This document shows positions 1 through 32,383 of a stretch of DNA of 32,383 bases, in pieces. Each line of letters opens with the position of its first letter. Within the stretch, counting starts at the first letter, position 1. The DNA comes from a virus: IMG/VR virus record IMGVR_UViG_3300049856_000274, positions 1 to 32,383 of that record; one strand, 5' to 3'. The position numbers and the translations under genes are program-made. The notes beneath the pieces were generated by a model, which did not search any database, was not told the DNA's origin, and saw only the letters and a program-made list of their open reading frames with translations.

Positions 1-66
1 GGGGTAAACAACCCGACCTTCATCTCCAGGAGTGCGCTGGCGGCGCGGCCAACTAACTAAACTCAT
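1..66 (-). CDS. Partial small gene at the left edge (function unknown)
   Basis: An ATG at 64-66 on the minus strand opens a frame that stays open to the window edge (22 codons, beginning MSLVSWPRRQRTPGDEGR). It starts one base after the stop of the upstream gene, and a strong ribosome binding site (AAGGAG, six bases before the ATG) lies inside that gene's end. That spacing and the operon context support a real start. The rest is outside the window and no family can be named. Confidence 0.5.
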   Translation of the reverse strand, partial: MSLVSWPRRQRTPGDEGRVVYP

Positions 67-67
67 G

Positions 68-325
68 TCACTCTCCTTTGCGCCACTTGCCGTCGTTCAT
101 CATTCGCCAGGCCCGCATCATCTCGGCGCATTCTCGTGCTTCATCCACCATTGCCCAATCGCTGTGAGGCTTTAGGCCATCCGCAATTAGGTTTACGCGA
201 CGGATTGCCCACTGCTCGACAATCTCTGGCCCGAGAGGGTCACGTGCCAACAGAACGAACATGGGCTCATCAGGCAGCGCATTTGCGTAGCAATCAAACT
301 GACCTGGATCGTTCTTGCTTCCCAT
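68..325 (-). CDS. Hypothetical phage protein, 85 aa
   Basis: The start ATG is at 323-325, two bases after the stop of the neighbouring membrane-protein gene. The protein is acidic and compact, with the stretch PMFVLLARDPLGPEIVEQWA near residues 21-40. I associate this kind of sequence (FVL.A.DPL.P..V..WA) with a small protein recurring in phages of alphaproteobacteria, without a known function. No catalytic motif, signal peptide or membrane segment is visible. It belongs to the leftward operon under the proposed PL promoter, so it is probably made early and could act on the host. Confidence 0.75.
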   Translation of the reverse strand: MGSKNDPGQFDCYANALPDEPMFVLLARDPLGPEIVEQWAIRRVNLIADGLKPHSDWAMVDEARECAEMMRAWRMMNDGKWRKGE

Positions 326-327
326 AG

Positions 328-483
328 CTACTCTCCCCTTGCGTCATGCCAGCCATCGTGCCAGCCACTTGCGTTGCCTCTGCTCCACCCGATCGCGAGG
401 CCGATGAAGAACCAAATGACTGCCCCGGCGATGAACCCGGCAACGAATGGCAATTGGGTCAGCGCGTGCATGATGTCAGTCAT
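328..483 (-). CDS. Small single-span membrane protein, 51 aa
   Basis: A longer frame reaches 549, but the best start is the ATG at 481-483, which overlaps the stop of the upstream gene (480-482) as in the rest of this operon. The peptide begins MTDIMHALTQLPF and holds one hydrophobic segment (FVAGFIAGAVIWFFIGLAIGW, split roughly residues 13-33), followed by a short polar tail rich in G, W, H and D (GWHDGWHDARGE). This predicts one inner-membrane helix. It could be a holin-like or host-takeover protein, but early-operon placement away from a lysis cassette argues against a holin. Function unknown. Confidence 0.6.
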   Translation of the reverse strand: MTDIMHALTQLPFVAGFIAGAVIWFFIGLAIGWSRGNASGWHDGWHDARGE

Positions 484-650
484 GTGCGGTACTCGTGCTT
501 GATGTTCGGACATTTGCAATCCGCGATCGGCTTGGCGCACTGCCAGCACTTACCTTCGGCTTTCCGTTTGGCCCTGGTCGCCCGCCAACGCTCCTGACGT
601 TCGTATTCCGTCTCGCGAAACTGGTTGTCGAACCGGCGCCAATCACTCAT
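480..650 (-). CDS. Small cysteine-rich (zinc-ribbon-like) protein, 56 aa
   Basis: I read this frame directly from the minus strand: ATG at 648-650, TGA at 480-482. The product begins MSDWRRFDNQFRETEYERQE, is rich in Arg, Lys and Glu, and ends with a compact four-cysteine cluster (CWQC at about residues 35-38 and CKC at about 45-47). That spacing suggests a small metal-binding fold. Its ATG lies inside the end of the upstream gene (stop 643-645) and its stop overlaps the start of the next gene, the usual sign of a translationally coupled phage operon. Function unknown; nucleic acid or protein binding is plausible. Confidence 0.55.
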   Translation of the reverse strand: MSDWRRFDNQFRETEYERQERWRATRAKRKAEGKCWQCAKPIADCKCPNIKHEYRT

Positions 651-753
651 GGCCCTGTCCCTCCGCGGCGCGCATCAGCAGCAGCGCAATCACGAGCATG
701 GCCGGGACCCAGCCGGTAAACAGGCCGAACATGAACCAGTACAGGGGAGTCAT
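643..753 (-). CDS. Tiny membrane peptide, 36 aa
   Basis: A 36-codon frame starts with ATG at 751-753, overlapping the stop (750-752) of the preceding gene, and ends at 643-645 inside the start region of the next. The peptide MTPLYWFMFGLFTGWVPAML continues through VIALLLMRAAEGQGHE and is almost entirely one hydrophobic helix with a short charged tail. The overlaps at both ends and the membrane-like composition make it more than a chance frame. Function unknown. Confidence 0.5.
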   Translation of the reverse strand: MTPLYWFMFGLFTGWVPAMLVIALLLMRAAEGQGHE

Positions 754-959
754 GGGCGGCCCTCCGCTTTGGCGATGGTGGCGCGATGAATTACGATTTG
801 TTCGACATGAATATTGAAGCCATTTTCATTTCGCCGTTGCGCTTCTTCGTTGGCTACTTTGCGAAGCCAAAAAATCGGCACCTCTCCACCGAACATTGCA
901 AGTCGTCCAGCATTATCGATGAGTGCATATGCGATGAATTTCGGGTCTGATCGCTTCAT
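750..959 (-). CDS. Hypothetical protein, 69 aa
   Basis: Starts at the ATG at 957-959, overlapping the stop of the upstream gene (956-958). The sequence (MKRSDPKFIAYALIDNAG...) has alternating hydrophobic residues consistent with a small alpha/beta fold and no cysteines or membrane helix. No family recognised. It is the third gene of the leftward early operon. Confidence 0.65.
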   Translation of the reverse strand: MKRSDPKFIAYALIDNAGRLAMFGGEVPIFWLRKVANEEAQRRNENGFNIHVEQIVIHRATIAKAEGRP

Positions 960-1255
960 GACCGTGCCCCCCGTAGCTTCATCTCAAGCCGGGTCCGGCG
1001 CTGGCTGATCTCGGAGATGGCGATCGCGTAGTCGAACGCGGTCGGGCCGTTCGTCTCGTCGTACCGGCCCTCGGCGACATTGCGCTGGAAGGCGAGGTAC
1101 CGCAGCGTCCACCGATGTTCGGATGCCTCCAGCACCCGCAGGCGCGTGGCGTCATCCCTCATTTGCGGCAGCTGCGCGTCGATGGCCCGCACGAGGCGCT
1201 CGACAAAGCCGGGCGCCTCGGGCTTGAGCGGGAAGGTGAGGACGACGGCGGTCAT
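956..1255 (-). CDS. Hypothetical protein, 99 aa
   Basis: The frame starts at the ATG at 1253-1255, two bases after the preceding stop. The product (MTAVVLTFPLKPEAPGFVER...) is mostly helical by composition, rich in Arg, Glu and Leu, and ends in a basic helix (ISQRRTRLEMKLRGARS). No motif or family is recognised. It is the second gene of the leftward operon and overlaps the next gene by four bases, so it is probably co-translated with it. Confidence 0.65.
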   Translation of the reverse strand: MTAVVLTFPLKPEAPGFVERLVRAIDAQLPQMRDDATRLRVLEASEHRWTLRYLAFQRNVAEGRYDETNGPTAFDYAIAISEISQRRTRLEMKLRGARS

Positions 1256-1257
1256 GG

Positions 1258-1458
1258 TCAGTTCTCGACCTTGACCGTTTCGACCGTCACCCTGGTTTCG
1301 AGAACCTCAACGAGCTGATAGATGCCGACCCGAACAGGGGCCTCACCCTCGGCCGCTTTTTCCAGAGTCAGATAGGCGTAGACATCGACATCGACGCCGT
1401 CTGCGTCGTGGCTGGCATTGCAGTAAATCTTGTCGGGAAACTTGGTCTGGTCGGTCAT
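1258..1458 (-). CDS. Hypothetical protein, 66 aa; first gene of the leftward early operon
   Basis: Start ATG at 1456-1458, about 100 bases downstream of the proposed PL start site, so it would be the promoter-proximal gene, in the position lambda uses for N. The peptide (MTDQTKFPDKIYCNASHDAD...) is acidic, rich in Val and Asp with a beta-strand pattern. It is not Arg-rich, so it does not look like an N-type antiterminator. Function unknown. Confidence 0.65.
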   Translation of the reverse strand: MTDQTKFPDKIYCNASHDADGVDVDVYAYLTLEKAAEGEAPVRVGIYQLVEVLETRVTVETVKVEN

Positions 1459-1561
1459 GTGCCCTCGCTGGTGCCATGGTGGGGAGGCTTTCCCTCCCCT
1501 GTTGCCATGGTGTCCTCCTGGGTAAGAACCGGAATGGGTTCCAACTCAGCTTGCGAGGGCA

Positions 1562-1590
1562 GTGTTACCAAATCGGCAACAGCGGGTCAA
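1562..1590 (-). promoter_or_regulatory. Leftward early promoter (PL-like)
   Basis: On the minus strand a -35 box TTGACC (1585-1590) and a -10 box TAACAC (1562-1567) are separated by exactly 17 bases. One operator copy (1564-1580) covers the spacer and -10 and a second (1598-1614) lies just upstream of the -35. It reads into the leftward operon at 1458-1. The layout mirrors the rightward promoter at 2033-2061. Confidence 0.7.
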
Positions 1591-1614
1591 TAGAAATATT
1601 GCCAACTTGGCAAC
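1564..1614. promoter_or_regulatory. Left operators (two 17-bp dyad sites, OL-like)
   Basis: GTTACCAAATCGGCAAC at 1564-1580 and ATTGCCAACTTGGCAAC at 1598-1614 are two versions of a near-palindrome with half-site GTTGCC. They belong to the same family as three sites beside the repressor gene. The centre-to-centre distance is 34 bp, about three helical turns, which would suit cooperative repressor binding. Confidence 0.75.
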
Positions 1615-1649
1615 AAAATCCAACCTAGGACTGTTTTACCACCAAGTAT

Positions 1650-1973
1650 TCAACCAGATTTGCTGCTATCGCGGCGGTTCTTGACCATCGCCTCAATCAC
1701 GTCGCGGGCCTGCTGAAGCGTTTCAAGCGAGGCTCCGCGCAGCAGGGCGTCTACGCTTGGTTGAGTTGGCGGGCGCCATAGGTCTTCAGGGCGAATGCTC
1801 ATTGCAGCAGCCAGCGAGGCAATCTTGTCGGGGTTGAGCCGATGCTGTTCATTTCGCCAGCGCCAAATCGTTTCGCGAGCGCACGACAGTTTGTCGGCGA
1901 GCTTCTCATCCGAGAGGTGGAAATGATCCATCCATTCTGTGATGAATAATCGCGGGAGCTTCTGAGTTGCCAT
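1650..1973 (-). CDS. CI-like lysogeny repressor (HTH), 107 aa
   Basis: The frame extends upstream to 2357, but that extension runs through the operators and the oppositely oriented cro gene. The sensible start is the ATG at 1971-1973 (MATQKLPRLFITEW...). A lambda-repressor-like helix-turn-helix spans about residues 10-60, with LSDEKLADKLSCARETIWRW as the two-helix core. The C-terminal half is short (about residues 65-107, helical), and there is no LexA-like Ser-Lys peptidase domain, so it is not a self-cleaving repressor. It lies back to back with the cro-like gene, with one operator overlapping its own start codon, implying autorepression. Role as immunity repressor is inferred from position, fold and operators. 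Confidence 0.8.
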   Translation of the reverse strand: MATQKLPRLFITEWMDHFHLSDEKLADKLSCARETIWRWRNEQHRLNPDKIASLAAAMSIRPEDLWRPPTQPSVDALLRGASLETLQQARDVIEAMVKNRRDSSKSG

Positions 1974-2059
1974 AGTGGCAACATTAGTCACGTCCGCAAC
2001 TTCCGTCGTTTGCCAATCCGGTAATAGATCACTTGACGAACTGTTGCCGGTTTGGTAAC
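1966..2059. promoter_or_regulatory. Right operator cluster (three 17-bp dyad sites, OR-like)
   Basis: Three copies of the GTTGCC..n..GGCAAC dyad lie between the repressor and cro-like genes: GTTGCCATAGTGGCAAC at 1966-1982 (covering the repressor start codon), TTTGCCAATCCGGTAAT at 2009-2025, and GTTGCCGGTTTGGTAAC at 2043-2059 (covering the PR spacer and -10). Spacings are 43 and 34 bp centre to centre. The arrangement matches a three-site control region that can be read by both proteins. Confidence 0.8.
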
Positions 2060-2061
2060 AA
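2033..2061 (+). promoter_or_regulatory. Rightward early promoter (PR-like)
   Basis: TTGACG at 2033-2038 and TAACAA at 2056-2061 are spaced by 17 bases on the plus strand. Transcription would be expected to begin about seven bases past the -10, at or next to base 2068, which is the first base of the cro-like ATG. The -10 and spacer coincide with an operator, so repressor binding would block polymerase. Confidence 0.7.
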
Positions 2062-2067
2062 TCGCGC

Positions 2068-2301
2068 ATGACAATCAATGCCAAACCGCATCCATTGCGA
2101 GAGTACCGGGTCCGGGAATCGCTGACACAGGACCGGCTGGCCGAACTCTTGGGTGTGTCCAAGGCAGCGGTCTCGCGCTGGGAAAGTGGCGAGCGCAAGC
2201 CCGACCAGCAGGCTTGCCGCAACATCGCGAAGAAGACCGGAATTTCCGTCGAACAACTCCGGCCGGACCTGGTGGAATTCTTGGGAGCGCCATGCCTATG
2301 A
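2068..2301 (+). CDS. Cro-like HTH regulator, 77 aa
   Basis: A compact XRE/Cro-type helix-turn-helix protein. Residues 10-60 carry the fold, with RVRESLTQDRLAELLGVSKA as the first helices and VSRWESGERKPDQQACRNIA following. The tail after about residue 65 is short. The gene is divergent from the repressor and is the first gene of the rightward operon. It has no Shine-Dalgarno sequence, and the predicted PR start site coincides with its ATG, so the mRNA may be leaderless. By analogy with lambda it should compete with the repressor for the operators. That role is inferred. Confidence 0.8.
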   Translation: MTINAKPHPLREYRVRESLTQDRLAELLGVSKAAVSRWESGERKPDQQACRNIAKKTGISVEQLRPDLVEFLGAPCL

Positions 2302-2695
2302 GGATGGCGCTGAAAATCCAACACAATACCCATACTGGGCACCCCGGGTTGGCCCACCCATCAGCAACATGTTGCCTTACAACCATCACGCGTACAACCA
2401 CAACGCAGTACCAGTCGCGGGGTATTGATAGACGCGCGAATCGTTTCCCGGTTCCGCAGCGATGTCAATGCCTTGCCGGATACCAATTCAGCGGCGCGCA
2501 TTCTAAGCGTCTCATCCGCCGTGGTGAGCGTGGGCCTGCAGTGATGCCGGCCTCTCGCGTCGCTGGTCCCCATGTCGGGGGACTGCCCGAGGTGGTGACT
2601 GACGAGGCTCCCGTTCTTCCCGGCTGAGTCGGTTGCCGCCTCGGGTTTGTTTGTAAGACGTGCGTGCGTGTTGTTCCTCATGTCGAGAGACTTCG
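2302..2695. other. 394-bp stretch without a supported gene
   Basis: Between cro and the nuclease gene I find only weak frames. One on the minus strand (2361-2723) has an unconvincing Ser/Thr/Arg-rich composition. A plus-strand frame with a TTG start near 2423 (about 39 codons to 2541) also lacks a good ribosome binding site. Short GC-rich dyads such as CCCCATGTCGGGG (2570-2582) occur. In a lambda-like layout this is where antitermination, cII-type or terminator signals sit, but none can be shown here. Confidence 0.4.
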
Positions 2696-3118
2696 ATGCC
2701 ACGCGCGCAGCAGACATTGTCACGATCGGAATATCTCGCGGACGTGGCGCACCGCCCGTTCGCGCTCCCGAACAACGGCGCTGGACGATACGCGCTTGGT
2801 CGTCTGAAGACTGGCGAGATGAACAAGACCGAGTACGCCTACTCGGAGCATCTGCGGCTGTTGCAGCTCACCGACAAGATCGCCTGGTACAAATTCGAGG
2901 CCGTCAAGTTGCGGCTCGCAGACAGTACGTTCTATTCGCCGGACTTCCTGGTCCTGCACTCGGACGGTGTTCTTGAAGTGCACGAGGTCAAGGGCGTCTG
3001 GGAAGACGATGCGCGCGTGAAGATCAAAGTCGCCGCGTCGCTCTATCCATTCCGGTTCATTGCAGTCACGGCACGCGCCAAGAAGCTTGGTGGCGGCTGG
3101 GATGTGGAGACGTTCTGA
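2696..3118 (+). CDS. DUF1064-like phage nuclease, 140 aa
   Basis: The frame opens at 2660, but the start at 2696 (MPRAQQTLSRSEYLADVAH...) is preferred. The sequence has the look of the DUF1064 / PD-(D/E)XK phage nuclease group: a conserved acidic position after NKTEYAYSEHL (about residues 43-53), then SPDFLVL with the metal-binding Asp, then EVHEVKG with the E-x-K signature (about residues 101-107), followed by a helix and a strand that reads PFRFIAV. These enzymes are thought to cut branched or phage replication DNA. It is the second gene of the rightward operon and shares one base with the next start. Confidence 0.65.
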   Translation: MPRAQQTLSRSEYLADVAHRPFALPNNGAGRYALGRLKTGEMNKTEYAYSEHLRLLQLTDKIAWYKFEAVKLRLADSTFYSPDFLVLHSDGVLEVHEVKGVWEDDARVKIKVAASLYPFRFIAVTARAKKLGGGWDVETF

Positions 3119-3378
3119 TGAGTCAGCAGCTCACGTTCCTGACGATCGGCGGCGATGTCCACACCGCGACTGTGCGCGGCAAACATTACGTCCAGCCGCG
3201 CGGCTACTACTACCACCCTGGCACAGGGCCGGCAGACCAGACGTGCGGATCGTGCCGGCACTGCGTCAGAAGCAGCCGATGGGCGAAGTGCGGCCTCAAC
3301 GAGGCGCGGTGGACACATAGCCGCACTACGGACATCCTCGCGCGCTCACCAGCCTGCAAATATTGGGAACTCGGATGA
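3118..3378 (+). CDS. Small Cys-rich phage protein, 86 aa
   Basis: ATG at 3118 overlaps the upstream TGA. Residues about 42-80 contain CGSCRHC, then AKCGL and finally PACKYWE. This CxxCxxC...C...C arrangement points to a metal-binding knuckle. The N-terminal half (GGDVHTATVRGKHYVQPRGY) looks like beta strands. Similar small proteins with this terminal cysteine pattern are seen in rhizobial phages, but no function is established. It sits between the nuclease and replication genes, so a DNA-metabolism or regulatory role is possible. Confidence 0.7.
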   Translation: MSQQLTFLTIGGDVHTATVRGKHYVQPRGYYYHPGTGPADQTCGSCRHCVRSSRWAKCGLNEARWTHSRTTDILARSPACKYWELG

Positions 3379-3425
3379 GCTGCTGAACTCCCATGAAATG
3401 GAACCAGATATTCAGGAACTGGCAC

Positions 3426-3662
3426 ATGAGCAGGCGCATCAACGAGACGATCAAGCAATACGACCTTCGCAAGATCGACGAGGAAGCCAAGCGCATGGCC
3501 AACTACAAGGCCAAGCCCAAGGTGCAGTTCGGCGACCGTGTCGCGCTGAACGAGGATGAGGACGAGTCATTGCCGGCACATGTCGCGCAGGACCTGAAGT
3601 TCTGTCAGGCGATGGTGCGGGCGGGCTATGTGCTGAGAGAGCTGGAAGAGGTGCGGGGGTGA
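3426..3662 (+). CDS. Hypothetical protein, 78 aa
   Basis: Two starts are possible: 3393 (89 aa) and 3426. I prefer 3426 because AGGA lies eight bases upstream, whereas 3393 has no visible ribosome binding site. The product (MSRRINETIKQYDLRKIDEE...) is helical and charged, with a basic centre (KRMANYKAKPKVQFG) and an acidic patch EDEDES. No domain recognised. It ends with a GTGA overlap into the next gene. Confidence 0.6.
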   Translation: MSRRINETIKQYDLRKIDEEAKRMANYKAKPKVQFGDRVALNEDEDESLPAHVAQDLKFCQAMVRAGYVLRELEEVRG

Positions 3663-4162
3663 GCAAGCACGAAAAGATCGTGGCGCTGCGCAGTCATCAG
3701 ACCATTGATGAGGCGATACGAGAAATCCACGGCAAGTTTGCGGAAGCGCTGGCCTCCGATGGGAAGGCATTCAACGCGCGCCTGGCTGCTGGACAGATGC
3801 TGATCATTCTCCGCGAGCGAGTAGAGGCCGGCGAGGCTGGCAATGGCGTTGAGTGGTGGCCCTGGTACGAAAGCAAGTTCGTGCGCAGTCGCAAGGATGC
3901 CGAGAAGGTCATGGCTCTCGCCAGAGCCGAAGACCCGGAAGCTGCGGCAGAAGAAGCCAGAGCCAGAAACTCGGAGCACCAAAGGCAACATAAGTCCCGC
4001 TTAGTAAGCGGGAGAACAAATTCCCAATCAGACGAACAATGCGAAACCTACGATGTCTACGTAGAGGACCTCGTCGATCACGCGTTTCGGCTTGTCAAGG
4101 AAATGGACGCCGAGCAACAGGAACAGTTCATCGCGAAACTAAAGGGGTACTTCAAATGGTGA
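3659..4162 (+). CDS. Hypothetical helical protein (weakly DUF3102-like), 167 aa
   Basis: The GTG start at 3659 overlaps the previous TGA. Residues about 15-85 are helical, with a pattern in which an Ala-rich helix with a GQ.L turn precedes WWPWYESKF and a basic helix VRSRKDAEKVMALAR. That resembles phage DUF3102-type proteins, which share a G-x-L...W..W.......R.A..YM..A pattern; I am not sure of the match. The tail from about residue 100 is low-complexity and ends in VEDLVDHAFRLVKEMDAEQQ. A possible DNA-binding accessory factor. Confidence 0.6.
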   Translation: MSKHEKIVALRSHQTIDEAIREIHGKFAEALASDGKAFNARLAAGQMLIILRERVEAGEAGNGVEWWPWYESKFVRSRKDAEKVMALARAEDPEAAAEEARARNSEHQRQHKSRLVSGRTNSQSDEQCETYDVYVEDLVDHAFRLVKEMDAEQQEQFIAKLKGYFKW

Positions 4163-4632
4163 AGACGCGAAAGACCATGGCGGAAAAAATGGACATCTCC
4201 ATTGATGTTTTTCAGAGAGACATCAATGATGGAATGCCATGCACCGCATCCTTGTGCATGGAAAAGGTGGCGATCGCGCGGGCACTGGACAAGATTGATC
4301 CAGGAGCCGCAGCAAGAGGTCAGCACCACAAGGTGCGGGTTGATGCCGGCCACATCAAGTTCAACTACCAGGGCTATCGGTGGAAGGCGGAAACGCCGAA
4401 GGTTGCCCGCCGCGCCCTTATCATGTTCGACAACAAGAAGACGAGGCCGGAAGTCAAGCCGCACAGCTACAGACTGACGGCGATCAAGGGGACCAAGATC
4501 AAAAAAGGTCAGCCCCTGTCGGCTGAGCGGAAGAAGCAAATTCTTCAGGCACAGCGCGATCGGCAGAAGGCCGGGCGCAATCGCTACATGCTCAGGCAAC
4601 GCCTGGTCGGGTTCGATCTTGGGCACGGCTGA
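4156..4632 (+). CDS. Hypothetical basic protein, 158 aa
   Basis: The frame is open from 4039, but the ATG at 4156 overlapping the upstream stop is the natural start (MVKTRKTMAEKMDISIDVFQ...). The protein is strongly basic (many Lys and Arg), with a strand-rich centre (HKVRVDAGHIKFNYQGYRW) and a long basic C-terminal helix (LSAERKKQILQAQRDRQKAG). That composition suggests nucleic acid binding. No family recognised. It lies directly upstream of the replication initiator-like gene. Confidence 0.6.
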   Translation: MVKTRKTMAEKMDISIDVFQRDINDGMPCTASLCMEKVAIARALDKIDPGAAARGQHHKVRVDAGHIKFNYQGYRWKAETPKVARRALIMFDNKKTRPEVKPHSYRLTAIKGTKIKKGQPLSAERKKQILQAQRDRQKAGRNRYMLRQRLVGFDLGHG

Positions 4633-4649
4633 CGAAGGCAACGTGATGC

Positions 4650-5468
4650 ATGAGCGACGACACACTGATCGAGGACCTCGTGCGCGCCGGCTTGTCGGCC
4701 GATCTGATCGGACGTGTCGTGCGTGTCCTCATTGTCCACGGAAGTCACAGGACATCCGCGGAACAGGTGGACGCGAGGCGGATGCGGGATCGTGAGCGTA
4801 AACGTGTAGAACGAGAAGAGTTGCGTAAAATCAAAGAGTTGGCGAAAGCAAACGATGTCGCCAGCAAAAATGATGTTCCGCGGACATCCGCGGACAGCGA
4901 TGTTGTATGCACTAATGTAGTAAGTAAGATAGTAGCTTCCAGTAAAGGAAGTGAAGTAAGTAAGAAAGCAAGTACTGAACTTAACAGTACTGAACTACCT
5001 AATACTGTACATCGGGCGCGCGCGCGAGGAACTCGAATTTCTACTGACTGGCGGCCGTCCGCGGACGCGGTGATGTGGTGCCGGTCGTATGGGGTCGTCG
5101 GCGCTCAGCTTGAGACTCTGATCTCTGAATTCATCGACTACTGGGTGGCCATACCTGGTCAGCGCGGATGCAAGATGGGCGTGCTTGGTTGGGACTCTAC
5201 GTTCCGCAATCGTGTTCGGCAGAAGGTGCCAACACCGCGGCCGCTAGCCGCGACCGAGCCGACTTTTAAGACACCACCACCAGAATTTCTGGAACGGGAG
5301 CGGCAGCGCAATGCAGCAAAAGGAACGAGCGTTCGGAACGATGCCGTTGTCAGCAACAACGGGGCCGGTCACGCGCCAGAACTATGCCTTTCGGGCGGAG
5401 GGGTACTGCGCAAGGAAGTCACCGGAACGCAAGGGGATGCACCCGACGATCACCATGCAAAGCGATGA
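4650..5468 (+). CDS. Phage replication initiator-like protein (O/DnaT type), 272 aa
   Basis: The N-terminal third is a charged helical region (MRDRERKRVEREELRKIKEL, about residues 45-65). The centre is a Ser/Thr/Asn-rich linker with STELNSTEL (about residues 107-117). The C-terminal domain (about residues 125-195) carries ARGTRISTDWRPSADAVMW, then EFIDYWVAIPG, CKMGVLGWDSTFRNRVR. This follows the 'RGTRL..DW.PS ... F.DYW.A.PG ... K.DW..T.RNWVR' pattern of phage replication proteins with a DnaT-like C-terminal domain, which recruit helicase loaders. The gene itself contains a cluster of repeats that may be the origin, as in lambda O. The Ser-rich, AT-richer linker stands out from the GC-rich flanks. 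Confidence 0.7.
   Translation: MSDDTLIEDLVRAGLSADLIGRVVRVLIVHGSHRTSAEQVDARRMRDRERKRVEREELRKIKELAKANDVASKNDVPRTSADSDVVCTNVVSKIVASSKGSEVSKKASTELNSTELPNTVHRARARGTRISTDWRPSADAVMWCRSYGVVGAQLETLISEFIDYWVAIPGQRGCKMGVLGWDSTFRNRVRQKVPTPRPLAATEPTFKTPPPEFLERERQRNAAKGTSVRNDAVVSNNGAGHAPELCLSGGGVLRKEVTGTQGDAPDDHHAKR
4755..5065. repeat. Repeat cluster inside the replication gene; candidate origin
   Basis: The palindrome TCCGCGGA occurs at 4755-4762, 4877-4884, 4887-4894 and 5058-5065; I noticed it nowhere else in the window. The middle two form a tandem of TCCGCGGACA. Between the last two sites lies an AT-rich stretch with two AGTAAGTAAGA copies (4919-4929, 4955-4965) and two AGTACTGAACT copies (4971-4981, 4986-4996). 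Iterons next to an AT-rich stretch inside an initiator gene is the lambda ori layout. Activity as an origin is inferred. Confidence 0.5.
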
Positions 5469-5631
5469 GCTTGGATTGTGGTTGCGATATTTTGACTATC
5501 TCGGTCGGCGGCCATGGGCGTTCCAGCGCATGTTGGACTGGCCGGACGCCGGTCATTACTTCACGGTGCCGGAGGAAAAGCCAGAGTGGTTCGATCCTGA
5601 TTACGCAGACAGGCTGGCGAGGACGGCATGA
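5437..5631 (+). CDS. Hypothetical protein, 64 aa
   Basis: The frame is open from 5311 (106 aa), but that start would overlap the replication gene by 158 bases. I place the start at 5437 (MHPTITMQSDELGLWLRYFD...), overlapping by 32 bases; 5455 is also possible. None of the three has a well-spaced ribosome binding site (AAGGGG directly abuts 5437). The product has many aromatics (RYFDYLGRRPWAFQRMLDW, PEWFDPDY) and no known motif. Start uncertain; the C-terminal part is probably real because the next gene overlaps its stop with ATGA. Confidence 0.5.
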   Translation: MHPTITMQSDELGLWLRYFDYLGRRPWAFQRMLDWPDAGHYFTVPEEKPEWFDPDYADRLARTA

Positions 5632-5837
5632 ACGTTCACGTCAACAGTGCCAGTACCGGCCGTGTGAGCAACGCCGGGCGCAACATGGTGCACCTGTTCA
5701 GCCGATCGCCAGCCTACCCGGACCTGCTGGCGCGTGCGCGGCGCGAGGACAGGCGGCTGAGCCTCATCGAGCGGGAGACGCAGTCGATCTGGGTTGCCGT
5801 GGAATGGCTGAATGAATGGAAGCAGGAGAAACGTTGA
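5628..5837 (+). CDS. Hypothetical protein, 69 aa
   Basis: ATG at 5628 overlaps the preceding stop, and the stop at 5835-5837 overlaps the next start. The product (MNVHVNSASTGRVSNAGRNM...) has a polar N-terminus and an Arg/Glu-rich helical C-terminal half ending in VAVEWLNEWKQEKR. No family recognised. The tight coupling at both ends is the main support. Confidence 0.6.
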   Translation: MNVHVNSASTGRVSNAGRNMVHLFSRSPAYPDLLARARREDRRLSLIERETQSIWVAVEWLNEWKQEKR

Positions 5838-6175
5838 TGACCATGACCCGCCGATCACTGTTTGGCGGCTGTGCCGCCGGGCTCGCACTGCTGCCGGTGC
5901 TGCCAACGCTAATACCGGCCAAGCGTTCGTTTCTCGCGCCTGGTCACATCAGTGCCGACCCGTGCCTGCTCGTCGACAGCCCGACTGCCCTTAATGAAGG
6001 GTGTCGTAAGCTCATGCGTGCTGATCATGTGATCTGCTGGCAGATCGCACAGGATCGCGCATGGTGTGGCTGCAATCGCGAGGAGCGGCGCAATGCCGAC
6101 TGTCATTGCTGGCAGCGGACTGAATCCAATCGCCCAGAAATGACCGCTGGTGCTGAAAACGGATCAGGTGGGTGA
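5837..6175 (+). CDS. Small protein with a twin-arginine (Tat) type signal, 112 aa
   Basis: The start at 5837 is chosen for its overlap with the upstream stop; an in-frame ATG at 5816 exists. The N-terminus MTMTRRSLFGGCAAGLALLP has paired arginines, RRSLF, then a hydrophobic core to about residue 26, which fits a Tat export signal; a Cys at residue 12 gives a marginal lipobox. The mature part is Cys-rich (CRKL, VICW, WCGC, CHCW), suggesting metal binding or disulfides outside the cytoplasm. A second Tat-type orphan lies at 11892-12302. Tat proteins are rare among phage replication genes. Function unknown. Confidence 0.6.
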   Translation: MTMTRRSLFGGCAAGLALLPVLPTLIPAKRSFLAPGHISADPCLLVDSPTALNEGCRKLMRADHVICWQIAQDRAWCGCNREERRNADCHCWQRTESNRPEMTAGAENGSGG

Positions 6176-6176
6176 A

Positions 6177-6653
6177 ATGACCAGCCTGGAAAATGAACGC
6201 ATGGGCGGGCTTCCTATCGAGGTCCGCGACTACGCGCAGCTTGTCCGTGCCATTCGGACCTGGATTGCCGAACTCGGGACGGCCGGGGAGACCATTGACG
6301 ACGTGGCCGGGTTGCCGCTGCGGTACACCATGAAGCTACTGGCCCCCGTGCCCGTGAAGGGCATTGGCCGCACCAGCCTGGGGCCGCTGCTGGGCGCGCT
6401 GGGGCTGAAGCTGGTGGTGGCGGTGGACCATGAGGTGCTGGCGCGAATCAGGCACAGGCTGATTCTCAAGCATCATGCTAGCCAGGGATTGCTGGCCACG
6501 GGAATGCGTAGGAAACACAAGTTTCCCAAAGGTCCTGAATTTGCCAGATTGATGCGCAGCCGACAGCTTTTGAGCCAGTCACCGCGACATCGGTCCAGCA
6601 TAGCCAGGATTGCGGCCAAGGCAAGGTGGGCGAAGGTCAGAGCCGCAAATTGA
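6177..6653 (+). CDS. Predicted HTH-type protein, 158 aa
   Basis: The start at 6177 (MTSLENERMGG...) is preceded by GGGTGAA. Residues about 17-75 (LVRAIRTWIAELGTAGETID, then DVAGLPLRYTMKLL and RTSLGPLLGALGLKLVVAVD) resemble an HTH/XRE-related domain seen in alphaproteobacterial phages, where a short helical pair with 'DD.AGLP..Y..KLL' precedes 'G..SLG.LLGALG..L'. The C-terminal half is strongly basic (RRKHKFPKGPEFARLM, IARIAAKARWAKVRAAN), consistent with DNA binding. It is the last plus-strand gene before a convergent operon, so it may be a delayed-early or late regulator; that is inference. Confidence 0.6.
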   Translation: MTSLENERMGGLPIEVRDYAQLVRAIRTWIAELGTAGETIDDVAGLPLRYTMKLLAPVPVKGIGRTSLGPLLGALGLKLVVAVDHEVLARIRHRLILKHHASQGLLATGMRRKHKFPKGPEFARLMRSRQLLSQSPRHRSSIARIAAKARWAKVRAAN

Positions 6654-6763
6654 TTGATGATGCCAGGCGAAATGCAGCAGTCTGACAGCCGGGCTAGAAA
6701 CCTGAATTCCGTTGAATTCATTTGCAGTTCCTGCCGCAGCCGCGCCCTCCCCCCTAACTGGCA

Positions 6764-6988
6764 CTAGGCTGATTCTTCGGGCAATCCGTGCGCGAGGTAC
6801 ATGGCCAGGAGCAGGGCGATCGGCACCGGCACGTCCTGGTCACCAGCGGACAGGCGCGCGAGTTGCCGGCAGGACAGGCCAAGGGCGGCTTGGGTTTCCT
6901 GGCCGTACGGGCGCAGGTTGAGCTCCCGCAGGGCTTTGAGGTAGGCTGTACGGGTCACGGTGTGTGCTCCATGGGGCCTCACGGCCAT
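6764..6988 (-). CDS. Small HTH-like protein, 74 aa; last gene of the leftward operon
   Basis: An upstream start at 7030 exists, but the ATG at 6986-6988 has AGGGCGG a few bases upstream and lies beyond a strong hairpin, so it is preferred. Residues about 12-70 (RTAYLKALRELNLRPYGQET, then ALGLSCRQLARLSAGDQDVP and VPIALLLAMYLAH) match a small phage HTH family in which 'LG.S.RQ.QR..AG...VP...A.LL..Y' forms the DNA-binding core. It may regulate its own operon. That role is inferred. Confidence 0.65.
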   Translation of the reverse strand: MAVRPHGAHTVTRTAYLKALRELNLRPYGQETQAALGLSCRQLARLSAGDQDVPVPIALLLAMYLAHGLPEESA

Positions 6989-7010
6989 TGTCGAGCCGCC
7001 CTGTGATAGT

Positions 7011-7044
7011 CGAGCCCCGCCGGGCGGCATCCTGGCGGGGCTCG
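7011..7044 (-). promoter_or_regulatory. Strong hairpin between two small genes
   Basis: An 11-bp perfect stem (CGAGCCCCGCC at 7011-7021 with GGCGGGGCTCG at 7034-7044) closes a 12-base loop that on the minus strand contains AUGCC, the same pentamer found in the loops of the leaders upstream in this operon. No T-run follows on either strand, so it is not a classical intrinsic terminator. It could be a processing, attenuation or protein-binding hairpin ahead of the last gene. Confidence 0.6.
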
Positions 7045-7050
7045 CATGTG

Positions 7051-7260
7051 TCAGTCCCTAGGGTCCTTGGTGATTTTCCAGATGATATTTTCCACCTCGT
7101 CCTTGGGAATTCGGGGCGAGACGCGCAGATAGAAAAACTCATCCGGCCGATCGTCTCTGGTTGCCCTGAACCACACCTCGTGGTCCGGAGCGTTCGACTT
7201 CAGGTTCTGAACGTCCTCTTGCGAGGTGTAGCGTGGATTGCCGTCGAGTGTGATCTTCAT
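7051..7260 (-). CDS. Hypothetical protein, 69 aa
   Basis: ATG at 7258-7260 follows the conserved GTGAGGA ribosome binding site of this operon. The product (MKITLDGNPRYTSQEDVQNL...) reads as a small alpha/beta fold: strand, helix, then VWFRATRD and EFFYLRVSP strands and a final helix (IPKDEVENIIWKITK). Acidic and probably soluble. No family recognised. Confidence 0.7.
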   Translation of the reverse strand: MKITLDGNPRYTSQEDVQNLKSNAPDHEVWFRATRDDRPDEFFYLRVSPRIPKDEVENIIWKITKDPRD

Positions 7261-7340
7261 TTCAGTTCCTCACGGTTAAGAGCTCGTCAGTGCAGGTCTC
7301 ACCTGCAGACGACCAGGCATTCGCGCCTGGCCGTTTCGCC
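7261..7340 (-). promoter_or_regulatory. Structured leader repeat, copy 1 (most diverged)
   Basis: On the minus strand, directly after the TAG of the upstream gene: GGCGAAACGG, a hairpin CCAGGC/GCCTGG, a hairpin TGCAGGT/ACCTGCA, a short CTGACGAGCTC remnant where the other copies carry the AUGCC hairpin, then AACCGTGAGGA and the start codon. Same order as three other copies in the operon, lacking only the third loop. Confidence 0.7.
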
Positions 7341-7646
7341 CTAGGCTGATTTGCGCTTACGTGACGCAAATTTGCGCAGATCACTCGTGGAGTAGAGTTG
7401 CACATGGCCGCGATCGTCGCGCCATGCCTTGCCGGCTTGAACCGCCGCACTCTCTGCCTGATCGAGCGCGATTGCCGCAGTGCGATCCGCACCGTAGAGT
7501 CCTAGGCCTTGCATGTTGTCCGCAAGCGCAGCAGCCAGATCATTGAAGCGGACATTTCCGAAGCCGTTGGCGATGCACCAATCGGTTAGGGCGGACGAAG
7601 CCTTTCTGTACGTATTGCTCGCCCGTTCGACTGTCTTTCGATCCAT
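7341..7646 (-). CDS. Hypothetical protein, 101 aa
   Basis: A longer frame reaches 7724, but it would run through the structured leader. The ATG at 7644-7646 follows GTGAGGA by seven bases, as in the sister genes. The product (MDRKTVERASNTYRKASSAL...) is helical, with Ala-rich amphipathic segments (LAAALADNMQGLGLYGADRT, IALDQAESAAVQAGKAW) and a basic end RKFASRKRKSA. No family recognised. The basic tail could contact nucleic acid. Confidence 0.7.
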   Translation of the reverse strand: MDRKTVERASNTYRKASSALTDWCIANGFGNVRFNDLAAALADNMQGLGLYGADRTAAIALDQAESAAVQAGKAWRDDRGHVQLYSTSDLRKFASRKRKSA

Positions 7647-7734
7647 TGTCCGTTCCTCACGGTTGCTGATGGGCATCATCAGAGGCAGCCTTACTGCCTG
7701 ACGTGAACGCATTTGCGCGTCCACGTTTCGCCCT
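7647..7734 (-). promoter_or_regulatory. Structured leader repeat, copy 2
   Basis: Minus strand order: GGGCGAAACG, a long hairpin (ACGTGGACGC paired with GCGTTCACGT), a hairpin GGCAG-TAAGG-CTGCC, a hairpin CTGATG-ATGCC-CATCAG, then AACCGTGAGGA and, after seven bases, the ATG of the 101-aa gene. Here about 20 extra bases separate the upstream TAG from GGGCGAA. Confidence 0.8.
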
Positions 7735-7753
7735 GTCGGCGGCTAGCGCCGCG

Positions 7754-7897
7754 CTACAGCTTGCGCAATATCCGGTAGCTTGCCTCCGGGTAGAGCGAGA
7801 GCTTCTCCCGTGCATAGGCCGCAGCCTCTTCAGGCGTACGGAACAGCTGCCAGCACGGGACCATTGCGTTCGAGAGTTTGAAGTACAGCAGGTACAT
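7754..7897 (-). CDS. Hypothetical small protein, 47 aa
   Basis: Read directly from the minus strand: ATG at 7895-7897, TAG at 7754-7756. The product MYLLYFKLSNAMVPCWQLFR continues TPEEAAAYAREKLSLYPEAS and YRILRKL. Its start follows the operon's conserved GTGAGGA by seven bases, and it lies exactly between two leader copies, which is strong positional evidence. The pattern (two strands, a helix starting at TPEEA, a final strand) suggests a small compact alpha/beta fold. Function unknown. Confidence 0.7.
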   Translation of the reverse strand: MYLLYFKLSNAMVPCWQLFRTPEEAAAYAREKLSLYPEASYRILRKL

Positions 7898-7988
7898 GGT
7901 CGTGTCCTCACGGTTTGGATCTGATGGGCATCATCAGGCGGTGCCTTACACCGCGACAGCCAGGATGTGCTGTCCTGGCCGTTTCGCC
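7898..7988 (-). promoter_or_regulatory. Structured leader repeat, copy 3 (most complete)
   Basis: Minus strand, immediately after a TAG stop: GGCGAAACGG, hairpin CCAGGA/TCCTGG, CTGTC spacer, hairpin GCGGTG-TAAGG-CACCGC, hairpin CTGATG-ATGCC-CATCAG, then AAACCGTGAGGA before the ATG of the 47-aa gene. ACGG at the 5' side can pair with CCGT next to the ribosome binding site, closing a multi-branched junction. Confidence 0.85.
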
Positions 7989-8171
7989 CTAGGATGTGAC
8001 GGTCTCACGATAGCCGAGACCGGGATGTTTGCGGCCGAGCTCGCGCAGCACCTCGTTGTGGCTGTTGCCTTCGATCGGGGTTAGAGTTCGCACCGTTGGT
8101 TCGAAGGACCAGCTTTCTACGATCGTGCCGACTTGTGTCTTGCCGCTCCATACTGTCGTGACTACTCGCAT
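7989..8171 (-). CDS. Hypothetical protein, 60 aa
   Basis: ATG at 8169-8171, six bases after GTGAGGA. The product (MRVVTTVWSGKTQVGTIVES...) begins with beta-strand-like segments and ends with a polar helix (NEVLRELGRKHPGLGYRETV). Small and soluble by composition. No family recognised; one of the operon's leader-preceded genes. Confidence 0.7.
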   Translation of the reverse strand: MRVVTTVWSGKTQVGTIVESWSFEPTVRTLTPIEGNSHNEVLRELGRKHPGLGYRETVTS

Positions 8172-8261
8172 GATCAGTCCTCACGTTGAGTTGCTGACGG
8201 GCATCGTCAGGAGTGGCGTCACCACTCGACAACACCGCATTGGCGCGGTGCCGTTTCGCCC
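8172..8261 (-). promoter_or_regulatory. Structured leader repeat, copy 4 (with compensatory stem change)
   Basis: Minus strand, directly after a TAA stop: GGGCGAAACGG, hairpin CACCGC/GCGGTG, TTGTC spacer, hairpin GAGTGG-TGACG-CCACTC, hairpin CTGACG-ATGCC-CGTCAG, then AACGTGAGGA and the ATG. The third stem differs from copies 2 and 3 by a T-A to C-G swap on both arms while the ATGCC loop is unchanged, which is direct evidence of selection for pairing. Confidence 0.85.
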
Positions 8262-8492
8262 TTACTCGGCCGCGGCAGTGACTTGCTGTCCTGCCACGTC
8301 TGGTATTGTCACCGATGCCTCGGTGATCTCTGGTGGCCGCATCGTCACCGTGATCTTGACGATGCGGAGTGGGCTGATTGCACCGTAGCAATCGTTGTAG
8401 CGCTCGGTGGCATGGTCCATTTCCTCACTGGCGACATGGTCACCGTCGCTGTCCATCACCACGTAAACGTCGACAGTCTTGAGCTCAGTCAT
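8262..8492 (-). CDS. Hypothetical protein, 76 aa; first gene of the leftward small-gene operon
   Basis: The frame is open from 8615, but the ATG at 8490-8492 follows the conserved GTGAGGA by seven bases and lies downstream of the promoter at 8557-8585. The product (MTELKTVDVYVVMDSDGDHV...) is acidic and strand-rich, with VDVYVVMDSDGDHVASEEMD resembling a small beta-hairpin start, then a Val/Thr-rich tail (IVKITVTMRPPEITEASVTI). No family recognised. Confidence 0.7.
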   Translation of the reverse strand: MTELKTVDVYVVMDSDGDHVASEEMDHATERYNDCYGAISPLRIVKITVTMRPPEITEASVTIPDVAGQQVTAAAE

Positions 8493-8550
8493 GGGATTGT
8501 CCTCACGGTTGTGGCTGCTTGCGCAGCGGGCCGATGGCATATCGGCTTGC
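8493..8550 (-). promoter_or_regulatory. Promoter-proximal leader with related hairpins (copy 5, short form)
   Basis: At the predicted 5' end of the operon mRNA the minus strand carries CCGAT-ATGCC-ATCGG, then GCTGC-GCAA-GCAGC, then AACCGTGAGGA and the ATG of the first gene. The ATGCC loop and the ribosome binding site match the internal leaders, but the GGGCGAAACGG box and one hairpin are absent and the order of hairpins differs. Confidence 0.7.
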
Positions 8551-8556
8551 ATGCCC

Positions 8557-8585
8557 ACCATATGCCAATACGGCACTGGTGTCAA
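8557..8585 (-). promoter_or_regulatory. Sigma70-type promoter of the small-gene operon
   Basis: On the minus strand a perfect -35 TTGACA (8580-8585) and -10 TATGGT (8557-8562) are 17 bases apart. The start site would fall near 8550, giving a leader of about 58 bases before the first ATG at 8492. It drives the genes running from 8492 down to 6764. Confidence 0.75.
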
Positions 8586-8980
8586 TCCGGCATCAGTTGA
8601 TAAATAGCGATTCACGACAACGTGATTGACTGAAAATGCAAGACAATTCTGGCCACATCACGCAAATGTGATTGACATGAACATTCATTCATTGGTCCGC
8701 CACATTGTTTGCCTTAATGCCAGAGAATCATTCTCAATACGGATGCGTACAAATCCGCACAAAACCGTAAATATTTGCAAATATCCGCACAAATCCGCAC
8801 AAGCATCAATGGTGCAGTGCGTCAAGACATTGCCGAATCACCCAAAATATGATACGCGCGAGACGCAAGTCAGTGCAGTCGAGGTTCGGTCAGTGTCATT
8901 GACCGTGACATGACTGTGCGGCGATAGCCGCCGTAAAGGTCCGGTCCTGTCATTGACATGGTCAGGACAAGGACAAGAGC
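8586..8980. other. 395-bp non-coding region with repeats and dyads
   Basis: This AT-rich gap separates the leftward small-gene operon from the 49-aa plus-strand gene. It holds three ATCCGCACAA repeats, the palindrome GAGAATCATTCTC (8723-8735), a TATGAT box at 8848-8853 without a clear -35, a GCGGC/GCCGC dyad near 8920, and GTCCTG/CAGGAC arms near 8945-8970. A few short frames exist but none has support. Probably regulatory; an origin is possible. Confidence 0.5.
8753..8802 (+). repeat. Three iteron-like ATCCGCACAA repeats
   Basis: ATCCGCACAA occurs at 8753-8762, 8783-8792 and 8793-8802 (30 and 10 bp spacing), flanking an AT-rich core with the dyad ATTTGCAAAT (8773-8782). The helical-turn spacing suggests a protein-binding array: either an initiator or a regulator of the flanking divergent genes. 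Confidence 0.6.
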
Positions 8981-9130
8981 ATGACCGAACAGGACGCCAA
9001 GGATATCACCGAGCGTGTCAGGGCTGTCTTCGAGCTGACCTGGCCGTTCAAGAGCACCGCTGAACAAGCCGCGCAAGCACACGAGCGTGACATCGCCGAG
9101 CTGTCCGTACATGAACCAGCAAGAGATTAG
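8981..9130 (+). CDS. Hypothetical small protein, 49 aa
   Basis: Read directly: ATG at 8981, TAG at 9128-9130, with a purine-rich AGGACAAGAGC upstream. The product begins MTEQDAKDITERVRAVFELT, continues WPFKSTAEQAAQAHERDIAE and ends LSVHEPARD. It is acidic and almost wholly helical. Small phage regulators often look like this, but no family is recognised. It is isolated between two non-coding regions. Confidence 0.5.
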   Translation: MTEQDAKDITERVRAVFELTWPFKSTAEQAAQAHERDIAELSVHEPARD

Positions 9131-9555
9131 CTGCGACGAGCGTTATAGCTCATAAGCACGAGCATCGTCGTAACTGTTACCGATCGGTACATTGGCGGAT
9201 TATTGCCAACTCGTGCATGCCAAGAGCTAAACTGCATTAATGTTAAGATATGCAGGGTATGGTCTGGCCTGTAAAGGGCATGACTGTACAAGTACTTAGC
9301 CGCGATGTGCAACGCGATGCCGCGCGCAAGGCGTGACGTGCCAGGCCAAATAAGGGGGGGTGGGGTGGCCGGTACCCCCCAAACGATCGGCCATCCATGA
9401 AATTCACGTATTCTGAAACTTTCGCGGGACTTTTCAGGACGAGTGTTGCAATTGTACAACACTGACATTGTCCTGCCGACGGTACTTGCCGGGCTTTTGG
9501 TGACAGTTGTGCCAGTGCGTTGATTTGCCTGTAACTGTTACGCCATTTGACGGTA
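9131..9555. other. 425-bp non-coding region before the terminase genes
   Basis: Contains the palindrome GTAACTGTTAC twice (9170-9180 and 9531-9541), a G-rich/C-rich dyad from 9354 to 9379 (a G7 run, GGGG, then CCCCCC), a 22-bp palindrome with AGTGTTG/CAACACT arms around CAATTG (9442-9463), and the nonamer AGTGCGTTG (9514-9522). A frame on the minus strand (9127-9468) has no support. Position directly upstream of the small terminase gene suits a cos or pac packaging site. Confidence 0.5.
9514..9522 (+). promoter_or_regulatory. AGTGCGTTG element, copy 1 (before terminase)
   Basis: One of four exact copies of this nonamer, each found in or at the edge of a non-coding gap preceding a virion gene block. 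Here it lies 34 bases upstream of the small terminase start, with the second GTAACTGTTAC palindrome just after it. Confidence 0.45.
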
Positions 9556-10101
9556 ATGGACGATATCCCAGCTGAATATCTTGGCCCGAAGATGCTCGAG
9601 CTGCCGAACGACCGGTGGCGTCGCTTTGCGTTTTTGATGGGGCATGGCGAAACGTTTGCGTCTGACGCTGCCCGGCAGGCTGGTTTCTCGGATGCGGGGG
9701 AGGGGTGCAAAGTCCGGGCCTGCGAGATGATGCAGGACAGCCGGGTGATCGATGCGATCCGGGAGGTTGGGGGTAAGGCGTTGGTTGCATTGGCGCCGCT
9801 GGCGGTCCGGGAGGCGAGGGACATCCTGCTGGACAAGAAGCATCCGTACCGCGGCCGCATGATCGAGGCGATTTGGGACCGGGCTGGCTATGCAGCCAAA
9901 ACCGAACACAAGGTGACGGTCGAGCACACGGTCGACACGTCCGAGCTCGAAGCACTTGCCCGGCGGCTGGCACGGGAGAGTGGCATCCCGGTGCAGCGGC
10001 TGCTCGGCGGCGTAGCCGACAGGACGGACAAGGTTATAGATGGCACGGCCCAAGAAGTGAACCGTGTTTCACGTGAAACGACGGACCAGGAGTTAAAATG
10101 A
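9556..10101 (+). CDS. terS: Terminase small subunit, 181 aa
   Basis: A TTG at 9547 could extend the frame by three codons; the ATG at 9556 (MDDIPAEYLGPKM...) is preferred. Residues about 10-75 (RRFAFLMGHGETFASDAARQ, then AGFSDAGEGCKVRACEMMQD) are typical of the helix-turn-helix of small terminases that recognise the packaging site ('A...AGYS....A...A.r.l....V...I'). A central helical region (residues 75-115) fits the oligomerisation core. The C-terminus (VDTSELEALARRLARESGIP) would contact the large subunit. It directly precedes the large subunit with one small gene between them. Confidence 0.75.
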   Translation: MDDIPAEYLGPKMLELPNDRWRRFAFLMGHGETFASDAARQAGFSDAGEGCKVRACEMMQDSRVIDAIREVGGKALVALAPLAVREARDILLDKKHPYRGRMIEAIWDRAGYAAKTEHKVTVEHTVDTSELEALARRLARESGIPVQRLLGGVADRTDKVIDGTAQEVNRVSRETTDQELK

Positions 10102-10313
10102 ATCCCAGTTCACGCCAGCACCGCCCTATACGTCGGACGGAACTCAAGAAATTGTCGATTGTCCGCAATCCCGGCACCGGGCCGCTGATCGAGCGGTTGC
10201 GGGACAAGCCGATGCAGGGACCGATCGGGTTTACCCGGCCCGATCCGTGGGATCGGAGGCCCGGTGAGACCCCGGAGGAGCAATACGAGCGGCTTTGTCG
10301 TCTTGCGCCATGA
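10098..10313 (+). CDS. Hypothetical protein, 71 aa
   Basis: ATG overlaps the terS stop and its own stop overlaps the terL start (ATGA). The product (MNPSSRQHRPIRRTELKKLS...) is basic and Pro/Arg-rich, with TRPDPWDRRPGETPEEQYER near the end. No family recognised. Its place between the two terminase genes suggests a packaging-linked or translational-coupling role; that is inference. Confidence 0.6.
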   Translation: MNPSSRQHRPIRRTELKKLSIVRNPGTGPLIERLRDKPMQGPIGFTRPDPWDRRPGETPEEQYERLCRLAP

Positions 10314-11757
10314 CCATCTCTGTCCCGCTCACCCCTGCCGAGCGCCGCCGTGCGCTGGAGTTCGTGGCGTACCGGCAGAAGTACTGCCACATGGCGTATT
10401 TCATCCCGTACCCGAAGCAGGCGGTGTTTCTTATTCTCGGCAGTTCTAAGCGAGAACGCCTGTTTATGGCAGGTAACAGGTGCGGTAAAACTGAGACGGG
10501 GGCATATGAAGCAGCTTTACACGCGACTGGCGATTATCCGGGAGATTGGCGTGGTAAACGATTCGACCACCCCACCATTGGTTGGGTATGTGGTCAGACT
10601 TCGCTTGCGGTACGTGACATCTGCCAAGCCAAGCTTCTTGGCTCGCCTGGTGTCGTCAGTGCGCAAGGCACTGGGATGCTCCCGAAAGACTCGATCGTGG
10701 ATACGTCACTGGCACGTGGTGTTACCGATGCCGTTGATACTGTCCAAGTGCGGCACATCTCGGGTGGAATTTCGATCATCCGGTTCAAGTCTTACGAACA
10801 GGGCCGCGCCAAATTCCAGGGTGAGGGCCTCGACTGGATTTGGTTCGACGAGGAGCCGGACCTCGACATCTATTCGGAAGGTTTGACCCGCATCGGCGAG
10901 AAGGACGGCATTGCGTGGATGACGTTCACGCCATTGCTCGGCAGGTCTGCGGTGGTGTTGCGGTTTCTGGAGGAGCCATCGGCAGACCGCGATACTGTTA
11001 CGATGTCGATCGACGACATTCCACCGGACGGTCATATTTCAGCGGCTCAAAAAAAAAGATCATTGAAGGATATCTTCCGCATGAACGCGAGGCGCGATCG
11101 CTCGGCATCCCGTTTCTTGGCTCTGGTCGTATCTTCATTACGCCGGAACAATACCTGATCGAGCCGCCGATAGAGCACATTCCTTCTTATTGGAAGAAGC
11201 TCTGGGGTATCGACTTCGGCATCGGGCATCCGTTCGCCGCGGTGCTGATCCTGTGGGATGTCGACAACGACGTGATCCACGTTCACGAGACGGTGCGGAT
11301 GGCTGACACGCTCTCGATCGTGCAGGCCGCGGCCATGAAGAAGGTCGCGGTCGGCGTCCCGGTCGCATGGCCGCGGGACGGGACCGAGCGCGACCGCAAC
11401 ACCGGCAAGCCCCTGAGCGACGGGTACAAGAAGCACGGGCTCAAGATGCTCGACCATCACGCCACCTGGCCGGACGGGTCGGTCTCAACGGAGGCCGGCA
11501 TCGAGGAGATCGACGAGCGCGAGAAGACCGGCCGGCTCAAGTACGCGGCGCAGAAGTCGGACATCCTGGAGGAAAGACGTTTCTACCACCGCCGGGACGG
11601 GAAGATCGTGAAGATCAAGGATGATCTGCTCAGCGCTTTGAGGATTGCAATAATGTCCAAGCGTTTCGCCCGCGCGGTCCCGCTCGGTGCGGTCGACAAC
11701 CGGCCCCCGGACGAACGGGGCGGGCTGGCGGCGAATGTGGATTTTGATCTGTTCTGA
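10310..11757 (+). CDS. terL: Terminase large subunit, split by a -1 frame change
   Basis: Start ATG 10310 (MTISVPLTPAERRR...). The ATPase part holds Walker A GNRCGKT (residues 55-61) and Walker B WIWFDEE (about 176-182). The nuclease part begins after the frame change with WGIDFGIGHPFAAV (metal-binding Asp) and ends with DDLLSALRIAI (second acidic pair). In frame, the first part runs on to a stop at 11156-11158 with unrelated residues. The second part is open from 10840 and makes sense only from about 11050. Joining them at the A9 run gives QKKKIIEGYLPHEREA and a protein of 482 residues, normal for this family. The break may be programmed, an error or a real mutation. Confidence 0.85.
11049..11058 (+). 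other. A9 slippery run in terL
   Basis: Nine A residues followed by G. In the upstream frame the codons read CAA AAA AAA AGA; a -1 slip on A AAA AAA gives AAG ATC ATT and restores the conserved terminase sequence. An extra A (A10) would do the same without slippage. Confidence 0.7.
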
Positions 11758-11768
11758 GGGGAAAGCTG

Positions 11769-12056
11769 ATGACATTCGCGAAGATGATGGCCGGTATTCG
11801 CAATTGGGACGTGATGAACCACCACGTCAATGACGCATTCCCGCTCAAGGTGACATTCGAGGTCGGCAATGTTGAGCTGGCGTCTCAGCTATTACTGAGC
11901 CTCAAGGCCGAGCTCGAACCGCTCTTGATGGTGCGTGAAGGCAATACCTTGGCGATTGCTCTTGATGAGCCGTTCCGCTACATGGGCATGATTGTTGAGA
12001 TCAAGTTGCGCCCACGCGCTCCTGACAATCCGGCGCGGCAACAGCAGATCGGCTAG
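11769..12056 (+). CDS. Hypothetical protein, 95 aa
   Basis: ATG 11769 is preceded by GGGGAAAG. The sequence (MTFAKMMAGIRNWDVMNHHV...) has a strand-rich core (FPLKVTFEVGNVELASQLLL, NTLAIALDE, GMIVEIKLRPRAP). No family recognised. Its last 165 bases overlap the oppositely oriented Tat-protein gene, so one of the two C-termini may be shorter than drawn. Confidence 0.6.
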   Translation: MTFAKMMAGIRNWDVMNHHVNDAFPLKVTFEVGNVELASQLLLSLKAELEPLLMVREGNTLAIALDEPFRYMGMIVEIKLRPRAPDNPARQQQIG

Positions 12057-12302
12057 CCCGGTCCATTCTTCGATTATCTTCTGTCGCATCTCATTGAGTT
12101 CACGCAGGCTTGCCAGCGCATCCATGGCTGGCGATCGCCCGTAGACGACGAGATCGCCGGCTTCGTATGGGACCGCTGGTATCCATCCGTCGATTGGCAT
12201 GATGATTCTGCGCACCGGCATCAGATTGCCGAACGTCACGATGGCCGGGGCGGCGATCAGGCCGCTGGCGGCTGCGCCGCGCAGGAATGAGCGTCTGTCC
12301 AT
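11892..12302 (-). CDS. Tat-signal small protein, 136 aa, on the opposite strand
   Basis: Start at 12302 (MDRRSFLRGAAASGLIAAPA); ATG 12308 or 12341 would only add residues. DRRSFLRG is an almost ideal twin-arginine motif, followed by a hydrophobic core and APAIVTFGNLMPVRRI. The 'APAIV...LMPV' stretch recurs in a family of small Tat-signal proteins that I associate with alphaproteobacterial phages and prophages; their function is unknown. After about residue 82 the coding sequence is antisense to 11769-12056, and that part looks less protein-like (NNHAHVAERLIKSNRQGIAF). It is the only minus-strand gene in the virion block, which marks it as a likely moron. Confidence 0.6.
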   Translation of the reverse strand: MDRRSFLRGAAASGLIAAPAIVTFGNLMPVRRIIMPIDGWIPAVPYEAGDLVVYGRSPAMDALASLRELNEMRQKIIEEWTGLADLLLPRRIVRSAWAQLDLNNHAHVAERLIKSNRQGIAFTHHQERFELGLEAQ

Positions 12303-12577
12303 GGGCATCTTGCGGGCCGGTATCGCAGCCGGCCAGAGCAATCCTCTCCTAGCTCAACATTGACGGTTCGTCGCGTGTCTCTACCCACGCCGCCGCAAGA
12401 ATGTCCCTCCGGGACAAATCAGTCCATAGCACAGTCTTTGACTCCCTGACAGTGCGTTGCTGCACTGTCCACCCCTCCCCACCCTGACCACGCTCGAGCG
12501 GCTAAGCCGCCGCAATGGGCCCCCTCTATGCCAGGGCGGGGCGGGGAAACCCGCTCCGTTCCCTTTCGGTGACGGTC
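12303..12577. other. Non-coding gap with hairpins before the connector block
   Basis: Holds TGTCCC-TCC-GGGACA (12402-12416), GACAGTGC-GTTGCT-GCACTGTC (12448-12469) and GCGGC-TAA-GCCGC (12498-12510). None is followed by a T-run, so they are not standard terminators. The second and third elements recur at 22361-22392. Confidence 0.6.
12448..12469 (+). promoter_or_regulatory. AGTGCGTTG element, copy 2, within a hairpin
   Basis: GACAGTGCGTTGCTGCA (12448-12464) matches 22376-22392 at 16 of 17 positions. Here it lies inside an 8-bp-stem hairpin; at 22376 the pairing arm has changed, so the conserved part is the primary sequence rather than the stem. Confidence 0.5.
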
Positions 12578-12832
12578 ATGGCACTCGGCAGCGGCAATTC
12601 CTACGGCGGCGGCAGTCTTGGCGGCTACGACATGTTCGGGGCGGTCGGTGACCTGCTGGGGCAGCAGGTGGAGGGCGAGACCGACGAGATGAAGCGAAGG
12701 AAGGCATTGCTGAAGCAGATGCAGGAGGCGGTCTCGCCGCTCGGCGCCTCGTCGACGCTTGGAATGACGGGCGGCGGCGGCACACGCTCGCCATTTGGGG
12801 GGTTCGGATTCCGTGCAAGCCGTGGCGGTTGA
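12578..12832 (+). CDS. Hypothetical Gly-rich protein, 84 aa
   Basis: Start ATG 12578 (MALGSGNSYGGGSLGGYDMF); 12515 is an upstream alternative whose added residues look random. Gly/Ser-rich ends surround a helical centre (VGDLLGQQVEGETDEMKRRK, ALLKQMQEAV). Small proteins of this kind often precede connectors in podoviruses, but no function is known. The ribosome binding site is weak, and its end overlaps the next gene. Confidence 0.55.
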   Translation: MALGSGNSYGGGSLGGYDMFGAVGDLLGQQVEGETDEMKRRKALLKQMQEAVSPLGASSTLGMTGGGGTRSPFGGFGFRASRGG

Positions 12833-13289
12833 GTTCCTCGCAAGGATGTACGCCGACGAGCTGCGCGAGATGTGGCCGGCGCGAGTGATCCATGCAACCA
12901 GATACGAGCCGGTCGGGATGGTGGTGCTGTCGATGCTCGCGCATTCGTTCGACGACGCCATGCCTGTATTGCTGGAATGTGTGTTTCCCGGCTTCCGCTC
13001 TATCGCCACGCCGTTCATCTGCTCGCACGCCAAGATCGACAAGCGCGGGCGGGTCATCGCGGATGTCGTCTGGGGTGACTGGAAACCGATCTCGAAAGAT
13101 GAAGTAATCTTTCACAATCTAAAACATTTGCAAAGCCAGATGCGTAGGCTCGCCGACAAGCTCAAGCTGTCCGATGCCGATCGAATTCAACTCTTCGACT
13201 GCGCCAGGAAGTGGGTCACCGCCGACATGCGGCTCGATCCCGAGATGGACCCGCGTGACCCAGACGCCAAGCGCATGACGGTGAACTGA
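12813..13289 (+). CDS. Hypothetical protein, 158 aa, upstream of the connector
   Basis: The frame extends to a TTG at 12795; I place the start at GTG 12813, which has a GGGGGG run about a dozen bases upstream; GTG 12822 is also possible. The sequence (VQAVAVEFLARMYADELREM...) is helical at first, then strand-like (FRSIATPFICSHAKIDKRGR, VIADVVWGDWKPI), then two helices (LQSQMRRLADKLKLSDADRI, QLFDCARKWVTAD). No family recognised. It is coupled to the connector by a one-base overlap, so a head-assembly role is likely. Confidence 0.6.
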   Translation: MQAVAVEFLARMYADELREMWPARVIHATRYEPVGMVVLSMLAHSFDDAMPVLLECVFPGFRSIATPFICSHAKIDKRGRVIADVVWGDWKPISKDEVIFHNLKHLQSQMRRLADKLKLSDADRIQLFDCARKWVTADMRLDPEMDPRDPDAKRMTVN

Positions 13290-15097
13290 TGGCCACCGCG
13301 GTAGCAACCATAAGCGACCGGGCGCGCGCCGGCATCTACGCCACCAATGCGCAGATGCAAGGCTTGCCGCGTGCCGTCAGCGATGCCGAGCGCGAGGTCG
13401 TGCGCGACATCATGCAGGAGTTCAGCCAGTACGTGAACTGGCGGTCCACCTTCGCCAGTCAATGGGAGGAGGCGGCCGAGCTGATCCTGCCGACCAGCCG
13501 CAACACGTTTTTCTACCAGAACTTCTCCTGGCCGGGCCAGAAGAAGACGCAACAGCAGGTCGATGCCTCGGGCATGCTTGCGCTGCACCGGTTCGCGGCG
13601 ATCTGCGACAGCCTTTTGACCCCGCGTAACATGACGTGGCACGCGCTATCCGCCAACGACGACTACGTGATGAAGGACCGTGCAACGAGGTTGTGGTTCG
13701 AGAAGGTCACCAAGATACTCTTCAAGTTCAGGTATGCACCCAATGCAAACTTTTCCGCCCAAAACAATTCCAACTTCCAGTCTCTGGGAGCCTTTGGAAA
13801 TGCAACTATGTTTGTCGATGCTTTTGACGGTCGTGACTATGGAGGTCAGGTTGGACTGCGCTACAAAGCTGTGCCACTTGGCGAAACTTTCTACGGCGAA
13901 AACCATCAAGGCCGCGTCGACCGGATAATCCGCTGGTTTCGTATGACCGCCTACCAGGCGGTGCAGCGCTGGGGCTTTGCCAACCTCCCGGCCGGGCTCC
14001 ACTCGGCGCTCCAGCAGCACTCCCAATGGCTGTTCAACTTCCTGCATTGCGTGCGCCCGCGCCGTGATTACGATGCGCAGCGCATCGATGCGCGGGCGTT
14101 GCCGTTCGAATCTCATTACGTTTCTGTCGAAGGCCAGTGCCTGATGCAGCCGGGTGGCGGCTACCGGACATTTCCGTACTCGGTCTCGCGCTACGACCAG
14201 ACGCCGCTGGAAGTGTACGGCCGCGGCCCGGCTCAGATGGTGCTGCCATCGCTCAAGACCTTGAACGCGCAGAAACGCACGTTTCTCAAGCAGGGCCACC
14301 GCGCCGCCGATCCGGTGCTGCTCGTGGCCGACGACGGCATTATCGGCATGGACCTGCGGCCCGGCGCCGTGAACAAGGGTGGCGTCAACTCGGACGGCCG
14401 CCCGACCGTGCATATCCTGCCGACCGGCAATATCCAGGTCAACGAGAAGATGATGGACATGGAGAAAGCCATCATCAACGACGTGTTCCTGGTGACGCTG
14501 TTCCAGATCATGGTCGAATCGCCGCAGATGACCGCAACCGAGGTGGTGGAGCGCGCCAACGAGAAGGGCATTCTGCTCGCCCCCACGGTCGGAAGACAAC
14601 AGTCGGAGTATCTCGGCCCGATGATCGACCGCGAGCTCGACATCCTGTCGACATTGACCAACAACGGCGTGCCGATCCTGCCGCCGATGCCGCCACGCCT
14701 GCGCGAGGCCGGCGGCAATTACGAAGTGGAATACACTTCACCGATCTCACGTGCCCAGAAGATGCAGGAAGTGTCGGCTACCTTCCGCTGGGTCGAGCAG
14801 CTCTCCAAGCTCGCCATGGAGACGGGTGACCCGAGCATCATGGATAGATTCGATTCTGACACCGCCGCGGCCGACACCGCGCAGACGATGGGCGTGCCCG
14901 AGAGTTATGTGGCTGACGACCGGCAGGTTATTGAGAAACGTAAGGCACGGGCTGCGGCTCAGCAGCAGCAAGCCCAGATACAAGCATTACCGGCATTGGC
15001 GGCCATGAAGAAGGCTGATGCAGTCGCGGCAAAAGCAGGTCTCGGACAACAAGCTCCTGGCCAGTCCAGTCAACAACCACAGGGGCCGGTCCAATGA
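13289..15097 (+). CDS. Portal (T7-type head-tail connector), 602 aa
   Basis: Length and sequence fit the T7 gp8-like head-tail connector family. Typical stretches include WRSTFASQWEEAAELILPTS (about residues 50-70), the region after it that ends in FAAICDSLLTPRNMTWHALS, the 'NNSNFQSLGAFGNATMFVDA' segment, the clip region LYKAVPLGE-like 'RYKAVPLGETFY', and PTVGRQQSEYLGPMIDREL near residue 440. It forms the dodecameric DNA gate at the capsid vertex. The last 45 residues are Gln/Ala/Gly-rich (AAKAGLGQQAPGQSSQQPQG), and a similar tail occurs at the end of the following HNH gene. The stretch 13730-13870 is notably AT-richer than its flanks, suggesting a recombination patch. Confidence 0.9.
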   Translation: MATAVATISDRARAGIYATNAQMQGLPRAVSDAEREVVRDIMQEFSQYVNWRSTFASQWEEAAELILPTSRNTFFYQNFSWPGQKKTQQQVDASGMLALHRFAAICDSLLTPRNMTWHALSANDDYVMKDRATRLWFEKVTKILFKFRYAPNANFSAQNNSNFQSLGAFGNATMFVDAFDGRDYGGQVGLRYKAVPLGETFYGENHQGRVDRIIRWFRMTAYQAVQRWGFANLPAGLHSALQQHSQWLFNFLHCVRPRRDYDAQRIDARALPFESHYVSVEGQCLMQPGGGYRTFPYSVSRYDQTPLEVYGRGPAQMVLPSLKTLNAQKRTFLKQGHRAADPVLLVADDGIIGMDLRPGAVNKGGVNSDGRPTVHILPTGNIQVNEKMMDMEKAIINDVFLVTLFQIMVESPQMTATEVVERANEKGILLAPTVGRQQSEYLGPMIDRELDILSTLTNNGVPILPPMPPRLREAGGNYEVEYTSPISRAQKMQEVSATFRWVEQLSKLAMETGDPSIMDRFDSDTAAADTAQTMGVPESYVADDRQVIEKRKARAAAQQQQAQIQALPALAAMKKADAVAAKAGLGQQAPGQSSQQPQGPVQ

Positions 15098-15612
15098 GCA
15101 CCAATAAACTTGGTTATATGCGCGAATATTATGCCAAAAACAAAGAGCGCGTTTTGGAGTCCAATAGACGATACCGCGAACGTGATCCGGAGCGCTGGCT
15201 TGCTAGAGCCCGTGCATATCATCACGAAAATCGTGAGAAACTATCTGAACAAAAGCGCAGGCATAGAAAAGAAAATCCGGAGCTTTACCGTGAACGTTTG
15301 AGGCAAAACAAATACGGGTTATCGACTAAAGAGTTTACTGCAATGGTTGCTGCACAGGGAGGGCGTTGTGCGGTGTGCGGTGATCAACGTCCATTGGTCA
15401 TTGACCATAACCACGACACGGACGAAGTCCGCGCACTTCTTTGTAGTCCCTGCAATACGGCGATTGGTCTTTTCAAAGAAGACCCCAGGCGCATGATTGC
15501 CGCTATGGCATATCTCAGTATGCATGCCCAGGCCGCGCAGGTAAAGGCCGGGATGGTTGCGCCGGGCGGGCCGGGCGGTCAGCAACAGCAGCCGCAGGGG
15601 GCGCCGGGATGA
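15094..15612 (+). CDS. Endonuclease VII-type HNH nuclease, 172 aa, likely a homing endonuclease
   Basis: Residues 90-135 carry the T4 endonuclease VII / HNH signature: CAVCG (92-96), LVIDHNHDTDEVRALLC (101-117) with the catalytic DHNH, SPCNTAIG (118-125). Residues 1-75 are charged helical repeats (Y..N.E......RRYRE..PE). Its ATG overlaps the connector stop. Base composition is AT-richer than the flanks until about 15520, then returns to GC-rich. The C-terminal 28 residues (AQAAQVKAGMVAPGGPGGQQ...) resemble the connector's own tail. Free-standing HNH genes of this kind are usually mobile and cut phage genomes lacking them. Confidence 0.85.
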   Translation: MSTNKLGYMREYYAKNKERVLESNRRYRERDPERWLARARAYHHENREKLSEQKRRHRKENPELYRERLRQNKYGLSTKEFTAMVAAQGGRCAVCGDQRPLVIDHNHDTDEVRALLCSPCNTAIGLFKEDPRRMIAAMAYLSMHAQAAQVKAGMVAPGGPGGQQQQPQGAPG

Positions 15613-15803
15613 GAATTCGATGTGCGCAATGCAATCGTCAGGTCCAGCACTGGGAAGTTTGGCGAGAGGTTTCAGACCTCACTTATCACTTTCGCGTTTG
15701 GTGTCATGGCCAGGAAGATCGATGCACCATTGATCAGCGTTTTCTTCATTATGGACCGCTGCCGGAAGGTGTTGCGTTTCAGACTAAACGGATAGCCGAA
15801 TGA
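15609..15803 (+). CDS. Small zinc-ribbon-like protein, 64 aa
   Basis: ATG overlaps the upstream stop and its own stop overlaps the next start. The product begins MRIRCAQCNRQVQHWEVWRE, with CAQC near the N-terminus and CHGQEDRC at about residues 32-39, giving a CxxC...CxxxxxxC set that suggests a single metal-bound ribbon. No named family. It lies among small head-block genes and may be an assembly or regulatory factor. Confidence 0.65.
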   Translation: MRIRCAQCNRQVQHWEVWREVSDLTYHFRVWCHGQEDRCTIDQRFLHYGPLPEGVAFQTKRIAE

Positions 15804-16099
15804 CCAACATCAACCCAAAATTCCACCGCGTCGAACGTGTCAGCAACACCATCGAGCTGGGGCGGCAGGCCAAGCCGTCTGGCAGAGCCAGCGGGATCAT
15901 CGGCCGGCCCGAGCCCAATCGTCGCATCAGGGTCAGCCGGCACATCTCCGGCAAGCTCATCATGGAGATCGACGGCCGGGACTCGATGACGCTCCTGCCC
16001 GAGCAGGCATTTCGGCTCGCGGCCGGCATCTTCAAGGGACTTGGCATCGAGATGGAATATGGCTGGGACGGCAGGCCGTCTGGCAGGGCCAGCAAATGA
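15800..16099 (+). CDS. Hypothetical protein, 99 aa
   Basis: ATG overlaps the preceding stop. The protein has two copies of a short motif, RQAKPSGRASG (about residues 22-32) and DGRPSGRASK (at the C-terminus), separated by a strand-rich core (RRIRVSRHISGKLIMEIDGR). The echo is also visible in the DNA (CCGTCTGGCAGAGCCAGC and CCGTCTGGCAGGGCCAGC near 15878 and 16077). Function unknown. Confidence 0.6.
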   Translation: MTNINPKFHRVERVSNTIELGRQAKPSGRASGIIGRPEPNRRIRVSRHISGKLIMEIDGRDSMTLLPEQAFRLAAGIFKGLGIEMEYGWDGRPSGRASK

Positions 16100-16374
16100 G
16101 ACGTGTCGATGTGATCGAGCAGCTACGGCAGCTCAAGGCCGCCTATCAGGTCGCGCTCTCGGCAGCATCCGGCGAGCTGTTGCTGCGTGACTTGAGGAAG
16201 TTCTGTCGGGCGGATGAGAGCTGCTTTGATGCCGATCCGCGCGTGCATGCGATGTTCGAAGGTCGCCGCGAGGTGTGGCTGCGGATCAATGATCTTTTGA
16301 CGTTGTCGCCGGAAGAGTTGGCAAACTTCATTGCGCCCGAGCGACGGCCGGGAGTGACCGACGGTGACGTATAA
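16096..16374 (+). CDS. Bbp19-like phage protein, 92 aa
   Basis: ATG overlaps the upstream stop. The core LLLRDLRKFCRADESCFDAD, then PRVHAMFEGRREVWLRINDL, matches the small Bbp19-type family (named from Bordetella phage BPP-1), which shows 'DL..FC....s.f..dp......EGRR.VwlrI...L'. The function is not known, but the gene sits in the head block of many short-tailed phages, as here between connector and scaffold. The match is from memory of the family pattern. Confidence 0.7.
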   Translation: MRRVDVIEQLRQLKAAYQVALSAASGELLLRDLRKFCRADESCFDADPRVHAMFEGRREVWLRINDLLTLSPEELANFIAPERRPGVTDGDV

Positions 16375-16388
16375 TAAGGAGTGCCGTC

Positions 16389-16793
16389 ATGAGTAGACCA
16401 TGGTTTTTTCTTCTGGGACCGCGCCGGAATGACCTTAGCTGCATTCCGTATGGATTTTTATTGATTTGGCGCCCGAGGGATTATCCGATGAAAACCATCC
16501 GTGACGTGGATGGTCGAGAATTCATCGTCCGTGACGGACCTCGCTTTGGTTTAATGCCATGCAAGTTTTCTATCGGCTTTTGCATTTATATACCGCCTCC
16601 ATGGGAATTTGGTGGCTCTCCTTCTTCTTATGGCGATGTTGGTGCCTGCGACAATCCATCACGTCCCACAAAAGGGTGGTGGATTCCGGTGCCAATGCTT
16701 CGACGCTTGGAAGTGAGTCAAACGCTGTTGTTCTGCTGGAGACGACTGTATTTGCCGAAGTTGAAATTCACGTTGTCCAGAGGATATGCGTGA
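16389..16793 (+). CDS. Hypothetical protein, 134 aa, AT-richer than its neighbours
   Basis: ATG 16389 has AAGGAG nine bases upstream. The product (MSRPWFFLLGPRRNDLSCIP...) is rich in aromatics and Pro, with a possible but short hydrophobic patch (IPYGFLLIW) and four cysteines. GC content and codon use differ from flanking genes (many A/T third positions), suggesting recent acquisition. No family recognised. A second frame on the same strand at 16559-16804 is a shadow. Confidence 0.5.
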   Translation: MSRPWFFLLGPRRNDLSCIPYGFLLIWRPRDYPMKTIRDVDGREFIVRDGPRFGLMPCKFSIGFCIYIPPPWEFGGSPSSYGDVGACDNPSRPTKGWWIPVPMLRRLEVSQTLLFCWRRLYLPKLKFTLSRGYA

Positions 16794-16812
16794 TCAATGA
16801 CTGAGGACCCCC

Positions 16813-17811
16813 ATGCTCGGTACGATTGCCGCCATCAAGAACATCTTCACACCAGCGGCGAAGCCGCCACCATCGCGCCCGGACGCAAAGGAGACCGCGA
16901 CAATGACTGATACGACCGTTATTTCCCCAGCCCAGACGCAAGCCGCAATCGTGCAAGCGACGGCAGCCGCTGCGGCGACGAAGCCAGCCGACATCACGCG
17001 AGTTGATGCCCCGCCGACCGTGCCGTGGCACACCACGCTCGACAACGAGATCAAGACCTACGCGCTCAAAAAGGGCTACGACCTTTCCGATCCGTTCAAG
17101 GCATTTGCGGCGGCCGCCAAGGGGCATATCGAGGCCGAGAAATACATCGGCGTGCCGCCGCAGCAATTGCTCAAGCTCCCGGCCGACGTGAACGACGAGG
17201 CCGGCTGGAAGGCGGTGTATCAGCGGTTTGGGGCGCCTGTCGACGAGAAGGGCTACGACTTCAGCCAGGTGAAGTTCTCGGACGGCAGCGACCTTGACGC
17301 GAATTTCAGTGAGTTCATGCGCAAGAAGGCGTTCGAGCTCCACCTCCCCACCACCAGCGCGTCGGCGCTCAGCCAGGCGTTCGTTGGCTTCATGGAGGAG
17401 TCGGACAAGCGTGAGTCCGAACAGATCACCCAGAAGCTGACCGAGGAGAAGGCGCAGCTGCAGAAGGACTGGGGCAACAACTACGAGTACAATCGGCAGA
17501 CGGCGGTGCAGGGTGCGAACAAGCTCAAGGTCACGGCCGAGGATGTAGCGGCCCTGGAAAAGGTCGTCGGCTACTCGCGCGTGATGGAGATTTTCCGCAA
17601 GGTCGGAGCCGGCACCACCGAGGACGCCTATATCGCCGGCAAACAGGGAGGCGAGTTCATGACCACCCAACAGACCGCGCAGACGCGGCTCAACGAGCTC
17701 GTCGCCAATCCGCAATGGGCACAGAGACTGAGCCAGAACGAGCCGGAAGCCCGCCGTGAGTTCGAACAACTCACTCGACTGATTTCCGGCTATGTCGAGG
17801 AGGCCGCGTGA
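16813..17811 (+). CDS. Capsid assembly scaffolding protein, 332 aa
   Basis: Two starts have ribosome binding sites: 16813 (GAGGA) and 16903 (AAGGAG, nine bases before ATG, MTDTTVISPAQTQ). If both are used two forms would arise. The N-terminal part is Ala/Pro/Thr-rich, the middle is helical and charged (YIGVPPQQLLKLPADVNDEA, ESEQITQKLTEEKAQLQKDW), and the C-terminus is helical with basic and acidic patches (RREFEQLTRLISGYVEEAA). Acidic, helix-rich, located just upstream of the capsid gene: the hallmarks of podovirus scaffolds, which fill the procapsid and then leave. Confidence 0.75.
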   Translation: MLGTIAAIKNIFTPAAKPPPSRPDAKETATMTDTTVISPAQTQAAIVQATAAAAATKPADITRVDAPPTVPWHTTLDNEIKTYALKKGYDLSDPFKAFAAAAKGHIEAEKYIGVPPQQLLKLPADVNDEAGWKAVYQRFGAPVDEKGYDFSQVKFSDGSDLDANFSEFMRKKAFELHLPTTSASALSQAFVGFMEESDKRESEQITQKLTEEKAQLQKDWGNNYEYNRQTAVQGANKLKVTAEDVAALEKVVGYSRVMEIFRKVGAGTTEDAYIAGKQGGEFMTTQQTAQTRLNELVANPQWAQRLSQNEPEARREFEQLTRLISGYVEEAA

Positions 17812-18266
17812 TGGAACAGCAGACCGAAACCTCAGCCGTCGACGAGAAACGGCAGCGGATGCTGGCAAGCCTCGCCAAGGCACGGGAGACGCGGGCCGCC
17901 AATATCAAGGCCAGGGCTGAGCTTGGCCCAGAGCTGGGCAAGGCTCACGCGCCGGCACCGACGCGTAGGGTGCGACATAAGAAGAGTGTCAAGACCCGGC
18001 TTTCCGAGGCGATCGTGCAGCACAAGGCCGCCAAGAAGGGGCCGCCGGACGGCTGGCTGGACGGCATCCACCATATGCCGAACGGCTGCCCGGATTCGTG
18101 CCGGGGCGGCATCTGCGTCATCACCGGCGAGAACGTCTGTGCGCATCCCGACACCAACCTGCAGGCCAAGTATATGGCCGGCGGGCACATGGATGTGATT
18201 GACCGGTTCCAGGCCGCCAAGTTCGAGCTGCGCCGGCTCGATGCCGAGAAGTCATTGAAGAAGTGA
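17808..18266 (+). CDS. Hypothetical basic protein with Cys cluster, 152 aa
   Basis: ATG 17808 overlaps the scaffold stop; 17811 is the next ATG. A long basic helical N-terminus (KRQRMLASLAKARETRAANI, KKSVKTRLSEAIVQHKAAKK) precedes a compact region with CPDSCRGGICVITGENVCAH, which has four Cys and may bind metal. No family recognised. It could bind DNA or the scaffold/capsid. Confidence 0.6.
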   Translation: MMEQQTETSAVDEKRQRMLASLAKARETRAANIKARAELGPELGKAHAPAPTRRVRHKKSVKTRLSEAIVQHKAAKKGPPDGWLDGIHHMPNGCPDSCRGGICVITGENVCAHPDTNLQAKYMAGGHMDVIDRFQAAKFELRRLDAEKSLKK

Positions 18267-18267
18267 C

Positions 18268-18450
18268 ATGCTGTCCTTTCGGGAAATGCTCTGTTTCTGG
18301 CTTCCTTGGCACAAGCTCATTGTGTGCAAGCGTGTCAGCGTGCAGTGCGACTATCTGCGATGCTCATGTGGCCGGGAATACGGCATCAACCATGATGTTC
18401 GCGTGATTCTGCCGTGGAGCAGTGTCAGGCATATACACGAGGAATTCTAA
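18268..18450 (+). CDS. Small Cys-rich protein, 60 aa
   Basis: Begins one base after the previous stop. MLSFREMLCFWLPWHKLIVC starts with a hydrophobic, Trp-rich stretch, then CDYLRCSCGREYGINHDVRV, a CxxxxCxC ribbon-like cluster. The type recurs in phages near small virion genes. Function unknown. Its stop overlaps the next ATG. Confidence 0.55.
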   Translation: MLSFREMLCFWLPWHKLIVCKRVSVQCDYLRCSCGREYGINHDVRVILPWSSVRHIHEEF

Positions 18451-18638
18451 TGCCGTGGAGCGCCCGCACCTTTGCCGCCCGGCACAATAAGAAGCTTGCC
18501 GGCACGCCCGCGGCGGCGAGTGCTGCGAAGCAGGCTAATGCCATGATTCGTGCTGGCGTGCCGGAAGGGACGGCGATCGCGACAGCGTCCAAACGCGCGA
18601 ACCGGATGCGCAGTAAGCACGTGAGGAAAAGGACATGA
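18450..18638 (+). CDS. Small basic Ala-rich protein, 62 aa
   Basis: The start is set at 18450 (MPWSARTFAARHNKKLAGTP), overlapping the previous stop. The frame opens earlier (18414), but those codons lie in the upstream gene. The sequence has 'FA.RHNKKL.G..A..AAK.ANA.I..G...G.AI..A...A' and resembles a small phage family with this FA-x-KHN-K-L...G motif, which has no known function. Basic C-terminus (RANRMRSKHVRKRT). Confidence 0.6.
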   Translation: MPWSARTFAARHNKKLAGTPAAASAAKQANAMIRAGVPEGTAIATASKRANRMRSKHVRKRT

Positions 18639-18907
18639 ATCTAGGTGAGCAATTCGCCGTCATGGCGCCGCCCGATCGGCGGTTCTGGATAACAAAGAAG
18701 GTATCGGCGCTTTGGAAGGCCATGAAGTGGCAGACATATCTATATGTGTATTGCCGTCTCATCTATCGGCATCACATGCGCCTGATCCATCGTTTTGGTT
18801 GGCATTGGTGGAAACGCTACGATCTTATTCATGATTCATACGGGCACCGGATTTCGCCGTTTGACCGCTGCGAATGGTGCGGAGCACACCGTGCCGACAA
18901 GAAGTGA
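18635..18907 (+). CDS. Hypothetical protein, 90 aa
   Basis: ATGA overlap with the preceding gene. Rich in aromatic and basic residues (WITKKVSALWKAMKWQTYLY, IHRFGWHWWKRYDLIHDSYG), with a C-terminal CEWCGAHRADKK. May be a peripheral membrane or nucleic-acid-binding protein. Function unknown. Confidence 0.55.
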   Translation: MNLGEQFAVMAPPDRRFWITKKVSALWKAMKWQTYLYVYCRLIYRHHMRLIHRFGWHWWKRYDLIHDSYGHRISPFDRCEWCGAHRADKK

Positions 18908-18911
18908 GTAC

Positions 18912-19133
18912 ATGAAGGCGCGGCCACCCTCTCCCCATGGGGGTGAGGGCAAGCGGTCCAAGGAATCGGTCAACTATTCCAAGGGCTCGATGGCCGAGCA
19001 TTGCGGTATCTGCAAGCATTTCCAAACACCTAATGCCTGCGAACTGGTCGAGGGCCATATCGTGCCGTCGTTCTGGTGCCGGCTGTTTGCGAAGTCGAAG
19101 ATTAGCCGTGCCGGGGCATTGCGTAGACGATAG
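18912..19133 (+). CDS. HiPIP-like small Cys protein, 73 aa
   Basis: Start at ATG 18912 (MKARPPSPHGGEGKRS...), because upstream codons of this frame are shadows of the previous gene. Residues about 31-62 read MAEHCGICKHFQTPNACELV then EGHIVPSFWCRLFAK. The pattern CGxC...P..C..V.G.I.P..WC resembles the cluster-binding part of high-potential iron-sulfur proteins and a phage family derived from it, seen upstream of capsid genes. The N-terminal PPSPHGGEG peptide comes from a palindromic repeat-like DNA segment. Confidence 0.6.
   Translation: MKARPPSPHGGEGKRSKESVNYSKGSMAEHCGICKHFQTPNACELVEGHIVPSFWCRLFAKSKISRAGALRRR
18927..18949. repeat. REP-like palindrome inside a coding sequence
   Basis: CCCTC (18927-18931) pairs with GAGGG (18945-18949), and CCCC with GGGG inside, around an ATG loop, with one mismatch. 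This 'CCCTCTCCCC...GGGGTGAGGG' shape is typical of short palindromic repeats dispersed in proteobacterial chromosomes and is unlike the rest of this phage. Confidence 0.5.
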
Positions 19134-19140
19134 TGCGTTG
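19132..19140 (+). promoter_or_regulatory. AGTGCGTTG element, copy 3 (before capsid gene)
   Basis: The third exact copy starts within the stop codon of the previous gene and leads into the 256-bp gap before the capsid gene. The following TTGACG could serve as a -35, but no convincing -10 follows. Confidence 0.45.
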
Positions 19141-19389
19141 ACGTTGAATGCCGTTTTCCCGTCTCTTACACCCACATACGAGAGCCCTGCTGCCACTGAG
19201 TTTGTGAGCCCGTGTTTCCGGCCCCCTGGCGGTTACGCCGCATAAAGGACAAGGCCGATCGGGTGAGTAAGGCCCCCGAGAGGACACGGTCCCTGGGAAT
19301 CTGACGACCCCTGCCTAGCAGACACGGTCGACGCGAACACCGGCAAGAGCCGGTGGTCACTCGATCCACGTCCAAGGCGGGAGCGCGCC
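19134..19389 (+). promoter_or_regulatory. Long leader before the capsid gene
   Basis: 256 bases without a supported gene. It contains hairpins GGCG-GTTA-CGCC (19228-19239), CTGC-CTA-GCAG (19311-19321) and CACCGGC-AAGA-GCCGGTG (19338-19355), and the direct repeat GACACGGTC at 19283-19291 and 19321-19329. The density of short stems suggests a structured 5' untranslated region for the most abundant virion protein. No known RNA family is recognised. Confidence 0.5.
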
Positions 19390-20316
19390 GTGTCTGAAAA
19401 CCTTTTCAAGCTATACGTCACCCAGTTTTCAACCATCCTCAACGTGAAACTGCAGCAGCGCACGTCGAAGCTGCGCGGCCGTTGCATGGAAGGTTTCCAC
19501 ATCGGCAAGCAGGCCAGCCCGGTCCAATACATCGGCGCCATCCAGATGAAGACGCCCTCGGGGCGCTTTGCACCACTTGACCGGCAAGATGTGGACTTCA
19601 CCCGCCGCTGGGTGTTCCCGATCGACAAGGAAGCGGTCCAGCTCATCGACAGCTTCGACAAGCTCAAGCTGCTGACCGATCCGACCAGCCAATATTCCGA
19701 CGTGGCAGCCGCTGCCGTCGCCCGCGAGTGGGACGACCGCCTGATTGGCGCTTCGTTCGGTACCGCTCAGATTGGCGCCGACGCTGGCGGTCTGTCAGGT
19801 GAAGTGTTCAATGCCTCCGGCCTGTTCCAGATCGCCAGCACTTTCGGATCATCGGCCGCGTCCGGGCTGACCGTCGCCAAAATGATCGAGGCCAAGCGCA
19901 TCTTCCGCAAGGCGCAGGTCGATGTCGACCAGGAAAGTCTGACCTGGATCACCAATTCCCAGGGCGAGTCCGACTTGCTCAACCAGGTGCAGGTGGTGTC
20001 GACCGACTTCTCCGGTGCCGACCGGCCCACGCTTGTTGAGGGCAAGGTCACCCGGTTCATGGGATTCGACATCATCTACTCGGAGCGCCTTACGTCGACC
20101 GCCAACGTTCGCCAGAACATCACCTGGGTGAAGACCGGTATCTATCTCGGCATCTGGAAGGACGTGCAGAACGATGTCAGCCAGCGCCGCGACCTGTCCT
20201 CGCTGCCCTACCAGCTCTGGACCGGTATGTCGTCGGGCGCTACCCGGCTCGAGCCCGGCCGGCTCTTGCAGGTGCTGTGTGCCGACACCTCCGCGGCTGC
20301 GGACGTTGTGCCGTAA
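19390..20316 (+). CDS. Major capsid protein, 308 aa
   Basis: GTG start 19390 with GGGAG seven bases upstream. The sequence (MSENLFKLYVTQFSTILNVK...) with QQRTSKLRGRCMEGFHIGKQ, VQYIG and DRQDVDFTRRWVFPIDKEAV, then a long mid-domain and VRQNITWVKTGIYLGIWKDV near the end, fits the 'phage capsid protein' group found in BPP-1-like short-tailed phages (HK97 fold). Position after scaffold and before a decoration-like gene agrees. The N-terminal half is well conserved with the family as I recall it; the exact family assignment is not certain. Confidence 0.8.
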   Translation: MSENLFKLYVTQFSTILNVKLQQRTSKLRGRCMEGFHIGKQASPVQYIGAIQMKTPSGRFAPLDRQDVDFTRRWVFPIDKEAVQLIDSFDKLKLLTDPTSQYSDVAAAAVAREWDDRLIGASFGTAQIGADAGGLSGEVFNASGLFQIASTFGSSAASGLTVAKMIEAKRIFRKAQVDVDQESLTWITNSQGESDLLNQVQVVSTDFSGADRPTLVEGKVTRFMGFDIIYSERLTSTANVRQNITWVKTGIYLGIWKDVQNDVSQRRDLSSLPYQLWTGMSSGATRLEPGRLLQVLCADTSAAADVVP

Positions 20317-20328
20317 GGGGAGGCGCCA

Positions 20329-20553
20329 ATGGCATCTATTTCGTTCTCACTCTCCCGTGGAGTCGATGGTTTCAAGATCAGCGACTTCACATCTGGGGCA
20401 CTGGCGCCGAATGCTGGTGAAATCGAGCTCAGGATCAATCTGATCGACACGAACGCCGTCAACCTGACCCGCAAGGATGTCGTGAAGGCGCTGGAGGCCT
20501 TCCAACGCCTGATTGAGAGCGGTCCCATCTTCACCACTTCGCCTGTCCTATAG
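20329..20553 (+). CDS. Small virion-block protein, 74 aa
   Basis: ATG 20329 is preceded by AAGGGGAGG. MASISFSLSRGVDGFKISDF looks strand-rich, then ELRINLIDTNAVNLTRKDVV and a helix KALEAFQRLIES. Small proteins immediately after the capsid gene are often head-associated. No family recognised. Confidence 0.6.
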   Translation: MASISFSLSRGVDGFKISDFTSGALAPNAGEIELRINLIDTNAVNLTRKDVVKALEAFQRLIESGPIFTTSPVL

Positions 20554-20562
20554 GAGACTCTA

Positions 20563-21156
20563 ATGGCTCTCATTGCCAAGTCAGCTTCCATCACGGCCAT
20601 GGACTCGACCCCGCTGGTCGAGGTCACGTCCGGCGAGGGCATTAGCGGGTGGTTGAAGAACGTCAACGACTTCGCGACCATTCTCTTTACCGGTTCCGGC
20701 ATTGGCGACCTCTACCGCTTTGTCCGGTTCCCGACCACCGCCAAGGTCAAGAAGGTCTTTCTGGTGATCACGTCGGTGTCGACCGCCGGTGCCATGGATA
20801 TTGGTGTGGGATTTTCGGACTCGACCGTCGATGGCACGCCGCAATCGTTGGCCACCCTGGCCAATCCGATGGTGCAGCTTACCGGCCCGGCCGACAACAA
20901 GCTGTTCGGTTCGGCGCAGGCACTGACTGCCGCCATCATCACACCCCCAAAGGAAATCACGTTCTCGGGCACGGCATTCCCGTTCCTGCCGGTCCACCAG
21001 AACCTGCCGCTCTGGCAGGCACTCGTGAACCTGGGTGCGACGCAGTTCACCGCCGATCCCGGCGGCTACTTCGACATCGTCGGTAAGGCAACAACCGCGC
21101 CGACTGTGACGAATACTGTTGCGAGCATTGAACTGGACTACGTGCAGGGGCCGTGA
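20563..21156 (+). CDS. Probable capsid decoration/cement protein, 197 aa
   Basis: ATG 20563 follows AGGAG. The whole sequence is strand-rich with many Thr, Ser, Gly and Val, and few charges (FATILFTGSGIGDLYRFVRF, KVKKVFLVITSVSTAGAMDI, ASIELDYVQGP), fitting a jelly-roll. In BPP-1 the capsid is stabilised by a jelly-roll cement protein encoded next to the capsid gene; the same position here suggests the same role. This is inference from fold character and context. Confidence 0.55.
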   Translation: MALIAKSASITAMDSTPLVEVTSGEGISGWLKNVNDFATILFTGSGIGDLYRFVRFPTTAKVKKVFLVITSVSTAGAMDIGVGFSDSTVDGTPQSLATLANPMVQLTGPADNKLFGSAQALTAAIITPPKEITFSGTAFPFLPVHQNLPLWQALVNLGATQFTADPGGYFDIVGKATTAPTVTNTVASIELDYVQGP

Positions 21157-21440
21157 TGGCTTTTCACTGGAACGATCTTGCCGGGTTGGAAGCAACCGGC
21201 GGTGCGGTGCTGCGCAAATACGAGCGGCTAGTCGAGCAGGCGCATGGTGCGCAGCCCGGCTCGTCGGCTCATCTTGCCAGACTTGCATTCGAGAATGCTT
21301 GGCTGGCCGATCCGGCAGCTGTGAAGGTAGCATGTGAGGCCGAGGAAAAGCCGGCAAAGCCCAAGCGAAAGCCGAAACTGGTTGAGCAGATGACTGATGA
21401 AGAGCTGCTCGGAACCAGGCATGATGAGGAGCCCGTGTGA
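21153..21440 (+). CDS. Hypothetical protein, 95 aa
   Basis: ATGATGG overlap with the preceding stop (start 21153, or 21156). A helical N-terminal half (GAVLRKYERLVEQAHGAQPG) leads to a low-complexity charged tail EEKPAKPKRKPKLVEQMTDE and a C-terminal acidic end. May be a head-tail or decoration accessory. No family recognised. Confidence 0.6.
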   Translation: MMAFHWNDLAGLEATGGAVLRKYERLVEQAHGAQPGSSAHLARLAFENAWLADPAAVKVACEAEEKPAKPKRKPKLVEQMTDEELLGTRHDEEPV

Positions 21441-21679
21441 TGGGTGGACATGTCCGATCTGGTAATTTGGTGCATGACACGGCCTGCAACACGGCTGAAG
21501 GAACGCGGCAAGGGGTGCAGGCCAGCGCTGCTCAGAGCCCGGCTGGTCAGGCAGCACTCAACGCCGCTGAGATCGCATGGGCACGAGCTTGCGTGGCGAG
21601 CTGCAAGGCCAACAACAATTCGGTCGGCGCGGAGCCGTTCCAGACTTTGCTGCGGTCGCTCGGCACTGGAGGCAGCTGA
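21440..21679 (+). CDS. Hypothetical protein, 79 aa
   Basis: ATG 21440 shares a base with the previous stop; a GTG one codon upstream is an alternative. The product (MGGHVRSGNLVHDTACNTAE...) is Ala-rich and helical with two Cys near the middle (WARACVASCKANNNS). No family recognised. Confidence 0.55.
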   Translation: MGGHVRSGNLVHDTACNTAEGTRQGVQASAAQSPAGQAALNAAEIAWARACVASCKANNNSVGAEPFQTLLRSLGTGGS

Positions 21680-21954
21680 TGGCTACCTTAAAGGAAAGTG
21701 CCTTCGCAGCCGCCTTGGTAGCGGCCGAGGCCGCCCGTCAGGTGGCTTATGCGGCTGCCTTTGCGACCTACGCGCCGAACGGTTTTGGTGTATTCGCCAA
21801 CTTGGCGACCTATCAGGCCGCGCTCGTGACGGCCGATAACGCCTACGTTGATGCCGTTCAGTCGGCGGCGACCACCAATGCCATCTCACCAAGTGCCAAG
21901 GGCACGATCTATCCGGGCGTGTGGCCCAATCAGATCGCATCGATCGTGACATGA
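21679..21954 (+). CDS. Ala-rich hypothetical virion-block protein, 91 aa
   Basis: Start at ATG 21679 sharing a base with the upstream stop; the frame upstream of it is a shadow. MATLKESAFAAALVAAEAAR and following residues form an Ala-rich amphipathic helix, with FATYAPNGFGVFANLATYQA in the centre. The C-terminal part (AKGTIYPGVWPNQIAS) is proline/aromatic. Function unknown. Confidence 0.55.
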   Translation: MATLKESAFAAALVAAEAARQVAYAAAFATYAPNGFGVFANLATYQAALVTADNAYVDAVQSAATTNAISPSAKGTIYPGVWPNQIASIVT

Positions 21955-22361
21955 GAGCCGGGCTTCCTCCATATCCAACGGGCGAGACCGGCAAGGTTGC
22001 GACTCCGATTGCAGCTTCGTCTGGTAATGTTGCGGCTGGTGTTGCTGCAGCCACGCTGGCAGCCGGTGGCGCCAACGTGATGACCTACATTTCGGGGTTC
22101 GAATTCACCGCAAATGGCGCGACTGGCCAATCGACCGTTCAGCTTCAGGTGACGGGCGTCACTGGTGGTCCACTAGTCTACAACATCAATGTGCCGGCCG
22201 GTGCGCAGGTTGTCATCCCCACGCTATCTGTTCAGTTCAATCCGCCATTGCAGGCCAGTGCGCTCAATACCGCCATTGTGGCCACGGTCCCGTCGCTGGG
22301 TGCCGGCAACGTCAATAGCGCAGTCAACGCCCACGGCTATCAGCTTCCGTACTCATCCTAG
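21951..22361 (+). CDS. Strand-rich virion-block protein, 136 aa
   Basis: Start at ATG 21951 overlapping the stop of the previous gene. Strand-rich and nearly uncharged: VMTYISGFEFTANGATGQST, VQLQVTGVTGGPLVYNINVP, AGAQVVIPTLSVQFNPPLQA. This repeats a pattern of beta sandwich proteins such as head fibres or decoration proteins. It is the last gene before the tail genes. Function not established. Confidence 0.55.
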   Translation: MRAGLPPYPTGETGKVATPIAASSGNVAAGVAAATLAAGGANVMTYISGFEFTANGATGQSTVQLQVTGVTGGPLVYNINVPAGAQVVIPTLSVQFNPPLQASALNTAIVATVPSLGAGNVNSAVNAHGYQLPYSS

Positions 22362-22418
22362 CGGCGAAGCCGCCGGACAGTGCGTTGCTACAGAATGGTG
22401 TGTCCGTAATGACACATC
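22361..22418 (+). promoter_or_regulatory. Element block before the tail genes (AGTGCGTTG copy 4 plus hairpins)
   Basis: GCGGC-GAA-GCCGC (22361-22373), then GACAGTGCGTTGCTACA (22376-22392) with the nonamer at 22379-22387, then TGTGTC-CGTAAT-GACACA (22399-22416), a 6-bp hairpin ending two bases before the ATG of the next gene. There is no good ribosome binding site, and the hairpin would sit where the ribosome lands. The first two parts repeat elements at 12448-12510. Confidence 0.55.
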
Positions 22419-24074
22419 ATGGGCATTTTCCTGATCGACACAGACATTGCCAATCGTGCACTGCAGCACGTCGGACAGCCACAACTCGATCCGATCCAGG
22501 GCTTTGCCGAGAACAGCAAGCGGGCGCAAGAGACATCATTCTGCTATCCGAAGCTGCGGCAGGCCGAGCTGCGCCGCAATATCTGGCGGTTTGCCACCCG
22601 CAAGGCGGTGTTGCGGCCGGTCAACACCAACACGTTGCTGTTGTCGCCGTCGCTGTGGGTCCAGAGCACGACCTACTTCACCGGGTCCATCGTCAGTGAC
22701 CAGACCGGCTATCTTTGGATTTCCAAGATCAGGAACAATCTCGGCTTTCAGCCCGAGCTTTCGGCCGCGGCCTGGGAGCCGTATTTCGGGCCGCTGACGG
22801 TCAGCCGCTACGATGGCAGCACGACCTATTTCTCGGGCGAGGTTGTCTACACGCTCGCCGGTGACGGCACCTACAACACCTATCTGTCGCTTACCAACGG
22901 CAATGCGACCCACCCGGCGCTGCCGAACGAATGGTCGATTGCGACCATCTATTTCAAGAACCAGGTGGTGCGGGCGTTCCCGGCCTGGTCGAGCATCACG
23001 ACCTACACGCAGGGCCAGACCGTCCTGAACAGTGACGGGCTGATCTATTCGTCGCTGCAGAACGCCAATCTCAATCATCCTCCGGCTTCGAGCGCGACGT
23101 TCTGGCAGCTCGTGCCGACGCTGATCCTGCAATCGCAGTCGGTGCCGTCGACCAGCACGGTGGTGCCGCCGCAGTCTTCACCGGTCAACGAGTGGGTGCA
23201 GGCCACGACCTATGCGCTCGGCAATTTCGTGATGTTCAATGGCATTGAATATCTGTCGATCCTTGCCAACAACACCGGCAACTTCCCGAACGCGGCAGCT
23301 TCTACATTCTGGAAGCCGTTGACGCTCGGCACGTTCTACATGAGCCTGACTGATCTTAACTTCGGCAACAATCCGACCACGACATTCGCGCCGGAATGGT
23401 CATCGGTCACGACCTACGGTGCGGCTGCGCCTGTCACCGGCTCGGACGGGGTGATCTACACATCGATTGCCGGTGGCAACCTCAACCACGACCCGACATT
23501 CTCACCGGCATTCTGGACCAACACCGGCGTGCTGTCGCCGTGGGACTCTGTTTTCGTGCAGGGCGGCGGCAACGAGTCATGGATGCAGATCGGCGGCTCA
23601 TCGTTCCCGACCGGTGTCGGGCTGACCGTACCCGTCATCACCTATCCGGTCGGTACCGGACCGTCGTCGCAACTGGCGACCAAGAACATCTATCGGCTGC
23701 CGGCCGGGTTTCTGCGTCAAGCACCGCGCGATCCGAAGGCGGGCTCCAGCTCGTTTCTCGGGGCGCCGTCCGGGCTCGCCTATACGGATTGGGAATTGGA
23801 AAACGTCTTCATCGTCACCCGCGATGCCGATCCGCTCATGTTCCGGTTTGTCGCGGACGTGACCGATGTTTCAAGCTTCGATCCGATGTTCTGCGAGGGC
23901 TTGGCGGCGCGTATCGGTCTGGAGGTGTGCGAGCCGCTCACGCAGTCGACCGCCAAGCTCGGCACGATTGCGAAGATGTACGATACCTTCATGACTGACG
24001 CCAGAACTGTGAACGGAATCGAAGTGGGAGCAGACGAGCCCGCAGAAGATGATTGGGTCATGGCGAGGCTATAA
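22419..24074 (+). CDS. Tail adaptor (gp11-like) with five carbohydrate-binding-like repeats, 551 aa
   Basis: The ends match the T7 gp11 (tail tubular A/adaptor) type: residues 1-65 (DIANRALQHVGQPQLDPIQG, NIWRFATRK) and about 470-551 (WELENVFIVTRDADPLMFRF, IAKMYDTFMTDARTVNG). Between them, about residues 78-370, are five repeats of roughly 40 residues. The clearest are 190-230 (WSSITTYTQGQTVLNSDGLIY...), 259-299 (WVQATTYALGNFVMFNGIEY...) and 326-367 (WSSVTTYGAAAPVTGSDGVIY...), each with W-x(3)-TTY, a Y[L/T/S]SL turn and N.P......W. This resembles CBM5/12-type carbohydrate-binding modules. The adaptor normally joins portal to nozzle; the insert may bind the cell surface. Confidence 0.8.
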   Translation: MGIFLIDTDIANRALQHVGQPQLDPIQGFAENSKRAQETSFCYPKLRQAELRRNIWRFATRKAVLRPVNTNTLLLSPSLWVQSTTYFTGSIVSDQTGYLWISKIRNNLGFQPELSAAAWEPYFGPLTVSRYDGSTTYFSGEVVYTLAGDGTYNTYLSLTNGNATHPALPNEWSIATIYFKNQVVRAFPAWSSITTYTQGQTVLNSDGLIYSSLQNANLNHPPASSATFWQLVPTLILQSQSVPSTSTVVPPQSSPVNEWVQATTYALGNFVMFNGIEYLSILANNTGNFPNAAASTFWKPLTLGTFYMSLTDLNFGNNPTTTFAPEWSSVTTYGAAAPVTGSDGVIYTSIAGGNLNHDPTFSPAFWTNTGVLSPWDSVFVQGGGNESWMQIGGSSFPTGVGLTVPVITYPVGTGPSSQLATKNIYRLPAGFLRQAPRDPKAGSSSFLGAPSGLAYTDWELENVFIVTRDADPLMFRFVADVTDVSSFDPMFCEGLAARIGLEVCEPLTQSTAKLGTIAKMYDTFMTDARTVNGIEVGADEPAEDDWVMARL

Positions 24075-24077
24075 ACC

Positions 24078-27000
24078 ATGGCCGATGCCAGCTATGTTAG
24101 AAGCTCATTCATTTCCGGCGAATGGAGCAAGCTTTCTCAAGGCGGTGTTCATCGTCCAGAGTATCCGTTTGCGCTTAATGTCTGCCTGAACGGTCTTCCA
24201 CTTGAGACCGGCGCGTGGGTGCGGCGGCCCGGCACGCGCGTGAAGGCTGTCTCGCGCGGTGGCGTGGCGGCCCGCACGCAACGGTTCGACTTCAAGCAGA
24301 CGGCGCCCTACGACATCGAATTCACGGACGGCTTCCTGCGGTTCTTCGCCAACAACTCGCTGGCGACGACCAACGATCAGAAGGTCGTGGCATCGATATC
24401 GGCCGCCAATCCGGCCAAGGTCGCGACCACGCTTGCGCACGGCTGGGCGACCGGCAACACGACCTATTTCAACTCGCTCGGTGTCAACAATCCGCTCCTC
24501 CACAACCGGCCGTTTCTGATCACGGTCACGTCGGCAACCGAGTTTACGATTGCCGATGCGGTGACTGGCGCCAATATCGACGGTGCAACGCTGGGCGCCT
24601 TCGTGTCCGGCAATGTGACGCGCGTGCTGGAAATAGTCTCGCCATATGCAGGCGGCACATGGGCAACATTGCGCGTCATCAGGGCTGACATTCCGATCCA
24701 GCAGGGTACGACGCCCGGTGCCGTGACTCTCAATTCGGGCGTGGCACCCTATGTGCTCAAAGTTGTGTCTGCTCCGACCGCGTCTGCTTTTGCGACCTTC
24801 ACGCTAAGTCAGGCCGTGTTCAAGGACGGGCCATACCTTGACGCCTTTATCAATGGTGCATTGGCGACGCCATCGGCCCTGAGCGGCATCATCAATCTGA
24901 CGTTGTCATTCAATGCCTGGGACGCTACCAGAGCATATACGATCGGCGATTACGTTTCGTCTGGCGGCATCAATTACAAATCGATCGCCGATGCCAATTT
25001 TAATCATGCTCCGCCCAATGCGTCGTTCTGGGTCGTGGTTACGACCTTTGATCCGATTGGCCCGAATGGATTCCAGGGCACAGATTTTGGGCGGATGGTA
25101 CGACTCTATTCTGAGCCGCCGATCTGGGATACAGCGGTTACCTACGCGGCGAATGATGTTGTCGCCTATGGTGGCGCAGGGCTATCCTATACTGGCGCGA
25201 CCTACTGGAAGTCGCTTGTTGGTGGGAACGCCGGCAATACGCCCGGAACTGACCTTACCAAATGGGCTCTGTTTCCCACCGGCGCCATCTGGTCGTGGGG
25301 CAAGATCACGGCGTTGCTGAACGAGATCGACCGCGCGCTCGCCGGTTCAGCCAGCATTGGCGACCTCACATCAGGCGGTGGCCTGGCTGCGGCCTTTGAT
25401 GGCGATCTCAATCAGACCTGGTTTTCCAGCATTGGCGGGCATGGCGATGGGACCGCGGCCAACAAGGTGGCGGCAGCGGCCAGTATCGCCGGCTATATCG
25501 GCAAGAATTATTCCGGCGCGACCGATCAGAAGATTCAGCAGGCCACCCTGTTTCCGGCCACTGACATCGGTCTCGCCGCCATCTTCTTCGGCATCTTCCA
25601 CAACATACCAGGAACGGTGACCGTTACCGTGAATCTGCGTGCCAAGGCGTCAGCGCCGGCATCCGGCTCCGATGGAACTCTACTCGGCACGACGGGCGTG
25701 CTTAGCGACATACTATCTGCCGTGACGATCACCTCGAACGATCAAGTCACGGCTTGGAAGTATGTGTGGTTTGAGATTCTAGCGACCGGGACCGGCAGCG
25801 GCGGTGGTTCCCCGCAAATGGGCATTGGTGTGGCAGAGGCGAAATTTTTCAATCCGCCAGGTGGCGCCTCGAATGGCGTGCAAGTGCAAATTCTCGGCGA
25901 CAAGTTGCTGTACACCTCGGCAGTCCGCACTTGGCGACTCGGGCTCTATTCCAACACGACCGGCTGGCCCACTTGCGGCACCTATCACGAGGGCCGGCTA
26001 TGGCTTGCCGGACTGGTCAGCAATCGTTTCGACGGTTCGCGAAGCAACGACATCTTCAACTTTGCACCGACCGAGACGGGCGGTACCGTATCGCCGAGCA
26101 ACGGCATTTCCTACGCGTTCAACTCGGCCGACGTGAACCTGATTCTGTGGATGGAGCCGGATCAACTCGGCATTGTTGCCGGTACGGGGGCTGGCGAATG
26201 GCTGATACAGGCGTCCGCGCTCAATCAGCCATTGACACCCACATCCATTCAAGCCCATCGCGCCACGGCCCACAAATGCGCCAATATCGAGCCGCGCCGC
26301 ACCGGGCTGACGCTCGCCGTGGTGCAGGCATTCCGGCGCTCGCTGCTCGAGTTCTTCCATGATGTCTATTCCGGCAAGTTCGCGGCCGATAATCTTGCCG
26401 AGCACGCCAAGCACCTGACCAATGGCAATATTGCCGAGCTGGCGTTCCAGCACGAGCTCACGCCCATCATCTGGATTCGACGCACCGATGGCGTACTTGT
26501 CGGCATTACCTATCGGCGCAAGACGCTGGTGTCATCGCAACCGGCCGAAATGCGCGGCTGGCACCGGCATGTGCTCGGTTCTGGCCGGACGGTCGAATAC
26601 ATCTCGGCCGGGTCGTCGGCCGGAGGAAGCCTCGATGCGCTCACCCTGGTGACGAACGATGCGGCTACCGGCGTGCGGCACATCGAGGGCATGAGTGATA
26701 TCCTGGACGAGGGCGCTACGCTTGTGCAGGCGTCCTATCTCGATGATGCCCTCCCGCCCGACGCCGTTTCGAGCAGCCCAGTCACGCCGGCACCTTATGG
26801 TGGGCTCACACTCTTCGGTCTCTGGCCGCTCAATGGCAAGACCGTATCGGCCTGGCTTGGCGGGCTCGACTGCGGCGACTACACGGTGGCGAACGGGCAG
26901 ATCACGGTGCCGTACGGCGATGGCGTGTCGGCCGGGACGGCAAGTGGCCTGTTCACCGCGGCCTTTGCGTCGACGCTCAGCCTGTCGCAGATGCTGGTGG

Positions 27001-27362
27001 GCTTCACCTTCACCAGCGACGGCCAGATCGTGCGCGCGAATGCCCCGGCGGAATCGGGTGCCCGCAACGGTCCAGGATTCGGCAAGCTGCGGCGCAATCA
27101 CTACTACGCCATTCAGGTCGAGGGCGCAGTGGCCAATAGCATTTCGGTCGGCACCGAGTTTACGACATCGAGCCTCAAGCCGATGCTGACCAGGTTCAAG
27201 AACGGAACCGCTATCCCGGTCAATCAGCAATTCACCGGCATTCATAAGGACAATCTCGCCGACGAGGACGACTTCGATGGCATGATCTGCTGGCGCGTCA
27301 CACGTCCGTATCCGGCCAACATTGCCGCCATCGGCGGGTTCCTGCAAACGAAGGATTCCTGA
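24078..27362 (+). CDS. Tail nozzle-type protein (gp12-like), 1094 aa
   Basis: ATG 24078 with GAGG nine bases upstream. The N-terminus (MADASYVRSSFISGEWSKLS, RPEYPFALNVCLNGLPLETG, WVRRPGTRVKAV) fits the start of podovirus tail nozzle proteins (T7 gp12-like), and the length is large but within that group. The centre carries two carbohydrate-binding-like repeats (about residues 278-320, WDATRAYTIGDYVSSGGINY; and 347-400, WDTAVTYAANDVVAYGGAGL), like those in the upstream adaptor. Late strands NQLGIVAGTGAGEW-like (QLGIVAGTGAGEWLIQ) and CANIEPRR are typical of the family. Forms the tail tube through which DNA leaves. Confidence 0.75.
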   Translation: MADASYVRSSFISGEWSKLSQGGVHRPEYPFALNVCLNGLPLETGAWVRRPGTRVKAVSRGGVAARTQRFDFKQTAPYDIEFTDGFLRFFANNSLATTNDQKVVASISAANPAKVATTLAHGWATGNTTYFNSLGVNNPLLHNRPFLITVTSATEFTIADAVTGANIDGATLGAFVSGNVTRVLEIVSPYAGGTWATLRVIRADIPIQQGTTPGAVTLNSGVAPYVLKVVSAPTASAFATFTLSQAVFKDGPYLDAFINGALATPSALSGIINLTLSFNAWDATRAYTIGDYVSSGGINYKSIADANFNHAPPNASFWVVVTTFDPIGPNGFQGTDFGRMVRLYSEPPIWDTAVTYAANDVVAYGGAGLSYTGATYWKSLVGGNAGNTPGTDLTKWALFPTGAIWSWGKITALLNEIDRALAGSASIGDLTSGGGLAAAFDGDLNQTWFSSIGGHGDGTAANKVAAAASIAGYIGKNYSGATDQKIQQATLFPATDIGLAAIFFGIFHNIPGTVTVTVNLRAKASAPASGSDGTLLGTTGVLSDILSAVTITSNDQVTAWKYVWFEILATGTGSGGGSPQMGIGVAEAKFFNPPGGASNGVQVQILGDKLLYTSAVRTWRLGLYSNTTGWPTCGTYHEGRLWLAGLVSNRFDGSRSNDIFNFAPTETGGTVSPSNGISYAFNSADVNLILWMEPDQLGIVAGTGAGEWLIQASALNQPLTPTSIQAHRATAHKCANIEPRRTGLTLAVVQAFRRSLLEFFHDVYSGKFAADNLAEHAKHLTNGNIAELAFQHELTPIIWIRRTDGVLVGITYRRKTLVSSQPAEMRGWHRHVLGSGRTVEYISAGSSAGGSLDALTLVTNDAATGVRHIEGMSDILDEGATLVQASYLDDALPPDAVSSSPVTPAPYGGLTLFGLWPLNGKTVSAWLGGLDCGDYTVANGQITVPYGDGVSAGTASGLFTAAFASTLSLSQMLVGFTFTSDGQIVRANAPAESGARNGPGFGKLRRNHYYAIQVEGAVANSISVGTEFTTSSLKPMLTRFKNGTAIPVNQQFTGIHKDNLADEDDFDGMICWRVTRPYPANIAAIGGFLQTKDS

Positions 27363-27364
27363 TC

Positions 27365-27841
27365 ATGGCGCTCAGCAGCAGCAAAGTCGGTGCCGGCAGC
27401 AATGCGGTCAGCGATCTCACCGGTGGCATCGGTCTTCTGTACAAGGCCAAGGGATCGCGGCTTGAGGCCGAGCAATACGACAAGGCTGCTGCATTGGCCC
27501 GACTGAATGAGAAGTTCACCGAGTCTTCAACTCAGATCAAGGAAGCGCAGCAGCAGCGCGATTCGTACAAGCAGATCGGCGGCCAGCAGGCCGACATCGC
27601 GGCATCCGGCTTTGCGGCGACCGGATCGGCACTGGACATCCTGCGCGAGAGTGCATCGCAGGCGTCACTGACCAAATCGGTGATCAGCCAGCAGGGGCTG
27701 ATCGAGGAGGCCGGCTATGAGGAGCAGGCGCAGTCCTACGACCTGATGGCGCGGGCATCGCGTGAGGCTGCCAAGGCCGACACCTGGGGTGCGGTCGGGA
27801 AATTCGTGGGCGCCGCGGTCAGCGTCGCCGCCGTCTTTTGA
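27365..27841 (+). CDS. Internal virion protein (gp14-like), 158 aa
   Basis: ATG 27365 with AAGGA upstream. A Ser/Gly-rich N-terminus (SSKVGAGSNAVSDLTGGIGL) precedes a long coiled helical region (KAAALARLNEKFTESSTQIK, EAQQQRDSYKQ) with a small hydrophobic turn IAASGFAATGSALDILRESA, and ends in a hydrophobic helix AVGKFVGAAVSVAAVF. Helical, membrane-interacting and upstream of two long internal proteins, as T7 gp14 is upstream of gp15 and gp16. Such proteins are ejected to form the DNA channel. Confidence 0.65.
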   Translation: MALSSSKVGAGSNAVSDLTGGIGLLYKAKGSRLEAEQYDKAAALARLNEKFTESSTQIKEAQQQRDSYKQIGGQQADIAASGFAATGSALDILRESASQASLTKSVISQQGLIEEAGYEEQAQSYDLMARASREAAKADTWGAVGKFVGAAVSVAAVF

Positions 27842-27852
27842 GGTCACAGCCG

Positions 27853-29535
27853 ATGCCGCAAATAAAAGAATTCAATACCCCAGCGCTTGGCTTGCATCCG
27901 ACCGAGACCGGCGTCACCGCGACAGCCGCGGCGGCCCGTCGCATCGGTGCCGAATACAACGAGGCCGGCTCGTCCATAGCGGCGGGCGGTCAGGCCATCG
28001 CGCATGCCGGCAAGATCGCTGGCGATATGTACGTCGACTATGTCGATCACAAGGAAAAGAGTGCCGGTGCCGTTCATGGCGTGGACCTGCTCAGCGGTCT
28101 TGATGACGATTGGAACAAGACCCGTAATGGAATAACCGATCCGAATACGCCTGGCGTTGCGGAGAAATGGCGGGCGGAAACATTGGAGCCGAAGCTTGAA
28201 CAGTTCAAGCAGGGGTTCACGACTGAGAAGAGTCAGGACTGGGCGGAACAGTTCACCTCACATCTCCGCAATCATTTCTACACCAAGACATCGGCCGACA
28301 TGGCGTCGATGGCTGGTCAGGCCGTCGAGGCGAATGTTCATCAGTCGGTCAACAAGCTGAGCAATACGGTCCGTAATGATCCGACCGCTCTTGATACGGC
28401 GCTGAAATCTTACGAGATGGCTATCGATGGCATGGTTTCCACGCCAGGGCTGAAGGCCGCGGAGGCCGGTAAGGTCAAATTCCGTCTGATGCAGGCCGGC
28501 ACCGAGGAAATCGTCAAGTCGGCGGCTCTCGGTCACATCGAGAAGACTGGCGAGATACCCGACTTTGCAAATGATCCGAAATATTCGCAATACATCAAGC
28601 CGGGCGAGCTCAAGCAGTTTCAGCAGGCGGCAGCCAACTACAAGCGGATCAACGATGCTCAGACAAAGGCCGTGACTGCTGCTCAGATGAGAGTAGCAAA
28701 GACGGAATTCGACAAGGACATGAATGACCTTGCAGTGTCGACGACGGACGATAATGGAAAGATTATTGTTGGCCCGGAACATTTCCAGCGATTGAAGCAA
28801 ATTCTCAGGGACAATCCAGATGGTGCTGCACAGAGACCTGGTGCCCTTCGGGCGATGGAAAATCAATTACGAACACTGACCAATCGAATGAACAAGGCCG
28901 ATCCGCCGGCCAAGGAGTCGCGCCCACTTTATATGGACCTTACCAAGAAAATAGCCGATGGCACGATAACCGATATCAATCAGGTATACGAGCATTCGGA
29001 CAAGCTGACGGTTTCCGACCTGAACAGGCTTCGCAACGAGTTCAGGACCATGAAGACGGATTCCGGTCAGTCGCTTTTGCAGGCGAGGGAACAATTTTTC
29101 AGGCGGATCGATACATCGATGGACAGGGCGGCTCCATATTATACGCCGGCTGGTCTTGATCGTATCAGTCGCGCCAGAATGGACGCCTCTCTGAGAGAAG
29201 ATGAATTGCGCAAGGCCGGCAAGAACCCACAGGACGTTTACACTCCTGGAAAACCGGATTTCTTTGGCCAGCCCGAAAATCTGTTGAAATATATGGAGCC
29301 GTCTCTGCAGCAACAGATGCGCGATCAAATCAGAACGCAGGCGCCAAGGCCGTCAGTCGTGCCGGCAGAGAAGGTTGCGCCACGAACCGATGCGGCACCA
29401 AACAAAGCAGTTGAAGACCGGTTCGGCACGATGGCCAATCCGACCGTACCGCCACCGGACAAGCGCGAGTCCGGCAAAAAATACATGACACCGAAAGGTC
29501 CGTTGACCTGGACCGGCACCGGATGGGTGCAGTGA
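27853..29535 (+). CDS. Internal virion/ejection protein (gp15-like), 560 aa
   Basis: The frame opens with a TTG at 27838, but ATG 27853 (MPQIKEFNTPALGLHPTETG) has GAGGT upstream and is preferred. Mostly helical and polar, with repeated Ala/Gln/Lys/Asp segments (FTTEKSQDWAEQFTSHLRNH, KLSNTVRNDPTALDTALKSY) and no catalytic motif; the C-terminal end is Pro-rich and ends TPKGPLTWTGTGWVQ. Position, length and helix content fit the second ejection protein of T7-type phages. The 3' end overlaps the next ATG by one base. Confidence 0.65.
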   Translation: MPQIKEFNTPALGLHPTETGVTATAAAARRIGAEYNEAGSSIAAGGQAIAHAGKIAGDMYVDYVDHKEKSAGAVHGVDLLSGLDDDWNKTRNGITDPNTPGVAEKWRAETLEPKLEQFKQGFTTEKSQDWAEQFTSHLRNHFYTKTSADMASMAGQAVEANVHQSVNKLSNTVRNDPTALDTALKSYEMAIDGMVSTPGLKAAEAGKVKFRLMQAGTEEIVKSAALGHIEKTGEIPDFANDPKYSQYIKPGELKQFQQAAANYKRINDAQTKAVTAAQMRVAKTEFDKDMNDLAVSTTDDNGKIIVGPEHFQRLKQILRDNPDGAAQRPGALRAMENQLRTLTNRMNKADPPAKESRPLYMDLTKKIADGTITDINQVYEHSDKLTVSDLNRLRNEFRTMKTDSGQSLLQAREQFFRRIDTSMDRAAPYYTPAGLDRISRARMDASLREDELRKAGKNPQDVYTPGKPDFFGQPENLLKYMEPSLQQQMRDQIRTQAPRPSVVPAEKVAPRTDAAPNKAVEDRFGTMANPTVPPPDKRESGKKYMTPKGPLTWTGTGWVQ

Positions 29536-32383
29536 TGGCCGAGCCACAACAGGAAATGTCGGACGACGACGTATTCGGCAAGCCGGCGCCGCACGAGATG
29601 AGCGACGCTGACGTGTTCGGCCAGCCAGAGCCGGCGCCTGAACCCCTCAACATGAAAGGCTTCAAGCAGCGCCTGTCCGACCTGTGGGAGCGCGGCCGGA
29701 TCGATCCCGAGATGGCCATGGCGAACTCTCCTGAGCTGCGCATGGGTGGGTCGCCTGTTGGTAAGGCTTTTAAGGAGGGCTTTCAGACCGGCTTTGGCGA
29801 GGAAGAAATTGGACTGTCGGAGGAGCAGATTCAGCAGATCAAGGACCTCGGGCTTGGACCTGGCGGCTCGGCTGCCTATGGGTACCTAGCTCAGCAGTAC
29901 AAATATGGTGCCGTCCTGTTTCGTGGCATGAGCGGTGTGTTCCGCGGTGTACAGGAAGCGGCCGTCGCGGCCGGTGTGCCGCGTGACATTGCGGCCATTC
30001 CCGACGCCCTCATGGGCAGCCCGCACCCGACTGGCGTACCTCATGCAGAAGTTCCGTTTGGCGGTGCTCCTTATCATTATCCGTCACCGCTCGGTGAATA
30101 TTGGTTTCCAAAGCCACTAAAGCCGACCGAGGCCGCGACCATCTCGCGGATTGTGGCTGACCGTGACGGTACGCCACGGGTGCAGCACATCGGTGAGTTG
30201 CCGACACAGCAGGATTTTAAGTCTGGAGCGGACGTGCTGAGCCGGCCAGATACTGCTCGTGCAGATGCTTTGCGATATTCCGGGAAAAGTGCGGCTGCAC
30301 CAGAAGTTGCCAAATCGGATGTTGCTGGCAGATACAAAACAGCGGCAGGCAAAACAATTGAGATATTAGATGCTGAGAATGGACAATTTCAAATTCAGAC
30401 TAAAATAACTCTTTCGCCGCCGGGAACCCGTGCGTTCATTGATCGTGTATTGAGTGCGGAAGGTGCTACTAAGATCGAGTTGGCACAAGAAGCTCAGCCG
30501 CCCCGTGCCGCCCCGTCCCTTGTCGAGGAAAACCTGCGCAAGATGTGGGACGAGCGTGGCATTCACCCGGCCGAGGTGGTGCATGACGCGCAGTCCGATG
30601 CGTTGTTGCGGCATGACGTGGCACCGCCGTCATTCGAGGCCTATCACGGCTCACCAAGTGACATTGCAGAATTTGACGTATCGAAAACGAGTGAAGGAAT
30701 TCAATTGGGTAGTGCCGAACGGGCAGCCGGTTACACACACGGACAAGGTGCGCTTTACAAGGTGATCGTCCGTGCTCCGATGGAGTCCTTCATTGATCGC
30801 GGGATGCCGATCGAGCAACAGAGTGGTTCGGTACAAGCTGCCATCGCCGGAATAAAAGTCGATCTTGGCCTTGTGCTTCCAGAAGGAGCGACCGGTGGCG
30901 ACTTCTATTTTGCGCTGTCGAAAAAGCTGGCCGGTGACGACCCGCACCTTTCTGGAATCCAGAAAGCAAATGAGTTGCTGCGTGATCGCAATGTTCCAGG
31001 CATCAATGATGGCGGTGAGAATTTTACTGTCTTCGACGACAAGCTCCTGCAGATCACCGAAAAGAATGGCGTCCCGTTCAAGCCCACCGTGACCGCGCCG
31101 GTGCAGAACACGCCAATGCCGCAGGGCACGCCACGGTCCGAGCTCGCCCGCACCGGGGACGCGCATATCGACGCCATCCTGGACGATCCGGTGACGAAAC
31201 GGAACATCGACAATCCGGTCATCAACGATCAGTACGATGTGCCGTACAGTGCCGGCGGCTCCACGCCAATGCACGATCCGACCATGTACATCGACCGGCA
31301 TTTCCCGCGCTCGATGGAAGTGGACGGCGTGCGGTTCGACCCGGCCGAGCCGTTCACGATCCATGAGAACGTCGAGCAGCACGTCATGGAGGCGCTGATC
31401 AAGGGCGGCATGGAAGATGTTAAGCCAGGTTATGTAAGATTGTATCGCGCGGAAGGGCCGAGCGATCGACCTGGAATGTATCTGACCTCTGATTTGTCAC
31501 AAGCGCACACCTTTGCACGACTAAAATCAGACAGAAAAGTTTATTATGTGGATGTTCCAAAGTCAGTGGCGGAATCTCTTCCGAGGGACCCTCGAACATT
31601 CTATGCCGCAACACCAGAAATCTTGGCAACCAAACAGCTCTATATCGGCATGGACAAACAGACCGCCTACAAGGTCGCGCATTTCGAGTTCGCTGAGAAG
31701 GCCGAGGGCGCCTGGTACCGGGCGCACGGGATCGACCAGGCCAAGGCGGAAGAGGCGTATCGTCCGTATATCGACCAGATACAGCACGAGAACGTCGAGA
31801 ACCCCCCGCCCAATCTGTACGAGGACCCGTACCCGCACGACGATGTCCGCGCCGCCAAGGGCGAGCCGCTGGCCGAGCCGGGTCCAACCAAGGCCGAGAT
31901 TGCACAAGCAAAAACCATTTTGGCGCAGGAAGGCAAGCCAAGGTCTGTTCAGCCAAATGAAAGATTTACTTTTGAATTGAACGATCAATCGGGTGACCAA
32001 AAATATTTGACGATGAATATCAGTTCCAAGGAGGGGAAGTCCGCCGGGAACATATCCTTTGTGGAGTCTCCTGAGACGGTACAGGTTATCAAATCAGAGC
32101 TTGAAGATGAGTTCAGAGGCAAAGGACTCGGCACGGAATCATATAAAAATCTAATTCAATATGCTTTGGACAAAGGCAAGACATTTGAGTCTGACAAGCA
32201 GGTGTCTGTATCGGCCGCAAAAGTCTATGACAGGCTTGAAAAAGATGGATTCACAGTTGAAAGAAAGAAAAAAACTGGCCCTCATGAGGATGAGTTTGGT
32301 GACTTTGGTGGTGAGGACTTCTTCGAGTCTGACGATGGCGGTCCCGTTTTTCGAGTGACGGGCGGACCCAAGGCCGAGATTGC
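29535..32383 (+). CDS. Large polyvalent ejection-type protein (partial, open at right edge; at least 949 aa)
   Basis: I followed the frame from ATG 29535 to the window end without a stop. The N-terminus repeats a short motif: EMSDDDVFGKP and EMSDADVFGQP (about residues 7-31). GC-rich backbone segments alternate with AT-rich modules. The first module at about residues 366-500 begins YHGSPSDIAEFD (370-381) and looks like the phage 'YHGSP' ADP-ribosyltransferase-like domain. The second, about residues 632-695, has LYRAEGPSDRPGMYLTSDLS and VYYVDVPKSVAESL, also ART-like. The third, about residues 785-945, has RGKGLGTESYKNLIQYALDK at 861, a GNAT acetyltransferase acetyl-CoA motif. Its place after two ejection proteins suggests delivery into the host. 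Domain names rest on pattern recognition only. Confidence 0.7.
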   Translation, partial: MAEPQQEMSDDDVFGKPAPHEMSDADVFGQPEPAPEPLNMKGFKQRLSDLWERGRIDPEMAMANSPELRMGGSPVGKAFKEGFQTGFGEEEIGLSEEQIQQIKDLGLGPGGSAAYGYLAQQYKYGAVLFRGMSGVFRGVQEAAVAAGVPRDIAAIPDALMGSPHPTGVPHAEVPFGGAPYHYPSPLGEYWFPKPLKPTEAATISRIVADRDGTPRVQHIGELPTQQDFKSGADVLSRPDTARADALRYSGKSAAAPEVAKSDVAGRYKTAAGKTIEILDAENGQFQIQTKITLSPPGTRAFIDRVLSAEGATKIELAQEAQPPRAAPSLVEENLRKMWDERGIHPAEVVHDAQSDALLRHDVAPPSFEAYHGSPSDIAEFDVSKTSEGIQLGSAERAAGYTHGQGALYKVIVRAPMESFIDRGMPIEQQSGSVQAAIAGIKVDLGLVLPEGATGGDFYFALSKKLAGDDPHLSGIQKANELLRDRNVPGINDGGENFTVFDDKLLQITEKNGVPFKPTVTAPVQNTPMPQGTPRSELARTGDAHIDAILDDPVTKRNIDNPVINDQYDVPYSAGGSTPMHDPTMYIDRHFPRSMEVDGVRFDPAEPFTIHENVEQHVMEALIKGGMEDVKPGYVRLYRAEGPSDRPGMYLTSDLSQAHTFARLKSDRKVYYVDVPKSVAESLPRDPRTFYAATPEILATKQLYIGMDKQTAYKVAHFEFAEKAEGAWYRAHGIDQAKAEEAYRPYIDQIQHENVENPPPNLYEDPYPHDDVRAAKGEPLAEPGPTKAEIAQAKTILAQEGKPRSVQPNERFTFELNDQSGDQKYLTMNISSKEGKSAGNISFVESPETVQVIKSELEDEFRGKGLGTESYKNLIQYALDKGKTFESDKQVSVSAAKVYDRLEKDGFTVERKKKTGPHEDEFGDFGGEDFFESDDGGPVFRVTGGPKAEI
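31888..31903 (+). repeat. In-frame direct repeat, left copy, bounding the GNAT module
   Basis: CCAAGGCCGAGATTGC here and again at 32368-32383. The two copies are 480 bp apart, exactly 160 codons, so they are in frame and encode KAEIA both times. The AT-rich acetyltransferase-like segment lies between them. Confidence 0.75.
32368..32383 (+). repeat. In-frame direct repeat, right copy, at the window edge
   Basis: A perfect 16-base match to 31888-31903, ending at the last base of the window, so the true repeat may be longer than can be seen. Confidence 0.75.

Follow-up and report, generated by a model that had tools for sequence, protein, structure and literature searches.

Clusters of hammerhead ribozymes that flank single genes in prophages were published in 2011, together with their cleavage in vitro and in vivo (PMC3088659). 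Such clusters were described from Azorhizobium caulinodans, Clostridium scindens and Agrobacterium tumefaciens, where three hammerheads accompany ardA and cleavage was shown in E. coli too (PMC3088659). What bacterial and phage hammerheads do biologically has been an open question since then, and the reason for the enrichment of hammerheads and twisters near phage genes was still given as unknown in 2023 (PMC10085705). Our search of the open-access literature found no paper on hammerheads in actinobacteriophages.

Here we analyse a window of 32,383 nucleotides (positions 1 to 32,383 of IMG/VR record IMGVR_UViG_3300049856_000274). The record represents a phage with a head-tail connector (phrog_332), a terminase and the major proteins of head and tail. 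The portal has its nearest match in an uncultured Caudoviricetes (52%), and more distant matches are found in Stenotrophomonas, Vibrio and Pelagibacter phages. The terminase large subunit apparently lies in two overlapping frames (10295-11158 and 10840-11757, together window positions 10295-11757), which points to a frameshift or to an error of assembly. The locus studied is a minus-strand operon of five genes, g1-g5 (76, 60, 47, 101 and 69 aa), with a predicted ribozyme at all four junctions (Table 1). The g1-g5 proteins are mutually unrelated, and searches of Pfam and PHROGs with these small genes gave nothing confident. No relative of g1 was found in annotated phages, nor did blastn of the operon against annotated phages return a match.

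Table 1. Features of the operon and its predicted ribozymes, in the order of transcription (window coordinates).
Feature	Position	Strand	Evidence and remarks
Promoter-like TTGACA-17-TATGGT	8557..8585	-	consensus match only; TTGACA region kept in L039
5' leader of g1	8493..8550	-	hairpin GCCGAU-AUGCC-AUCGGC, then GCUGC-GCAA-GCAGC, then ACCGUGAGGA
g1, 76 aa	8262..8492	-	no confident family; L039 homologue with 54% identity, second in the L039 operon
Putative hammerhead U4, junction g1/g2	8199..8261	-	sequence; RF02276 20.6 bits; MFE structure is the hammerhead junction; covariation
U4, 5' part	GGGC 8261-8258; GAAA 8257-8254; stem III 8253-8230; U16.1-C17 8229-8228	-	
U4, predicted cut	between 8228 and 8227	-	
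U4, 3' part	stem I 8227-8211; CUGACGA 8210-8204; U 8203; GCCC 8202-8199	-	loop UGACG
U4, tail CGUCA	8199-8195	-	able to pair with loop I
g2, 60 aa	7989..8171	-	no family
Putative hammerhead U3, junction g2/g3	7926..7989	-	sequence; RF02276 20.5 bits; covariation
U3, parts	predicted cut 7955/7954; stem I 7954-7938; CUGAUGA 7937-7931; GCCC 7929-7926	-	loop UAAGG
g3, 47 aa	7754..7897	-	no family
Putative hammerhead U2, junction g3/g4	7671..7733	-	sequence; covariation; MFE structure is the hammerhead junction
U2, parts	predicted cut 7700/7699; stem I 7699-7683; CUGAUGA 7682-7676; GCCC 7674-7671	-	
g4, 101 aa	7341..7646	-	no confident family; no IMG/VR relative found
Putative hammerhead U1, junction g4/g5	7280..7341	-	RF02276 28.9 bits
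U1, parts	predicted cut 7308/7307; stem I 7307-7291; CUGACGA 7290-7284; GCUC 7283-7280	-	loop UGAGA
g5, 69 aa	7051..7260	-	no family; no IMG/VR relative found
Strong hairpin 3' of g5	7011..7044	-	kept in L039; without T tract

All four units read on the minus strand as GGGC-GAAA-stem III hairpin-GUC^-stem I hairpin-CUGANGA-(U)GCCC, with GCUC at the end of U1. Type II hammerheads have the same order, namely the 3' strand of stem II, GAAA, stem III, the cleavage triplet, stem I, CUGANGA and the 5' strand of stem II. The residues of the catalytic core are intact in four of four copies (GAAA, CUGAUGA or CUGACGA, and GUC), including A15.1-U16.1 and the NUH triplet. Folding and covariation place three stems around this core, of which I and III are closed by loops and II is open, as in the type II permutation; stem II is formed by GGGC paired with GCCC, with one G-U pair in U1. 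The stem I loops are UAAGG in U2 and U3, UGAGA in U1 and UGACG in U4. The first-pass annotation had recognized four repeated minus-strand units at these junctions, and this reading stands; the unit boundaries shift, since the true start is the GGGC, which lies at or immediately past the stop codon in U1, U3 and U4 and 20 nt past the g3 stop in U2. In U1 and U3 the first G of the unit is the G of the upstream stop codon TAG.

The same annotation knew no described RNA family with this layout, which is contradicted by sub-threshold matches to RF02276 (Hammerhead_II) together with the presence of every core residue. At a relaxed threshold RF02276 was the sole family to appear, matching U1 (28.9 bits, E 0.0027 in 1.8 kb), U4 (20.6) and U3 (20.5), and GAAA, GUC and CUGANGA of these three copies were aligned in register with the model core. 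U2 gave no RF02276 match even at this threshold, and when the whole window was scanned with relaxed settings only U1 was left (E 0.048). At the gathering score Rfam has zero matches in the window, the RF02276 cut-off being 37 bits and the best copy reaching 28.9; this score is a curation threshold and not a defining property of type II hammerheads. None of the other Rfam families (4227 searched) matched the window at E up to 3, and a tRNA/tmRNA search found none. The minimum free energy structure calculated by RNAfold is a complete three-way hammerhead junction for U1, U2 and U4 and for three of the four copies in the related contig L039. As this locus shows, phage hammerheads can be missed by the Rfam cut-offs although their cores are intact.

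Compensatory changes in the stems argue in the same direction. The first-pass annotation had noticed that stem sequences differ between copies while pairing is kept; this holds for its hairpins 1 and 2, which correspond to stems III and I, respectively. In an alignment of nine copies (U1-U4, four from L039 and one from contig L142) the three-stem structure has two-sided changes in 12 of 22 pairs and a covariation score of 0.652 vs 0.221 after shuffling, which was equalled in 0 of 500 shuffles. Pair-forming cells amount to 92.4% vs 71.1% in shuffled alignments, and a shift of the pairing partners by 1-3 columns abolishes the covariation signal.

As a check, the earlier annotation had proposed a covariance model built from the units, and we built one from the nine copies. 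The window copies, being training members, scored 69-89 bits and the next window match 13 bits. The search gave 111 matches with E < 0.05 from 100 sources; the 106 distinct ones show two-sided changes at 20 of the 22 pairs, with a covariation of 0.671 vs 0.130 shuffled in an alignment that was fitted to the model. These loci were fetched by a pattern with fixed core letters, so that only stems I and III count as independent evidence. When one core base of the pattern was altered (GAAA to CAAA), both stems, each with net pairs >= 5, were present in 0 of 50 loci, vs 37 of 119 with the intact core. A scan of genome contigs yielded 14 pattern matches, among which only L142 has stems; the remaining 13, lacking them, were discarded as chance matches.

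Taken by themselves, the units are almost certainly type II hammerhead ribozymes and not a new family of leaders. For the joint reading, that they are hammerheads and that processing would be their activity, we estimate a probability of about 0.9; the finding that four of 18 consensus hammerheads were inactive in vitro (PMC3088659) counts against it.

On this reading, a transcript from the promoter-like site at 8557-8585 would cut itself after GUC at 8228, 7955, 7700 and 7308. The upstream mRNA would then end with the stem III hairpin and a 2',3'-cyclic phosphate, while the downstream mRNA would carry its 5'-OH immediately at the stem I hairpin, with the (A)CGUGAGGA ribosome-binding site coming next. 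The outcome would be nearly monocistronic mRNAs with structured ends, so that stability and translation of each gene might become independent of its neighbours. In bacterial mRNA decay, structured ends and a 5'-OH are expected to hinder exonucleases and the 5'-end-dependent RNase E, and we somewhat favour the stabilisation of single-gene mRNAs as the benefit to the phage. Moreover, translation probably tunes cleavage, because three of the ribozymes begin at a stop codon and a ribosome that finishes the upstream gene would there cover GGGCGAAAC and delay the cut; heavy upstream translation would lead to later cutting. The earlier proposal that the repeats guide processing between cistrons was right in kind, except that the RNA itself would do the cutting, whereas the binding of a phage protein or a small RNA found no support.

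The first-pass annotation had built its definition of the units on a third hairpin whose AUGCC loop is constant, and had noted the absence of this hairpin from copy 1. The absence is real (U1, and also the L039 copy d, lack hairpin 3), but the hairpin had to be given up as a defining element: its covariation amounts to one two-sided change, a C-G for a U-A in U4 only, which 61 of 500 shuffles equal. Within the units, AUGCC consists of the last A of CUGANGA, the bulged U and the GCC of stem II that pairs back to the 5' GGGC. Hairpin 3 arises where the tail CNUCAG is complementary to the core CUGANG, as in U2, U3, U4, copies a and b of L039, and L142.

This tail lends itself to another reading of genuine ribozymes, as mainly a brake or timer, whose cut ends would speed decay or whose balance between the hammerhead and hairpin 3, the latter hiding the core CUGAUG, would switch cleavage with translation or conditions. 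Apart from the tail-core pairing in U2, U3, U4 and L039 a and b, with the C-G pair that replaces U-A in U4, such a balance is suggested by the energies of the two folds, which, with stem II alone released, lie within about 0.5 kcal/mol of each other in U2, L039a and L039b. In L039a hairpin 3 has a slight energetic advantage over the hammerhead, and in U3 its advantage is 0.5 kcal/mol with stem II alone released and 2.3 kcal/mol for the overall MFE. Against this reading stand a hairpin-3 covariation that does not exceed that of shuffles and the lack of the hairpin in U1 and L039d; in addition, the full pattern with the CNUCAG tail was matched among viral contigs only by L039 beyond the window, L142 also bearing the tail. 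We consider a brake or timer unlikely as the main function.

In our own reading hairpin 3 is, at most, an alternative or post-cleavage fold. In the calculations the isolated 3' cleavage products of U2-U4 fold as stem I plus hairpin 3; after the cut, the 3' product of U2, U3 and U4 might refold its core in this way, preventing re-ligation.

The tails of U4 and L142 can instead form 5 bp with loop I (UGACG/CGUCA and UGAUG/CAUCA), which is a known contact of type II hammerheads. U1 has a similar contact of 5 bp including a G-U pair (UGAGA/UCUUA), and in U2 and U3, with their UAAGG loop, the contact is poor. Over the nine copies it is not significant, and the mean Watson-Crick run in 85 copies is 3.61 vs 3.10 +/- 0.08. 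We dropped the contact as a universal feature of the units, as U2 and U3 do not support it. The loop I-tail contact is common in type II hammerheads and not universal; the pseudoknot is used by about 40% of all hammerheads (PMC3088659).

The IMG/VR contig L039 (30,678 bp) carries a syntenic operon with four hammerheads, which match RF02276 with E values of 1.2e-5 to 9e-4. Between the window and L039 the ribozymes are 79-89% identical in DNA, the flanks are also shared and the g1 proteins are 54% identical; BLASTP found no homologues of g2-g5 in the L039 operon, and the best-matching ribozymes of the two stand in different order. With the ribozymes shared and g2-g5 lacking homologues in the L039 operon, the intervening genes seem to have been swapped. 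Tandem duplication of whole leader-gene cassettes, as suggested earlier, was rejected: relatedness among the ribozymes is not matched by homology among the g1-g5 proteins. It could be argued that the units are mainly recombination joints, i.e. conserved border DNA for swaps of small genes by homologous recombination, with cleavage as a secondary or incidental property. The differing ribozyme order and the restriction of sharing to ribozymes, flanks and g1 would fit this, as would a homologous 70-aa gene of Streptomyces phages that is flanked by different ribozymes. A mere joint would not keep compensatory stems or all catalytic residues, and exchange is perhaps a consequence and not the function; we regard this explanation as improbable, and more so than the brake or timer.

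The two hairpins outside the junctions deserve separate mention. The 5' leader of g1 had been taken for a short form of the unit, and the hairpin at 7011-7044 had been associated with the units by the AUGCC in its loop. Neither has GAAA or CUGANGA cores or is a covariance-model match; the leader was rejected as a fifth ribozyme, and both are separate hairpins. The leader in L039 also forms these two hairpins, from other stem sequences, the AUGCC loop of the first and the GCAA loop of the second being kept in the window (8500-8550) and in L039 (12140-12180). The hairpin at 7011-7044 probably stabilises the operon mRNA at its 3' end. It is followed by a 64-aa protein (6767-6958) that looks, by eye, like a small DNA-binding protein and has an L039 relative with 94% identity. 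A new family of translation leaders or protein-binding RNAs with a fixed AUGCC loop, to which the recurrence of that loop in the leader hairpins of the window and L039 on differing stems might point, is very improbable, given that core and stem II of the hammerhead account for AUGCC in the four units, that hairpin 3 is missing in copy 1 and lacks significant covariation, and that there is no protein candidate.

Ribozyme-punctuated operons are widespread, the arrangement recurring in related as well as unrelated phages. Of the 83 structurally checked copies in phage contigs, 61% follow a stop codon by no more than 10 nt (8.7% of random positions do so); for 66%, a stop and an SD-preceded start both fall inside 60 nt (5.7% of random positions). 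RF02276 searches over whole records located three phages with 17, 12 and 9 copies, each set lying in a single region. The densest region (L194, positions 4500-15500 of the IMG/VR contig of L123) holds 17 type II hammerheads in 8.5 kb on one strand, with a ribozyme at 16 of 18 junctions in a simple gene map. The regions with 9 and 12 copies are similar to cultured Arquatrovirinae phages of Streptomyces, where nine hammerheads of phage R4 (NC_019414.1) and six of Pablito (OK412919.1) exceed the gathering score. A generalization that we hold to be less likely than not is that in some phages a hammerhead at nearly every junction of an accessory operon, with as many as 17 in one operon, would split the transcript into single-gene, hairpin-ended mRNAs and at the same time serve as a joint for gene exchange, and that in the phage group of the window a tail arm would switch the core off after cutting.

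In the R4 region 39000-51071 (L198), the annotated mini-genes gp60.1, gp67.1 and gp75.1 overlie hammerheads above the cut-off (2777-2841, 5145-5209 and 8097-8161 of L198). They are probably not genes, and some annotated phage mini-ORFs would then be ribozymes. The annotated start of R4 gp72, an OCR-like antirestriction gene (L198:6303-6833), spans the hammerhead at 6748-6813, and an ATG lies just past the ribozyme; an antirestriction gene directly behind a hammerhead is reminiscent of ardA (PMC3088659). Aminoglycosides, which are Streptomyces products, bind hammerhead ribozymes, as cited in PMC9239200, and block an early phage step; one idea would be that hammerhead-rich Streptomyces phages are specially sensitive to them.

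Junction placement far above chance and the persistence of the ribozymes while the genes between them are replaced argue for a real role in mRNA processing. The nine copies above the cut-off in R4 make this role testable in a classical, cultured Streptomyces phage. Clustered hammerheads of phages and prophages were already known, and the value of the present findings for specialists may lie in the dense, punctuated operons and in the gene replacement between conserved ribozymes.

Cutting at gene junctions has a counterpart in the early region of phage T7, whose transcript is cut between the genes at RNase III sites by a protein enzyme of the host. Both there and, as proposed, in the window the result is mRNAs with hairpin ends; in the window, however, the RNA would cut itself and leave a cyclic phosphate and a 5'-OH, whereas T7 uses the host enzyme. 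The HDV-like theta ribozymes of gut phages are likewise small self-cleaving phage ribozymes for RNA processing, but they belong to another ribozyme class and were proposed to act on tRNA 3' trailers (PMC10879173). With the type II hammerheads of RF02276 and PMC3088659, the window units share the core, the stem order, the GUC site and the intergenic location in phages or prophages, as well as a 1-nt bulged U ahead of stem II in most copies and the loop I-tail contact in U4 and U1. They differ in falling below the Rfam cut-off, in a stem II of 4 bp and not 2 bp, in the UAAGG loop of U2 and U3 and in having an additional tail arm, CNUCAG, which is complementary to the core. As in the prophage clusters, several sense-strand hammerheads lie among small phage genes, for which processing to single-gene mRNAs was proposed (PMC3088659); in contrast to these clusters, the window operon has one at all four junctions of its five genes, and other phage contigs, with 9-17 hammerheads per operon, are denser than the triple named there.
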